From IMG/VR virus record IMGVR_UViG_3300009151_000087, positions 1-56,017 of that record: DNA of 56,017 nucleotides. The stretch is one strand, 5' to 3'. A program made the translations under genes and the position numbers. This DNA is from a virus. Every line of letters begins with the position of its first letter. Position 1 is the stretch's first letter. Shown here piece by piece: positions 1 to 56,017 of this stretch. The notes below the pieces were generated by a model, which was given only the letters and a program-made list of their open reading frames with translations, made no database searches and was not told where the DNA came from.

Positions 1-3000
1 AAAGAAATTCCTGGATAATCTATACCTTTCATAAGTTGGCCCAAGTCGGCGCCCGGCATACCGTCCGTAGGAGAATAGCTGTTTAATATTCTCTCGGTAG
101 CATTGAGTAATTCGTTGCTTTTCTTGTAGATAACTTCTATCGTTGAGAATCGCGGTGGAATGTTAACAAATTGTATTGAATTGTATTTTTTGGTATATCC
201 ATTGATATCTTTTGTATAAGATACCAATGAAAATCTTGAACTAGTCTGTATTACTCCGTCTAGAAGAACTGTGAATGTCAATTTATCCGGCTGAGCACGC
301 CACCTTAATTCAAATTCAGATGTATATCCATCGGTTAAAAAAAGATCAACTGTATCAAGATTTCCAATTTGGTTGTTCTTAGAAATCCTATCAAATTTTA
401 ATTTTGTGATATTTTTACGAATAGGATTATCGGGTAATAGATAATTGTCTTTCCAGGCCTTCCACGGATATTGATTTATTAAATCGTCTGTTAAACCAAC
501 CGAAACAAATTGATCGATGTTGCGATTATATACCACAGGCAAATCAAAATCTGTTGTATATTTGTAAGAATTATCTACAATCGAATATTCATTTACAAAA
601 TTTCTTATATGTGTGCGATAAGGCTTCATCTCCGCTATATATTGTTCATAATAAACAGCATCTTGTAATTTATATAGCGGACGTTGATCAAGATTTCCAA
701 CATTATTCAGCACTGTTATAAACGATGTTTTAAATGCCCAATCGATAAATTTTTGTTCCGTCATGGCATATTTGACAGATTTAAAGAATAATAAATTCCA
801 ATTGATTTTCAATTCATTGATGAATATATCATTTCTTAATGCACTCAACAAATATTGCAATTCAATATCAGAAGTTTGATCCCATAATGTTTGATCGTAT
901 GTATTTTCATAATCCCAACCAAATGGTTCTAAATTCCAAATACTATCCAATATCTGAATAGTTCCATTCTGATCATATACTGTATCAAACCCTTGTCCAA
1001 AGGTGCCCGGCGCATTATCTGCGAGTTTTTTCAATATAGCATATCTACCGTCACCTTGGTTCTTTATTTTTACATATTGACCTTCTGCTAGATTCAATTT
1101 ATATATTCCAGATAAATCATTTACTGTATAAACAAAATCCTGAAAATTATTATAATCGGCACTTACCCAATCAACATATTTCCAATATAATCCTGTATTG
1201 TATTTTTGTGTACGGGCACGTTCCCATTTTAAAGATAGTTGATCAAATTCGTATTGTGTCCATTTTCCGTTATATAAAGCATCACTCTCGACTATAACAG
1301 TATGCGGTCTAGAATAAGCAATAATATTATCAGAATATCCTCGGCCCGGTTGTAATACATGCACTCTAGTAATTCTACCTTCGGTATCCACAACGGTGGA
1401 CAATAGAAGACCGGAGCCCATTGAATCGGGTAATATTAAAGCAGGTCCGACAAATGTACTAGTACTATTAGGAATAGGATCTAATGTTCCATATCCATAC
1501 CCTGGAGAAATAATACTAGTGCTTGCTATTCCTCCAACATCGTTGATATTGAGTCTAATAGCAGCTCTTTCATATTTGCCGGTATCAAGGGCCTGTAATT
1601 CATCATTAGTCAACACAGACAAATCATATAATCCCGATCCGGCCAATGGTGGATATTCCTGCGCTTCTAGATTTAAGAAACTATACTTTCCTGTGATTTG
1701 TTTATCAATAAGAACACTATTAACAAATTCTACGATATTTCTTAATGCGCCTAAACGATTTTTAAACAGAGTCTGCTGAGGTCTAATTCCAATACCATAT
1801 CTATTCCTACTAGTAAGGGCAGGGTCCGGTACAGGATTTCCAAGAGAGTCGTGTCCTAGCAAACTATCAATAAGTTTCTTTTCAAGTAGAGTATTAGGCA
1901 TACTCTTATCAGAATTTTCTTGTAATATTAGCCATTCTGTATGTCGAGGTATGGCTAATTTTCCTTCAGATACGTCTTGAACAACATTCAAACTTATAGT
2001 CTTACCAACAGGAATTCCTCCAATATTAGCTAACGCAACAGCATTGGGAGATATAATAGCAGCAAATTTTAATCCGTATGCTGTAGGATCGGCAATAATA
2101 CTCGCTACTTCATAACTACTAATTTTTCTATGTGTAGATATCGGTACTGTTATCTTATTTTTAACCCAAAAGTAATATACATTACTGAAACTATTTGTTA
2201 CGTTATCATACACCTGTTTAACTGATAAAACAGTATTGTCGGCATATCTTGGTTGTCCACTTATTCCTTGTGTCAATCCAACTGTAGTATCTGCTTTGGT
2301 ACTCCATTCACTTGGTAGTAATGTAGAACCCACCCATTCATAAACATCAATGGTAGCACCCGGAAATAATTTACCCCAGTTATTTTTTCTATATTCTAAA
2401 TCACTTTGTTCATACCACAGATATTTTGCGGTACTAAGATCCCACCAAAGTTCTCCAACATGATCATCTAACCAATTAGAGTTAGTATCATTTGTAGTTC
2501 TAGAAATTCCCACTGAGTAAACAGCAGGGTCGCTGATTAATTTGTATGTTAATTCTTGTTCTGCTATTCCAGCTATCTTACATTTCAGCGGATCAATAAT
2601 TTCAAGATATTCTAACACTTCTTCATTTACTGTATCTATCAATGATACCCGTTGGATTGAATCTGTTACGATAAGATTGCTTCTAGATCGAATTTTATCC
2701 CAACTATTTTTTGTAATATCTAATTTATCAAATTTATGTATTCCACTGAAGGTGGAGGTATTGTCTATAGCAGGAGCGCCTACAAAAATCGCGTTATCGT
2801 CAATTATAATACTTTGACCAAAATTGGTAGAATCAGTAGTTGATATCTTACTATCTGTTAATTCTTCTGCGAATAAGAATCTACTATTTTCTTTATAATA
2901 AACATATACAGCGCCAGAATTTGAACGTGTACCTAAAAATCTAGTAATTCCATTATCAAACACTTCATAGTCGCTATCAAAAACTGTACCAATGGATGAG

Positions 3001-6000
3001 TTTATTCCTTGAGATGAAACGACCAATGTATTTTCTTCAACATTGATTTCGATTTTTTTACCAAAATACATAGTTTGTCCGCTGACAACAGGTATTGGAT
3101 TTTCTAATACTTGATCTAATACAAACAGTGCTTCGGTATTCACATAATTGGTATTTTTGTATACAGCAATCTTTCCTCTAGCGTTATTGGTATTAACTGC
3201 CGACGGCGCAGATACAAATAGATATTCTCCTGTTTGAGAAATAGCAGTAGCTTCACCAAATCTAGAATTTATACCAAACGGAGATTTTATAGTTGCTAAA
3301 CGATTTAAAGATTTATTGAAAACTGTAACAACTCCGGAACTGGTTGAATATCCAGGAGCACCTACAACGATGTAATCAGCGTTATCTGTTCCATTCAAAG
3401 AATAACCCCATTGACTTGAAGGATTTAATGCTATACTAAAATCAACCAACGGGCTTGCTCCTGATATTTGAATATCATGTCCGTCATCTGTGATGGTATA
3501 TGAATAGACAGAACCCACAGAGGTGCCTGTTCCCGGAGCACCGATTAATGTCAACTTAGTTGAAGTATTTCTTTGAACAAATAAAGAGGATCCAAATCTG
3601 TTGCTTGAAGTACTACTAGGATTGACAATATATCTATGTTTTCCTTCTTCTAATATGCTAGGGTTAATGGCACTGACTTTTACTGTACCCGATGAATTAT
3701 ATGCGCCCGGTGCTCCGGCAAATATCAATCCATATGTAGATGTATTAAAAACTATATCATCGTATACTACAGAATAACCAAATTCAGTGGGTTGGTGGTA
3801 TGTTTCATCAAATTGATATCTAACTAGATTACTTACACCTTGAGTTTCTTGCTTGAATACAAAAACTTCTCCATATGTAGTGGCCTGGAAATAACTCGGC
3901 GCGCCGGCAACAAGTATCTTACTACCTGTTCTCTTGCTGATACTATTACCCAATGCCTGATTTGTTACAAAATTAATTTTGTAAAAATCTGAGGAATTGT
4001 AGTTTTTAATCTTCTCATATACAGCCCAATCATGAACATCAGTTGGTGAGGAACTGACCCAGAATCTAGTACCAATTGGAAAATTATATAAATTTGCATC
4101 GGATGGTAAGGAATCTAATAAGTCAATCCTTGCACTTTCAAATCTATATACTTGCCCAGGAGCTAATAAAGGAGAATCAACAATAGCGGATAATGTGCTA
4201 GGAACTACAAATTGCGTAGTTTTAGGAACGCTAGTGATAACATAAATTCCGTTGACCTGTGTATCAAAGTTTGCGATACTAATTATATCTCCAGCAGATA
4301 ATCCATGATCGGCATCTGTGGTAAATGTTATTTCACTTACCGGGGAACTTACATAAACTCCCACAACTCCCACATTGATATAGTTATATCTGTAAATGTC
4401 CCAATCACCATTTGACTTAAATCCTAACCAGACTGTATCACCAAGTTTCAATGCCGAGTTATTGGCAATATCTAATAGACTATTTGTATTATAAGCAGTA
4501 GCAGTAACATCATCAATCCTTACAAAACCAGAATGTGTAAGCAAGAATACATCTTGACTAGAGGTAGATACGAATGTTTGTGATGATATATAATCATCAG
4601 GTGTTATTAATAGATCACTGGCTAAACTATAATGTATTAAATTATTAGAATTGGCCGGTGGAATAGAATCTACAAACTGAACGATTTGAGGATTTTCTAA
4701 AAATGTTCCTTCTACTAGCGGCGTTTCTATTTCCGAATAAGACGAGAATGAACCAAATTGTCCAACACGAAATGCCCATTCTTCATTAAATTTAACTTCG
4801 CCTTGGGCATTTTCAATAGAAATTCTTGCTAATTTAGAAAGAGCGTTTTTTGTACCTTTTTCTCTAATAAATCCTTGATAGAATTTGTATTGAGATATAG
4901 GATCAGTGAATAGGCCATTTAAATATCCGCGAGGAGTATAACCAATCAAATGCTGGGCCATCTTTTGTTGGCCGGAGTCAAAATTATCAATATCTAAACT
5001 ATAAAAATCTTCAAATTGGCTGATCTTATAATCAAAGTTAGGTAATAGTCCTGCGACAGGCTTGCTTCCTAATAAATTCCATGTTGAGAAATCAAATGAT
5101 AACTTAGGATCTAAATTGCTATTTGCTGAATAATAATTACCATTGAACCTTACCACGTCCCCGATATTATACTTGGCGTATTTTTTCCAGTCAGTTATTG
5201 TTGCGGTATCATACACAAATCCAGGACTAAAATAATCTCCGTCCCAGTTAGCGGTCCTAAATCCAACTAATTTCATACGGCGTTGGCGATTGCCGGTTTC
5301 CGGTTCATATATAACATCACCAAATATAGTGTTGTTATCAAAAATCATAGCATGTTCTTTTTGTACAGAATTCAATCTAACAAAATATATACCATCGGAT
5401 CCTGGAACTGTTCCAACGGTACATACGCCGTCGTTCCTACTTATAGATAAACTATCTCGGGGATAGATACTGCCGTCGGCTTTGCGAATACTGTATTCAT
5501 AAAAACTATTAAAAATATTATCAACTACAGATTGATTAAATTTATATTTTATTTGATCAGCAAAAGGACTTAGTGTAATGATGCTGTTATCTGCCCAATT
5601 CTGTGTTGTCCAGAATAAAAATTCTTTAGCAGATAAATTCCAGTCAATTACTGTGCCAAGCTCTTTACTATGTTGGTCAAAAATAAATCCTTGATTTTCT
5701 AACCAGCGACCGTATCCTAGTATTAAATCGTAAACATCCTGTATGTTTGTTAAAGCTGCTCCATACAGGATTGTATTTTCTGTAGATTCATATCTATTAG
5801 AAATTTGTACTCTAGCACCACCGGTGGTAGGTGCTTCGGTCAATATCTGAAAATACGAAGGGTTGAACGTTGTTCCTGAACGATGGGCAGTTTGAACTCT
5901 ATAGAAACTATTTCCATAGAATACCAATTGACCTTTCTGATAGAAATGTCCAGTTATAGCAGAACTAGCCGAAGTAACATCTACATCTGTCAATCCTGTT

Positions 6001-9000
6001 GATCCGCCTGTTCCGGCCTCGGCAGTCCATACTACATAGGGTTCGGATATACCTCCCACTGTTATAGCAGGCGTTGAAGAATTTCTTATAGATTTATAGT
6101 AAGTAAAATATGGATTTGTTTTATCATATCCCTTAATGATATAATTACCATTTGATTTTTGAATTATAAATCCTGATGCTCCTACTGACTTAACCGGATT
6201 GCTGACATTTAATCTTAGTCTGTAGTTTTCCTGTGGCAACAATGTGCTAGGATTATTGGTAGTGGGCTCATAGGCATCAATTAATATCTGTAGAGTATTT
6301 TTATTTACAAATCCACCAACCTTGTGGAAGAGATTATAACTCACATAATCTATATCTTGTCTTAACTCGTATAGATAATTTTGTGTTCGTTGTTTTCCTA
6401 TTTCAGATATCAATGGACTATATCCGTTGGTCAATACATGTTTATTATTTTCTCCATATATTTGAAGCTCGGGAAGTTTTAAAAATGTCCGATCTGTTCC
6501 GTATGTCCATTGTCCGGCAATATTCTTCTGAATACGACTTGGATCGTACATCAAGGATGCGTAAGTTGCCGGAGATGTTAATGCCAGCAATTTCTGAATA
6601 GCGAACGGCCAATGACTACTTCTGCGCCAGGCAGTTTCCTGAGGGCCTTGATCGCCGGCTGCCCATCCTTGCCTAATATTGTATGGTGTAAGATTGGTAA
6701 GAAGTCTTACGCTAGGATCCACAAGATTGCCTATAGAATTAACTGGCAGTATCGACGACAAGCCCGGTCTAGCATAAAATTCATTAACACCGGCTGTGTC
6801 TCCACCGGCAATATTTCCAGACTCAATATCTGTCCATAACAGAGTATTGTTTGATGAATAATCTGTTCCATAAGTCAATTCCCACCAATTGGGCTCTTCA
6901 GAGAATCCTAACATTTCCCAAGGATGAGTATGAGGGCGATCGGTATCGTAGAAATATTTGTAGACAGCACGAGCAGAACCCGATGCGGTAATATTTTTCA
7001 AGGTATTATGTGCTTTTGTATAATTCCAAGTAAGTGGAAATGAATCATTGACCAAATCATTGGTTGTATAATCAATTCCATAATGTCCTGCCCAACGTGA
7101 AAGATCATGTTCTAGTATGCTATTAATTTCTTTAATTGAATACCGGGTTGTTCTAAATGCCCCAGGCATGACAGAGTTCACATCAAATAACTCAGGTCTA
7201 TATTCAGCCTTGATATTGTTATAAATTCTTTTTTCTAATTCGAGAATTATATCATCTCTGTAGTCATTGAAAGCAACTAACAGACTACCATCGTGTCCTT
7301 GTATTACATTTGTAGGAGTATTATAGGTATCGTCTAGATAAATCTTAGGTTGGAATTTTGGATACAGTCCTAGTTTTGTAGGAGTTGGTGGAATATATAT
7401 TCCTTCTGTATTAACATAATCATTAACCAGGATAGTATCTCCTTTATTGAGATCTATTAAAATTTCAAATGATGTTAATTCTGGTCTGAATTTATAATCA
7501 TAACCATGTGTTAGTTGTATTCCGTTCAAATAAATTAAAACTGATCTTAGAATTAATTTATCTAACATGAACTCAGAATTCAAAGGATAAATTTTATTTG
7601 ATGAATTTGAAACTGTCCATGTCCTAACTATTTTATCTGTTCCATATCCAATCATATCAGATAAGTGAAAAGACGAATCAGAATACTTATTTTTATTAAT
7701 ATCAACCATTATCGCATCTACTGCCTCAACTGGATCAAGGTAGTCATACTTGGTTGATATTCCATTTAAGAATGCTAATTTAAATTGATTATATTGATCA
7801 GATGTTTTTGTAATAGCATCGATAAGGCTATGTTCTTTCTTTCCTATAAACATCTGTGCAAATGCGATAGGATTGGCATTGGCAATTAATTCTGTTCCGT
7901 ATCTTGTATAATCCCCTCGGTCTCTCAAATCTCCTATATATCCAGGAATTCTATCAATCATAGAGTTTAAATGATATCCTAGTTCGCTTATTGTAAATTC
8001 TTGAATAGATCCGTTTAAAGGATTATTTGTTAATCCAAGAGGTTCTTGATAGTATGTATTCGATGAAGATGTGATTAAAGGTATTTGATAATCTGCCGCT
8101 TTCTTCCAAGCATTCTCATAATGATCGCCAACTTTACAATAGGCAATTTTGGTAGATATTGTGGTTCTAGTAGAATCATCTAATGATATAACTATGGTGT
8201 CTGATACCAAATAATTAGAAAATAACCAAGCACTGACAGAATTGATACTTCTATAGGCAAGAGGAAATCCTAAATATTGATCGCTACTACCTGTTCCTAT
8301 CTTATATCCAAATATTTTATTTCCGATAAAACTTGATCTATAATAATTTAAATCGGCGTAACTGTTTCCGTGGGTATCAAATAAATCAAATAATGGTGCC
8401 TGGTTTAATGCGGTACGTTGTTGTGAATAATTCCACTTAACTCCATCATACCACCAGGTTGTTCCTTTATTAGTACCTTTTAATACATTTACAGTTGACA
8501 TATCAACTGGATAATGGTCATTGGCAGGTACTAATGACAATCTTTCAAGTCCATTTAAGAAAATAAAATTAGCAGTATATATTTTTCCTCTAACCTCAGG
8601 ATTTGTGTCAGCATTAAAAATAATTCTATCACCGTGCTGAACATATTGATTATCTATAAAAAGAGGCGATGCGTTGTTTAGCGTCAATCCATTTATTGTA
8701 CTAAAAGCATCGGTTGTTTTGTTATCAAGTATTTCGACAGATTGTATACCATATAGACCAAAATTGAATAATCTTATATCTGCTTTAAATTCTACAATTG
8801 GGCGTTGTGCTCTAGCACTAGCAGAGCGAGCAGCAGTGGGTAAATTATTAGCAGCAGCCGCGGCATCGATAACATCTTTGTGTACCCATCTATTATATCT
8901 AGACCAAGGATTTAAATCTCGGCTGGCACGATTGATAGTCACATATTCAGCAACAGTAGGAATAGGTTTTTTTACACTATCAAATCCATAATTATCAAAA

Positions 9001-9686
9001 GGTTTTTCATCAAAGAAATCTGTATAATCAACGGCAAAAGAATCAGGAGTAGATAGGTTATCAAACGGAACTAATACAATTGATGCGCCTACTCCTTCTA
9101 CAAAAAATTCTTTGTTGAGATATTTTTCCGATACTCCTAATCCTCCAAATGTAATTAACATTCCGTTAGAAAGTTTTACTCCAGCATCGGTGGTATAAGT
9201 CGAAGTGCTAAGTATCTCATTATCAACATCTAGATTATCTGTTTCAATCTCAATCAATTCCGGACCAAGGGGTAACCAAAAATAATTCTGATAATTAACA
9301 AGTTTATCTAAATCAATGTGAGACTCATACGAATAAAAATCAGATCTAAACAATCTGTCTAGATCGTTAGTAAGTCCGCCCTTAATAGAAATTTCATTTA
9401 TTAAATCATCAAAACCTTGTACATCTTGTATATTATTCAACCTATCGTTGATTACGAGAGCAGGTGATAATTGATAATCACTTCTTAAATCTATAGATTC
9501 TGAAATATAAATGTCAGAGGAGGGATTATAATTAGGTGTGGCAGTTGATCCAATGTAACCGTCCAATCTTTCTAATTGTGCGGGATTTATTAGTTGATCA
9601 ATTGTGCCAGCTAAGAATTTTGAATTCTTATCAGTTCTTAAAAATACTGGCAATAAATCAACTGATCTAATGTTAGATGATGGCAT
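1..9686 (-). CDS. Giant baseplate/virion structural protein, 3' end outside window
   Basis: I translated most of this frame by hand and met no stop, so it encodes at least 3228 residues and runs off the left edge. The start is ATG at 9686 with GGAA upstream, 1 nt after the gp6 stop. The N-terminus (LPVFLRTDKNSKF, then LDGYIGSTATPNY and NYQNYFWLP) and middle motifs (HPWEMLGFSEEPNWWE) match, from memory, a large structural protein common in marine T4-like phages, placed where T4 has gp7. Around residues 1785-1800 an ADHGLSAGD motif resembles the E1 FCCH-like module of phage fibres. Residues about 1900-2315 hold seven FG-GAP-like repeats (FGYSVV..AGAP, FGSSL..IGAP, WGYSL..VGAP, FGEAT..VSAP and others), as in integrin-type beta-propellers. 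T4 gp7 is about 1030 aa, so this is far longer. A wedge or peripheral baseplate role is inferred. Confidence 0.88.
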   Translation of the reverse strand, partial: MPSSNIRSVDLLPVFLRTDKNSKFLAGTIDQLINPAQLERLDGYIGSTATPNYNPSSDIYISESIDLRSDYQLSPALVINDRLNNIQDVQGFDDLINEISIKGGLTNDLDRLFRSDFYSYESHIDLDKLVNYQNYFWLPLGPELIEIETDNLDVDNEILSTSTYTTDAGVKLSNGMLITFGGLGVSEKYLNKEFFVEGVGASIVLVPFDNLSTPDSFAVDYTDFFDEKPFDNYGFDSVKKPIPTVAEYVTINRASRDLNPWSRYNRWVHKDVIDAAAAANNLPTAARSASARAQRPIVEFKADIRLFNFGLYGIQSVEILDNKTTDAFSTINGLTLNNASPLFIDNQYVQHGDRIIFNADTNPEVRGKIYTANFIFLNGLERLSLVPANDHYPVDMSTVNVLKGTNKGTTWWYDGVKWNYSQQRTALNQAPLFDLFDTHGNSYADLNYYRSSFIGNKIFGYKIGTGSSDQYLGFPLAYRSINSVSAWLFSNYLVSDTIVISLDDSTRTTISTKIAYCKVGDHYENAWKKAADYQIPLITSSSNTYYQEPLGLTNNPLNGSIQEFTISELGYHLNSMIDRIPGYIGDLRDRGDYTRYGTELIANANPIAFAQMFIGKKEHSLIDAITKTSDQYNQFKLAFLNGISTKYDYLDPVEAVDAIMVDINKNKYSDSSFHLSDMIGYGTDKIVRTWTVSNSSNKIYPLNSEFMLDKLILRSVLIYLNGIQLTHGYDYKFRPELTSFEILIDLNKGDTILVNDYVNTEGIYIPPTPTKLGLYPKFQPKIYLDDTYNTPTNVIQGHDGSLLVAFNDYRDDIILELEKRIYNNIKAEYRPELFDVNSVMPGAFRTTRYSIKEINSILEHDLSRWAGHYGIDYTTNDLVNDSFPLTWNYTKAHNTLKNITASGSARAVYKYFYDTDRPHTHPWEMLGFSEEPNWWELTYGTDYSSNNTLLWTDIESGNIAGGDTAGVNEFYARPGLSSILPVNSIGNLVDPSVRLLTNLTPYNIRQGWAAGDQGPQETAWRRSSHWPFAIQKLLALTSPATYASLMYDPSRIQKNIAGQWTYGTDRTFLKLPELQIYGENNKHVLTNGYSPLISEIGKQRTQNYLYELRQDIDYVSYNLFHKVGGFVNKNTLQILIDAYEPTTNNPSTLLPQENYRLRLNVSNPVKSVGASGFIIQKSNGNYIIKGYDKTNPYFTYYKSIRNSSTPAITVGGISEPYVVWTAEAGTGGSTGLTDVDVTSASSAITGHFYQKGQLVFYGNSFYRVQTAHRSGTTFNPSYFQILTEAPTTGGARVQISNRYESTENTILYGAALTNIQDVYDLILGYGRWLENQGFIFDQHSKELGTVIDWNLSAKEFLFWTTQNWADNSIITLSPFADQIKYKFNQSVVDNIFNSFYEYSIRKADGSIYPRDSLSISRNDGVCTVGTVPGSDGIYFVRLNSVQKEHAMIFDNNTIFGDVIYEPETGNRQRRMKLVGFRTANWDGDYFSPGFVYDTATITDWKKYAKYNIGDVVRFNGNYYSANSNLDPKLSFDFSTWNLLGSKPVAGLLPNFDYKISQFEDFYSLDIDNFDSGQQKMAQHLIGYTPRGYLNGLFTDPISQYKFYQGFIREKGTKNALSKLARISIENAQGEVKFNEEWAFRVGQFGSFSSYSEIETPLVEGTFLENPQIVQFVDSIPPANSNNLIHYSLASDLLITPDDYISSQTFVSTSSQDVFLLTHSGFVRIDDVTATAYNTNSLLDIANNSALKLGDTVWLGFKSNGDWDIYRYNYINVGVVGVYVSSPVSEITFTTDADHGLSAGDIISIANFDTQVNGIYVITSVPKTTQFVVPSTLSAIVDSPLLAPGQVYRFESARIDLLDSLPSDANLYNFPIGTRFWVSSSPTDVHDWAVYEKIKNYNSSDFYKINFVTNQALGNSISKRTGSKILVAGAPSYFQATTYGEVFVFKQETQGVSNLVRYQFDETYHQPTEFGYSVVYDDIVFNTSTYGLIFAGAPGAYNSSGTVKVSAINPSILEEGKHRYIVNPSSTSSNRFGSSLFVQRNTSTKLTLIGAPGTGTSVGSVYSYTITDDGHDIQISGASPLVDFSIALNPSSQWGYSLNGTDNADYIVVGAPGYSTSSGVVTVFNKSLNRLATIKSPFGINSRFGEATAISQTGEYLFVSAPSAVNTNNARGKIAVYKNTNYVNTEALFVLDQVLENPIPVVSGQTMYFGKKIEINVEENTLVVSSQGINSSIGTVFDSDYEVFDNGITRFLGTRSNSGAVYVYYKENSRFLFAEELTDSKISTTDSTNFGQSIIIDDNAIFVGAPAIDNTSTFSGIHKFDKLDITKNSWDKIRSRSNLIVTDSIQRVSLIDTVNEEVLEYLEIIDPLKCKIAGIAEQELTYKLISDPAVYSVGISRTTNDTNSNWLDDHVGELWWDLSTAKYLWYEQSDLEYRKNNWGKLFPGATIDVYEWVGSTLLPSEWSTKADTTVGLTQGISGQPRYADNTVLSVKQVYDNVTNSFSNVYYFWVKNKITVPISTHRKISSYEVASIIADPTAYGLKFAAIISPNAVALANIGGIPVGKTISLNVVQDVSEGKLAIPRHTEWLILQENSDKSMPNTLLEKKLIDSLLGHDSLGNPVPDPALTSRNRYGIGIRPQQTLFKNRLGALRNIVEFVNSVLIDKQITGKYSFLNLEAQEYPPLAGSGLYDLSVLTNDELQALDTGKYERAAIRLNINDVGGIASTSIISPGYGYGTLDPIPNSTSTFVGPALILPDSMGSGLLLSTVVDTEGRITRVHVLQPGRGYSDNIIAYSRPHTVIVESDALYNGKWTQYEFDQLSLKWERARTQKYNTGLYWKYVDWVSADYNNFQDFVYTVNDLSGIYKLNLAEGQYVKIKNQGDGRYAILKKLADNAPGTFGQGFDTVYDQNGTIQILDSIWNLEPFGWDYENTYDQTLWDQTSDIELQYLLSALRNDIFINELKINWNLLFFKSVKYAMTEQKFIDWAFKTSFITVLNNVGNLDQRPLYKLQDAVYYEQYIAEMKPYRTHIRNFVNEYSIVDNSYKYTTDFDLPVVYNRNIDQFVSVGLTDDLINQYPWKAWKDNYLLPDNPIRKNITKLKFDRISKNNQIGNLDTVDLFLTDGYTSEFELRWRAQPDKLTFTVLLDGVIQTSSRFSLVSYTKDINGYTKKYNSIQFVNIPPRFSTIEVIYKKSNELLNATERILNSYSPTDGMPGADLGQLMKGIDYPGIS

Positions 9687-9687
9687 A

Positions 9688-12600
9688 TTAATTTCCGGTA
9701 CCTGTAATAATCAATGTTGTATTCAATTCAGCAGCAGTTATAGCATTGATAATTTCGATATCGGCTGCTGTTGCTCCGCTAATAAAAATTTCATTGTTCT
9801 GACAGGCTATCTCATATAAACTTCCAAAATTATTTGATCTTGGCACGATTACAAAATTGGTGATGTCAGGGCTAACTAAATTCATTACATATGCCGATAG
9901 TTCACTAAAGTGAAAAGTTTGTCCAAAATCCCAATTGTCTAGTGAGAAGAAATTATTAATAGCAGTTAGTATCGTGGATCTAATTTCATTATCACTAGAA
10001 GTTGTAGCACTATTTCTTACGGCCTTAAATGCTGCTCTTAGATTCACCTCGGCAGTTCCACCAAACAAAACTTTATATCCTACTGGTTGATATACTATTT
10101 CGTCACTAATTGTTTTAACAGGTTCTAGGTTTCTCGAATAGTTATTTTCTAAAGACTGACTGGTTGGTGTCAACGGTTTTGTTCCTGTTCCGCCATTTAA
10201 CAACCAATTTCTAAAAGCTGTATCATATGCTGCTGTTAGCATATAGACATCGATAATATTACTCTTGCTAGGATCTATTCTGCGTTCTTGTCCGCTATTA
10301 TGTAGATAATGAAAATTTAATTCATTACGACCCTGATATACAAAATAATTAGGCTCATACACAAACGCATTTGTGTTAACACTTTTCACAGCATCCGTTT
10401 CGGTAAAGTAATATAAAAAATCAGGATCTAATTGATTATTAAAATAAGAGCTAGCAGCATTTTCATTAAGAAATACCAGATACTGAGTACTATCAACCAT
10501 GGTATATCTCAATCCGTCAGATGCTCTTTTAAACATCACAGTACCGTAATAAGTTCCATATTTTATATCCCCGACCACACGTATAAATGTATCAGGGTCT
10601 AAAAGTTGTCCCACTGTTCCAGAATCTTGATTATCATAAAAGCTAACTTTGACTTTTGAAGGATTTACATAACCATCTACTTCTACCACTGGATTATCTA
10701 CCTGCCAGATATAATCCTGATCTAAAGGTATTCCTACTGATCCAGGAACTGGATTGATAGATAATACATTTATCTTGTCTTTAATTACTGTGTTATTTGT
10801 ATAATCAAAATTTACGTCGGATGGATCTTTATAAAATCCGGTTTGTTTTACACTTTGGAATATGTAATCAATTAACCTATATCTAACTTTATATTCAGAC
10901 CCTGTCCAGGTAAATGCTATCAACCAACTGGCATCTAAATTGGCATTACTAGTACTGGCCGAATTATCAAGACTAAAGTTACCGTATAGATCTAAATCAC
11001 TATCTTTAATTATGGTCCAGGCTCTGGCAATAGTTCCAAGACGTAGACCAAAATTTCTTTGTGTAAGGCAAAGATTAACCAGGTCGTTTTCAAAAGAATA
11101 AGACAAGGTATTAGGAAATGCCGGAATTATCTCTACAGGAATAGCACCTGTACCAATTTGATTTCCTAATATAACCGGACCTGTACCATCATTTAAATTA
11201 CCTGTTCCGAGATTTGACCCATCTCCTATTACCTGTATCACTGTGGACCATAGGTAATCTCTAGTCTTATTTGTTTTTGTAGAAACAATTTTACCATTGG
11301 GTAAGAAATATTGAGGAGTTAGATCTGGCCCTAGTGGAGGAACAAATTTAATTACCGATCCGGGTGTAGCATATGCCATCGGGTTGGTGAATATACTAGT
11401 TGAGTTCCCAATTGAAACAGGAATAGGAGTATTAAAAATATTATCAGTTGAGATCCTTGATATGAAATTAAAATATCCGCGGCCCTGGCCTGCGACCGAG
11501 TTGCTGAGATTCCATACAAAATTAGGAGTGACGAGATTGGTGTTTGGAACTATAGGTCTAGATGTTCTATATTTGTCTATGTAGAAAGCTCTTAACGACT
11601 GAGAATTAATAATAGGTTCAAGTTTATTTTTTATAACTGAAAAAATTTCATTTCTACTAAAGTAAGAAAAGCTAAAATTTTCTTCATGTATATCTTTATA
11701 TAATATACCATCTGTGGCAAATATATTTGTACTACTATACTTTCCACTAACATCGCTTAATTCAAAATATTTACTAACTCCACTTGATACTCGATTAATA
11801 CTTTTTATTTTTAAAACATCAGTGGTTAGTGTAAGAGGAGCGATATTATAATCTTCTCCTGTTACCATTCTATTCTGTGTATAGTAAGCCTGCGGGGCCT
11901 TAGATTGTATGCTGGCATTCGACTCAGGAGCCGCACTATTTGATACAATGTACTGCAATCCCAATGTCAAAGTTAAATTATGATTTTCCCCGGACTTGTT
12001 AACATACGGAACTGTAATGGTAATTCCACCTATGTCTTGAGGGGTTACTGAATAGGCCAATCCATTACTTTGTCTATAATATAAAGAAAAGTTGCCTTTA
12101 GGCAAATTTCCAAAACTACCATCTGTGAAATTTAAATCTATCTGATCAGCATCTCTTGATGTAACGCTGTATATATCACGAATGGTCTTTGATATACTAT
12201 TGTAGATAGCATTGTTTCCTACAATGTTAGGTACCTTGGTCCAAGTGGTCAGCGGATAGGTTCCATCGGGATTTAATTGCCATAACCATACATCTGTGTC
12301 GTTGATGTTTTTAATGTTAATTCCAACAATTTCATTTGGTACAGGATTGGTAACACTGAAATTAGAAACTCCTAGATTACCCTGTTTAAATAACGCAAAG
12401 AAACCAGTACCTCCGCTGCCGGAACCTCTGTTGTCATTTTGATATAATAAATTTAAAGTATTACCGGGCTTTGGACTATCTTCGTATATATAGGTCTTTC
12501 CGCTAAATGTTGCTGGTACAATCTCAAAACTCATGGATGTTCCGTTTATATTCTTTGAAAAAGTATATACAGGAACGTCAGGATTTGAACTGTTGATTTT

Positions 12601-13161
12601 ATATTGTTCTGTAATTATTCCACCGATGGTGGCTCTATCATTTGGTTTTCCAAATACAGTAGAACCTGTCATAGAAGAATTCATTACGGTAACAAATTGT
12701 TCATACCAATTTGAATTGGTTGTATCATTCCAAGATATAACAGAATTAGCAAGATTAAGTCCAGCAGAGTCCAGTACATTTTCGCTAGTTGAAAGAGATG
12801 TGATTTTTAATAAACCGCTGCTAGGAACATTTCTTTTAGGAACATAACTAATTAATTGTGCCAGTTTTAAAATACTATCTCTGCGTTGTGCAGTTTCTAA
12901 GAAATTTTCACGAGCATTAAGATCAATCCTGAAACTTAGGTTTTGCCCTAGAAAAGCGATTAATTCAATCAATGCTATGTATTCGCTGCTGTCAATAAAA
13001 TCATTAAAATCCTCAGGATAATTTTCTTGAAGATAGGATATCATGATTCTGCGGATGGTTTCAAAATCGTAACTTTGAAAATCAGCATTGCGGAACGATT
13101 GATAAATTTTCTTCCAATCTTCTGTGATGAGTAATTTGTTATTGGTTGCTGGAATGGTCAT
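9688..13161 (-). CDS. gp6: Baseplate wedge subunit gp6-like
   Basis: The protein has 1157 residues and carries the recognisable gp6 N-terminus: ITEDWKKIYQSFRNADF, then FETIRRIMISYLQENYPEDF and an SEYIALIELIAFLGQNLSFR segment. In T4, gp6 dimers form the ring that joins the wedges of the baseplate and drive the sheath-contraction switch. T4 gp6 is about 660 aa. The extra length here lies mainly in the beta-rich middle and C-terminal part, which has many short Tyr/Asn/Gly-rich strands. The gene follows gp25 on the same strand with a late-promoter-like octamer between them and is followed after 1 nt by the giant structural gene. Family assignment rests on the N-terminal third and on synteny with gp25; functions of the extra parts are unknown. 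Confidence 0.9.
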   Translation of the reverse strand: MTIPATNNKLLITEDWKKIYQSFRNADFQSYDFETIRRIMISYLQENYPEDFNDFIDSSEYIALIELIAFLGQNLSFRIDLNARENFLETAQRRDSILKLAQLISYVPKRNVPSSGLLKITSLSTSENVLDSAGLNLANSVISWNDTTNSNWYEQFVTVMNSSMTGSTVFGKPNDRATIGGIITEQYKINSSNPDVPVYTFSKNINGTSMSFEIVPATFSGKTYIYEDSPKPGNTLNLLYQNDNRGSGSGGTGFFALFKQGNLGVSNFSVTNPVPNEIVGINIKNINDTDVWLWQLNPDGTYPLTTWTKVPNIVGNNAIYNSISKTIRDIYSVTSRDADQIDLNFTDGSFGNLPKGNFSLYYRQSNGLAYSVTPQDIGGITITVPYVNKSGENHNLTLTLGLQYIVSNSAAPESNASIQSKAPQAYYTQNRMVTGEDYNIAPLTLTTDVLKIKSINRVSSGVSKYFELSDVSGKYSSTNIFATDGILYKDIHEENFSFSYFSRNEIFSVIKNKLEPIINSQSLRAFYIDKYRTSRPIVPNTNLVTPNFVWNLSNSVAGQGRGYFNFISRISTDNIFNTPIPVSIGNSTSIFTNPMAYATPGSVIKFVPPLGPDLTPQYFLPNGKIVSTKTNKTRDYLWSTVIQVIGDGSNLGTGNLNDGTGPVILGNQIGTGAIPVEIIPAFPNTLSYSFENDLVNLCLTQRNFGLRLGTIARAWTIIKDSDLDLYGNFSLDNSASTSNANLDASWLIAFTWTGSEYKVRYRLIDYIFQSVKQTGFYKDPSDVNFDYTNNTVIKDKINVLSINPVPGSVGIPLDQDYIWQVDNPVVEVDGYVNPSKVKVSFYDNQDSGTVGQLLDPDTFIRVVGDIKYGTYYGTVMFKRASDGLRYTMVDSTQYLVFLNENAASSYFNNQLDPDFLYYFTETDAVKSVNTNAFVYEPNYFVYQGRNELNFHYLHNSGQERRIDPSKSNIIDVYMLTAAYDTAFRNWLLNGGTGTKPLTPTSQSLENNYSRNLEPVKTISDEIVYQPVGYKVLFGGTAEVNLRAAFKAVRNSATTSSDNEIRSTILTAINNFFSLDNWDFGQTFHFSELSAYVMNLVSPDITNFVIVPRSNNFGSLYEIACQNNEIFISGATAADIEIINAITAAELNTTLIITGTGN

Positions 13162-13179
13162 AATTTTAATTCTATACCG

Positions 13180-13187
13180 TATTTATT
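13180..13187 (-). promoter_or_regulatory. T4-type late promoter for gp6
   Basis: Minus strand reads AATAAATACGG, matching the T4 late -10 element (TATAAATAC). It lies about 20 nt upstream of the gp6 ATG. Confidence 0.6.
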
Positions 13188-13207
13188 AACAAAATAAACC
13201 TGGTATA

Positions 13208-13645
13208 TTATTGTATACTCAGGCCTACCGATTGATCAAAAGTTAAACGCATATTGCTTGATCGATCTGTTCCTACTAGGACAAGTGTTAGTTCTATAAT
13301 ATATCCTGCGGGATATTCAATAAGATTTATCTGTGTAGGAGTTACCCTAGGATCATAGTTACATATGTCAACTATATCCTTGTTTAACGAGTCTTTTAAC
13401 TCTTGTGTAAATGGTTCCATTAATAAATCCCAAATAATAGTACCAAAATTAGGATTCATTAATCGTTCGCCTCGTCTAGTATTGAAATGATTGATAATAT
13501 CTTGCTTGATTAATTCAAAATCATATAATCTAGAATTTGATGTTGATGGATCTAGACTACTAAAACCTTTATAGAAGTGACTGGTTTTAGCAGGTTGTTC
13601 GTAAACTGCAGCAGCATTGGTAATTTCTATTGACTTGTATGGCAT
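13208..13645 (-). CDS. gp25: Baseplate wedge subunit gp25 (GPW/gp25 family)
   Basis: The protein has 145 residues, near the usual gp25 length (T4 132 aa). The family signature is clear: DFELIKQDIINHFNTRRGERLMNP, then NFGTIIWDLLMEPF and a C-terminal beta-strand domain (AGYIIELTLVLVGTDRS). gp25 is the conserved wedge protein of contractile systems that nucleates the first sheath ring; it is called lysozyme-like but is not thought to be enzymatic in the tail. It sits between the gp5-like spike and gp6 with its own late-promoter octamer just upstream. The start ATG at 13645 is the first in frame and follows that promoter closely. Confidence 0.93.
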   Translation of the reverse strand: MPYKSIEITNAAAVYEQPAKTSHFYKGFSSLDPSTSNSRLYDFELIKQDIINHFNTRRGERLMNPNFGTIIWDLLMEPFTQELKDSLNKDIVDICNYDPRVTPTQINLIEYPAGYIIELTLVLVGTDRSSNMRLTFDQSVGLSIQ

Positions 13646-13650
13646 AATGG

Positions 13651-13658
13651 TATTTATT
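13651..13658 (-). promoter_or_regulatory. T4-type late promoter for gp25
   Basis: Minus strand reads AATAAATACCATT. It overlaps the stop codon of the spike gene and lies only 5 nt from the gp25 ATG, so a transcript begun here would have almost no leader. It could mainly serve gp6 and later genes. Confidence 0.5.
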
Positions 13659-16089
13659 AACCTCCAGAAATAGGTTTTCCGCTACTATCGGTTACCTTAC
13701 CTCGAGCAGCCGCAGATCCGGTAGCAGAGGTAGTAGAATTGTTAAGTTGTCCTAGGAAACAATGATAGAATCCTAATTTAGTGGCATGAATATTAGGAAC
13801 ATTAAAGCCTACAGCTCTAGCTGCTGCTTCAAAATAACCAGCATCGGTTTGAGCGACCTTGACTCTATCTAAGAAATATACTACACTAGCTGCGGCTGCT
13901 ATATTAAGATCGGCCAACAATTCAGGTTTATCCACCAACGCAGTAGGCGAGGTAACTATTCCCTTGGTATATAACATATTACTATATCTTGCGTAGTTTG
14001 CCCTACCAGTAAGTTGTATAAATCCTCTACCAATAAATTTAGCACCATCACCGGCCTGTGTATTTCCTAAACCTTGTCCTTTGGCTGTTTGCGATCCATA
14101 TAAGAATTCTGGAAGTTTATTTCCAGGATTTCCTACATAACTTTGTGCCAGGGCAGTATCGCCTTTAAACGAAGTAGGAAATACTTCTAATAGTCTGCCG
14201 GCCGATGAATAATTAAAACTTTCAGTAACACAAGTCCAGCGACTCTCACCGCCGGCAATTCCTAATATACTGGCCACAGCATAAGGACTTGTCAATCCTA
14301 ATTTTGCACAAGCGGCTTTCAGAGCAGTGATACCAGGTTGACTTGCTGCAGCATTTATATCCTTAGAAAAATTAGTAGAACAAGTGCCCGGTACCACTTC
14401 GGGCGAATTGGCAGATTGCTGTATTCCAGCATTAGGACTTGGCGGTACTCCGGCAGCAACACGAGAGCTCGGAGGAGCAGCAGGTGTGAATCCGCCGACT
14501 TTGTATCCATTAGCAGCCGATGGCGGTACCCCAGATGCCGGAACAGCAGGAGTATCTGCCAGGGTAACATCTGTTGCTGCTGCGCTGAATTTTTCTGGAT
14601 TAATATTTTCGTGTTGATCCCAAGGCTCGTGTGTTGGTACACGATTCATGATTGATTTTATTTCATCACTCTTGTATTTGTTTTCCTTGGCCCATGGGTT
14701 TTTATCCGGTACTAGCGGATCTCTATTAGGTAATGTAAAGACTGATAATAACGGAGGAGTCTCAGGAGGACTTGCCGATGTTGGAGCCGAAGCAGCTGGA
14801 CCATTTAAATGTATGAGCGAAGCAACCATTACGATATTTCCGTTGGTGTCTACACTGAAATCTCCGCCGGTGCCTATCTTGAACGATTGTCCAGACGTAA
14901 CATTTAAATCATTATTAGCAGTAACCAAGATATCTTTTGCCGAGGACATATGGGTATCTTGTCCTGATATTATTTTAAGATTTTGTCCTACACTGAGATG
15001 AGCATCATTCTTGATAGCTATTTTACTATAATCATCAACTACTAGATAGTAATATCCGGTAACATTGGTTTCCATATTTTTTATTGCACGCATATTAATA
15101 TTTCTGCCTGCTTCTATATTAATATCTCTATCTGCTCTAAAATTAAAATCTGCTTTTGAATGGATGCTGACACTGTCTGTGGCAAATATATCTAACTTGC
15201 CTGCGCTAGACATCTCTATCCATGCTGTACCGGCAGCATTGGCGATATAGATTAAATCATGGCTGTTATGAAGTAATATTTGATGTCCTGTTCTTGTGCG
15301 TATTCTTACCAGTTCGTTCTGCCCTGTAATATCACCATCGTCCATGACAAAGGTACTGCCACCGAGCCGACTTATTGGTGCCATGATATCGCCTTCGCCC
15401 GGTTCGGCATTTTTTTCGTAACCAATTTTTTTCCTTGGGCCATTTAAATCTAATGGTCCGGGTGTGCTTATTCCAAATACAGCACTAGGAGTTTCTCGTC
15501 TAGCACCACTGGTAGTAATTCCTCTTACTGTATCTAATAATAATCCCTGTGCTAATAATCTTTCAGCAAATGGGTGTACTGGTTTTTTATTCTTATCGAT
15601 GTCAGGATTGCCAGGATTGTTTACAGCTTTTAAAAATTCAGCAGCCGGAAGATTTGTTGTACCATATCTTTCAATTTGTTCCGGCGTCATTGATGTACTT
15701 TTAGTGGCCGCAATGCCGGGCACCATGTGATTTTGGAATGTGTCCTGAACACAGCCGATCCAATATCCTTGATTGGGGTCTCCATCGAGGAATATAACCA
15801 TAACAACGCAGCCAATGTCAGGTGGAATCATCCACATTCCATAGCTCTTCTGAACATCGCTAAAATTACTGCTGTTATTACCTTCGTATCTTACAGATGT
15901 AGCACCGTAGAAAGGTGTTAGATATCTAACAACATAAGTTTCCGATTGATGTTCAATAGGACTTTGTAAAGATTTTATTAAAGAAACTTCAAGTGATCCC
16001 ATATAGGTAGGATCTAGGTGACTTCTTATCTCAGCAAGGAAAGGGCCCGGACTTGGTAAGGGGCTCTTTGATCTTGTTTCATATGGCAT
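13657..16089 (-). CDS. gp5: Baseplate central spike gp5-like with C-terminal GH19-like lysozyme
   Basis: The protein has 810 residues. Residues ~1-130 look like the gp5/VgrG OB-fold (GMWMIPPDIGCVVMVIFLDGD, GYWIGCVQD). Residues ~235-440 form a beta-helix-like spike with repeating short strands (LDIFATDSVSIHSKADFNF, RDINIEAGRNINMRA). A Pro/Ala-rich linker (~440-575) follows. Residues ~590-790 match GH19 chitinase/endolysin folds: ILGIAGGESRW with the likely catalytic Glu, SFNYSSAGRLLEVFP, and GRGFIQLTGRANY. The expected role is to puncture the outer membrane and digest peptidoglycan during injection. In T4 gp5 the lysozyme is of another family and sits between OB-fold and spike; here it is after the spike. 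SD GAGG precedes the ATG. The gene lies between the hub gene and gp25. Confidence 0.87.
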   Translation of the reverse strand: MPYETRSKSPLPSPGPFLAEIRSHLDPTYMGSLEVSLIKSLQSPIEHQSETYVVRYLTPFYGATSVRYEGNNSSNFSDVQKSYGMWMIPPDIGCVVMVIFLDGDPNQGYWIGCVQDTFQNHMVPGIAATKSTSMTPEQIERYGTTNLPAAEFLKAVNNPGNPDIDKNKKPVHPFAERLLAQGLLLDTVRGITTSGARRETPSAVFGISTPGPLDLNGPRKKIGYEKNAEPGEGDIMAPISRLGGSTFVMDDGDITGQNELVRIRTRTGHQILLHNSHDLIYIANAAGTAWIEMSSAGKLDIFATDSVSIHSKADFNFRADRDINIEAGRNINMRAIKNMETNVTGYYYLVVDDYSKIAIKNDAHLSVGQNLKIISGQDTHMSSAKDILVTANNDLNVTSGQSFKIGTGGDFSVDTNGNIVMVASLIHLNGPAASAPTSASPPETPPLLSVFTLPNRDPLVPDKNPWAKENKYKSDEIKSIMNRVPTHEPWDQHENINPEKFSAAATDVTLADTPAVPASGVPPSAANGYKVGGFTPAAPPSSRVAAGVPPSPNAGIQQSANSPEVVPGTCSTNFSKDINAAASQPGITALKAACAKLGLTSPYAVASILGIAGGESRWTCVTESFNYSSAGRLLEVFPTSFKGDTALAQSYVGNPGNKLPEFLYGSQTAKGQGLGNTQAGDGAKFIGRGFIQLTGRANYARYSNMLYTKGIVTSPTALVDKPELLADLNIAAAASVVYFLDRVKVAQTDAGYFEAAARAVGFNVPNIHATKLGFYHCFLGQLNNSTTSATGSAAARGKVTDSSGKPISGG

Positions 16090-16095
16090 TCTATG

Positions 16096-19000
16096 TTACC
16101 TCAACATTATTTTATCTAGTGGACTTAAATTCTTTGTGATGCTTCCAAATTTGGAAACTACAGAATTGGTTACGTTATTACCCACACCAAATTTATCATT
16201 TATTTTATTTAGATCGGCCTCGACTGAACTTACTGCTCCCGTAACTGCTGACAATTGAGATCTTACATTTAAGAATTTATTACCTATGATAGCAGCACTT
16301 AGCACGTTAGGTTGTAGTAGTGGACTAAACGGATTGGCCATATAGGCCGGGGTAGAATTAATTACAGATTGTGCTACATCCGCCGGCAATTGATTTTGTG
16401 AAACATCTGCGATATTATTTGTTCCATATGATCTTGCCACAGCAGACGGACCGCCTTTTGCTGCTACTTGATCTATATAACCTGTATCGGGCCTTGGGTC
16501 CGGAGCAATATAATAAGGTGGAGTGGGAGGTAATTTAGCAATTCCGTCAAGAGTCAACGAATTAAAATTTACACCTTGTGCCCTTGCTACTGCTATTTTG
16601 GTATCGGCTGGTAATTTTGATACTATGGCATTTAATTGATCAAGCATTTTAGATTTTAATGAATTTGAAAGACCGGAAAGTTGAACAGGATTGATTCCAA
16701 ATTGTAATCCAACTGCCAATAGATCATTTGCTGTTCCTCGAGTGACTGCTAGTGCCGAGGAACCAATATTGTTTACTAAATCAGCAGAACGAGTTCCTAT
16801 ATTTCTCACGTCTGCTAAAGCAGATGCTCCGATGTTATTCACCGAGGCAACATAACTTGACGCAAGATTGTTTACTGTCAAGCTGGCATTATTTAGAGCT
16901 GCGTTAACATTATTTACTGTTACAGCAGACGTAACATTTAAAATTGAATTGTTTAATGCTGCGGCAGAATTTGGCCCCAGGCTGGCCACTGCCGATAATG
17001 TAGGTAATCCAACATTTGATGCTGCTGCGCTTATAGACTCTACATTGGAAGGCAAGGAAGCTGCTTGAGATCTAATATCCTGTGCTGTGACATTATTACC
17101 ACTTCTAATGATATCTGTAACAGGAGTTGCCGGTGTATAAGAAACCGTTGCTCCTACACCTATACCAGATCCAGGAACAGAAACCTGATTTATTATATTA
17201 TTAGATCTTTCTACTATTTGACTGTTTACACTACCGCCAGCATTGCTGACTCCAAAAGAATCACCTAACGTGTTTGACGACTGATATACTAATGCTTCGG
17301 AACTTAGTGTTTGTTCTTGTAATGCCGCAACGGCACTGGCTTGTAATGGAATTCCTTGAGCAGATTGAGCAGTAGCATCCGGCACAACTCCGCCGTATGG
17401 TTGATATGCTCCTCTAGTATTACCCACTAAATTATCAGAAGCACCGCTCACCTGTGAGTCTCCTGGTACAGGGGTACCTCCTAATCCTCCTTCGGCTGCA
17501 GTAAAATTATCTGTAGGGTTAGGATTTCCTCTATTTTCTGTATTAACTAAATTCAATGCGCCCGGACGAACTCCTACTTGGCTAGAGCCGGCACCATTAC
17601 TTCCGCCACCTCCGCCACCGCCACCGCTTGGCACAGGAACCGGCGACGAGTCTCTTGATACATTATCAAGTGGATCTTTCTTCTGGAATAAGGACGGTGT
17701 TGTAGCAGCATCACCCTGACCAGGAACTCTAAGAATTTTTAAAGTCTGTTTGAATAATCCATCTTTAAAACTTGACTTTGCTTCAATGACGCGATATACT
17801 CCGCTGAAGGGGATTAATTCTGGATCAAATCTAAATAGCCCACCTTGCTCTAAATTGTCTATATCAATAGGATTACGAAACTTGATCATTATCATGATCT
17901 CTCCGTAGTTTTGATTAGCAGATCCTTCGTCAGATACCGGGCCGGATCCGGCATTATAATTACCTATTCCGCCTGTTACGATAAAAAATGGATCTCCTAA
18001 TATCTCTAAATCACCGTCAAGCATACTGGCTTTAGAATCAACGATAGCACGATGCATACCTTTGGCCAATGAGGCATACGGATCCGATTGTCGTTGTCCA
18101 CCCGAGTCCTTATCCACAGATGTTAATTGACTATCTTTGTGTTTAGGGGCTTCTAATGCCAAGTTTGACGATCCTTCTTTGTAACGAGTATCCGGGTCAC
18201 CTCCTAACTTGGGTTCGGGTTTATTATTATACCCTGCTACATCTCTAGCAGCAGGACCGTAACTTTTTCCCAAGGCAGCAGGAATAGCCTCAAAATATAA
18301 AGAATTGAAATTCAATTTAAAATTCAATATATCTACGTTTTTACCTGTGTATATATAATTGTATTCTCTTAATGCCAATTGCTCTAATTGTTTAGCGTTG
18401 ACCTGTTGATTTCCAAATAAAGGAATACGATTATGCATAATTTTGTGCATGGCTACTACAAAATTAAAATTTTGATAAGGACGTTTGGTATCTGGATTGT
18501 TTATGGTTTGATTGGTGACTTCTAATTTAATTAAAAAATAATCAACCCTTCCATATTGGTCAACTACAGCGTTGAAATTATGAGCTAAATCTTCTATCAG
18601 TTGTCTGCCAAATTTACTATCTCTTATGATAGCGGCTATACATTCAGTTATATTTTTTCCTTCAGCAAATTGTGCTGTGACATCTTTTATGTAGGTAGGT
18701 TTGTATGAGTTTGGATCGCTGGCATTTTGTTCAGGACTAGGCGTTGGCTTCTGTTGGTATGCTGTGGGTTTTTCGACTTTCTTAAGGTCTGGAAATTTAT
18801 ATGTGCTGTTGTCTTTCAAGAATTCAGATACCTTGGCCTGCCCAATTGCCTGGCCGGCCTTGCCGTCAAATGATATACTGTAAACATCATGTCCCGGAGA
18901 CGGGCCGCCTCTAGCATCATCGTCTGCTTGTACAGTTTGTTTGTTTATATTTTTTGCCAAATCACTCAAGATGTCTTTGACTTTTTCGCCAGATATTTTT

Positions 19001-19680
19001 ACAGCCTTTTTTAACTTGCTAGGCATACCAAACCCTGCTTCATTAAATGGTATGGCTGTTACTTTGTATCTTGTGCCTCGTTGATCTACGCTGATCTCCA
19101 TGCCTGTTATCTTTACAGGAAAATATCGTGTAGACCTAGGAATTTCTTGTGCCGATCCAAGATCTGTACTATCAGAATATCCTAAGAATTCCATTTTTAA
19201 TACATAACTGGCATTTTGATATGTTGAATACCCTGCCTTTACTGCCGATACCTGTAATGCCTCAAGGAAACCATTCATGCTGTAGGGCTCTATGACATCA
19301 AAAGAAATAGAGGTAGGTTGGCTAACACTGGTCGCCTCACTGAATCCCATGATAGAATTTATCTCAACATCTTCTATATACAAATCATAATAACCGGGAC
19401 TACTAGGCGGGAGCCAAGATCCTAAAGCATTTGGTCCCTTACCGCCCGATTTTATAATAACCAAATTTAGAGTCCTATTTCTGTAATTTAATGGTTCGTT
19501 TACCTCTAATGTTGACAAAGCAGCAAAAGTGAATACGTAATTAAAAGATCTATAATGAGATAGTACATTGGTTTTATCTTGATTGCCCGGCGCGCCCTGG
19601 TATGTGCCAGGTTCTAGGCCAGCCGGAGCAGCACCGGCGCTTTTACCAACTACATCAGAAGAACTACTAGTTACGGCCAT
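16096..19680 (-). CDS. Baseplate hub protein (gp27-like role) with long low-complexity tail
   Basis: The protein has 1194 residues. The N-terminal ~230 residues are an ordered beta-rich domain (NYVFTFAALSTLEVNEPLNYR, MEISVDQRGTRYKVTAIPFN). A second region around 540-670 has LEILGDPFFIVTGG, MIKFRNPIDIDNL and FSGVYRVIEAKSSFKDG followed by FKQTLKILRVPGQ, reminiscent of tube-like hub domains of gp27 or phage P2 gpD. After an eight-glycine run near residue 690, the remaining ~500 residues are Ala/Asn/Ser/Val-rich with repeats such as VNNIGASALADVRNIG and LVNNIGSSALAV. Position between gp53 and the gp5 spike supports the hub on which the spike sits. Naming it gp27 is inference from position and fold-like motifs, not from sequence identity I can prove. 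Confidence 0.7.
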   Translation of the reverse strand: MAVTSSSSDVVGKSAGAAPAGLEPGTYQGAPGNQDKTNVLSHYRSFNYVFTFAALSTLEVNEPLNYRNRTLNLVIIKSGGKGPNALGSWLPPSSPGYYDLYIEDVEINSIMGFSEATSVSQPTSISFDVIEPYSMNGFLEALQVSAVKAGYSTYQNASYVLKMEFLGYSDSTDLGSAQEIPRSTRYFPVKITGMEISVDQRGTRYKVTAIPFNEAGFGMPSKLKKAVKISGEKVKDILSDLAKNINKQTVQADDDARGGPSPGHDVYSISFDGKAGQAIGQAKVSEFLKDNSTYKFPDLKKVEKPTAYQQKPTPSPEQNASDPNSYKPTYIKDVTAQFAEGKNITECIAAIIRDSKFGRQLIEDLAHNFNAVVDQYGRVDYFLIKLEVTNQTINNPDTKRPYQNFNFVVAMHKIMHNRIPLFGNQQVNAKQLEQLALREYNYIYTGKNVDILNFKLNFNSLYFEAIPAALGKSYGPAARDVAGYNNKPEPKLGGDPDTRYKEGSSNLALEAPKHKDSQLTSVDKDSGGQRQSDPYASLAKGMHRAIVDSKASMLDGDLEILGDPFFIVTGGIGNYNAGSGPVSDEGSANQNYGEIMIMIKFRNPIDIDNLEQGGLFRFDPELIPFSGVYRVIEAKSSFKDGLFKQTLKILRVPGQGDAATTPSLFQKKDPLDNVSRDSSPVPVPSGGGGGGGGSNGAGSSQVGVRPGALNLVNTENRGNPNPTDNFTAAEGGLGGTPVPGDSQVSGASDNLVGNTRGAYQPYGGVVPDATAQSAQGIPLQASAVAALQEQTLSSEALVYQSSNTLGDSFGVSNAGGSVNSQIVERSNNIINQVSVPGSGIGVGATVSYTPATPVTDIIRSGNNVTAQDIRSQAASLPSNVESISAAASNVGLPTLSAVASLGPNSAAALNNSILNVTSAVTVNNVNAALNNASLTVNNLASSYVASVNNIGASALADVRNIGTRSADLVNNIGSSALAVTRGTANDLLAVGLQFGINPVQLSGLSNSLKSKMLDQLNAIVSKLPADTKIAVARAQGVNFNSLTLDGIAKLPPTPPYYIAPDPRPDTGYIDQVAAKGGPSAVARSYGTNNIADVSQNQLPADVAQSVINSTPAYMANPFSPLLQPNVLSAAIIGNKFLNVRSQLSAVTGAVSSVEADLNKINDKFGVGNNVTNSVVSKFGSITKNLSPLDKIMLR

Positions 19681-19681
19681 T

Positions 19682-19981
19682 TTAAATTCCTAACGAATGT
19701 TTTATAGAACTTAACTTGGGAAGATAGATTTTTATACCGGCTTTTAGATCAAATACAGGATCTTTAATAACAGATGGATTCCTTACGGCAAACACCCACC
19801 ACAATCCAACATCGCTATAAAGATCATGGGATAATAAATCAGGCCTATATTCGTAACTCTTGGTCACTGTGAAGACAACATCATCTGCTTCCGATGCGAT
19901 TGTTCTATTATTGATGATGTCTAAATACCCATCAACCTGAGGAGTGGTATAATAAGGGCTTAATTTATTATAAGTTGTCAT
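19682..19981 (-). CDS. gp53: Baseplate wedge gp53-like (LysM-like) protein
   Basis: This small protein of 99 residues has the typical gp53 pattern: SYEYRPDLLSHDLYSDVGLWWVF, then RNPSVIKDPVFDLKAGIKIYLP. The end resembles the LysM-like tail protein X motif, which in contractile tails joins wedges to the hub. T4 gp53 is about 196 aa, so this is a short version, as in other marine T4-like phages. The ATG overlaps the stop codon of the upstream tube-cap gene, implying translational coupling, and the stop is 1 nt before the hub gene start. Confidence 0.85.
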   Translation of the reverse strand: MTTYNKLSPYYTTPQVDGYLDIINNRTIASEADDVVFTVTKSYEYRPDLLSHDLYSDVGLWWVFAVRNPSVIKDPVFDLKAGIKIYLPKLSSIKHSLGI

Positions 19982-20961
19982 TATAGATATCCTGCCTTTC
20001 TTTCTAGGGCTGTACTTAAATATCTGTTTACACCAGTACCTAGCATTTCTGCTCGACTGTACATTGGTTTACATGTAACTGCGATAGTTGATAGTGTAGG
20101 AACAAATGCTGTTCCATATTGATTGTTACCTGTTATGAATCCACTTTTATCAAGGGTATAAAAATCTACCGAATCCGGCAGGGTATTTTTAAAACTGGTA
20201 ATAGCCACCGGAACATTATTTAACATGAAATCGCCATAAGCATCCAATCTACACACAGGTGGCGGTGCTCCGGCATTGGTATCTGGACCAAATCTCATCT
20301 TGGTTAGAGCTCTTAACAGATGAACAGTTGCCAGGTACACCATGGCATCTTGATCATTTTCAACTGTGAATTTTCCTTGGATAGTGATGTCCGTGACACT
20401 GCTATTTTTATAAAAATTAATAGCATAGTTATTGTGAGTAGGAGTTTGTGTTGTATAATCAGCTTTGTGTTCAAAGTCAATCGATGGAGTATACGGAAAT
20501 ATTATTCCCCCGTGCTTGGTTAATTCACCTGCCGGGGATCCACTGGTTAAATCTACCAGATAATCTTTAGGGACTCTTATCTTGACTCTAAGGTCTGGAC
20601 TGCGTGGATCAAATTTAGGATCCATGGAGGTAACTGATATTTCTGTAGCGGCGGCCGCCTTGGGGGGCTCTGCTCCTGGCTGTACCTGGCCAAGATCTCT
20701 ATATCCTCGTTTGGCATCTCCGCCTGGGGTGAACGAGGGTACCTTGGGTTTGTTAATATATCCTCGTTTGGCATCACCTCCTGGGGTATATGATGGAACC
20801 GTTGATGTTTTAGGTTCACCTAACACAGTAGGATTGGTCATCTTTTCAGTTGCGGCAATCGCAGATTGCGCCGTGTTGACAAACGAGGTTTGGCGTGCTT
20901 GCTCAGCATCATATTGTGCCTTGGTTGCCGGTTTGCCATTGACTTTATAAGTATCGACCAT
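19981..20961 (-). CDS. Tail tube cap/initiator protein (gp48/gp54-like)
   Basis: The protein has 326 residues. The N-terminal ~95 residues are Pro/Gly/Lys-rich with two near-copies of PSYTPGGDAKRGYINKP (PSYTPGGDAKRGY and PSFTPGGDAKRGY). The folded part starts near residue 125: GGIIFPYTPSIDFEHKADY, THNNYAINFYKNSSVTDITIQGKFT, then LLRALTKMRFG and PPPVCRLDAYGDFMLNNVPVAI. These motifs match proteins annotated as gp48 or gp54 in T4-like marine phages, which seat the tail tube on the baseplate. I cannot decide between the cap (gp48) and the initiator (gp54). It is the first gene of the minus-strand baseplate operon and overlaps gp53 by one base. Confidence 0.72.
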   Translation of the reverse strand: MVDTYKVNGKPATKAQYDAEQARQTSFVNTAQSAIAATEKMTNPTVLGEPKTSTVPSYTPGGDAKRGYINKPKVPSFTPGGDAKRGYRDLGQVQPGAEPPKAAAATEISVTSMDPKFDPRSPDLRVKIRVPKDYLVDLTSGSPAGELTKHGGIIFPYTPSIDFEHKADYTTQTPTHNNYAINFYKNSSVTDITIQGKFTVENDQDAMVYLATVHLLRALTKMRFGPDTNAGAPPPVCRLDAYGDFMLNNVPVAITSFKNTLPDSVDFYTLDKSGFITGNNQYGTAFVPTLSTIAVTCKPMYSRAEMLGTGVNRYLSTALERKAGYL

Positions 20962-20982
20962 TATAGAAAAATCCTTTATTTG

Positions 20983-20990
20983 TTATTTAA
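20983..20990 (-). promoter_or_regulatory. Possible late promoter of the baseplate operon
   Basis: Minus strand reads GGTTAAATAAC, a weaker match to the late octamer, about 22 nt upstream of the first baseplate gene. No other candidate is visible in the 105-nt divergent gap. Confidence 0.4.
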
Positions 20991-21019
20991 CCGATAAATA
21001 ATGTGCTAAGTTAATATGG

Positions 21020-21047
21020 TTGACATCTTTCATAAGTGTGTTATACT
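21020..21047 (+). promoter_or_regulatory. Sigma70-type promoter for the gp55 operon
   Basis: TTGACA (21020-21025) and TATACT (21042-21047) are separated by 16 nt. The -35 is perfect and the -10 has one mismatch, so this should be read by the unmodified host polymerase. That fits a gene that must be made before late transcription. GATAAATA at 20993-21000 could add late transcription. An AAGGAAA ribosome binding site follows at about 21056. Confidence 0.75.
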
Positions 21048-21066
21048 AAATTAAAAGGAAACCTTA

Positions 21067-21981
21067 ATGACTATCGGATTATTGCCAAGAAAAACAAAAT
21101 ATTTAAATAATCGAGATTTACTAGCAGAAATACACAGAAGCAAATGCTCATATTCCAGTTTTGAAAAACCAGAATATCACCAATACGATATTATCCTAAC
21201 CAGCCTAGATAAAGTTAACATACGTACTGTTGCCGACGCCAAACGAACCCAGGCCAAACGTCTAGGACTACACGCATTCGCAGCAGCAAGAATGTCCGGA
21301 GATAAGAAAATCAAACTGTCAGAATGCACAGCAGATTATAAAACTATCGCAAAAACGGATATAATCATCCGGATAATGACATTTGATCACATACCGTTAG
21401 CACCGGGTCGTAAGAAAACCACTAAAACCACAGCAGACAGTCATGATAAGGTAAACTTTCCTCCTTATCAACATTGGAAGTTTGACGATCAAGATGAATT
21501 GGTATGTATTGGTAAAAGCCATTGGAAAGGATCTGTATCCTCTGGTAAATTCAGTAAGGATCACGGACGTATTACCGAGAATCTCGGTAAGATGTTTATT
21601 AAATTGTCCGAGCGTTATGCCCAGCGTAGCAATTGGAGAGGATATACCTATGTGGACGAAATGAAAGGTCAGGCCATCCTACAACTAAGTCAAATTGGAC
21701 TACAGTTTGATGAAAGTAAATCAGAGAATCCCTTTGCTTACTATACTGCTGCCGTAACCAATTCATTCACAAGAATTTTAAATTTAGAAAAGAAGAGTCA
21801 AAACATACGTGATGATCTGTTAGAAGAAGCGGGTCTTACTCCTAGTCTTACCAGACAAAATAGTCAAGAGTATGCTAGCGAAATTGCTAGACAGGCCGAA
21901 CTATACAAAAATATGCGTATGCCCAAGAGTGAAGAAATATCCGAAGAAGAAGAAATAGAAGACGGTAATATTGAAGATTGA
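21067..21981 (+). CDS. gp55: Late-transcription sigma factor gp55-like with N-terminal extension
   Basis: The protein has 304 residues, against about 185 in T4. The C-terminal half carries the sigma-like part: MFIKLSERYAQRSNWRGYTY, QAILQLSQIGLQFDESKSENP, then NPFAYYTAAVTNSFTRILN (~221-240) and KKSQNIRDDLLEEAG. gp55 directs RNA polymerase to TATAAATA late promoters together with the sliding clamp. The first ~170 residues (YLNNRDLLAEIHRSKCSYSS, EYHQYDIILTSLDKVNI, DHIPLAPGRKKTTKT, FPPYQHWKFDDQDELVCIGK) form a separate domain that I recall from similar marine phage proteins but whose function I do not know. The tail is strongly acidic. It is the first gene behind a sigma70-type promoter and precedes gp47. 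Confidence 0.85.
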   Translation: MTIGLLPRKTKYLNNRDLLAEIHRSKCSYSSFEKPEYHQYDIILTSLDKVNIRTVADAKRTQAKRLGLHAFAAARMSGDKKIKLSECTADYKTIAKTDIIIRIMTFDHIPLAPGRKKTTKTTADSHDKVNFPPYQHWKFDDQDELVCIGKSHWKGSVSSGKFSKDHGRITENLGKMFIKLSERYAQRSNWRGYTYVDEMKGQAILQLSQIGLQFDESKSENPFAYYTAAVTNSFTRILNLEKKSQNIRDDLLEEAGLTPSLTRQNSQEYASEIARQAELYKNMRMPKSEEISEEEEIEDGNIED

Positions 21982-22025
21982 CCTACTATCTAGCATCTGC
22001 TACACTCGTTGTAGGAGAATAATTA

Positions 22026-23039
22026 ATGCCATTGTTTAAGAAGGTAGCGTGTTTCACCGATATTCACTTCGGTCTAAAATCTAATAGTATAACGCATTTA
22101 AGAGATTGTGAAGAATTCGTAGACTGGTTTATTCAAGAAGCCAAGACCGCAGGGTGTGAAACTGCGATCTTCTTGGGTGACTGGAGTCATAATCGTAACA
22201 GTCTAAACTTATTCACACTAGACAGCAGTTTACGCTGCCTTGAAAAACTAGGCGCGGCATTTGAACAGTTTTTTTGGTTTCCGGGCAACCACGATCTGTT
22301 CTACAAAGACAAGCGTGACATTCATTCGAGTGCTTTTGGTCGGCACATTCCAGGCGTCACTGTTGTAGACAGTATATGGACCCGGGATGATGTCACACTT
22401 GTACCTTGGCTAATAGGCGATGAGTGGAAGTCTATGAAAGACATTAAGAGCAAATATGTATTTGGTCACTTCGAATTACCCAAGTTCTTTATGAACGCTA
22501 TGGTACAAATGCCCGATCACGGTGAACTTAGAGCAGAGGATTTTAACGGTCCAGACTATATATTCAGTGGACACTTCCATAAACGACAAGAAAACAACAA
22601 GGTGATCTACATCGGTAATGCGTTTCCCCACAATTACAGTGATTCGTGGGACGATGCTAGAGGTATGATGACATTAGAATGGGGTGGCGATCCTGAATTT
22701 ATCGACTGGCCCAACTGTCCCAAGTATCGTACCATTAAATTAAGTGATCTTATTGATCGCAAAGACGATGTAATGAAAAGCAAAATGCATTTCAGAGTCA
22801 ATCTTGATATTGATATCAGCTTTGAGGAAGCAAACTTTATCAAAGAAACATTTATTGCCGAGCATGACATACGAGAAATCAGTCTAGTACAGGATAAAAA
22901 CAATCTAGAGGGGTCAGTGGATGAAAACACCGATGCTAGATTTGAAAGTGTTGATCAGATTGTTACGGAACAGCTGGTTAATATTGATTCAGGAAACTTT
23001 GATGTCGCTACCTTGTTAGAAATTTATAACAATCTATGA
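22026..23039 (+). CDS. gp47: Recombination endonuclease subunit gp47 (SbcD/Mre11-like)
   Basis: The protein has 337 residues, the usual length. All metallophosphoesterase motifs are visible: DIHFG with Asp12 and His14, GDWSHN with Asp52, GNHD with Asn88-His89-Asp90, GHFEL with His148, and SGHFHKR with His183 and His185. With gp46 it forms the Mre11-Rad50-type nuclease that resects DNA ends for UvsX recombination and recombination-dependent replication. The ATG is preceded by GGAG, in a short leader after gp55 that contains a small CTACA/TGTAG hairpin. Its stop overlaps the gp46 start (ATGA), so the two subunits are translationally coupled. Confidence 0.95.
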   Translation: MPLFKKVACFTDIHFGLKSNSITHLRDCEEFVDWFIQEAKTAGCETAIFLGDWSHNRNSLNLFTLDSSLRCLEKLGAAFEQFFWFPGNHDLFYKDKRDIHSSAFGRHIPGVTVVDSIWTRDDVTLVPWLIGDEWKSMKDIKSKYVFGHFELPKFFMNAMVQMPDHGELRAEDFNGPDYIFSGHFHKRQENNKVIYIGNAFPHNYSDSWDDARGMMTLEWGGDPEFIDWPNCPKYRTIKLSDLIDRKDDVMKSKMHFRVNLDIDISFEEANFIKETFIAEHDIREISLVQDKNNLEGSVDENTDARFESVDQIVTEQLVNIDSGNFDVATLLEIYNNL

Positions 23040-24817
23040 CCTTTCTAATTAAAAATTTAACTGTACGAAACTTTATGAGTGTGGGTAACCAGACTCAAGC
23101 AGTGGACTTTAAGAAACAGGCACTGACATTGGTGCTAGGATCTAACCTCGACCTGGGTGGAGATGACACTGGATCGCGTAACGGCACGGGTAAAACTACC
23201 ATTATCAATGCGTTGAGTTACGCTTTGTATGGGCAGGCTCTCACAAACATACGCAAAGAAAACTTGATCAACAAGATCAATGGCAAAGCCATGTTGGTTA
23301 CTGTAGAATTTGAAAAAAGTGGTGTTAATTACCGTATTGAAAGGGGACGTAAGCCCAATGTACTCAAGCTATTTGTCAATGATAACCAGTTAAAAACTGA
23401 AGAATCCGAAGACGATAGCCAAGGAGACAGCAGAGAAACACAGAAGGCCATTGAGCAAATGCTAGAGATGAGCCATACCATGTTCAAGCATCTGGTTGCG
23501 TTAAACACCTATACAGAGCCATTTTTGTCAATGAAGGCTGCTGATCAACGAGAAGTTATTGAACAACTTCTGGGTATCACTCAGCTGAGCGAAAAAGCAG
23601 AAGTACTCAAGTCGCAGATCAAAGAAACCAAAGATTCTATACAGGTAGAAGAATTCAGGATCGGCGGCGTTAAGATTGCCAACGAAAATGTACAGAAAAG
23701 TATTGATAGTCTTGAGATAAAGAGTAGTGCGTGGGAAACAAAGAAGACCACAGATATAGAAAATATTGGTCGTGCCATGATGCGGCTTGAAACTGTTGAT
23801 ATTGAAGCAGAATTACGAGCACATCAGCAACTTAAGATATGGCTTGAGCACAATACCCGAGTTCAAAACTTACAAAAGCAACGAGCAACTTTAGATTCCG
23901 CACTAGGACATGCTGAAAGAAGTGTTAAGAAGTATGAGAAGGAACTGGCAAGTCTTGCAAATAAAACATGTCATGCTTGCGAACAGGAACTTCACGATCA
24001 TAAGCATGAAGAAATGTCTGCGCTGGCTCAGGCACAGCTAGACGAAGCTTTGAAATATTTTGATAAAATATCTCAAGACTTACAAAAGATCTTGGATGAG
24101 ATTGGCAACGGGGATACACCACACAAACCGTTGACGTTTTATGACACCGAAGCAGAGGCATTAGGACACAAGAACAACTTGGATGGACTTGAACGCAATC
24201 TAACCTCTAGGATTGACGAATTAAATCCTTACCAAGAACAGGTACAGGAACTGAAAAAGACAGCCATACAAGAAGTTAATTGGGATACTATTAATTCTTT
24301 GACCAAACTCAAAGATCATCAAGAGTTCTTGCACAAACTATTAACCAACAAAGATAGTTTCATCCGTAAAAAGATAATTGATCAGAATTTAAATTATCTC
24401 AACAAGCGGCTGACCTACTATATTGACAAACTTGGATTACCTCACCAGGTTGTATTCCAAAACGACCTTACTGTTGAGATCACACAGCTGGGACAAGACC
24501 TAGATTTTGATAATCTAAGTCGAGGTGAACGCAACAGATTGATACTGAGTATGAGTTTTGCTTTCCGAGATGTTTGGGAAGGATTGTATCAGCATATCAA
24601 TTTATTGTTTATTGACGAACTGGTCGATGCCGGAATGGATGCTGCGGGTGTGGAAAGTGCCCTGGCGGTTCTAAAGAAGATGGCCAGAGAACGCAATAAG
24701 AATATATACTTGATATCACACAAGGACGAGCTAGTGGGCAGGGTAAACAATGTGCTTCGAGTAATCAAAGAAAATGGTTTTACCTCCTACAGCAACGATG
24801 TAGACTATGTCGACTGA
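23036..24817 (+). CDS. gp46: Recombination endonuclease subunit gp46 (SbcC/Rad50-like ATPase)
   Basis: The protein has 593 residues, close to T4 gp46 (560 aa). Walker A GSRNGTGKTT is at ~46-55. A long coiled-coil region is split by a Rad50 zinc hook CHAC (Cys312, Cys315). The ABC signature LSRGERNRL is near 492, and Walker B LLFIDELVD near 523 is followed by a LISH..E switch. It is the ATPase partner of gp47 that tethers and processes DNA ends. The start overlaps gp47 by 4 nt, and its end overlaps the next gene by 11 nt, so gp47, gp46 and the AT-hook gene are a tight unit. Confidence 0.95.
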   Translation: MTFLIKNLTVRNFMSVGNQTQAVDFKKQALTLVLGSNLDLGGDDTGSRNGTGKTTIINALSYALYGQALTNIRKENLINKINGKAMLVTVEFEKSGVNYRIERGRKPNVLKLFVNDNQLKTEESEDDSQGDSRETQKAIEQMLEMSHTMFKHLVALNTYTEPFLSMKAADQREVIEQLLGITQLSEKAEVLKSQIKETKDSIQVEEFRIGGVKIANENVQKSIDSLEIKSSAWETKKTTDIENIGRAMMRLETVDIEAELRAHQQLKIWLEHNTRVQNLQKQRATLDSALGHAERSVKKYEKELASLANKTCHACEQELHDHKHEEMSALAQAQLDEALKYFDKISQDLQKILDEIGNGDTPHKPLTFYDTEAEALGHKNNLDGLERNLTSRIDELNPYQEQVQELKKTAIQEVNWDTINSLTKLKDHQEFLHKLLTNKDSFIRKKIIDQNLNYLNKRLTYYIDKLGLPHQVVFQNDLTVEITQLGQDLDFDNLSRGERNRLILSMSFAFRDVWEGLYQHINLLFIDELVDAGMDAAGVESALAVLKKMARERNKNIYLISHKDELVGRVNNVLRVIKENGFTSYSNDVDYVD

Positions 24818-25184
24818 AAAATACGATAGATATAAAGAATTATATTCAAAATATATAGATCATGCTGTGATAGTGCATAACTATCATTACGCATTCCTTA
24901 GGACTCTAGGTAAAGAATCCGGAGTGAACGTTAGGCGGTCTCTTACCAGTATGCTGGTACTGGAAAAAGAGTTACGTAGATTAAGTCTTGAAGTTTTTAA
25001 AGAGCATCAAGCTAATCTGAAAGAAGGAAAACGCCGTAAGAGAGAAGAACTCATTAAAATTAAAAAAGCAGGCCCGGGTCGAGGTAGACCCAGGACTAAA
25101 GAAGTTAAAATCAAACGAAGCCGTATAGGCAGACCAAGAAAGGACGAGGTACTTAAAAATGACAACATCAACACAACAAATTAA
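24807..25184 (+). CDS. Small basic protein with two AT-hook-like motifs
   Basis: The protein has 125 residues and unknown function. The N-terminal ~75 residues look helical (YKELYSKYIDHAVIVHNYHYAF, then MLVLEKELRRLSLEVFKEH). The C-terminal ~50 are strongly basic with two copies of the AT-hook core, GRGRPR and IGRPRK, separated by about 14 residues. AT-hooks bind the minor groove of AT-rich DNA, which would suit this genome. It overlaps gp46 by 11 nt and the following histone-like gene by 26 nt, so it is co-expressed with them. A role in nucleoid or end-resection control is inference only. Confidence 0.75.
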   Translation: MSTEKYDRYKELYSKYIDHAVIVHNYHYAFLRTLGKESGVNVRRSLTSMLVLEKELRRLSLEVFKEHQANLKEGKRRKREELIKIKKAGPGRGRPRTKEVKIKRSRIGRPRKDEVLKNDNINTTN

Positions 25185-25356
25185 AGATCAAATGGATGAC
25201 TTCTTAAAAGAGGATGCGAAATTTGAAGCAGGCAATGCTGCTGCTGGAACTCGCGCTCGCAAGGCATTAGGTGAGTTAGCCAAGGCTGTCAAGGCCCGAC
25301 GTAATGAAATCACTGCTGAGAAGAATGCTCGCAAGGAAGCCAAGACAGCAAAGTAA
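25159..25356 (+). CDS. Histone H1-like (Hc1-type) DNA-binding protein
   Basis: The protein has 65 residues. The core AGTRARKALGELAKAVKARRNEI and the Lys/Ala-rich end resemble the chlamydial Hc1-like family that is common as a small protein in marine T4-like phages. Proteins of this kind bind DNA without sequence specificity. The start ATG lies inside the preceding AT-hook gene, in another frame, and is the one that gives the conserved QMDDFLKEDAKFEAGN N-terminus. It is followed after 3 nt by the GIY-YIG gene. Confidence 0.75.
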   Translation: MTTSTQQIKDQMDDFLKEDAKFEAGNAAAGTRARKALGELAKAVKARRNEITAEKNARKEAKTAK

Positions 25357-25359
25357 TCA

Positions 25360-25788
25360 ATGACTTGGTACCATAAAGGTTCTATAGTTACAGAACTGCC
25401 TGAAGATTGTGTGGGGTTTGTTTATCTCATCTCATGCAACATTTCTGGCAGACTCTACGTTGGTAAAAAATTAGCAAAATTTAGTCGAACCGCCTACAAG
25501 ACTGTAAAGTTGAAGAACGGCACAAAAAAGAAAAAGAAAATTAGAAGCAAAATAGATAGTGACTGGCAGGAATATTACGGGTCCAGTGCGGAACTTACCG
25601 CAGACATAGAAAAATTAGGCAAAGAAAATTTCACAAGAGAGATATTACACTACTGTCGTAGTAAAGCAGAAACATCATACATTGAGGCCCGTGAACAATT
25701 CGACCGCAAAGTATTGGAATCAAACGAATATTATAACGGACAGATCTCAGTCCGTGTCCATGGCTCCCACATAATTAAAAAACCCTAG
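25360..25788 (+). CDS. GIY-YIG-like endonuclease (Seg-like)
   Basis: The protein has 142 residues. The N-terminus has the GIY-YIG core in a diverged form: GFVYLISC, then GRLYVGKKL. Downstream are a basic segment (LKNGTKKKKKIRSK), an YYGSS turn and a Glu-containing helix (YIEAREQFDRKVLESNEYYNG), as in phage Seg-like proteins where an Arg and a Glu complete the site. T4 Seg proteins are free-standing homing nucleases; related phage proteins may act in recombination instead. No intron-interrupted gene is next to it, but a structured non-coding region follows directly after its stop codon. Confidence 0.7.
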   Translation: MTWYHKGSIVTELPEDCVGFVYLISCNISGRLYVGKKLAKFSRTAYKTVKLKNGTKKKKKIRSKIDSDWQEYYGSSAELTADIEKLGKENFTREILHYCRSKAETSYIEAREQFDRKVLESNEYYNGQISVRVHGSHIIKKP

Positions 25789-26226
25789 GCTCAGTTAATC
25801 GGTAAAAGCTCGCGCAGGCTAATTTCATGCGCCCGGAAACCTGGATTTTGGATCACAGGGAGGGAAATCTCTTGCCGATAAGAGTGCTCAACTACTACCC
25901 GAAAGGATGAAGATCGCTACCAAGACCTGCGATTTAGTTGTTTGAAGATGAATGTATAGGCAAAAAGAAGGGAGAAAAACCCTGGGTTTACAATATGATA
26001 GCGTATATTTGTAAACTGCCGTTGTATGAAGACGGAGCTCGTGGTACCGGACAACCGCCACTGTAATGCTCCAACGCTGTGTGACTGTTCGAACTCGGAT
26101 AATGTCTTTTTTCGCCCTTGAGCGGGCGAAGTGTGACCAAGGAATCTGGATAATATTAATTCGTCTCATAGACGAAGTAAAATGCTCTGAGTGCGAACGA
26201 AAGAGCAAATGAGCGTTAGCTCATTA
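25789..26226 (+). ncRNA. Candidate large structured RNA, class unknown
   Basis: There is no plausible gene in this ~440-nt stretch, and it looks more GC-rich than its surroundings. It holds a dense series of helices: GCGCA 25812-16 with 25828-32; CTCTT 25869-73 with 25880-84; a longer-range CAACTA 25889-94 with TAGTTG 25935-40 enclosing ATCGC/GCGAT; an 8-bp GTTTACAA 25986-93 with 26009-16; a three-tier arm GGAGC 26034-38/GCTCC 26068-72 enclosing GTGG/CCAC and CGG-ACAA-CCG; a 7-bp TTCGCCC 26111-17 with 26124-30; TTCGTC 26160-65 with 26171-76; TGCTCT 26183-88 with 26202-07; and AATGAGC 26208-14 with 26219-25. I do not recognise tmRNA, RNase P, group I or II intron cores. Strand is inferred from the neighbours. 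Most helices pair on either strand. Confidence 0.6.
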
Positions 26227-26231
26227 TATAA

Positions 26232-26239
26232 TATAAATA
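26232..26239 (+). promoter_or_regulatory. T4 late promoter, perfect TATAAATA
   Basis: A perfect TATAAATA octamer lies 25 nt upstream of the ATG at 26264 and just after the last hairpin of the structured RNA region. Confidence 0.75.
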
Positions 26240-26263
26240 AAAGATGATAAGGAAATTACTCTC

Positions 26264-26959
26264 ATGCGTATAAATGAATTACTCAGTGAAGAACAACTTG
26301 ACGAAATAAGTCTCGGAAAAAGAATTGCTGCAAAAGCAGCACGATTTGCTCAAGGAGCCGGCGATGTTATTGGCGGTACACTTGGAGGAATTGCCGGGGC
26401 ATGGAACAGAGGAGAGAAGGCTTATCAAAGAGGAAAATCTGTAGTTGATCCTTCAGGCAATCCAGGATCAGCAGGCGGAACAACCACTACTACTGCTACC
26501 GGTACTACAACAACAGGTGGAACAAACGCAGCAGTGCCGGCCGCTGCCGCAGCACCTGCAGGAACAACAGATCCAACTGCTGCCGCAGCACCGGCTGCTG
26601 GAACAAATCCTGCTCCTGAAGCGCCGGCAGGAACAAATACAGGTGGTACCAGTTATGATACACAGGCAGGAAAACCTCAAAGTGCTCCAGGTAATAGACA
26701 AAAAGGTGATATAGTTAGATCTGGGCAAAATACATTCCAATACACAGGCGAACCTGGAAAAGAATGGTTTGTTGCCAGCGGTCCACTACAAGAACCAAAT
26801 CCTCAAGCAGATAGATATAACAACATTCAAGCTGTTGGTGGTAAGAAATTTATCAGCGCAGACAATGCCAAACGCAATCTACAAGTTTCAGAGCGTAAGA
26901 AGCTGAAAAAGAAAATTGTTGCCGAATTCCACAGCAACTTCCTAGGCATGATAATTTAA
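26264..26959 (+). CDS. Hypothetical protein with Thr/Ala/Pro-rich middle
   Basis: The protein has 231 residues and I do not recognise its function. The N-terminus MRINELLSEEQLDEISLGKR is of a type seen at the start of several small T4-like marine phage proteins. A glycine-rich helix (GAGDVIGGTLGGIAGAWNRG) follows, then a low-complexity Thr/Gly/Ala/Pro stretch from ~65 to 130. A small ordered C-terminal part (NTFQYTGEPGKEWFVASGP) and a basic end (SERKKLKKKIVAEFHSNFLG) close it. It is driven by a perfect late promoter, so it is probably a virion or assembly protein. Its end overlaps by 4 nt the convergent chaperone extension on the other strand. RBS is AAGGAAA. Confidence 0.75.
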   Translation: MRINELLSEEQLDEISLGKRIAAKAARFAQGAGDVIGGTLGGIAGAWNRGEKAYQRGKSVVDPSGNPGSAGGTTTTTATGTTTTGGTNAAVPAAAAAPAGTTDPTAAAAPAAGTNPAPEAPAGTNTGGTSYDTQAGKPQSAPGNRQKGDIVRSGQNTFQYTGEPGKEWFVASGPLQEPNPQADRYNNIQAVGGKKFISADNAKRNLQVSERKKLKKKIVAEFHSNFLGMII

Positions 26960-27174
26960 AAGAACGGAACTCCGCTGTCTTTGGTTATCTCAAGATTCTT
27001 TTCAATAATCTTTGATATTATTTCTCTTTCTTCGTAGCTGAGCATTAGACTTTCAGTGTAGCTGATGCTACCGCGCATGTACCAACAGATTCTAAATAAT
27101 TCGTCTTTTAAGGCTTTTGATTCTAGTTCGTAGTCTTTAACAGCCTGTTCAATTCCTGCTATATCAAGAATCAA
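26956..27174 (-). CDS. Tail assembly chaperone C-terminal extension, read by -1 frameshift
   Basis: The 72-codon frame has only a TTG near its 5' end and no ribosome binding site, but it is open upstream to the slippery site at 27186-27192 of the preceding gene. Reading by -1 slippage adds R-L-R-L and then this frame, giving a 360-residue fusion. The sequence (FRICWYMRGSISYTESLMLS, then YEEREIISKIIEKNLE) is of the type seen in small phage tail-chaperone partner proteins. By analogy with lambda gpG/gpGT it would be the T-like part that recruits tail protein to the tape measure. Independent initiation at TTG is possible but less likely. Confidence 0.75.
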   Translation of the reverse strand: MILDIAGIEQAVKDYELESKALKDELFRICWYMRGSISYTESLMLSYEEREIISKIIEKNLEITKDSGVPFF

Positions 27175-27192
27175 AAGCCTTAGACGAAAAAA
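27101..27192 (-). other. Programmed -1 ribosomal frameshift signal
   Basis: The mRNA has the heptamer T-TTT-TTC in the correct phase at 27192-27186 (zero frame ..ACT TTT TTC GTC TAA). Four bases later starts a perfect 14-bp stem: AAGGCTTTTGATTC at 27181-27168 pairs with GAATCAAAAGCCTT at 27123-27110. A further 6 bp (TCGTCT 27187-27182 with AGACGA 27106-27101) can stack across a 3-nt bulge. The loop is 44 nt. Slippery site, spacer and stem are those of textbook -1 frameshift elements. Confidence 0.85.
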
Positions 27193-28037
27193 GTTGATGG
27201 ATCAAAAGTAATAGGAACTTCTACAGTTTCACCTTTTACACCTTTTTCCTTCATTTCGTCTGTTACTGCTACTATCATGGGTTTGACAGCATTGGCATCT
27301 CTTAACATTTCTAGATGTTTCTGAATACTGTTAAAAATATCTTTGTCAATGTTTTCCACAAACTCTTTGATAAACTTAGGATCATCTGTGCTACCGTGGA
27401 TGCTGTCAACCCTGCTGATACTGTCGCTGATGGTGCTTAATGTAGCATCACTTAAAGTTTTAAAACTTTCTTGGAACATTTTAACTTTATCATCATCGGT
27501 GATTTCTTTGTTGTTGACCATCTGCATAAGTTTCTGTGTTTCAAAAGTCTTGATGGCTGCTGAACTGATCTGACGATAGGTAAGTGGTCGAACAAATACC
27601 GTTAATTCTTCATTTACTGGTACTGTGTCAGTCCAGGTAATCTGATTCATTAAACTATCCATGACCATACGTAGATCAACTTGATATTCTAATTCTAGAT
27701 CTTCACCAAATTTAATTGGAGTTGTCATTAATTCTCCGTAGGTGGCCAAGCGAATGGCGATTAAAATCATGTCAAGGTCAATGTTTGGAGTATTCCACGC
27801 ATTTTTGATGTTGGGTACGCAGTGCTGTATAACGTCTACTACTGCTTGTCCATTCATGAGTGCGTCGGGTACTTTTAACATCAATTCATCTTTGGCTGTC
27901 ATTGAATATACTGGATACTCTCCAGATTCTGAAATTTCCAAACTATCTTGCGGCCAAAATGATCCATTACTAGGTAATCTAATATAGATTTTTGGTTGGC
28001 GCATGTACATGGACAGCGGATTTGCAGTTGAACTCAT
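27180..28037 (-). CDS. gp26: Tail assembly chaperone / T4 gp26-like protein
   Basis: The protein has 285 residues when terminated at 27180. The N-terminal part (KIYIRLPSNGSFWPQDSLE, PVYSMTAKDELMLKVPDALMNG, VVDVIQHCVPNIKNAW) matches the T4 gp26 type of baseplate hub assembly proteins, now viewed as tape-measure chaperones. T4 gp26 is 208 aa. The last codons ACT TTT TTC GTC TAA hold a slippery heptamer, so part of the ribosomes should make a 360-residue product with the downstream frame. It is transcribed from its own TATAAATA promoter and diverges from the tape measure gene, unlike most phages, where chaperones precede the tape measure on the same strand. Confidence 0.82.
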   Translation of the reverse strand: MSSTANPLSMYMRQPKIYIRLPSNGSFWPQDSLEISESGEYPVYSMTAKDELMLKVPDALMNGQAVVDVIQHCVPNIKNAWNTPNIDLDMILIAIRLATYGELMTTPIKFGEDLELEYQVDLRMVMDSLMNQITWTDTVPVNEELTVFVRPLTYRQISSAAIKTFETQKLMQMVNNKEITDDDKVKMFQESFKTLSDATLSTISDSISRVDSIHGSTDDPKFIKEFVENIDKDIFNSIQKHLEMLRDANAVKPMIVAVTDEMKEKGVKGETVEVPITFDPSTFFV

Positions 28038-28092
28038 AGTATTTGTCTCCGAATAAATAACTTATAAAGATAACAGGGCATCTTATTCAATG

Positions 28093-28100
28093 TATTTATA
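28093..28100 (-). promoter_or_regulatory. T4 late promoter, perfect TATAAATA
   Basis: Minus strand reads TATAAATACATT, a perfect late octamer about 55 nt upstream of the chaperone ATG. On the plus strand, AATAAATA at 28052-28059 is a candidate for the divergent tape measure gene. Confidence 0.7.
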
Positions 28101-28124
28101 TACGTATAGAATCACGGAAAAACA

Positions 28125-31100
28125 ATGGCAGACGTAACAGGTCAAATAATAGGCGATCCACAGAGTAACACCAAAGATGTTCGGCTGAACAACGCAGCCA
28201 CGGAGGCCACATTAAAAGCACTACTGAATACTGCTAATATAGATTCAGCAGTATTAAGAGAAATTGCTGCTAACGCAGGTGTTGACCGAGATATTTTAGC
28301 CGGTTTGGAGGCTGCTGCTGTTGCAAGTTCTGCCGGCCTCCAACAGGTTACAGTATCTACGCAGCAATTAACTGTTTCTCAAAATAATCTAAAAGAGCAT
28401 AATCGACTTGTAGATACATCATTTGCTGGATTAATTGACAGTACCCGACTATTAGCATCGGGTAATGCAACTGTAAGTGGTGTATTGGACGCATTTAAAC
28501 TCTTGCCAGGGCCGTTGGGACTTGTGGCACAAGGATTTTCCGCACTAGCAGCATTCCAAGAAACCAATATGAAGACATATCAAACTATGTCAAGTGCTGG
28601 TGCTAACTTTGGTGGCAGTCTAACAGACATGCGATTAGCGGCACAGGGCACTTTTGTGGATTTACAAACATTTGGAAATCTAGTTAAAAACAACAGTCAA
28701 GTTTTAGGCAGAATGGGCGGTACTGTTGATGATGGTGCTAGAGCATTTGCTGCTATGAGCAATAGTTTATTAACTAGTCAAGCAGGTGAAAATCTGTTAG
28801 CACTGGGATATACTACCGAAGATGTTAATCAGGGTATGTTAAGTTATATAGCAACAACGGGTGGCCGCTCAAAAGAAGAAATGAAAAATACTCAGTCTAT
28901 TACTGCAGCCACGTCTGAGTATCTAACAGAGTTGGATAAGTTAACACAATTTAGTGGTATTAGTAGAAAACAACAAGAAGAAGAACAAAAGAAAGCTGCT
29001 CTTAATGGTGCTTATCAACGAGCATTAGCTAACATGACAGAAGATCAAAAAGCTAGAGCGGAAATTGCTAGAACAGCAGCTGCAAATTCTGGAGTAGTAG
29101 GAGCTGCAGACGCATTAATGGCCAACGTGGCTGGTTTTCCTCCTATTACTAAAGAAGCACAACAATTTGCTGGCATGCTACCCTACGCCTATAATGGTAT
29201 AGAAACGTTAGGAAATTCTGTTCGTGATGTACATGGCACAATGGCAGATACTGAAAAAGGTATTGGTGTATTCAATGAAGGAGTATATAGATCTGCAAAA
29301 GGTGCTGAAACTGCATTTAGTGCTGTGGCCATGGGTGGCAATCAGGTTGCTAATAGTGCTCTTTTAGCCGGTATTCAATTAGAAAAAAGTGGTAATAATA
29401 CAGCAGAAGGAACTGCTAAGAATCTTGCCAAGGCAACAGATAATCAAAAAACTCAACAAGCAAGTCAAGCAGCCACAATGGCCAAAGCAGAAATTCAACT
29501 TAAAGAATTTGGCCTGGCTATCATGAAATTGATATCTCCAATCATAAGTGTTCTAACTCCTGTGTTGACATACCTAGGTCCGTTGTTTATAGGATTAAGT
29601 GTCGCAGTAATGGGATATAAAGCATGGTTACTAGCTCTTGAAACTTTTGAAAGAGCCAAAGTAGCAAGAGACCTGGCTAGAGAATCAGGCGGCGGTGCTC
29701 TTACCGCTGCTAGAAACTTTGTTAATTTAGGAGGAAGTCCTGCTGCCTCGGTAGTACCGGGTGCTGCTGCTGCACCACCCGGCGGCGGTATATTGGGCGG
29801 AGTGCTGGGCAGCTTGGCCGAAGGTTTGAAAAAAATGGGTAATCCTCAAGTGTTACTGGGTATTGTTGCTGTTGGATTGCTAGGCGGTGCCATGATGGTA
29901 GCAGGTAAAGCATTTAAAGAGTTTACCGGTGTTAACTGGGGAGATGTACTGATAGGGTCTGTGGTATTGACAGCACTGTCAATTGGCGCAGCAGCATTGG
30001 TTGAGATCGCTCCTTTCATAGGCATAACTGCTGTAGCCATAGGATTGCTTGGTGGTGCTATATGGTTACTGGCCAAGGGACTCAAAGAGTTTCCAACTTT
30101 TGCCATACCCGGTATGTCGGAAGCATTTGAAGGATTTGGAAAAATAGTCGGAACCGTATTTGGGTTTGTAGGCGATGTAGTATCAGGCTTGATAGATACT
30201 GTTAAAAAAGTATTTGGAACTGTATGGGATATCATATCATGGCCTTTTAAAATGATAGGTAATTTAATATCGGGTACTGTTGATGTTGTGACCAGTATAC
30301 TAGGAGGACTAGTAAACATTGTCACAGGTATATTTGGTACCATGTGGAATATCGTATCATGGCCTTTCAAGCAGTTAGGTAATTTAATATCAGGCACTGT
30401 TGATGTTGTGACCAGTATACTAGGAGGAATGGTAGATATCATCACAGGTATATTTGGTCTAGTGTGGAATATCGTATCATGGCCTTTTAAACAACTGGGT
30501 AATCTAGTATCGGGTACAGTAAGTGTTATTGCTACTATTCTAGGAGGAATGGTAGATATAGTAACAGGATTATTTGGTATCTTATGGAACGTGGTGTCGT
30601 GGCCTTTCAAGCAGTTAGGTAATTTAATATCGGGTACAGTAAGTGTTATTGCTACTATTCTAGGAGGAATGGTAGATATCATCACAGGTATATTTGGTCT
30701 AGTGTGGAATATCGTATCATGGCCTTTTAAACAACTGGGTAATCTAGTATCGGGTACTATTAATATCGTAACAGGAATTTTAGGCGGAATCGTAGATGGT
30801 ATTTCTGCTATATTTGGCACGGTATGGAATATAATATCATGGCCGTTTAAACAATTAGGTAATCTAATATCAGGTACTGGTGATTCTACAACTGGACTAT
30901 TTGGCGGAATGCTAAACACGGTTACAAGTATATTTGGTGCTGTATGGAATATCATATCCTGGCCTTTCAAGCAGTTAGGTAATCTAGTATCGGGCACAGT
31001 CAATGTCGTGGCCAGTATACTAGGAGGGCTAGTAAACATTGTTACAGGCATATTTGGTACCATGTGGAATATTATATCCTGGCCTTTCAAACAGATAGGC

Positions 31101-32381
31101 AATCTAGTATCATCGGCTGTAGATAGTATCACAGGTGTATTTGGCAGCATGGTAGATGGTATTACTGGCTTATTTGGCAAGATAGGAGATGCGATATCAG
31201 CACCATTTACTTCAATTGGTAATCTAGTATCGGGTGTAGCAGATGCTGTTGCCGGTATATTTGGTGGCATGGTAGATGGTATATCCGGCGCATTTGGTTC
31301 AGTATGGACGGTGATATCAGCACCATTTACCATGATCGGGGATTTAGTATCATCGGTTGTGGATGGTATCACTAGTGTATTTGGTGGCATGGTAGACATT
31401 ATATCTGGAGCATTTGGTACAGTATGGGGTGCGATATCATCTCCGTTTACTATGGTTGGTGATTTAGTATCATCGGTTGTAGATGGTATCACTGGAGTAT
31501 TTGGTGGAATGGTGGACAGTATCTCAGGAATATTTGGTACAGTATGGGATATTATATCATCACCATTTACCATGATTGGTGATTTAGTATCATCGGTTGT
31601 AGATGGTATTACTGGAGTATTTGGTGGAATGGTTGACATTATCTCAGGTGTATTTGGTATAGTATGGGATGCGATATCAGCGCCATTTACCATGATTGGT
31701 GATTTAGTATCATCTGTGTTTGATGGTATTGCCGGAGTATTCAGCGGAATAGTAGACAGTATCTCCGGTGCGTTTGGTATAGTATGGGATATAATGTCAG
31801 CACCATTTAGAATGATTGGTGATTTGGTATCATCTGTGTTTGATGGCATATCGGCTGCTATATCATTTGTGGTAGATAAACTTACCAATATACTGGGCAT
31901 GATTGGCGATGTTATTGGCGGAATAGCAGGATTTGTTGGAAGTTTATTTGGCGGAGGCGATGAAGCCAAAGAAGGATCCGGACCAGGGTCACCGGAATTT
32001 ACTGAGGCAACTTCTACTCTATTAGAAGCTGCTAATAAACTTGGTTCAGTAAGTGACAAACTAGCAACTGTTAATTTAGGCCCACGACAAGATGCTCTAC
32101 CCGGATCAACGGCATTTGATAGTATATTTAAAATGGCCCTAACAGCATCTTCAGTCAAGAAAGAAACAGCAGATTTGCCTCCTCTGTCAGAAGGGGCTAA
32201 AAAATTATCTGCTGGCCTGTTCGGCGATAAAGGACCTAGCCTGGAAGAAAAAACACATACTGAGCTAGTTTCCTTAAATACTACGATGAAAGATCTATTG
32301 AGATATATCAAGGATACAGCAGACAATACCAAGAAAACTCACGAGGCTACTAAAAGTCTTAACGGTAATGCATTCGCTTAA
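28125..32381 (+). CDS. Tail tape measure protein (gp29-like)
   Basis: The protein has 1418 residues. The N-terminal ~450 residues are helical and Ala/Gln-rich with tape-measure-like motifs (TTSTAFAG-type turns, NSLLTSQAGENLLALGYT). Hydrophobic segments follow at ~465-500 and ~575-650 (VLLGIVAVGLLGGAMMVAG). Residues 704-1263 are fourteen tandem repeats of exactly 40 residues (VSWPFKQLGNLISGTV...IFGLVWNI). The C-terminus is helical and charged. Tape measures set tail length and leave the tube at injection. Size, repeats and the neighbouring chaperone support the call; identity with T4 gp29 is positional. A long antisense frame opposite the repeats is only a composition effect. Confidence 0.88.
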   Translation: MADVTGQIIGDPQSNTKDVRLNNAATEATLKALLNTANIDSAVLREIAANAGVDRDILAGLEAAAVASSAGLQQVTVSTQQLTVSQNNLKEHNRLVDTSFAGLIDSTRLLASGNATVSGVLDAFKLLPGPLGLVAQGFSALAAFQETNMKTYQTMSSAGANFGGSLTDMRLAAQGTFVDLQTFGNLVKNNSQVLGRMGGTVDDGARAFAAMSNSLLTSQAGENLLALGYTTEDVNQGMLSYIATTGGRSKEEMKNTQSITAATSEYLTELDKLTQFSGISRKQQEEEQKKAALNGAYQRALANMTEDQKARAEIARTAAANSGVVGAADALMANVAGFPPITKEAQQFAGMLPYAYNGIETLGNSVRDVHGTMADTEKGIGVFNEGVYRSAKGAETAFSAVAMGGNQVANSALLAGIQLEKSGNNTAEGTAKNLAKATDNQKTQQASQAATMAKAEIQLKEFGLAIMKLISPIISVLTPVLTYLGPLFIGLSVAVMGYKAWLLALETFERAKVARDLARESGGGALTAARNFVNLGGSPAASVVPGAAAAPPGGGILGGVLGSLAEGLKKMGNPQVLLGIVAVGLLGGAMMVAGKAFKEFTGVNWGDVLIGSVVLTALSIGAAALVEIAPFIGITAVAIGLLGGAIWLLAKGLKEFPTFAIPGMSEAFEGFGKIVGTVFGFVGDVVSGLIDTVKKVFGTVWDIISWPFKMIGNLISGTVDVVTSILGGLVNIVTGIFGTMWNIVSWPFKQLGNLISGTVDVVTSILGGMVDIITGIFGLVWNIVSWPFKQLGNLVSGTVSVIATILGGMVDIVTGLFGILWNVVSWPFKQLGNLISGTVSVIATILGGMVDIITGIFGLVWNIVSWPFKQLGNLVSGTINIVTGILGGIVDGISAIFGTVWNIISWPFKQLGNLISGTGDSTTGLFGGMLNTVTSIFGAVWNIISWPFKQLGNLVSGTVNVVASILGGLVNIVTGIFGTMWNIISWPFKQIGNLVSSAVDSITGVFGSMVDGITGLFGKIGDAISAPFTSIGNLVSGVADAVAGIFGGMVDGISGAFGSVWTVISAPFTMIGDLVSSVVDGITSVFGGMVDIISGAFGTVWGAISSPFTMVGDLVSSVVDGITGVFGGMVDSISGIFGTVWDIISSPFTMIGDLVSSVVDGITGVFGGMVDIISGVFGIVWDAISAPFTMIGDLVSSVFDGIAGVFSGIVDSISGAFGIVWDIMSAPFRMIGDLVSSVFDGISAAISFVVDKLTNILGMIGDVIGGIAGFVGSLFGGGDEAKEGSGPGSPEFTEATSTLLEAANKLGSVSDKLATVNLGPRQDALPGSTAFDSIFKMALTASSVKKETADLPPLSEGAKKLSAGLFGDKGPSLEEKTHTELVSLNTTMKDLLRYIKDTADNTKKTHEATKSLNGNAFA
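30234..31913 (+). repeat. Fourteen 120-bp tandem repeats in the tape measure gene
   Basis: Each unit is exactly 120 bp (40 codons), starting with (I/V)S(W/A/S)PF and ending with a FG..W motif. Units 2 and 4, and 3 and 4, share long nearly identical DNA stretches. Units 1-8 have SWPFK and units 9-13 SAPFT/SSPFT, so the array has two subfamilies. No indel breaks the period. Confidence 0.93.
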
Positions 32382-32396
32382 TTAGGAAATGCACAA

Positions 32397-32432
32397 ATGA
32401 ATAATAAACAACACAGTAACGGAGAAATATAA
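32397..32432 (+). CDS. Possible 11-residue leader peptide before the portal gene
   Basis: ATG at 32397 (AGGAAA upstream) opens an 11-codon frame, MNNKQHSNGEI, whose stop TAA ends 1 nt before the portal ATG. It covers the portal ribosome binding site GGAGAAA. It may couple translation to the tape measure gene or be chance. Confidence 0.25.
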   Translation: MNNKQHSNGEI

Positions 32433-32433
32433 T

Positions 32434-34170
32434 ATGGCCGGATGGAAAAAATATTTCACTCCTGTTAATACATCGGGTAAATTAAGTCCGGTGAGCGGAA
32501 GCATGATGTCCGGGTTGGGCAACAATCCTAGTAGAACAAACTACAGCAGTTATCTACCAGATGTCTATGCCGGTCACCCAAATCGGTTAGAGCGCTATGG
32601 ACAATACGATACCATGGATAGCGACAGCGAAGTCAATGCTGCGTTTGATATATTGGCAGAATTCTGTACTCAACTAAACGATGAAAACGGAACTCCTTTT
32701 ACAATCAAATTCAAAGAACAAGCCAATGGTACTGAAATAAAGATCATCAAAAAATATCTACAGCAGTGGTGTAAGGCAAATAAATTTCCAGTACGGATTT
32801 TTAAAATTGTCCGAAATGCTTTCAAATACGGCGACAGTTTCTTTGTGCGTGATCCAGAAACACAAAAATGGTTATATGTAGACCCTGCCAAAGTTGACAA
32901 GATCATTGTGAATGAAAGCGAAGGCAAGAAGCCTGAGCAATACATGATCCGTGACTTCAATCCCAATTTTGAAGCACTGGCCACAACTGCCATACAGCCC
33001 AGCAACCAGCAGGGCGGCGGTAGTCAATTTGGCGGCAGTTATGGCAGTGGACAAGGCGGTGCCGGCGGCAGTAGAGGAATGGTAGGTAGTTTTCCAACCA
33101 GTACCAACAGCAGCAGATTTGGACAGAATCAAAACCAATATGCTATCGATGCACGTCATGTGATTCACATCAGCATGAGCGAAGGATTAGATAATAACTT
33201 TCCGTTTGGCAACAGTTTGATGGAAGGTATCTTCAAGGTATTCAAACAAAAAGAATTACTAGAAGATGCTATCTTGATCTACCGTATACAACGTGCTCCG
33301 GAACGTCGTGTGTTCTATATAGATGTAGGTAACATGCCTAGTCACTTGGCCATGAGTTTTGTTGAGCGTGTAAAAAACGAAGTTAATCAGCGACGTATTC
33401 CTAGTACAACAGGTGGTGGTCAAAGTGTAGTAGATGCTGGATATAATCCTTTGAGTATCAATGAAGATTACTTCTTTCCTCAGACAGCAGAAGGGCGAGG
33501 AAGTAAAGTAGAAATACTACAAGGCGGGCAAAATTTAGGAGAAATTGATGATCTTAAGTATTTTACCAATAAGTTGTTTCGTGCTCTACGTATACCTAGT
33601 TCTTATCTACCTACCGGCTCTGACGACGGAGGAAGTAACTTCAATGATGGACGTGTTGGAACAGCATACATACAAGAGTTAAGATTTAACAAGTATTGTG
33701 AACGCCTACAAAGTTTAATCAATGAGCCGTTTGATACAGAGTTCAAGATGTATCTACACAGCAACGGTATCAATGTTGATAGCAACATATTTGATTTAAA
33801 ATTCAATCCTCCGCAGAACTTTGCCAGTTATCGTCAAAGCGAAATGGATACTGCCCGGGTCAATACTTTTAATACCATGATGGCAATACCGTGGGTTAGT
33901 AAACGATTTGCCATGGAACGCTTCTTAGGGCTAACTAGGGAAGAAATAGCACAGAACGAAAGTCAGTGGAAAGAAGAAAACATCGATGATGAAGATACAG
34001 TTAATGCCAGTGGGGAATTACGCAGCGCAGGTATTACTGCTAATAACATGTCAGGAGACATCAGTTCATTGAGCAGTCCTCCGCCGCCACCGGAAGGTGA
34101 AGCAGGTGCTGCTCCGGGTGCTGCTGCTCCAGAAGGTGCTGCTCCTGGTGCTCCGGCGCCAACAGCATAA
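32434..34170 (+). CDS. gp20: Portal vertex protein gp20
   Basis: The protein has 578 residues, near T4 gp20 (524 aa). Clear gp20 features are the N-terminal NRLERYGQYDTMDSDSEVNAA and FDILAEFCTQ, then FKYGDSFFVRDP, IYRIQRAPERRVFYIDVGNMP, FPQTAEGRGSKVEILQGG and LRIPSSYL. An insertion at ~190-225 is Gly/Ser/Gln-rich. The C-terminal ~35 residues are Pro/Ala/Gly-rich. The portal is the dodecameric ring through which DNA is packaged and ejected, and the nucleus for prohead assembly. It starts the T4-ordered head block. Confidence 0.96.
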   Translation: MAGWKKYFTPVNTSGKLSPVSGSMMSGLGNNPSRTNYSSYLPDVYAGHPNRLERYGQYDTMDSDSEVNAAFDILAEFCTQLNDENGTPFTIKFKEQANGTEIKIIKKYLQQWCKANKFPVRIFKIVRNAFKYGDSFFVRDPETQKWLYVDPAKVDKIIVNESEGKKPEQYMIRDFNPNFEALATTAIQPSNQQGGGSQFGGSYGSGQGGAGGSRGMVGSFPTSTNSSRFGQNQNQYAIDARHVIHISMSEGLDNNFPFGNSLMEGIFKVFKQKELLEDAILIYRIQRAPERRVFYIDVGNMPSHLAMSFVERVKNEVNQRRIPSTTGGGQSVVDAGYNPLSINEDYFFPQTAEGRGSKVEILQGGQNLGEIDDLKYFTNKLFRALRIPSSYLPTGSDDGGSNFNDGRVGTAYIQELRFNKYCERLQSLINEPFDTEFKMYLHSNGINVDSNIFDLKFNPPQNFASYRQSEMDTARVNTFNTMMAIPWVSKRFAMERFLGLTREEIAQNESQWKEENIDDEDTVNASGELRSAGITANNMSGDISSLSSPPPPPEGEAGAAPGAAAPEGAAPGAPAPTA

Positions 34171-34180
34171 ATATAATATT

Positions 34181-34426
34181 ATGTTGTTAAAAGAATTCAT
34201 TTATTTTGATCGTGATCACGCAGATCTTCAGGATGACAATAGGTATCTCAGTAAAAATGATACTGGCATATTAAAGAAAACTGACCTGCGTAAAACTCGA
34301 TTAACACTAGGAATGATCAACAATATACGTCGTGCTGCCGAATCGCACGATAAAGAAAAACAGAAAGAGTTAGTGTTAATTAAGAAAATGTATGCTGCTC
34401 CGCCACCGGACGCAGCAGTTGCATAA
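34181..34426 (+). CDS. Small conserved head protein (gp67-like position)
   Basis: I chose the ATG at 34181, ten bases after the portal stop, because it begins the MLLKEFIYFDRDHADLQDD N-terminus that I recall from proteins directly after gp20 in T4-like marine phages. An upstream in-frame start would lie inside the portal gene. The product is 81 residues, charged and helical (KTDLRKTRLTLGMINNIRRAAE, KEKQKELVLIKKMY). The position between gp20 and the acidic core gene corresponds to T4 gp67, a prohead core protein. The link to gp67 is positional only. Confidence 0.75.
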   Translation: MLLKEFIYFDRDHADLQDDNRYLSKNDTGILKKTDLRKTRLTLGMINNIRRAAESHDKEKQKELVLIKKMYAAPPPDAAVA

Positions 34427-34448
34427 ACTGATAGTTTAACTTTTTTTT
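34424..34448 (+). terminator. Weak intrinsic terminator after the small head gene
   Basis: TAAACT-GAT-AGTTTA is followed by AC and eight T. The stem is all but two A/T pairs, so it may be leaky. It overlaps the stop codon. Next to it lie imperfect 14-bp direct repeats (34444-34457 and 34464-34477). Confidence 0.45.
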
Positions 34449-34551
34449 GACAGAAACTAAATATTTTTGTCAGAAACAGATTAAAAATTATCATCATTTT
34501 GGTCAAAACGGCTCGTTTTAGGCCTATTTCATATCGGTATTACACGAAGGT

Positions 34552-34559
34552 TGTAAATA
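34552..34559 (+). promoter_or_regulatory. T4-type late promoter for the core/protease/scaffold/capsid genes
   Basis: TGTAAATAC, a late-type match, lies about 42 nt upstream of the ATG at 34601. The 174-nt gap also holds ACTAAATA (34456-34463) and an AAAACG-GCT-CGTTTT hairpin. Confidence 0.55.
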
Positions 34560-34600
34560 CAACACAGCCTTGCCGCAACTAATTTTAGGAGAAATACGCA

Positions 34601-35575
34601 ATGTCTACCAAATTTGAACAATTGTTAGATCTACTAGTTAACGAAGAAATGGATAAAGCCAATGAACTTTTCCACGAAATCGTTGTAGAACAATCTAGAA
34701 GCATTTACGAAAACCTCATCGATGAGGAAGAAGAAGAAGAAATGGACGAAGCTTCGGAAGAAGATGATGAATCCATGGACGAAGCCGAAGAAGAAGATGA
34801 TGAGTCTGTTGAAGAAAACATGGACCTAGAAGATTCTTACATGATGGATGGCGACGAAGAAAAAGATACCATGGGCGGTGACCCAGCCGACGACCTAGGC
34901 AGTGACGTTGGAATGGGCGACATGGGCGATGATGAAGAAGGTGGTGAAGGTGACGAAGATTCCGCAATCATGGACATCAAGAACGCTATCGAAGAACTTG
35001 AAGCAGCATTTGCTGAACTAGAAATGGCCCACGGTGGTGAAGAATCACATGGTGGCTTTGGCAGCGACGAAGAAGAGCCGGGAATGGGCGACGAAGACGA
35101 AGGCATGATGATGGGTATGCATGAAGGCCGTCGCATGACACGTGAATACGTTGAGAAAGTTGGTAACGACTGGGAAAAGAACAGCCAAAAAACCGACGGT
35201 GACTATGCCGGTGCCGGTTCGGGTGAAACACAAAGCAAGCCAGTAGCTGGCAAAAGTCCAGTAAGTTCTGGTAAAGGTAAGCCTACAACAGGTGCTACCG
35301 CTGGCAATATTGCTAGAGGAGACACAGGCGAAGGTAACAACACAGGTACAAGCCCAACAGGTAAAACTGGTGGTTTAGTCAAGAACGCACAAGCTATGAA
35401 AACTGGTAACGGAAATGTTCCTGGTGGAAAAATGGGCGTTAAGAATCTAAGCAAAGTTGGTTCTGGATATCCAGGTAACAACAAGACTCCAGGTCCAGTA
35501 GGTTCTGGCACAGGCGACAAAGCTGGTCAAACCAGTGTTGGCGCTGTTAAGCAATTCTTAAAGCCAGCTAATTAA
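34601..35575 (+). CDS. Acidic prohead core protein (gp67/gp68-like)
   Basis: The protein has 324 residues. The N-terminus KFEQLLDLLVNEEMDKANEL and FHEIVVEQSRSIYENLID is a conserved helix of marine T4-like core proteins. Residues ~40-175 are extremely acidic (runs of E and D broken by Met). Residues ~185-324 switch to Gly/Lys/Thr/Ser-rich, basic low complexity (GSGETQSKPVAGKSP, then GGLVKNAQAMKTGNGNV). T4 core peptides from gp67 and gp68 are likewise acidic and are cut by gp21 inside the prohead. Position between the small head gene and the protease supports this role. Exact orthology cannot be decided. Confidence 0.7.
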   Translation: MSTKFEQLLDLLVNEEMDKANELFHEIVVEQSRSIYENLIDEEEEEEMDEASEEDDESMDEAEEEDDESVEENMDLEDSYMMDGDEEKDTMGGDPADDLGSDVGMGDMGDDEEGGEGDEDSAIMDIKNAIEELEAAFAELEMAHGGEESHGGFGSDEEEPGMGDEDEGMMMGMHEGRRMTREYVEKVGNDWEKNSQKTDGDYAGAGSGETQSKPVAGKSPVSSGKGKPTTGATAGNIARGDTGEGNNTGTSPTGKTGGLVKNAQAMKTGNGNVPGGKMGVKNLSKVGSGYPGNNKTPGPVGSGTGDKAGQTSVGAVKQFLKPAN

Positions 35576-35588
35576 TTAGAGCAACTAG

Positions 35589-36218
35589 ATGAAACTAGCC
35601 TATCTAAGAGAACACCTGAGTTTTGATCAATCCGGCATCGTAATGGAGTCGGATGACAAAGATGGTAAAAGCCTTCACTTGAAAGGCATTGCCATCCAAG
35701 GTGGTATTCGCAACGCTAATCAACGAGTCTATCCTGTAGATGAAATTGAACGTGCTGTGAAAACACTAAACGAGCAATTACAAAACGGTTACAGTGTGTT
35801 AGGCGAAGTAGATCATCCAGATGATTTAAAAGTAAATTTAGACCGTGTATCCCATATGATCACTCAGATGTGGATGGAAGGTCCTAATGGTTATGGAAAG
35901 ATGAAAATCCTTCCAACACCGATGGGAAACCTAGTTCGTACAATGCTTGAAAGCGGAGTAAAACTTGGCGTTAGCAGTCGTGGTAGCGGAAACGTTAACG
36001 ACATGAATGGCCATGTATCTGATTTTGAGATTATTACTGTGGACGTGGTAGCTCAACCGAGCGCTCCTGGTGCTTATCCTACTCCAGTCTACGAACATTT
36101 AATGAATGCTCGTGGAGGAATGAGGGCATTCACAGTAGCACAAGAAGTAAAAGAAGATCCAAAGGCCCAGAAGTATCTTCAAGAGAGTCTCTTGAATATT
36201 ATTAAAGGTCTAAAATAA
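35589..36218 (+). CDS. gp21: Prohead core protease gp21
   Basis: The protein has 209 residues, close to T4 gp21 (212 aa). It has the herpes/T4-type serine protease layout: GEVDHPD with His76, GVSSRGSG with Ser129/Ser130, and VDVVAQPSAPGA with Asp152 nearby. gp21 is activated within the prohead and cleaves scaffold, core and capsid proteins after (I/L)-x-E. It follows the acidic core gene by 13 nt and precedes the scaffold gene, as in T4. Confidence 0.95.
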   Translation: MKLAYLREHLSFDQSGIVMESDDKDGKSLHLKGIAIQGGIRNANQRVYPVDEIERAVKTLNEQLQNGYSVLGEVDHPDDLKVNLDRVSHMITQMWMEGPNGYGKMKILPTPMGNLVRTMLESGVKLGVSSRGSGNVNDMNGHVSDFEIITVDVVAQPSAPGAYPTPVYEHLMNARGGMRAFTVAQEVKEDPKAQKYLQESLLNIIKGLK

Positions 36219-36235
36219 AGCCCGAGGAGAAAAAA

Positions 36236-37324
36236 ATGGACGCATTCAAACAATTAGTAGAGTCAGGAGTGATGACAGAAGAAACAAGATCTGTTATTGA
36301 ATCTGCCTTTGCTGCAAAGATTCAAGAGAATCGCGACCAAGTCACCGCAGAACTTCGCGAAGAGTTTGCACAAAAATACAGTCATGATAAGACTGTCATG
36401 GTTGAAGCAATTGACAAGATGTTAAGCGAAAGATTGGCCGTAGAGATGGCCGAATTGCACAATGATAAGAAAGCACTAGCCGAAGCAAAAGTAGCATACC
36501 AAACCCGTATTGCTGAAGATGCTGCAAAACTACAAGGTTTTGTTATCAAGCAATTGGGTAAAGAAGTTGTAGAATTCCAAAATGATCGCAAGAAAGTTTC
36601 TGAGAATTTTAGTAAGTTAGAGCAATTCGTAGTACGTGCTCTAGCAAAAGAAATCAGCGAGTTTGCTATTGACAAGCGTGATCTAGCCGAAACAAAAGTT
36701 AAGTTAGTCCGTGAAGCAAAAAGCAAGTTTGAAGATATTAAGCAGACATTCATTCAACGTAGCGCCCAAGTAGTTGAAAACGCAGTCACTAAAAAATTAA
36801 CATCTGAAATCAAGCAATTGAAAGAAGATATTGATAGTGCTCGTAACAACGAATTTGGTCGTAAAATTTATGAAGCGTATGCACAAGAGTTTGCCGGTTC
36901 CTTCCTAAACGAAAAATCTGAAACAAGTAAATTGTTAAAGATCATCGCCAAGAAAGATCAAGAACTAGCAGAAGCACAACAAGTCGTATCGGAAAAAGCA
37001 AACCTAGTAGAATCTGTACAACGCGATCTTCGCGTTACAAAAGATTTGATGGAACGCAAAGCCGCTATGAGCGAGTTGCTAGCACCGTTGGATGCTAGTA
37101 AGAGAGACATCATGAAAGAATTATTGGAATCCGTTCCAACCAAGAAACTAAATGAATCTTTCGACAAATACCTACCAGCAGTGATGGAAGGACAAGTACG
37201 TAAGCCAGCCGATAAAAAGGTCATGCTAAGTGAAGGTTCTGAAGTAACTGGAAACCGTGAGAGCAAGCCAGAGGTAGGCTTAGACAATATATTAGATATC
37301 CGCAAACTAGCGGGTCTAAAATAA
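36236..37324 (+). CDS. gp22: Prohead scaffold protein gp22
   Basis: The protein has 362 residues and is almost entirely helical and coiled-coil, rich in Lys, Glu and Ala (TAELREEFAQKYSHDKTVMV, EISEFAIDKRDLAETKVKL). The N-terminus MDAFKQLVESGVMTEETRSV and the end NILDIRKLAGLK are typical of T4-like scaffolds. It forms the inner core that shapes the prohead and is degraded by gp21. T4 gp22 is 269 aa. It has a GAGG ribosome binding site and sits between protease and capsid genes. Confidence 0.92.
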   Translation: MDAFKQLVESGVMTEETRSVIESAFAAKIQENRDQVTAELREEFAQKYSHDKTVMVEAIDKMLSERLAVEMAELHNDKKALAEAKVAYQTRIAEDAAKLQGFVIKQLGKEVVEFQNDRKKVSENFSKLEQFVVRALAKEISEFAIDKRDLAETKVKLVREAKSKFEDIKQTFIQRSAQVVENAVTKKLTSEIKQLKEDIDSARNNEFGRKIYEAYAQEFAGSFLNEKSETSKLLKIIAKKDQELAEAQQVVSEKANLVESVQRDLRVTKDLMERKAAMSELLAPLDASKRDIMKELLESVPTKKLNESFDKYLPAVMEGQVRKPADKKVMLSEGSEVTGNRESKPEVGLDNILDIRKLAGLK

Positions 37325-37345
37325 TTAAATTCAAGGAGACAATAA

Positions 37346-38533
37346 ATGTCACAATTATTAAACGAAAGATGGTCAGAGACCAAAGAAGCGCTGCTTGAAG
37401 GCCTAACTGGAAACCGTCGTGCATCTATGAACGTATGTTTAGAGAATACACGTCGCAGTTTGTCTGAAAGCGCAACCGCTGGCGCAACAAGTGCTGGTAA
37501 CGTAGCAACACTTAACCGTGTTATTCTACCAGTTATCCGTCGTGTTATGCCTACAGTTATCGCTAACGAAATCATCGGTGTTCAGCCAATGACAGGTCCA
37601 GTTGGACAGATCCATACATTGCGTGTACGTTATGCTGATGGTTCTAACGAAGTAACAGCAGGCGAAGAAGCACTAAGCCCATTCAAGATTGCTCAAGCAT
37701 ATTCTGGTAATGATAGCTCAAGCACTCCAAAGGCTGCTGCTACAAGTACTCTTGAAGGTACACCAGGTAAGCGTATGAGCATCCAGATCTTGAAGAGCCC
37801 AGTCGAAGCGAAAAGCCGTAAGCTATCCGCTCGTTGGACTTTTGAGGCTGCACAAGATGCACAAGCACAACAAGGTATTGATATCGAAGCTGAAATCATG
37901 GCTGCTCTAGCACAAGAAATCACAGCTGAAATCGACCAAGAAATCCTAGCAAGCCTACGTGCTCTAGGTACTGTAGAAGAAACATATGACCAATCTTTGG
38001 TCAGTGGTACTGCTACATTCGTGGGCGATGAGCACGCTGCTCTAGCTATCCAAATTAACCGTGTAAGCAACTTGATTGCTCAACGTACACGTCGTGGTTC
38101 TGGTAACTGGGCTGTTGTTTCTAACCAAGCATTGACAATTCTACAATCTGCTACTACCAGCGCATTTGCTCGTACAACAGAAGGTACATTTGAAGCACCT
38201 ACAAACACCAAGTTTGTTGGTACATTGAATGGCGCTATGCGTGTTTATGTTGACGCTTATCTACCAGATAGCGGTTCACAATCAATCCAAGACAACCAAG
38301 TTCTAATTGGATACAAAGGTTCTAGCGAAGCAGATGCTGCTGCGTTCTATTGCCCATATATTCCTTTGATGAGTTCTGGTGTTGTTCTAGACCCAGCTAC
38401 TTTTGAACCAGTAGTTGGCTTCTTGACCCGTTATGGTTATGTGGAACTTTCAAATACTGCTAGCAGTCTTGGAAATGCCGCAGATTATTTGGGTAAAGTT
38501 AGCATCAATTCTGCTAAAACAAGCTACAAATAA
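37346..38533 (+). CDS. gp23: Major capsid protein gp23
   Basis: The protein has 395 residues; T4 gp23 is 521, and the short form is usual in marine relatives. Recognisable parts are VATLNRVILPVIRRVMPTVI, NEIIGVQPMTGPVGQIHTLR, LSARWTFEAAQDAQAQQGID, EIDQEILASLRAL and FYCPYIPLMSSGVVLDPATF. A gp21-type site LSE at residues 39-41 suggests removal of the first 41 residues during maturation. Codon choice is visibly more regular (many CGT, GGT, AAC) than in the fibre genes, as expected for the most abundant protein. SD AAGGAG precedes the start, and a strong terminator follows within 25 nt of the stop. Confidence 0.97.
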   Translation: MSQLLNERWSETKEALLEGLTGNRRASMNVCLENTRRSLSESATAGATSAGNVATLNRVILPVIRRVMPTVIANEIIGVQPMTGPVGQIHTLRVRYADGSNEVTAGEEALSPFKIAQAYSGNDSSSTPKAAATSTLEGTPGKRMSIQILKSPVEAKSRKLSARWTFEAAQDAQAQQGIDIEAEIMAALAQEITAEIDQEILASLRALGTVEETYDQSLVSGTATFVGDEHAALAIQINRVSNLIAQRTRRGSGNWAVVSNQALTILQSATTSAFARTTEGTFEAPTNTKFVGTLNGAMRVYVDAYLPDSGSQSIQDNQVLIGYKGSSEADAAAFYCPYIPLMSSGVVLDPATFEPVVGFLTRYGYVELSNTASSLGNAADYLGKVSINSAKTSYK

Positions 38534-38555
38534 TCCAAGGATTATTTTAATACAT

Positions 38556-38579
38556 AAAACCCGCTTCGGCGGGTTTTTT
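38556..38579 (+). terminator. Strong intrinsic terminator after gp23
   Basis: AAAACCCGC-TTCG-GCGGGTTTT with a run of T to 38579. The UUCG tetraloop and GC-rich stem make this a textbook terminator. Confidence 0.93.
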
Positions 38580-38590
38580 GTTGACCGTAC

Positions 38591-38598
38591 ACTAAATA
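38591..38598 (+). promoter_or_regulatory. T4-type late promoter after the gp23 terminator
   Basis: ACTAAATAC lies 12 nt after the terminator and about 90 nt before the ATG at 38687. The leader then forms a TAGTAGAT-AGA-ATCTACTA hairpin (38644-38662) before the ribosome binding site AAGGAG. Confidence 0.55.
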
Positions 38599-38686
38599 CA
38601 CTGTTCACTCTCATCCTGGGAGTTTATGCGGAACCCCACCGCGTAGTAGATAGAATCTACTAGTTTTATTTTTAAGGAGAAACAAA

Positions 38687-39376
38687 ATGGGACGTCCAAT
38701 TAAGAAAACATTTTTTGGTAATTTAAATACACCAGACGGCAGCAATGTGGAATTAGGCAGCGGTGTAGGTGGCGAAGGTATTGCTGCAATTACGGTAGCA
38801 GCCGCCGGATCTGGATATAGAACAACTAGTACCAGTATCACATTTGGTGCTCCGCAAATCACTGGAGGATCTACAGCAACCGGTTATGTTACAGTAAACG
38901 GCACCGGCACAATCGCTTCTGTAACTATTACAGATCCAGGAGCTGGTTATTTAAATACAAGTAGCATTTTTACATTAAATGCTACATTTGGATCAAGCGC
39001 AGCATTAGTTGCTTCGTTGACCACTACTGTTACTAATGCTCTAGCAATCAATTCATATATTGTGGGCGGAAGTCAACGTACAAATGGAGACATTATCAAG
39101 CAAGAAGCTAGTCGTCGTTACTTGGTACAAAATGCCGACGGGCGAGGACAATGTATATTAGCCACCACTTCTACTCTTACCGCAGGTACTATGAATCTAA
39201 TTGCTACCGACAGTTTAAACAGTACATATTTTGTTAGTAAATTAACTGCGCATCGTGCCAACTTAACTCAGTATCTAGACGGTGGATCTGGATTTGAATA
39301 TGCCGCCGGTGCTGTTGCTGGATGGAATATTACTACCCCTACTACTGGTACAGTAAGTATTGCTCATACAATCTAA
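38687..39376 (+). CDS. Putative virion structural protein
   Basis: The protein has 229 residues. The N-terminus MGRPIKKTFFGNLN is of a type I recall from conserved structural proteins near gp23 in marine T4-like phages. Residues ~30-95 contain two small beta units ending in GSGY and GAGY (ITVAAAGSGYRTTS, VTITDPGAGYLNT), a Gly-Tyr motif common in tail and fibre proteins. The C-terminal half holds DIIKQEASRRYLVQNADGRGQ, suggesting a separate conserved core. It stands alone between a late promoter and an 11-bp terminator hairpin, so it is a single-gene unit and may be an abundant head or tail surface protein. Function unknown. Confidence 0.7.
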   Translation: MGRPIKKTFFGNLNTPDGSNVELGSGVGGEGIAAITVAAAGSGYRTTSTSITFGAPQITGGSTATGYVTVNGTGTIASVTITDPGAGYLNTSSIFTLNATFGSSAALVASLTTTVTNALAINSYIVGGSQRTNGDIIKQEASRRYLVQNADGRGQCILATTSTLTAGTMNLIATDSLNSTYFVSKLTAHRANLTQYLDGGSGFEYAAGAVAGWNITTPTTGTVSIAHTI

Positions 39377-39394
39377 AAATTTTATAGAGTATCA

Positions 39395-39420
39395 ACAAAG
39401 GACTCTCAGGAGTCCTTTGT
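39395..39420 (+). terminator. Terminator-like perfect 11-bp hairpin
   Basis: ACAAAGGACTC-TCAG-GAGTCCTTTGT is a perfect 11-bp inverted repeat 18 nt after the stop codon. There is no long T run after it, so strength is uncertain; it may also protect the mRNA end. Confidence 0.65.
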
Positions 39421-39445
39421 CGTTATGTGTGTACGAAATCATTTA

Positions 39446-39453
39446 GGTAAATA
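39446..39453 (+). promoter_or_regulatory. Possible late promoter
   Basis: GGTAAATAC lies only 5 nt before the ATG at 39459, so a transcript would be nearly leaderless, or the match is chance. Confidence 0.35.
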
Positions 39454-39458
39454 CTGGT

Positions 39459-39986
39459 ATGACTACCGCGTGGACCTTGCCTACTATATTTTCTCAATAT
39501 GCCGAACCCGGCGGCGAAGATGTACATATACAGTGGAACGATTCGACTCAATTTAGAGAGCTAAGAAATTTAGATGGTGGATTTGTTTGTACACAAAAAC
39601 CTCTATTACATATAGCTCGACAGCCAAAACACGATATATTGATGAAAACATATTTCTTAAGAACAGCAGGATTCCAATTTAGTAATCTACCATCTGAAAT
39701 ATCAGGTATTGAATGTAGATTAACCATGAACAGATCTGGTAGAATCATGGACGATGAAATATTTTTATATTATGATGGTAATACTGTTGGAGAAAATCAA
39801 GCTACAATGGATTTATCTCCTATTAAAATATACGGCAGCAATAGTTCTTTATGGGATAGCAGTGGAATTACACAACAAACCCTACAAGATCCTACATTCG
39901 GAGTGGTGATTAGATTTAAATCTCACCCTAATTGGCCTCACAAATCTACTCCATTAGTGGATGCTGTTGAGTTACGAATTCATTAA
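39459..39986 (+). CDS. Putative virion beta-sandwich protein
   Basis: The protein has 175 residues and I do not recognise it with certainty. It is beta-rich with aromatic and Asn/Gly turns (FSNLPSEISGIECRLTMNRSG, DDEIFLYYDGNTVGENQATM, FGVVIRFKSHPNWPHKSTPL, VDAVELRIH). This resembles carbohydrate-binding-like beta-sandwich proteins that accompany marine phage fibres. It has no strong ribosome binding site. It precedes the large fibre gene and is followed by a late promoter, so it is likely a small virion or fibre-associated protein. Confidence 0.65.
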   Translation: MTTAWTLPTIFSQYAEPGGEDVHIQWNDSTQFRELRNLDGGFVCTQKPLLHIARQPKHDILMKTYFLRTAGFQFSNLPSEISGIECRLTMNRSGRIMDDEIFLYYDGNTVGENQATMDLSPIKIYGSNSSLWDSSGITQQTLQDPTFGVVIRFKSHPNWPHKSTPLVDAVELRIH

Positions 39987-39989
39987 AAC

Positions 39990-39997
39990 AATAAATA
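39990..39997 (+). promoter_or_regulatory. T4-type late promoter for the beta-helix fibre gene
   Basis: AATAAATACTCT matches the late consensus and lies 18 nt before the ATG at 40015. Confidence 0.6.
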
Positions 39998-40014
39998 CTC
40001 TAAAGGAATAGAAA

Positions 40015-43000
40015 ATGGCAACAAGAGTATCGGGCACAAGATCGTTATCACCACAAAGTGGATCGGTATCCAGTATCGCCGGCGCGCAGAATGGTAGCAT
40101 TACAGAATCTAACAACGGAACAGTAACCGTATCTGGATCAGTTACACAGTTAGCAGCCAGTGGTACCAATGTATCTGGGCTACTGAATGTAACTAACACA
40201 ACGCCAACAACAGATCCTACTAATGGTGCTGTTCACGTTTCCGGTGGTCTAGGAGTTGAGGGCGATGTAAGAGTAGGCGGGTTTATCTACGGTCGTATTG
40301 CCCAAGCCAATTCTGCCACAACTTCTACAAATATTACAGTAGTTAACACAAATGAAAATGCCAAATTCTTTCCTTTGTTTACTGACCCGGCTGGATTGAT
40401 ACAATATGGATCTATCCTCTATGCCGATAATAGAAATGTAAATAATAGCGACGGAGGACTAACATACAATCCTGGAACAGGAATGTTGACATCTGAAAAG
40501 ATGGCAGTTGAATCCGGTGCTCCTTCTATTAGTCCTGTTACTGGTGCTTTCACTGTTACCGGCGGTGTTGGTATACTAGGCGATATTCATATCCAAGGTG
40601 ATATTGTACCAGGCGATGATTTATTGAGTAATCTAGGATCACTAGGAGCCCGATGGTCTGATGCTTATCTTGACAATGTTTATGCCAAGACATTGACCTC
40701 TCTTGGAACAGATAATATATCATTAACACCGGCAGGTGGTACCACTGACATATTTGGTGACATTAGAGTACGAGGTGTTAATCCAATTGGAACATCTCCT
40801 GTAGTAACCAATGTACTTTATGTAACCATGGACGGTAACGATACCAATGATGGTCGTGCACAAGATGCCAGTCGTGCTTGCCGTACTATCACTGGAGCAG
40901 TCAATAGCCCTTACTACCAATCTGGCACACAGATTAAAGTTTCTGCGGGATTTTATCTTGAAGATAATCCTATACAATTAAAACCTTATACCAGTATAGT
41001 TGGTTCCGATCTTAGAACTACCAGCGTTGAACCAATTAATAAAACACAAGATTTATTCCATTTAAACTCAGGGTGTTATCTAGCAGGCATGCAATTTTTA
41101 AATGGCCGTAGCGGCCTACTACCGGGCGATTATGCCGCAGGCTATAATAGAGGTGCGTTTGCCACAGCATTTCCTCCTTTGACAGGTGATGCGCGTATTG
41201 ACTTATTCCATTCGCCATACATACAAAACTGTACTAATCAAAGCGGTCCATGGTTAAAAGATGGTACTATGTTTGTTCCAGATCAAACTGTACAAGTACC
41301 TGCTGCAGTTGGTACAGGTACATGGTTGTCCAATACTACTACTATAATAGTAAATGTTGGTACTGGTACTATTGTACAAGGTATGTCAATCAATGCCGGT
41401 AAACAAAATCCAGGATTCTTTGATGCTAGAACACTATTGCTGGCCAGTAAACCTTTCCTACAGGAACAAGTTGTAGCCTATATAAATGAACAAATCGCTG
41501 TATATGGTGCTGTTTCTAGCAGCATATGGTATAATTTTGATTACAGTAGAGAATTCTGTTTTAGAGATGTCGGTATCCTAGTAGAAAATATTTCATACGA
41601 TGCTTCTTTTGGTGGAAATGAAAAAGCAGTTGAAAGCGGCCTGGCTTACTACAAGGGAGTGGTAAGTCTTATTGCTGGACAAGAGGCACAAACTTCTGCT
41701 GGTATTGAATATTTAAAATCTCTGTGTTTAAATGTGATAGACAATGTACCTTGTACAGATCTATTAACCGGAACAGGAAAATATCAACAGGTTATTAATA
41801 CTGTGCTAACAGGTGGTAATGCTGCTGCTGATTCAATTGTACAACTGTTTGATATAATCACAACTATTATTAATAATGGCCCAGATGCTGCTCCTGCTGT
41901 TTACAATAGTACTGGCCCGGATGCTGCTTTTGTCAGTGCTGAAATATTGCTACAGGCCAACAGAAAGTTTATTCAAGAAAATACTTTAAATTATATCAAT
42001 TGGAATTTGGTATATCCGCAACCCGAAGGATATCTTCCATATAATAAAATAAAATGCCGTAGAGATACAGGCATTATTATTGATTCGTTAGCATTTGATT
42101 TATTATATCCTAGTGCCGATGATAGCCAGATAACTTTTTCGGGTTTACAATATTGGAGCCAAGACAGCTATATAGGAACTATCGCAGATGAATTAACTAC
42201 AACCACTAATGCCATAAAATACCTTAAAGATTTAAGCGTTAAAATTATTCAAAATATCACACCAGCTGACGATTTAGTGAATAGATATAGCGGAAGTACT
42301 CAAGATATTGCCCTTGAATCTGCTACAGTAACCGAGGCAGGGGTATTAAGTAAAAACTTTGATATCATTATTTCAATACTGAAAGGTAACAATAAAGGCT
42401 GGACTGATAAAATTGTACCTAACGGACCGGTCAGTGATTTATTATCAGTCAAGAATGCTTACAATATATTGTTGGCAAATTTAGATAATAATTATATACA
42501 GGATGAAATAATTGCCTATATTGAAGCAACTAAAACACCCGGTTTTACGTACAACGATACTACCTGCAGAAGAGATATAGGTTATATTGTTCGATCCATA
42601 GCATTTGATTTGTTACACGGTGGCAATAGACAATCTATTCAAAGTGGATTAGCATATTATGGATTTAACGGAGCCAATACTGTAATTCCTCAAGAAAGAA
42701 CGCAAACGGTTGGAGCATTTACATTCTTGAGTCAAACTATCGCAGCCATGTTGATTAATCCTACATTGCTGATCACACCAGAACAAACTAAAGTAAAACA
42801 AACAGTTGGGCTACCGTTGGCTACTTCTGCTGAACAGGCATCGGTCTTTAGCAAAATAAATGTATTAAACGATATTATCTTAAATGGGCCGGGTTCACAT
42901 GTGGCAAGTCTTATTGGCTCGACTGTAACAACCAGCACTAGTGTTGTAAATGCTTTTAATATTATAGAAACTAATAAAGCATTTTTAGTAGCGGAAGTGT

Positions 43001-45429
43001 TGGCATACCTTGATAAAACATACAATGCTGGAGCATTTAGCTACGATCAAGATAAGTGCTTCAGAGATACTGGACTACTGGTAGATGCTGTCAGCCAAGA
43101 TATTCTACTAGGCGGAAATAGTAAAAGTGTCCAAGCAGGATTATCTTATTGGAGTCAAGGTTATAATTCCGTTGCAGAACAAGCTACAACTACAACTGCC
43201 GCTATAAATTATATATCATCAATTGCGAGTCAAATAATTGCTAATACTACAGTTACAAGTGTAACAGGCACAATCGCGACGCAAGTAATCAATCCATTCT
43301 TCCAGTATGGTGGTGACTACATGCCTACACAGGCTGTAACCCGTAACTTTGGTATTATAGCGAATATTGTGACCAATGGACCTAAAGCAGCACCGGTATA
43401 TTATGCCGGTGGAGGACTCACCCCGCTGACAGGAATAAATGGTGCAGATGTAAAGCTGCCGCCAAAAGTTACTTCTGTATCTTTAATTGATACCAATAGA
43501 TATCTAATTGGTCTAAGCGAACCAACTGTGGGATTTGGTACAAATGCTACTCTCTATTTTGGAGATGTTTATGTACAGCCTTTACAAGACAATACAGTTG
43601 AAGCATTGAGTATTCAATATTCAGGAACATCGACCACTTGGGATAGTAGAAAATTAGATCCAATTGGCGGTATGGGAGGTAGCTTAGTAGACGGAGCAGT
43701 AATTAGCGATATATCACCAATCCAGTCTTTTGTTTATGATGCCTATACACAGGTAACACAAGGTGGACGTGGAATTTATGTTACCAATAATGGATATGCC
43801 CAGTTAGTTTCTGTGTTTACTATTTTCTGCAGTGTAGGTGTACAGACCGATAATGGTGGTATTGCTAGTATTACAAACTCCAATAATAACTTTGGTGACT
43901 TATGTCTTGTTTCTAAAGGATATGGTACAAGAGCATTCTCCGGTACAGTATATAATCCTATATATACCGCTTATCCAAATACTCCAGGACCCGATGGTTT
44001 CAATCAATATTATCCAAATGGATATTGGCCAAATAGAGGAACTGTAGAATTATTTGTACCAGATACAGCAGATAGACCACATATTAGTTTGATTATGGAA
44101 GTTGTACCTCCTTTGAAAGTTTACGATCCGGCAACTTCAACATATGTTGATCAACTTAATGCTCAAGGATTTCCTGGATTCTTAACAGCCCAGCCTAGTA
44201 CTAATTTATTAACAACCGGTACTATTGTATTGACCGGGGTTGATAACAGCGATATTGCCATAGGCAATACTGTATATATAAGAGATCAGCAAGGTAGAGA
44301 ATATGATAACAACGGTATAAGATATGCTGCTACAGGAACTGTTGTAGCAGATCTGGGTTATAATACCATAACATTATCAAAAGCACTAACCAGCGGTGGT
44401 GGCGAAGTTAATAACCCTATATATTTTACTTTATATTTCTGCGGAAATGCTTATTACACAGTATTATCTAGTAGTTTAGCAACTAACCCTAAGCCACTCG
44501 ATGTTAACATTTTATCGTCGGAAGGATTGACTTATCGAGATCCGTTTACGGGAATTGTGGTACCCGTAAATGATCAAATAGAAAGTCACGCTGCTGCGAT
44601 TGGTTACTTGAGTTCTTTAGTAGATAATGTTATTGCCAACACCGCTGTGGGGTCTCTGTATCAAACAACATCAACGTCTACTCAGATAATTCTGCCATTG
44701 ATTACCGGCGGAGCTCAAGCTCAAACATTTATAGATGCTAGATTTAGTAATATTATTAATATAATTAATGCTGCTGATATCACGGCCGCTAAGGCAGTAG
44801 TTCCACCGCGTGCCTTAAAGAAAAAAGGAACAATACCTGCCGGAGCAGGAAGTGCTGTTACTTTGATTAACGCTAATTTAGATTTCTTTGCCGCAGAGGT
44901 TAATGCGTTTGTTAAAACTACCTATCCTGGTAATAATTATAACAAAGATAAATGCGATAGAGATGTTAGATTAATATTACAAAGACTGATATACGATATA
45001 GAATCTGGCGGAACTTATAACTCTGTTATGAGTGGACTGAGTTACTGGTCAAGAGCAGGCACTCATCATATAGTAGAATTAGGCGAGGCAGTGACTAATA
45101 CAGCATTATTTCCGGATGGTGCTACAGTAAACTTCTATCAGCGTAGTTATATCAGTGCCAGTGGATATCTATTTGAATATGTTGGCGCAGGTACCAATTA
45201 CGGAGCATTACCTCAGGTGGGCAGAGCTGACCCTGTACAATCAAAAGAAACTGTTCAATTGAATTATGGTGCGGTATTCTTTACTTCAACCGATCAGAAC
45301 GGTGATTTTAGAATTGGTAAAGGGTTGGTTATTAGTCAAGCAACCGGCGTACTGAGCGGAAGAACATTTACTAAATCGTTATTTGCTAACATGACACCAT
45401 TTATATTAGCAATTGAAGCTGGAAGATAA
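40015..45429 (+). CDS. Large tail fibre with beta-helix and inserted helical repeats
   Basis: The protein has 1804 residues. The N-terminal ~230 residues hold cassettes of the fibre family (NGAVHVSGGLGVEGDVRVGG, TGAFTVTGGVGILGDIHIQG). Residues ~265-370 look like the start of a pectate-lyase-type right-handed beta-helix (LYVTMDGNDTNDGRAQDASR, KPYTSIVGSDLRTTSVEP). Four modules of ~167 residues follow, each with (C)-x-R-D-x-G near 513, 680, 850 and 1014 and GGN..S..SGL.Y(Y/W). The beta-helix seems to resume near 1235-1310 (GGRGIYVTNNGYAQLVSVFT). A fifth module at ~1645 precedes the conserved end (DQNGDFRIGKGLVISQATGV, FANMTPFILAIEAGR). Host-receptor binding is inferred. Confidence 0.85.
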   Translation: MATRVSGTRSLSPQSGSVSSIAGAQNGSITESNNGTVTVSGSVTQLAASGTNVSGLLNVTNTTPTTDPTNGAVHVSGGLGVEGDVRVGGFIYGRIAQANSATTSTNITVVNTNENAKFFPLFTDPAGLIQYGSILYADNRNVNNSDGGLTYNPGTGMLTSEKMAVESGAPSISPVTGAFTVTGGVGILGDIHIQGDIVPGDDLLSNLGSLGARWSDAYLDNVYAKTLTSLGTDNISLTPAGGTTDIFGDIRVRGVNPIGTSPVVTNVLYVTMDGNDTNDGRAQDASRACRTITGAVNSPYYQSGTQIKVSAGFYLEDNPIQLKPYTSIVGSDLRTTSVEPINKTQDLFHLNSGCYLAGMQFLNGRSGLLPGDYAAGYNRGAFATAFPPLTGDARIDLFHSPYIQNCTNQSGPWLKDGTMFVPDQTVQVPAAVGTGTWLSNTTTIIVNVGTGTIVQGMSINAGKQNPGFFDARTLLLASKPFLQEQVVAYINEQIAVYGAVSSSIWYNFDYSREFCFRDVGILVENISYDASFGGNEKAVESGLAYYKGVVSLIAGQEAQTSAGIEYLKSLCLNVIDNVPCTDLLTGTGKYQQVINTVLTGGNAAADSIVQLFDIITTIINNGPDAAPAVYNSTGPDAAFVSAEILLQANRKFIQENTLNYINWNLVYPQPEGYLPYNKIKCRRDTGIIIDSLAFDLLYPSADDSQITFSGLQYWSQDSYIGTIADELTTTTNAIKYLKDLSVKIIQNITPADDLVNRYSGSTQDIALESATVTEAGVLSKNFDIIISILKGNNKGWTDKIVPNGPVSDLLSVKNAYNILLANLDNNYIQDEIIAYIEATKTPGFTYNDTTCRRDIGYIVRSIAFDLLHGGNRQSIQSGLAYYGFNGANTVIPQERTQTVGAFTFLSQTIAAMLINPTLLITPEQTKVKQTVGLPLATSAEQASVFSKINVLNDIILNGPGSHVASLIGSTVTTSTSVVNAFNIIETNKAFLVAEVLAYLDKTYNAGAFSYDQDKCFRDTGLLVDAVSQDILLGGNSKSVQAGLSYWSQGYNSVAEQATTTTAAINYISSIASQIIANTTVTSVTGTIATQVINPFFQYGGDYMPTQAVTRNFGIIANIVTNGPKAAPVYYAGGGLTPLTGINGADVKLPPKVTSVSLIDTNRYLIGLSEPTVGFGTNATLYFGDVYVQPLQDNTVEALSIQYSGTSTTWDSRKLDPIGGMGGSLVDGAVISDISPIQSFVYDAYTQVTQGGRGIYVTNNGYAQLVSVFTIFCSVGVQTDNGGIASITNSNNNFGDLCLVSKGYGTRAFSGTVYNPIYTAYPNTPGPDGFNQYYPNGYWPNRGTVELFVPDTADRPHISLIMEVVPPLKVYDPATSTYVDQLNAQGFPGFLTAQPSTNLLTTGTIVLTGVDNSDIAIGNTVYIRDQQGREYDNNGIRYAATGTVVADLGYNTITLSKALTSGGGEVNNPIYFTLYFCGNAYYTVLSSSLATNPKPLDVNILSSEGLTYRDPFTGIVVPVNDQIESHAAAIGYLSSLVDNVIANTAVGSLYQTTSTSTQIILPLITGGAQAQTFIDARFSNIINIINAADITAAKAVVPPRALKKKGTIPAGAGSAVTLINANLDFFAAEVNAFVKTTYPGNNYNKDKCDRDVRLILQRLIYDIESGGTYNSVMSGLSYWSRAGTHHIVELGEAVTNTALFPDGATVNFYQRSYISASGYLFEYVGAGTNYGALPQVGRADPVQSKETVQLNYGAVFFTSTDQNGDFRIGKGLVISQATGVLSGRTFTKSLFANMTPFILAIEAGR

Positions 45430-45441
45430 AAAGGATAAAAT

Positions 45442-45825
45442 ATGGCACAGTTACCATTAAACACATTTAAAACCAAAACACAGGTATTAACAACCGTGAC
45501 TAATTCTACGGTTTATACAGCGCCGATTGGTGTTACATCTATTGTATTAATGGCACAAATAGCCAATCTTACAACCGCAACACATACTATTAGTTTCATA
45601 CATCATAGGAGACTTCCGGTCTTACAAGACGCCCAGGGAAACGGAGCACAACCTGCAAATGTTGATAGTTACTTATTGAAAAACTTTGGTGTTCCTCCAA
45701 GCGATGCTGCTTCTCCATTATCAGGAAAAATGATTATTGAAAGTTTAGATAGTATAAGAGCATATGCTAGTGCTGATAATTCCTTACAATTGGTATTGAG
45801 CATACTAGAGACTGCTAACGCTTAA
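45442..45825 (+). CDS. Small fibre-associated virion protein
   Basis: The protein has 127 residues and is beta-rich (TVTNSTVYTAPIGVTSIVLM, THTISFIHHRRLPVL, LQLVLSILETANA). It resembles the small proteins that follow beta-helix fibre genes in marine T4-like phages and may cap or trimerise a fibre. It is 12 nt downstream of the large fibre gene and 22 nt upstream of the next fibre, with weak ribosome binding sites (AAAGGATAAA). No enzymatic motif is visible. Confidence 0.65.
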   Translation: MAQLPLNTFKTKTQVLTTVTNSTVYTAPIGVTSIVLMAQIANLTTATHTISFIHHRRLPVLQDAQGNGAQPANVDSYLLKNFGVPPSDAASPLSGKMIIESLDSIRAYASADNSLQLVLSILETANA

Positions 45826-45847
45826 CATATTATAGAGAATAAAAATA

Positions 45848-47848
45848 ATGCCATCATTAATTAGCGGGTCAGTACTACGTTCAGGAGGTAGCAATCAATA
45901 CATAACATTGGCTACTGCACAACCGCAGTTGCCTCCTACTCCTACAACTTCAACTGGATATACAGTTGTTACCGATTCTTCATTAATAACCACCTATCGA
46001 TCTAGTTTAGGAAATATTGAATTCAATCAGGGCGAACTCTATAGCAATCTACCTTATCAAAATATACGTATAGTTGCCACAGGTACCAGCAAAGTTATTG
46101 TAACAGGCGGTATAGCAAATACAGGAACCGATACCGGTGCCTTGATAGTCCAGGGCGGCATTGGTATAAGTGATGGCCTATGGGCAGGAAAAGACATACA
46201 TGTCAACGGATTAACTATTGGGCAAGGATATCAAGGTCTTAACAACATAGTAGTTCGCGGTGATGCTAGAGCACAGAACGATGCTTATCCCGGACAAGCA
46301 ATAATCGCCATAGGATATGATACTTTAACCGGACTAGATACATCGTTAAAATCAATAGCCATCGGACGATACGCATTAAGTTCAGGAACTGGAATTTTAA
46401 ACAGTATTGCCATTGGTGATAGTGCTTTAAAGAAGTTGGGTACAGTGCCCGGCGGTCTAGCAGAATCTAACATTGCTATAGGTAATTATTCCGGCGACGA
46501 ATTAATTGATGGAAGATTAAATCTTTTCCTTGGGCATGATATTGCTCCAAACTTGACCACAGGTTCCTATAATTTCTTTGTGGGACACGAAGTTGGTATA
46601 AACATGACACACGGTAACGGAAATATTGCCATTGGCGGCGATAATCTACGTGACGGCGTTGATAATCAGATCAACATTGGCTCAATGTTATACTATGATG
46701 GCGGCGGCTATCTACAATTAAATGCAGATACCGGTCTAGGTCTTGGTACCACAGCGAGTCCTCTTACACAATTAAACACCGTTAGTAATATCAATACTTC
46801 CACTGTTCCGGTAGTGGTAACAAGTATTAGTCATGGACTTACCAGCGGAGAAGATGTAATAATAACAGGTATTCAAGGAACTACACAAATTAATAATAAT
46901 GTGTATTATGTAAAAAATCTTACTACCAATACATTCTCGTTGTACTATGATAGACTATTGACTACACCTGTCAATGGAACAACATTTACCAACTATATTT
47001 CTAGTGGTACAGTTTATGCCGTTCAACCAAATGGTGCTCTTATCGTACTAGGCGGCGCTTATATTACTGACAATCTTATTGTTGATAACGACACTGTTTT
47101 AAACCGTGCGTTGACTGTTGCTGGTACAGGAACAGTGACACTGACTCCTACATCGAGCGGCACAGTTATTATAAATCCCAACACTGTTGGATCTATAGAT
47201 TCTATGACCATTGGTTATAATAAACGCAACGATGGCTATTTTAGAAATTTATATGTTAATACATTAACAGTAGATCATTTCTTTATAAATTCCATTGATG
47301 GTGCTATTGATAAAACAAATAATATCATGGGCGGCTATCGAGGTAGCATACCAATTCAATCGGCACCAGATACCACAGCATTCATACCAATAGGCAGTGC
47401 TGGACAGGTATTGATTGCTACCGGTACTACAGCAACCTGGCAATCAATTGGTGGTCTATCGGCAGGTACCGCTACCAACTCTGAAAATATTTTTATAAAT
47501 CCTGTAGTACCCAACAGTCCGTATTATCTAGTATTAGGTGAAACTATTAGCGATTATGGTCCTTTAGATGCAGATTCACTGTTGACCTATCAGACTAATG
47601 ATAAGACACTAACTGCTCCAAATTTAACTATAACCAATACTGCTACAATTTTAGGTAGTATATATGGTGTTGTTACAGGTAATCCTGACGAAAATTATCT
47701 ACTATATAGTCCAAAAACTACCGTAGGCTCTAGTCCACATACATATCCTAGAATTGGAGATTATTGGATAGATTCAGATAACAGAGCAGGATATCAATAT
47801 ATTAATGATAGTGGTAGCCGATTTTGGTTACAGATTTTTATATTATAA
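45848..47848 (+). CDS. Tail fibre with YadA-like head repeats
   Basis: The protein has 666 residues. Residues ~95-125 carry a fibre cassette (GALIVQGGIGISDGLWAGKD). Residues ~150-285 hold AIG-type repeats (IIAIGYDTL, SIAIGRYAL, SIAIGDSAL, NIAIGNYSG, NIAIGGDNL, INIGSM), as in the left-handed beta-roll of trimeric autotransporter adhesins and some phage fibres. Residues ~315-385 contain a SHGLTSGEDVIITGIQGTTQ module like the E1 FCCH-like unit seen in phage fibres. The end has a PRIGDYWIDSDNRAGYQYIND strand region, the type that closes fibre tips. It is most likely a trimeric fibre. It shares the cassette with its neighbours. Confidence 0.75.
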   Translation: MPSLISGSVLRSGGSNQYITLATAQPQLPPTPTTSTGYTVVTDSSLITTYRSSLGNIEFNQGELYSNLPYQNIRIVATGTSKVIVTGGIANTGTDTGALIVQGGIGISDGLWAGKDIHVNGLTIGQGYQGLNNIVVRGDARAQNDAYPGQAIIAIGYDTLTGLDTSLKSIAIGRYALSSGTGILNSIAIGDSALKKLGTVPGGLAESNIAIGNYSGDELIDGRLNLFLGHDIAPNLTTGSYNFFVGHEVGINMTHGNGNIAIGGDNLRDGVDNQINIGSMLYYDGGGYLQLNADTGLGLGTTASPLTQLNTVSNINTSTVPVVVTSISHGLTSGEDVIITGIQGTTQINNNVYYVKNLTTNTFSLYYDRLLTTPVNGTTFTNYISSGTVYAVQPNGALIVLGGAYITDNLIVDNDTVLNRALTVAGTGTVTLTPTSSGTVIINPNTVGSIDSMTIGYNKRNDGYFRNLYVNTLTVDHFFINSIDGAIDKTNNIMGGYRGSIPIQSAPDTTAFIPIGSAGQVLIATGTTATWQSIGGLSAGTATNSENIFINPVVPNSPYYLVLGETISDYGPLDADSLLTYQTNDKTLTAPNLTITNTATILGSIYGVVTGNPDENYLLYSPKTTVGSSPHTYPRIGDYWIDSDNRAGYQYINDSGSRFWLQIFIL

Positions 47849-47859
47849 AGTTTTAAACT

Positions 47860-49032
47860 ATGACAAATTTGAATTTTCCTACCCCGGCGTACAATTTACA
47901 ACTCTACAGTATAGGAAGTAGAACCTACAGATATAGCACAGGAACTAATTCTTGGGCGATATTCACCAATGACTCTCAAATAGTAACAAATTTTACCTCC
48001 ACCTTTACAACAGTTAATGGTACTGCTACTTCTACATCAACTGTTACTGGATCATTAACAGTTGTTGGCGGTGTTGGTATTGGCGGCGCCGTCAATATTG
48101 GAAGTACTAGTACTATAGGCGGCGCACAGATCATAACCACTAGCACACTTGATAGTTTTGCTAGAAAAATATTACTCTACGCAGGAACAGATACTGCTAT
48201 ATTTACTACCGTTACTAGCACTAGTACAAGTTATACTATTTCAAATACCAGCACACTTCAAACTGTAACCGATAGAGGCAACACCACAACCAATAGTATA
48301 CGAATATTAAACACTGCCAATTCAACTAGTACTGTCACAGGTGCGTTAACTGTAGCAGGCGGAGTAGGAATTAGTAAGGATCTATATGTTGGTGGCATGG
48401 TTAACATTGCAAATACCGGCACCATGGTAGGAGCAGAAATTATTACCACTGCTACTTACAGACCTCTTTTCGCAGCCGGTACTGATATCAAAATCCAAAA
48501 TAATACACTGACCAATTCTTTGGTATTTTCTAATACATCTACCTTACAATCAGTTACTGATAGAGGTACAACCACCACTAACATAGTGAATTTTACTAAT
48601 ACTACCAATTCTACCAGCACTACCACAGGCGCAGTGATCATTGCTGGCGGCTTAGGAGTAGGAGGACGCATCAATTCTGAGAGCCTACAGATAGCAGATG
48701 CTATCCTGGATTCTACACAGATTTCAATAAATACAACGAACACTACAGAAATTGATAGGTATCCAGCAGATCAATATAGGACTGCCAAATACCTAATTCA
48801 AGTTGATGAAGGAATGGGAGCAGGAGCAGAATTTGAAGCTGTTGAAATTATGTTAATAGTAAACAATAATCAACAGGTTTTTGCTACAGAATACGGAGCA
48901 GTAAGGTCGGCGGGCGACTTAGGAGATTTTGCTGCAGATGTACAGAATGATAATTTTGTTAGATTGTATTACACAGCGTTTAATCCAACTAGTAAACTAA
49001 TAAAAGTATTAAGGACAGCAATGACAGTATAG
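47860..49032 (+). CDS. Tail fibre of the TGAL-VAGGVGIGG cassette family
   Basis: The protein has 390 residues. Three cassettes are visible (VTGSLTVVGGVGIGGAVNIG, VTGALTVAGGVGISKDLYVG, TTGAVIIAGGLGVGGRINSE), joined by Thr/Ser-rich linkers with LQ(T/S)VTDRG(N/T)TTTN. The C-terminal ~95 residues (YRTAKYLIQV, FEAVEIMLIV, LGDFAADV, VLRTAMTV) form a domain shared with the end of the 1136-residue fibre downstream. The N-terminus FPTPAYNLQLYSIGSRTYRY probably docks to another fibre part. Host-binding role inferred. Confidence 0.75.
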   Translation: MTNLNFPTPAYNLQLYSIGSRTYRYSTGTNSWAIFTNDSQIVTNFTSTFTTVNGTATSTSTVTGSLTVVGGVGIGGAVNIGSTSTIGGAQIITTSTLDSFARKILLYAGTDTAIFTTVTSTSTSYTISNTSTLQTVTDRGNTTTNSIRILNTANSTSTVTGALTVAGGVGISKDLYVGGMVNIANTGTMVGAEIITTATYRPLFAAGTDIKIQNNTLTNSLVFSNTSTLQSVTDRGTTTTNIVNFTNTTNSTSTTTGAVIIAGGLGVGGRINSESLQIADAILDSTQISINTTNTTEIDRYPADQYRTAKYLIQVDEGMGAGAEFEAVEIMLIVNNNQQVFATEYGAVRSAGDLGDFAADVQNDNFVRLYYTAFNPTSKLIKVLRTAMTV

Positions 49033-49061
49033 AGTAGGCAGTACAAAAGGAACACACTAAA

Positions 49062-52000
49062 ATGGCACTAACATCATTTACCCAAGATTTTATTTTAAAA
49101 TCTGGGTTGGCAGTTGAGGGAACTATCGCAGTTACCAGTTCAACGGGACAAACCGGAACGGTACAGATCATGGGCGGTGCTGCAATCGCTCAAAATTTAA
49201 TAGTAGGCTCTACTGCTAGTGTTTACGGTCCAACACAATTACAAAATACATTAAATGTAGCAGGTCAAAGCACATTAGCTCAATTAACCGCTACAATCAC
49301 AACAGTCACACAATTGACTGTAATGAACGACCAAGTCGTATATGGTAATCTTAATGTAACAGGAACCACTCATTTATACAGCACACTAGCGGTTGACGGT
49401 AATACACAATTTCGCGGAGCATTAAACACTTTCAGCGGTGCCTTAATTGTTACTGGTACAAATACTTTCACAGTAGGATCAGGAGCATCTGATTTTGGTG
49501 GCACAGTTGACATTGGCGGTGTTGCTCACCTAAACAATACTGCACTAGCAGATACAAGTAAAAATGGTTCTCTAGTAGTTGCCGGCGGCGTATATATTGA
49601 CAAAAATCTCGTAGTTGCCAGTACCTCTAGCAATACTGGAACTAGTAGTCAAAATGCTTTGTTTGTTGCTGGCGGATTATGGGTTGACAAGAATTTAACC
49701 GTATCGGGACCAGCTGTATTCAGCAACACAGTAGTATTCAACGGTACTGCTACTTATGTTTACAGTACCAATACATACTACACAGATAATATCATAGAAA
49801 TACATACCCCTCCGGGTGGCGTAGGTTCTCAATGGCCCGGCGGCGACGGCAAAGATGTTGGATTTAGATTCCATCATTTTGCCAATAATACAGATACAAA
49901 TTCTGCGCTGGTATTGGCCTATGATACGAAATATTTAGAATGGTACGGATCCGGCGCAGAATCAAACACAGGTACATTCGCAGGAGCTACCTACGGCGCA
50001 TTTAAAACCGGATACATACAACTTACCGGTGTAACCACAGCAACCAGTACAACCACAGGTGCCCTACAGGTAGCAGGTGGTATCTCGGCTAGTAATATAT
50101 ATGCCGATGGAGAAGTTAGAAGTAATACATTAAAAGCCGCTAATTTAAGTGGCAACAACTTTGGTATCGTATACTCTGATCCAACTGGATTATTGGTAAA
50201 TGCTAGCAATGTAACATATAGCACAACTCTACAATATCTTACAGGTAGAATTGAATACGCTAATACTGCTACCAATGTAGCAGGCGGTGCGGCAGGTAGT
50301 TTATTGGTACAAACCAGCACAGGTGTTACTTATTCGCTGCCTATTGGCAACGAAGGTGCTGTACTACTTGTAAAAAATAGTTTACCTTATTGGCAAGATC
50401 AATATGCGCCGGACTACGCCAATACTGCAACCAATATCAAGTCAGGTCTGGCCAATCAAATTCCTTATCAAACTGCTCCTGGTGTCACTGGATTCAGTAA
50501 CAGTTTGGTGTTTAATGGAACTACATTTACTACTACCAACATAGTATTAACAGGCAGTACCAATGCTACTAATACTTACTCTGGAACTTTACAAGTAGCA
50601 GGTGGCGCAGCAATTGGTCAAGACTTATATGTAGGCGGCAGCATCTATGTAGGCGGCAACGTATTCTTAGATGGTGTTGGACTAGATACCGTACAAGGAA
50701 CCACCGCTACATTTGTCAATATCAATGTTACGGGAACCAATTACGCATTGACAGTTACTAATGGTATCTATGTTGGTACCACAGTAACAACTGACATGAT
50801 GATTGTACGCAGTACTGTTGAAAGTACAAGTACCACAGCAAGTAACGCATTGTATGTCAAAGGCGGACTAGGTGTAGATGGTACTGCTTTCTTTGGTGGC
50901 AGTATCAAAGTTGGAAACAACATTATAGGTACCAATCAAGTCAGTGGTATCACAGGTGTGTTCTTTGGCGATCAATACGGATTTGACGCCCTATATGCCG
51001 GAACTAATGACTATGTTCCGTTACCGTCGACTGTATTACAACTTACTGCCAATATCAACGATTACGCACAAAGTAATTTCCAAAATACCAACAACGGTGC
51101 CCGGGCCAGTACTGATTGGGTATTGACCAGCGCCGATGGCGCAAACTTTGCCAACTTTATTGACATGGGTATAACCAGTGGCAACTGGGATGGTACACAG
51201 TCCGGTAGTATTGGCACCGCAGTTGGTCCAAATGATGGCTATCTATATGTTCAAGGAACTACCAGTACTGTAGGCCAAGGTAACTTGTCAATTGGTGCAA
51301 GCTCAACTGGTAGTGTTATTCGATTCTTTGCCGGCGGAGTAGGTTCTCAATCTATAGTTGCAACTATTAATGCTCCAAATACTCAATCAACTTCTACCTC
51401 ATCGGGCGCTTTTGTATTAAAAGGCGGCGCGGGCATTAGTCAGAATTTATATGTTGGCGGAGACCTTTCTACTAATAAATTAAGAATTAGCAGTACTGAA
51501 AATAGTACCAGCACTTTATCGGGAGCACTGACAGTAGCAGGTGGTGTTGGTATCGCTGGTGCGTTATATGCTGGTGATATATATTCCAATGGCGCGCTAG
51601 TATCCGGCGGAGTCGTATCAAACTTTACTGCTACAACAGCCACAGTTACTACCAGTCTAACTGTTAACGGTAAGATAATTACCACACTGGTTACCAGCAC
51701 CACTTCGTTAGATTTATCATCAGATGTTGGTTATCCTGTACATATTAACGCTGCTGGGCATACCACAGAATTCTTAGCTGCTGGACAAATTAGACCATCT
51801 GGTGCTTTAATAGGTAGCAGTTACGATTCTAATGTAGTCGATGTCAGTAATGTTGGACCATTATTACTTAAAGGTACAGCATACGGTGCTAATATCATCA
51901 CATCGGATGATCACGCAACAGACAAATATACTTGGGGCTTTGGAAACGATGGTAAATTAACCGCTCCTGGAAATATTGAAGCACCGACGATAACAGTAAC

Positions 52001-52472
52001 CAGTAGTACCAACGCAACAAATACCACATCTGGCTCATTACAGGTCATTGGTGGTGTTGGAATTGGACTAGATCTAGTAGTAGGTAGTGCGGTACATATT
52101 GGAACTACAGCAACCGATGTTGTGATTCCTGCGGTATACAGTGGTAATAGTTTGTTGGCCAATTATACCAGCAATGTTATCACTACAAATAGTTCTCAGA
52201 ATCTTGATACATTCTTGACTGCTAATTATAGAACAGCCAAATATCTTGTTCAGATAGTCGATGGTGCTAAGATACATGTTCAAGAAATGCTATTATTCCA
52301 CAACGGAACCAATGTATACATGAACATATACGCCATATCAACCACTCAAGGCGAGATGGGAGAGTTTGATGCTGGCATCGTTGGTGGAAATACCATGACA
52401 CTATCATTTATTCCAAATTACACTCCAACTGCCATGGTTATTAAAGTAGCAAGGACTACACTCACGGCGTAA
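49062..52472 (+). CDS. Long tail fibre of the cassette family
   Basis: The protein has 1136 residues, built almost wholly from beta cassettes: GSLVVAGGVYIDKNLVVAS, QNALFVAGGLWVDKNLTVSG, TTGALQVAGGISASNIYADG, SGTLQVAGGAAIGQDLYVGG, SNALYVKGGLGVDGTAFFGG, LSGALTVAGGVGIAGALYAG and others. A more ordered stretch at ~650-770 (FFGDQYGFDALYAGTNDYV, NGARASTDWVLTSADGANFA) may be a receptor-binding or knob domain. The C-terminus (YRTAKYLVQI, HVQEMLLFHN, GEMGEFDAGIVGG, VIKVARTTLTA) matches the end of the 390-residue fibre. It is followed by a strong terminator, ending this transcription unit. Confidence 0.78.
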   Translation: MALTSFTQDFILKSGLAVEGTIAVTSSTGQTGTVQIMGGAAIAQNLIVGSTASVYGPTQLQNTLNVAGQSTLAQLTATITTVTQLTVMNDQVVYGNLNVTGTTHLYSTLAVDGNTQFRGALNTFSGALIVTGTNTFTVGSGASDFGGTVDIGGVAHLNNTALADTSKNGSLVVAGGVYIDKNLVVASTSSNTGTSSQNALFVAGGLWVDKNLTVSGPAVFSNTVVFNGTATYVYSTNTYYTDNIIEIHTPPGGVGSQWPGGDGKDVGFRFHHFANNTDTNSALVLAYDTKYLEWYGSGAESNTGTFAGATYGAFKTGYIQLTGVTTATSTTTGALQVAGGISASNIYADGEVRSNTLKAANLSGNNFGIVYSDPTGLLVNASNVTYSTTLQYLTGRIEYANTATNVAGGAAGSLLVQTSTGVTYSLPIGNEGAVLLVKNSLPYWQDQYAPDYANTATNIKSGLANQIPYQTAPGVTGFSNSLVFNGTTFTTTNIVLTGSTNATNTYSGTLQVAGGAAIGQDLYVGGSIYVGGNVFLDGVGLDTVQGTTATFVNINVTGTNYALTVTNGIYVGTTVTTDMMIVRSTVESTSTTASNALYVKGGLGVDGTAFFGGSIKVGNNIIGTNQVSGITGVFFGDQYGFDALYAGTNDYVPLPSTVLQLTANINDYAQSNFQNTNNGARASTDWVLTSADGANFANFIDMGITSGNWDGTQSGSIGTAVGPNDGYLYVQGTTSTVGQGNLSIGASSTGSVIRFFAGGVGSQSIVATINAPNTQSTSTSSGAFVLKGGAGISQNLYVGGDLSTNKLRISSTENSTSTLSGALTVAGGVGIAGALYAGDIYSNGALVSGGVVSNFTATTATVTTSLTVNGKIITTLVTSTTSLDLSSDVGYPVHINAAGHTTEFLAAGQIRPSGALIGSSYDSNVVDVSNVGPLLLKGTAYGANIITSDDHATDKYTWGFGNDGKLTAPGNIEAPTITVTSSTNATNTTSGSLQVIGGVGIGLDLVVGSAVHIGTTATDVVIPAVYSGNSLLANYTSNVITTNSSQNLDTFLTANYRTAKYLVQIVDGAKIHVQEMLLFHNGTNVYMNIYAISTTQGEMGEFDAGIVGGNTMTLSFIPNYTPTAMVIKVARTTLTA

Positions 52473-52492
52473 TACACATACGCTTCTTACAC

Positions 52493-52525
52493 AAAATAGG
52501 GCTTGCGAGCCCTATTTTATTTTTT
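52493..52525 (+). terminator. Strong intrinsic terminator after the long fibre
   Basis: AAAATAGGGCT-TGCG-AGCCCTATTTT is an 11-bp stem with a T-rich tail (52519-52525), 20 nt after the stop codon. The stem can work in both directions. Confidence 0.88.
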
Positions 52526-52526
52526 A

Positions 52527-52534
52527 CATAAATA
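52527..52534 (+). promoter_or_regulatory. T4-type late promoter right after the terminator
   Basis: CATAAATACATTG starts directly after the T tract of the terminator and lies about 36 nt before the ATG at 52570. Terminator and promoter together isolate the next fibre genes. Confidence 0.65.
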
Positions 52535-52569
52535 CATTGTCTTTAAGTGGAAAGGGAAGCTGAACGACA

Positions 52570-53442
52570 ATGGTTAATAATAGCGCTTTCAAGGTCAAAA
52601 ACGGCCTTGTAGTATCATCTACTGCGACAATTCTGTCGACTGCATCATCAATATCAACAGATACTGGTGCGGTAATTGTTGCGGGCGGCGTCGGCATCGG
52701 CGGCGATCTATATGTTGGTGGTAAAATTGTTGCGCAAGAATTAGACATTCAGTATACCACGGTCACTACCACTATCGTTGAAACAGACGATATAATCACC
52801 ACTTTTAATACCACAAGTTCTACTTCAACTACTACCGGAGCATTGGTTGTTGCCGGTGGTGTTGGCATCGGCGGAGATCTTTATGTTGGCGGACAAATTG
52901 TTGCCAACCAATTAACTATTCAATATACCACAGTAACTACTACCATAGTTGAAACTGATGATATAATCACTACTTTTAATACTACTACTTCAACTTCAAC
53001 CGATAGTGGTGCCTTGATAATAGCAGGCGGTGCCGGAATTGGCAGAGATGTCAACATAGGTGGCACGATTACTGCTGCCGGTACAGGAACTATCGGCGGA
53101 ATAATTCTTGGACAAGGAGGAATATTCCCACCAGTATTAGATGAGTTTGGAACTACGATACTTTATGATGGAGTTACCACTAGTACTGTGATATTTGCTG
53201 ATGGTACAGTACAAGGGGCTCGTGCTCCAGTTCAGTGGACCAACTCAAAATTTATTTCAGTTGCTACCTACTATAATATAGATCCAGCAATAGTATTCAA
53301 TCCAATTATCGCAGGAGGTTATGTTTATCCTGGTGATACATATTTTGATGATGGAAGTTTTGGTACAGAACCAAACCATTTATTTGTCATGGCAGACATT
53401 GGCGGCGGACAAATGCAGTTTGTTGATATAACACAGAAATAA
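52570..53442 (+). CDS. Short tail fibre with 60-residue repeats
   Basis: The protein has 290 residues. Three cassettes follow each other (TGAVIVAGGVGIGGDLYVGG, TGALVVAGGVGIGGDLYVGG, SGALIIAGGAGIGRDVNIGG). Between them the segment IQYTTVTTTIVETDDIITTF occurs twice, giving a ~60-residue (180-bp) repeat whose two DNA copies differ mostly at third codon positions. The C-terminus (VQWTNSKFISVATYYNIDPA, GGYVYPGDTYFDDGSFG, HLFVMADIGGGQMQFVD) is a distinct tip domain. It has its own late promoter and is followed after 3 nt by the Ig-like repeat gene. Confidence 0.75.
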   Translation: MVNNSAFKVKNGLVVSSTATILSTASSISTDTGAVIVAGGVGIGGDLYVGGKIVAQELDIQYTTVTTTIVETDDIITTFNTTSSTSTTTGALVVAGGVGIGGDLYVGGQIVANQLTIQYTTVTTTIVETDDIITTFNTTTSTSTDSGALIIAGGAGIGRDVNIGGTITAAGTGTIGGIILGQGGIFPPVLDEFGTTILYDGVTTSTVIFADGTVQGARAPVQWTNSKFISVATYYNIDPAIVFNPIIAGGYVYPGDTYFDDGSFGTEPNHLFVMADIGGGQMQFVDITQK

Positions 53443-53445
53443 TAT

Positions 53446-56017
53446 ATGGCAATTTATTACAGTCCCTACCCAAATGTTGCTCAACCGATCACAACGGCTC
53501 CTTACAGCACCGCAACCAGCGATGTTTATGTCACCGCTCTAAGCGCCACTAAGAAACTGCAAAAAAGTATTGGACTTTCTTGGGCAGCTTATACTCCTAG
53601 TGCTGCTGACAATGGGTTAACTACTCCTTACATTCCAGGACTCAACACCAATGCGGCACCTACTATACCTACAGTATCTGCCACAGCTGGATCGCCTGCG
53701 ATCACCGTCACACAAAATCAAAATTTCACTGCTACTCCTATCACGGTATTTGGTGGATCTGCTGTGGCAACCAGCTACACCACCGCCGGTACTTTTGCTG
53801 GTTATACTACAAGTATTGATAAAGCATTGCCAGCAGGTGTTACATGGACATCGACCTTTGCTACGATCAAAACACAGAGTCCTTTAGATAACAAATATTA
53901 TACATATAATGCCGCTACCGTAACTGTTACTGGTACCCCTACTGCTGTTCTAGCTGCAACCAACTATACAATATCTTTTACCGATGCTAGTGGATCAACT
54001 GCTAATGCCACTTTTAGTTTAACAGTTAATAGTAATCAACTACCATTGGTTGTTTCGTCGTCTATAAGCGGTAGTAAGATACTTACACAAGGTGTGAGTT
54101 CTGGCATAGGCGGATTTGCCACAGTTTCTGCTAGCGGCGGATCTTCTCCATTAAAATATTCAGTATCGCCTGCTTTGCTATCTGGATTAACATTTAATAC
54201 CAGCACAGGTTACGTATCGGGCACACCAACTGTGGCATTGAATGCCACAACATTCACTGTTACTGTCACAGATAATAGTACCAGTCCTCAGACTGCTAGC
54301 GCAACATTTAGTATGGCTGTGTTGGCCAATATTCCTACTGCTACATTGGCTGTTCCTACCACCATACTAACACAAGGTATTAGTACAGGAATACCATTTA
54401 CCCCAGTTACTGGCACCGGCGGAACAGCACCATTAAGGTACGATGTTTCCCCATCACTACCTTCTGGATTGGCATTTAATACCAGCACCGGTGTTGTATC
54501 CGGTACTCCGTCGGTATCGTCTGCTGCTACCAACTATACTGTAGCTGTTACAGATAGTCTTCAACAATCTGCTAGTCAAACATTTAATCTTACAGTAAGA
54601 GCATTACAGATATTAACCTCTGTACAGACTCAGCCCAGCTATACTTTATATAGATCAGTAGCAGTTCCGTCATTTACACCAATAGTTGCCAATGGAGGTT
54701 ATGGCACGATAAGCTATTCATTAACTCCTACACTGCCGACGGGGTTGAGTTTTAGTAATAGTTCAGGATCTATTTCAGGAACACCAACTACCACATCGTC
54801 TACCGCTACCTATGTGGTAAGTCTTTCTGATCAAGCAGGACAAACATCAAGTGGAACATTTGCTCTTGGTGTTATATCAATTCCAATATCTGTCACACAG
54901 CAGGTTCCGTCTACATTACTGACTAAAAACGCAACATTTAATTCGTTTACTCCTGTCACAGCATCGGGTGGATACACACCTTACACATATGGAATCTCTC
55001 CATCGTTGCCCAGTGGTCTATCTTACAGTACATCTAATGGTTTAATAACCGGAACTCCTACTGCCACAAGTCCTGCCACATCGTATTTGGTAACAGTAAC
55101 AGACTCTGCTGCTCAAAGCGGAACCAGTTCTTTTAGTTTAACTGTTTTACAGCCAGCTGCTTTGGTTCTTACCAAGGTCATCAGCACACTAACTCTAGTA
55201 CAAGGTACGGCATCTACTCCGTTTACTCCTATTTCTGCCGCTGGCGGATATGGATCGCTGACATATAATATATCTCCAACATTAACCACTGGACTGTCAA
55301 TTGATCGCACCAACGGTCAGATATCTGGAACACCTAGCGCATATTCGATCAATACGACAACATATACAGTCACTGTATCTGATCAAGCAGCACAGAGCAG
55401 TAGTTCCACGTTCAACATGAATGTATTGACTCCTGTGTTCAGTGTGGCGTCAGCTGTTCCTTTAAGTAATTTAGTTACCGGAGTTGCGGTAACTGCTTTT
55501 ATTCCTGTAACAGCATCAGGAGGAGCAACACCTTACAGTTATGCGTTGAATACAGCACTATCAGCTGGATTATCATTTAGCACGTCCACTGGTCGCATAT
55601 CTGGTACACCTACAGTAGCAAATACATCAAGCTACGTAGTGACTATAACAGATGGCGTTGGACAATCAGGAACAGGATCATTTGCTCTCAGCATATCTCC
55701 TGTTACACCGCTATTGTTGACCACTGTAGTAACCAATACCACCTTGGTTAAATCTGTAGATTTAGCCAACTTTACTCCGGTATTGGCCTCGGGCGGATAT
55801 GGATCTATATCGCTGACAGTATATCCACCATTGTCTTCCGGATTAAATTTTAGTAATATTGGAAAAGTAACAGGTACACCTACTCAATCTTCAACACAGA
55901 CTGCCTATTTGGTACAAGGTATTGACAGTATTGGACAAACCAGTTCATCAACATTTTATCTAACTATAAACAATTCGGCATTGACCAGCACGGTGGTAGT
56001 TAGTATATCTACTCTGT
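53446..56017 (+). CDS. Ig-like (He_PIG) repeat surface protein, 3' end outside window
   Basis: The frame opens with ATG at 53446, 3 nt after the previous stop, and stays open to the right edge (at least 857 residues). After ~200 N-terminal residues (MAIYYSPYPNVAQPI, a diverged first unit) there are seven tandem ~90-residue units with the He_PIG-type pattern: ASGG..P..Y..SP.LP.GL.F...TG.(I/V)SGTPT, then Y.VTVTD......ATF.L.V. An eighth begins at the edge. Such putative Ig domains occur in cell-surface and phage-tail adhesins. The location after the fibre genes suggests a virion surface or adhesin role. The total length is unknown. Confidence 0.82.
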   Translation, partial: MAIYYSPYPNVAQPITTAPYSTATSDVYVTALSATKKLQKSIGLSWAAYTPSAADNGLTTPYIPGLNTNAAPTIPTVSATAGSPAITVTQNQNFTATPITVFGGSAVATSYTTAGTFAGYTTSIDKALPAGVTWTSTFATIKTQSPLDNKYYTYNAATVTVTGTPTAVLAATNYTISFTDASGSTANATFSLTVNSNQLPLVVSSSISGSKILTQGVSSGIGGFATVSASGGSSPLKYSVSPALLSGLTFNTSTGYVSGTPTVALNATTFTVTVTDNSTSPQTASATFSMAVLANIPTATLAVPTTILTQGISTGIPFTPVTGTGGTAPLRYDVSPSLPSGLAFNTSTGVVSGTPSVSSAATNYTVAVTDSLQQSASQTFNLTVRALQILTSVQTQPSYTLYRSVAVPSFTPIVANGGYGTISYSLTPTLPTGLSFSNSSGSISGTPTTTSSTATYVVSLSDQAGQTSSGTFALGVISIPISVTQQVPSTLLTKNATFNSFTPVTASGGYTPYTYGISPSLPSGLSYSTSNGLITGTPTATSPATSYLVTVTDSAAQSGTSSFSLTVLQPAALVLTKVISTLTLVQGTASTPFTPISAAGGYGSLTYNISPTLTTGLSIDRTNGQISGTPSAYSINTTTYTVTVSDQAAQSSSSTFNMNVLTPVFSVASAVPLSNLVTGVAVTAFIPVTASGGATPYSYALNTALSAGLSFSTSTGRISGTPTVANTSSYVVTITDGVGQSGTGSFALSISPVTPLLLTTVVTNTTLVKSVDLANFTPVLASGGYGSISLTVYPPLSSGLNFSNIGKVTGTPTQSSTQTAYLVQGIDSIGQTSSSTFYLTINNSALTSTVVVSISTL

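Follow-up and report, generated by a model that had tools for sequence, protein, structure and literature searches.

The stretch of DNA considered here, called the window throughout, is the full 56,017 nucleotides of IMG/VR virus record IMGVR_UViG_3300009151_000087. On its forward strand lies a giant tail-fibre gene, which begins 1.5 kb downstream of a gp23-like major capsid gene (37346-38533) and is divided as follows, with the source of each assignment in brackets.

40015-45429, forward strand: giant tail-fibre gene, 1804 aa (open reading frame list; PHROG tail fibre families, best phrog_5342, E 3.2e-68)
40762-41394, forward strand: N-terminal flank of the array, aa 250-460, predicted to be beta-strand-rich and beta-helix-like (AlphaFold model 2, Foldseek, kept in relatives)
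41398-41916, forward strand: module 1, aa 462-634, Cys 515 at codon 41557-41559 (alignment; all-helical in model 2)
41908-42426, forward strand: module 2, aa 632-804, Cys 681 at codon 42055-42057, GGN motif altered (alignment)
42412-42924, forward strand: module 3, aa 800-970, Cys 851 at codon 42565-42567 (alignment)
42904-43434, forward strand: module 4, aa 964-1140, Cys 1015 at codon 43057-43059 (best PF00502 stretch; own structure model; Foldseek, VIA)
43432-44454, forward strand: C-terminal flank of the array, aa 1140-1480 (kept in relatives; PHROG 5342 stretch 1238-1309)
44512-44814, forward strand: half-module resembling the C-terminal half of a module, aa 1500-1600 (blastp E 3.8e-8 to module 1)
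44800-45114, forward strand: half-module resembling the N-terminal half, aa 1596-1700, Cys 1647 at codon 44953-44955 (blastp E 9.5e-15 to module 4)
45112-45426, forward strand: conserved C-terminal fibre domain, aa 1700-1804 (PHROG 17885 and 3442; tblastn matches in 79 loci)

Downstream of the fibre gene, the proteins of 47860-53442, structural or head decoration by PHROG, carry a repeated motif like TSTVTGALTVAGGVGI, and similar motifs are present at 45848-47848 and in the N-terminus of the fibre itself. The structural protein of 45848-47848 also matches the Pfam family E1_FCCH, a ubiquitin-activating enzyme domain, just at the cut-off over residues 325-392; this match likely marks a small beta domain.

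It is clear that the repeats noticed in the original prediction are real, as C-x-R-D recurs at aa 515, 681, 851, 1015 and 1647, with spacings of 166, 170 and 164 residues among the first four, and the spacing between modules in relatives has a median of 163 aa (IQR 160-165, n=298). Modules 1-4 are mutually homologous (blastp E 1e-12 to 1e-26, with 28-38% identity where they align), and the columns invariant across them include C54, R56, D57, G59, D68, G81, L82 and Y84 in module 1 numbering. Two details of that prediction stand only in part. The motif GGN..S..SGL.Y, attributed to every module, has a modified form in module 2 (SADDSQITFSGLQYW) and module 5 (GGTYNSVMSGLSYW), and the fifth module placed near the C-terminus does hold the copy with Cys 1647 but is made of two half-modules in swapped order, the C-terminal half preceding the N-terminal half.

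The modules had been proposed to be helical, and they are so predicted both in the AlphaFold model of module 4 (model meebf16753f5d, built from 104 sequences; pLDDT 90.8, pTM 0.87) and, for module 1, in a second model spanning the N-terminal flank. Beta-helix coils, set beforehand as the outcome that would speak against modules as insertions, were looked for in the models and did not occur. All 50 Foldseek matches listed for module 4 are phycobiliproteins or phycobilisome parts at probability 1.00, one of them entered as 'Bacterial fluorescent protein', with E-values that are weak (best 7.6e-3 for module 4, none at or below 1e-3 in either model). VIA-align of module 4 with phycoerythrin and phycocyanin beta chains gave Z up to 17.1 with 137 residues aligned at an rmsd of 2.2 A, in a re-examination of Foldseek's own list that does not cover folds outside it. 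Model residues 1-151 correspond to chain residues 30-177, the alignments starting at chain residues 26-33, and the N-terminal X-Y helical hairpin, which serves alpha-beta pairing, has no counterpart in the module 4 model by VIA-align; the modules are therefore not classed as a light-harvesting phycobiliprotein subunit.

Sequence profiles lead to the same family. The whole fibre protein matches Pfam PF00502 (Phycobilisome) at 25.4 bits (cut-off 22.2, E 1.6e-5), with no single stretch above the cut-off alone; module 4 by itself reaches 17.8-18 bits, below the cut-off (18 in a six-frame search). The same PF00502 search on 14 control genomes gave a match in Synechococcus elongatus only, and among 104 diverse modules 21 match PF00502 and at most two match any other family. 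When profiles of modules were compared with all PDB sequences, phycobiliproteins occupied 29 of 31 rows for the four window modules (smURFP counted; best E 0.0094), 14 of 15 for the 104 modules (best E 0.0016) and 59 of the 60 rows listed for 40 modules of isolated cyanophages (best E 2.5e-5), where the other row was a 'bacterial fluorescent protein'. A phmmer search of the PDB with the whole fibre protein returned no match. In the PDB profile alignments the Cys of C-x-R-D falls on Cys-84 of phycocyanin alpha. Taken together, these results place the modules almost certainly within the phycobiliprotein superfamily, the bilin-binding globins.

In phycobiliproteins Cys-84 carries the bilin, Arg-86 meets its propionates and Asp-87 its pyrrole nitrogens. 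Metal or disulfide chemistry, originally suggested for the conserved Cys-x-Arg-Asp, gives way to another identity for the motif, that of the phycobiliprotein bilin-attachment motif in a matching fold. Counted after identical rows had been collapsed, the modules of IMG/VR loci keep the Cys in 469/489, the Arg in 474/489 and the Asp in 484/489, and those not matching the scan seeds keep the Cys in 358/377 and the Asp in 373/377. Modules on contigs of metagenome-assembled genomes (MAGs) keep both in 41/41, and those of isolated cyanophages the Cys in 45/46, the Arg in 23/46 and the Asp in 46/46. In phages bearing a bilin reductase (FDBR) the counts are 78/90 for Cys and 86/90 for Asp, and in those lacking it 95/101 and 100/101, so that retention of Cys and Asp ranges from 87 to 100% across the module sets. 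It is very unlikely that these are disulfide or metal domains in which paired cysteines, from one module or from different chains of a trimeric fibre, hold the fibre fixed. A second Cys, as a rule 88-102 residues C-terminal to the motif Cys, does occur in 20 of the 21 isolated-cyanophage modules covering that region, where a disulfide may therefore form, but it is common in isolated cyanophages only; in the window lineage the motif Cys stands alone, being present in 101 of 104 modules against at most 8 of 104 for Cys in any other column, and both fold and motif match phycobiliproteins.

Other positions are just as constant. An Asp at Cys+14 is present in 487/489 of the collapsed IMG/VR modules and 540/541 of the modules in loci L001-L078, and a Tyr, as invariant as C-x-R-D, is kept in 536/543 modules of the latter loci; we know of no bilin role or phycobiliprotein counterpart for either. 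Fold stability by itself may account for the conserved residues, and this equal invariance lends itself to a reading, tentative but with a serious claim, in which the modules are apo structural units: bilin-free spacer or receptor-binding segments, derived from phycobiliproteins or from a common ancestor with them, that set fibre length, with the motif kept for folding or packing. It is harder to explain on those terms that about 96% of modules, at 25-40% identity, retain a lone Cys, which would seem to call for a role, and that Cys and Asp are the very two residues in contact with the bilin.

Relatives conserve both segments that border the array, aa 250-460 and aa 1140-1480, and 62 loci hold the two together (among them the duplicate records L565/L047, L564/L008, L561/L027 and L562/L040, and one locus whose inter-flank stretch is not open). 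In 11 of the 62 there is no motif between the flanks, the gap being 16-130 nt, and the fibre runs straight through; the others hold 1 to 17 motifs, most commonly 4, 6 or 8. The proposal that the modules are an insertion into the fibre is thereby borne out, since the fibre of relatives continues without modules between the same two flanks, and a count of 0 to 17 between fixed flanks makes the array a variable-copy insertion. Such variation is like that of spacer repeats and favours apo structural modules. A two-module repeat unit was considered, copy number being mostly even, but was rejected, as identity at lag 2 exceeded that at lag 1 in just 14 of 33 arrays.

The flanks themselves had been taken for a pectate-lyase-like beta-helix, and for this the support from prediction is only moderate: strands are predicted and a phage fibre appears among the Foldseek matches. 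Model 2 (AlphaFold, aa 250-640) has a mean pLDDT of 71.6, with strands within model residues 17-108 in blocks of about 60-92 and long stretches below 50. Phycobiliproteins lead its Foldseek matches, among which is also the tail fibre of Agrobacterium phage 7-7-1 (PDB 9rkv), at 22-25% identity over 104-121 columns of a model comprising flank plus module 1. We infer that the matching part of the model is the N-terminal flank. To our knowledge the 7-7-1 tail fibre has no module array.

The words 'unusual in phage fibres', originally attached to the chemistry of the motif, do not hold either, as the modules are common in T4-like phages of aquatic habitats. Carriers include the isolated marine cyanophages S-PM2 and P-HM2 as well as jumbo T4-like phages of aquatic metagenomes, to whose lineage the window belongs, and in IMG/VR 524 of 600 candidate stretches were confirmed as relatives. 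A tblastn search with modules 3-4 matched 104 of 50,697 phage records, all of them cyanophages or one single-cell marine virus, and a profile search of 22 chosen named records found modules in 11 of 17 cyanophages and in none of five T4-like phages of other hosts, the Pelagibacter phage HTVC008M being one of the five. No module was detected in P-SSM2, S-SSM7 or P-SSP7 even at high search sensitivity. An origin in cyanophages only, as the 104 named records might suggest, was ruled out for the window lineage by its capsid affinity and by the absence of psbA from all 50 of the longest module-bearing IMG/VR records. Among named phages those with the nearest capsid are jumbo phages infecting Sinorhizobium, Vibrio and enterobacteria, with about 70% identity to Phosso, Vibrio 2.275 and CBB, and these three together with 121Q carry modules in 0/4. 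The window capsid is 88% identical to that of G057 (328 kb, 19 module matches) and 85% to that of G079 (215 kb, 9 matches), two long relatives that both possess a bilin reductase. The host of the window phage may accordingly not be a cyanobacterium, given a capsid nearest to non-cyanobacterial jumbo phages and the counts of 0/50 for psbA and for cpeT, the latter considered below.

Six module loci from the genome_contigs collection belong to MAGs that bear the names Proteobacteria, Rhodobacteraceae and Planctomycetaceae; they are probably phage contigs in bins. In S-PM2 (165928-177267), 16 tRNA genes are annotated within the open fibre gene of 11.3 kb, in the orientation of that gene and some of them over module matches; these annotations probably have misplaced coordinates.

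Genes of bilin synthesis accompany the modules in some phages. A bilin reductase was found in 2 of 50 module-bearing IMG/VR records, both jumbo (L140:2741-4750 and L141:2631-4602), where the gene order is Hsp20, ClpS, heme oxygenase, bilin reductase; the first three are named from their translations and the reductase alone was tested by profile. Where module-bearing genomes have the reductase it lies far from the fibre gene, and heme oxygenase adjoins it in the two examined. Records were drawn from 50 of 78 module loci (the longest), 44 of 160 reductase loci and 43 of 238 capsid loci, and all records of at least 100 kb were kept, except two query records in the reductase-seeded set. Modules are present in 13 of the 44 reductase-bearing records, 9/9 at 100 kb or more and 4/35 below, the 9/9 being biased towards relatives because the scans were seeded with reductases of two module-bearing phages; the capsid-sampled set is fairer. 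With four named phages added, that set at 100 kb or more (n=28) comprises 5 records with both, 7 with modules only, 2 with reductase only (G108 and G122) and 14 with neither (p=0.10); at 200 kb or more the corresponding numbers are 5, 2, 1 and 13 (p=0.0055, or p=0.035 with CBB-like near-clones collapsed). Pooling gives modules in 13/15 vs 7/21 (p=0.002), a value that mixes the reductase-seeded and capsid-sampled sets and includes among its 15 two records, G018 and G029, first found via modules. The association between modules and bilin reductase is thus moderate and not strict. As a strict marker of modules the reductase was rejected, 7 of 12 module-bearing records of at least 100 kb in the capsid-sampled set lacking it and G108 and G122 presenting the reverse.

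Among named cyanophages no overall association was seen, the reductase being present in 4/11 with modules and 2/6 without; P-SSM2 and S-SSM7 possess the reductase and lack modules. Module-bearing isolates from Prochlorococcus have it in 4/4 and those from Synechococcus in 0/7 (p 0.003, in a small and related sample). CpeT shows a sharper pattern in the 17 named cyanophages, occurring in 10/11 with modules and 0/6 without (Fisher p 0.0006, kinship ignored). In S-PM2 cpeT (NC_006820 163952-164479) lies about 1.5 kb upstream of the giant module-bearing fibre gene, near gp5, and in Syn33 (NC_015285 13885-14343) it is in the region of tail and baseplate genes, also near gp5. CpeT was found in 0/50 module-bearing IMG/VR records, which rules it out as a general partner of the modules, and CpeS in 0/29 of those tested. 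T-type lyases serve Cys-153 and are not known to serve Cys-84. That the modules imitate phycobilisome subunits in order to bind linkers or bilin lyases, or that they trap the bilins of the host, would suit the make-up of the tblastn-matched records and the tail-region cpeT of S-PM2 and Syn33, but is scarcely probable for a domain that sits in virion fibre proteins, in a lineage whose longest records lack both psbA and CpeT and whose capsid is near that of non-cyanobacterial jumbo phages.

The fibre, then, contains a domain of the phycobiliprotein family in a tandem array of variable copy number, and most copies keep the Cys and Asp that in phycobiliproteins attach and hold a bilin. That the modules are holo-biliproteins is the reading we prefer, at about even odds. 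For bilin loading speak the fold, the family profiles, the position of the motif at Cys-84, the conservation of Cys and Asp, the bilin genes of some carriers, and the CXRD and lyase-free bilin binding of BBAGs. It is weakened by the many module phages without a bilin reductase and by the frequent loss of the Arg in cyanophages, both of which favour apo structural modules; by a Cys no better kept in phages with the reductase than in the others; by the reductase without modules in P-SSM2, S-SSM7, G108 and G122; and by the counts for CpeT and CpeS. If bilin loading does take place, biliverdin, phycoerythrobilin or phycocyanobilin would become bound to the fibre modules during infection, made with heme oxygenase and bilin reductase of the phage if it has them and by the host if not. 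Attachment would probably be by a thioether at the conserved Cys, in jumbo phages without a lyase, as reported for BBAGs, and in marine cyanophages perhaps with the assistance of phage CpeT. Modules so loaded would make the fibre longer and stiffer, and might render it responsive to light or redox state.

A further step, which we consider a long shot, is that the modules, as photoactive biliproteins, face outwards from the virion and that light alters the bilin and hence the fibre, so that adsorption would depend on light. In S-PM2, which has modules, adsorption depends on light, and P-SSM2, which has none, adsorbs in darkness; both fit a light switch. According to a 2020 report (PMC7112961), P-HM2 is unable to adsorb in the dark and P-SSP7 infects in the dark, and the presence of modules in P-HM2 and their absence from P-SSP7 are likewise consistent with a light switch. 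Such a switch, if true, would explain both the bilin synthesis genes of phages and the cyanophages that are unable to adsorb in the dark, and light-dependent cyanophage adsorption gains a testable molecular candidate. That viruses wear pigment on their fibres becomes a testable possibility; phage pebS, pcyX, pcyA, hemO and cpeT gain a concrete phage-encoded candidate target; and many annotations as 'tail fibre', 'short tail fibre', 'baseplate wedge' and 'virion structural' can be relabelled.

What seems new is the setting of a phycobiliprotein-family domain in phage fibres, of which no report was found in the open-licence literature; virions would be a new setting for a well-known pigment-protein fold. 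In print, the hemO and FDBR genes of phages have been called enigmatic in purpose. Phage bilin cassettes consist of HemO with PcyX or PcyA in the relevant passages of one paper (PMC11480375), and those passages propose BBAGs or phytochromes as possible pigment partners and name no phage-encoded one. Some module-bearing aquatic phages likewise carry a bilin reductase, the two jumbo records having the order Hsp20-ClpS-HemO-FDBR.

With the light-harvesting phycobiliproteins (phycoerythrin, phycocyanin and allophycocyanin) the modules share the order of globin-like helices along chain residues 30-177, the placing of C-x-R-D at the Cys-82/84 bilin site and a GG turn after that helix. They differ in lacking the X-Y hairpin, in standing in tandem inside a phage fibre, in having a bilin that is putative, and in their invariant Asp at Cys+14, which is absent from the matched phycocyanins. 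BBAGs, in the pertinent passages of Rockwell 2023 (PMC10151467), are phycobiliprotein paralogues that bind bilins without lyases, and BBAG-1/3 have CXRD, which includes the bilin-attachment Cys. Like the modules, they are as described there paralogues outside light harvesting, with CXRD in BBAG-1/3; they are found with HO and FDBR genes, and in some module-bearing genomes an FDBR gene occurs far from the fibre gene. The likeness is drawn from published description and not from sequence, and BBAGs are stand-alone bacterial proteins, whereas the modules are repeats of a virion.
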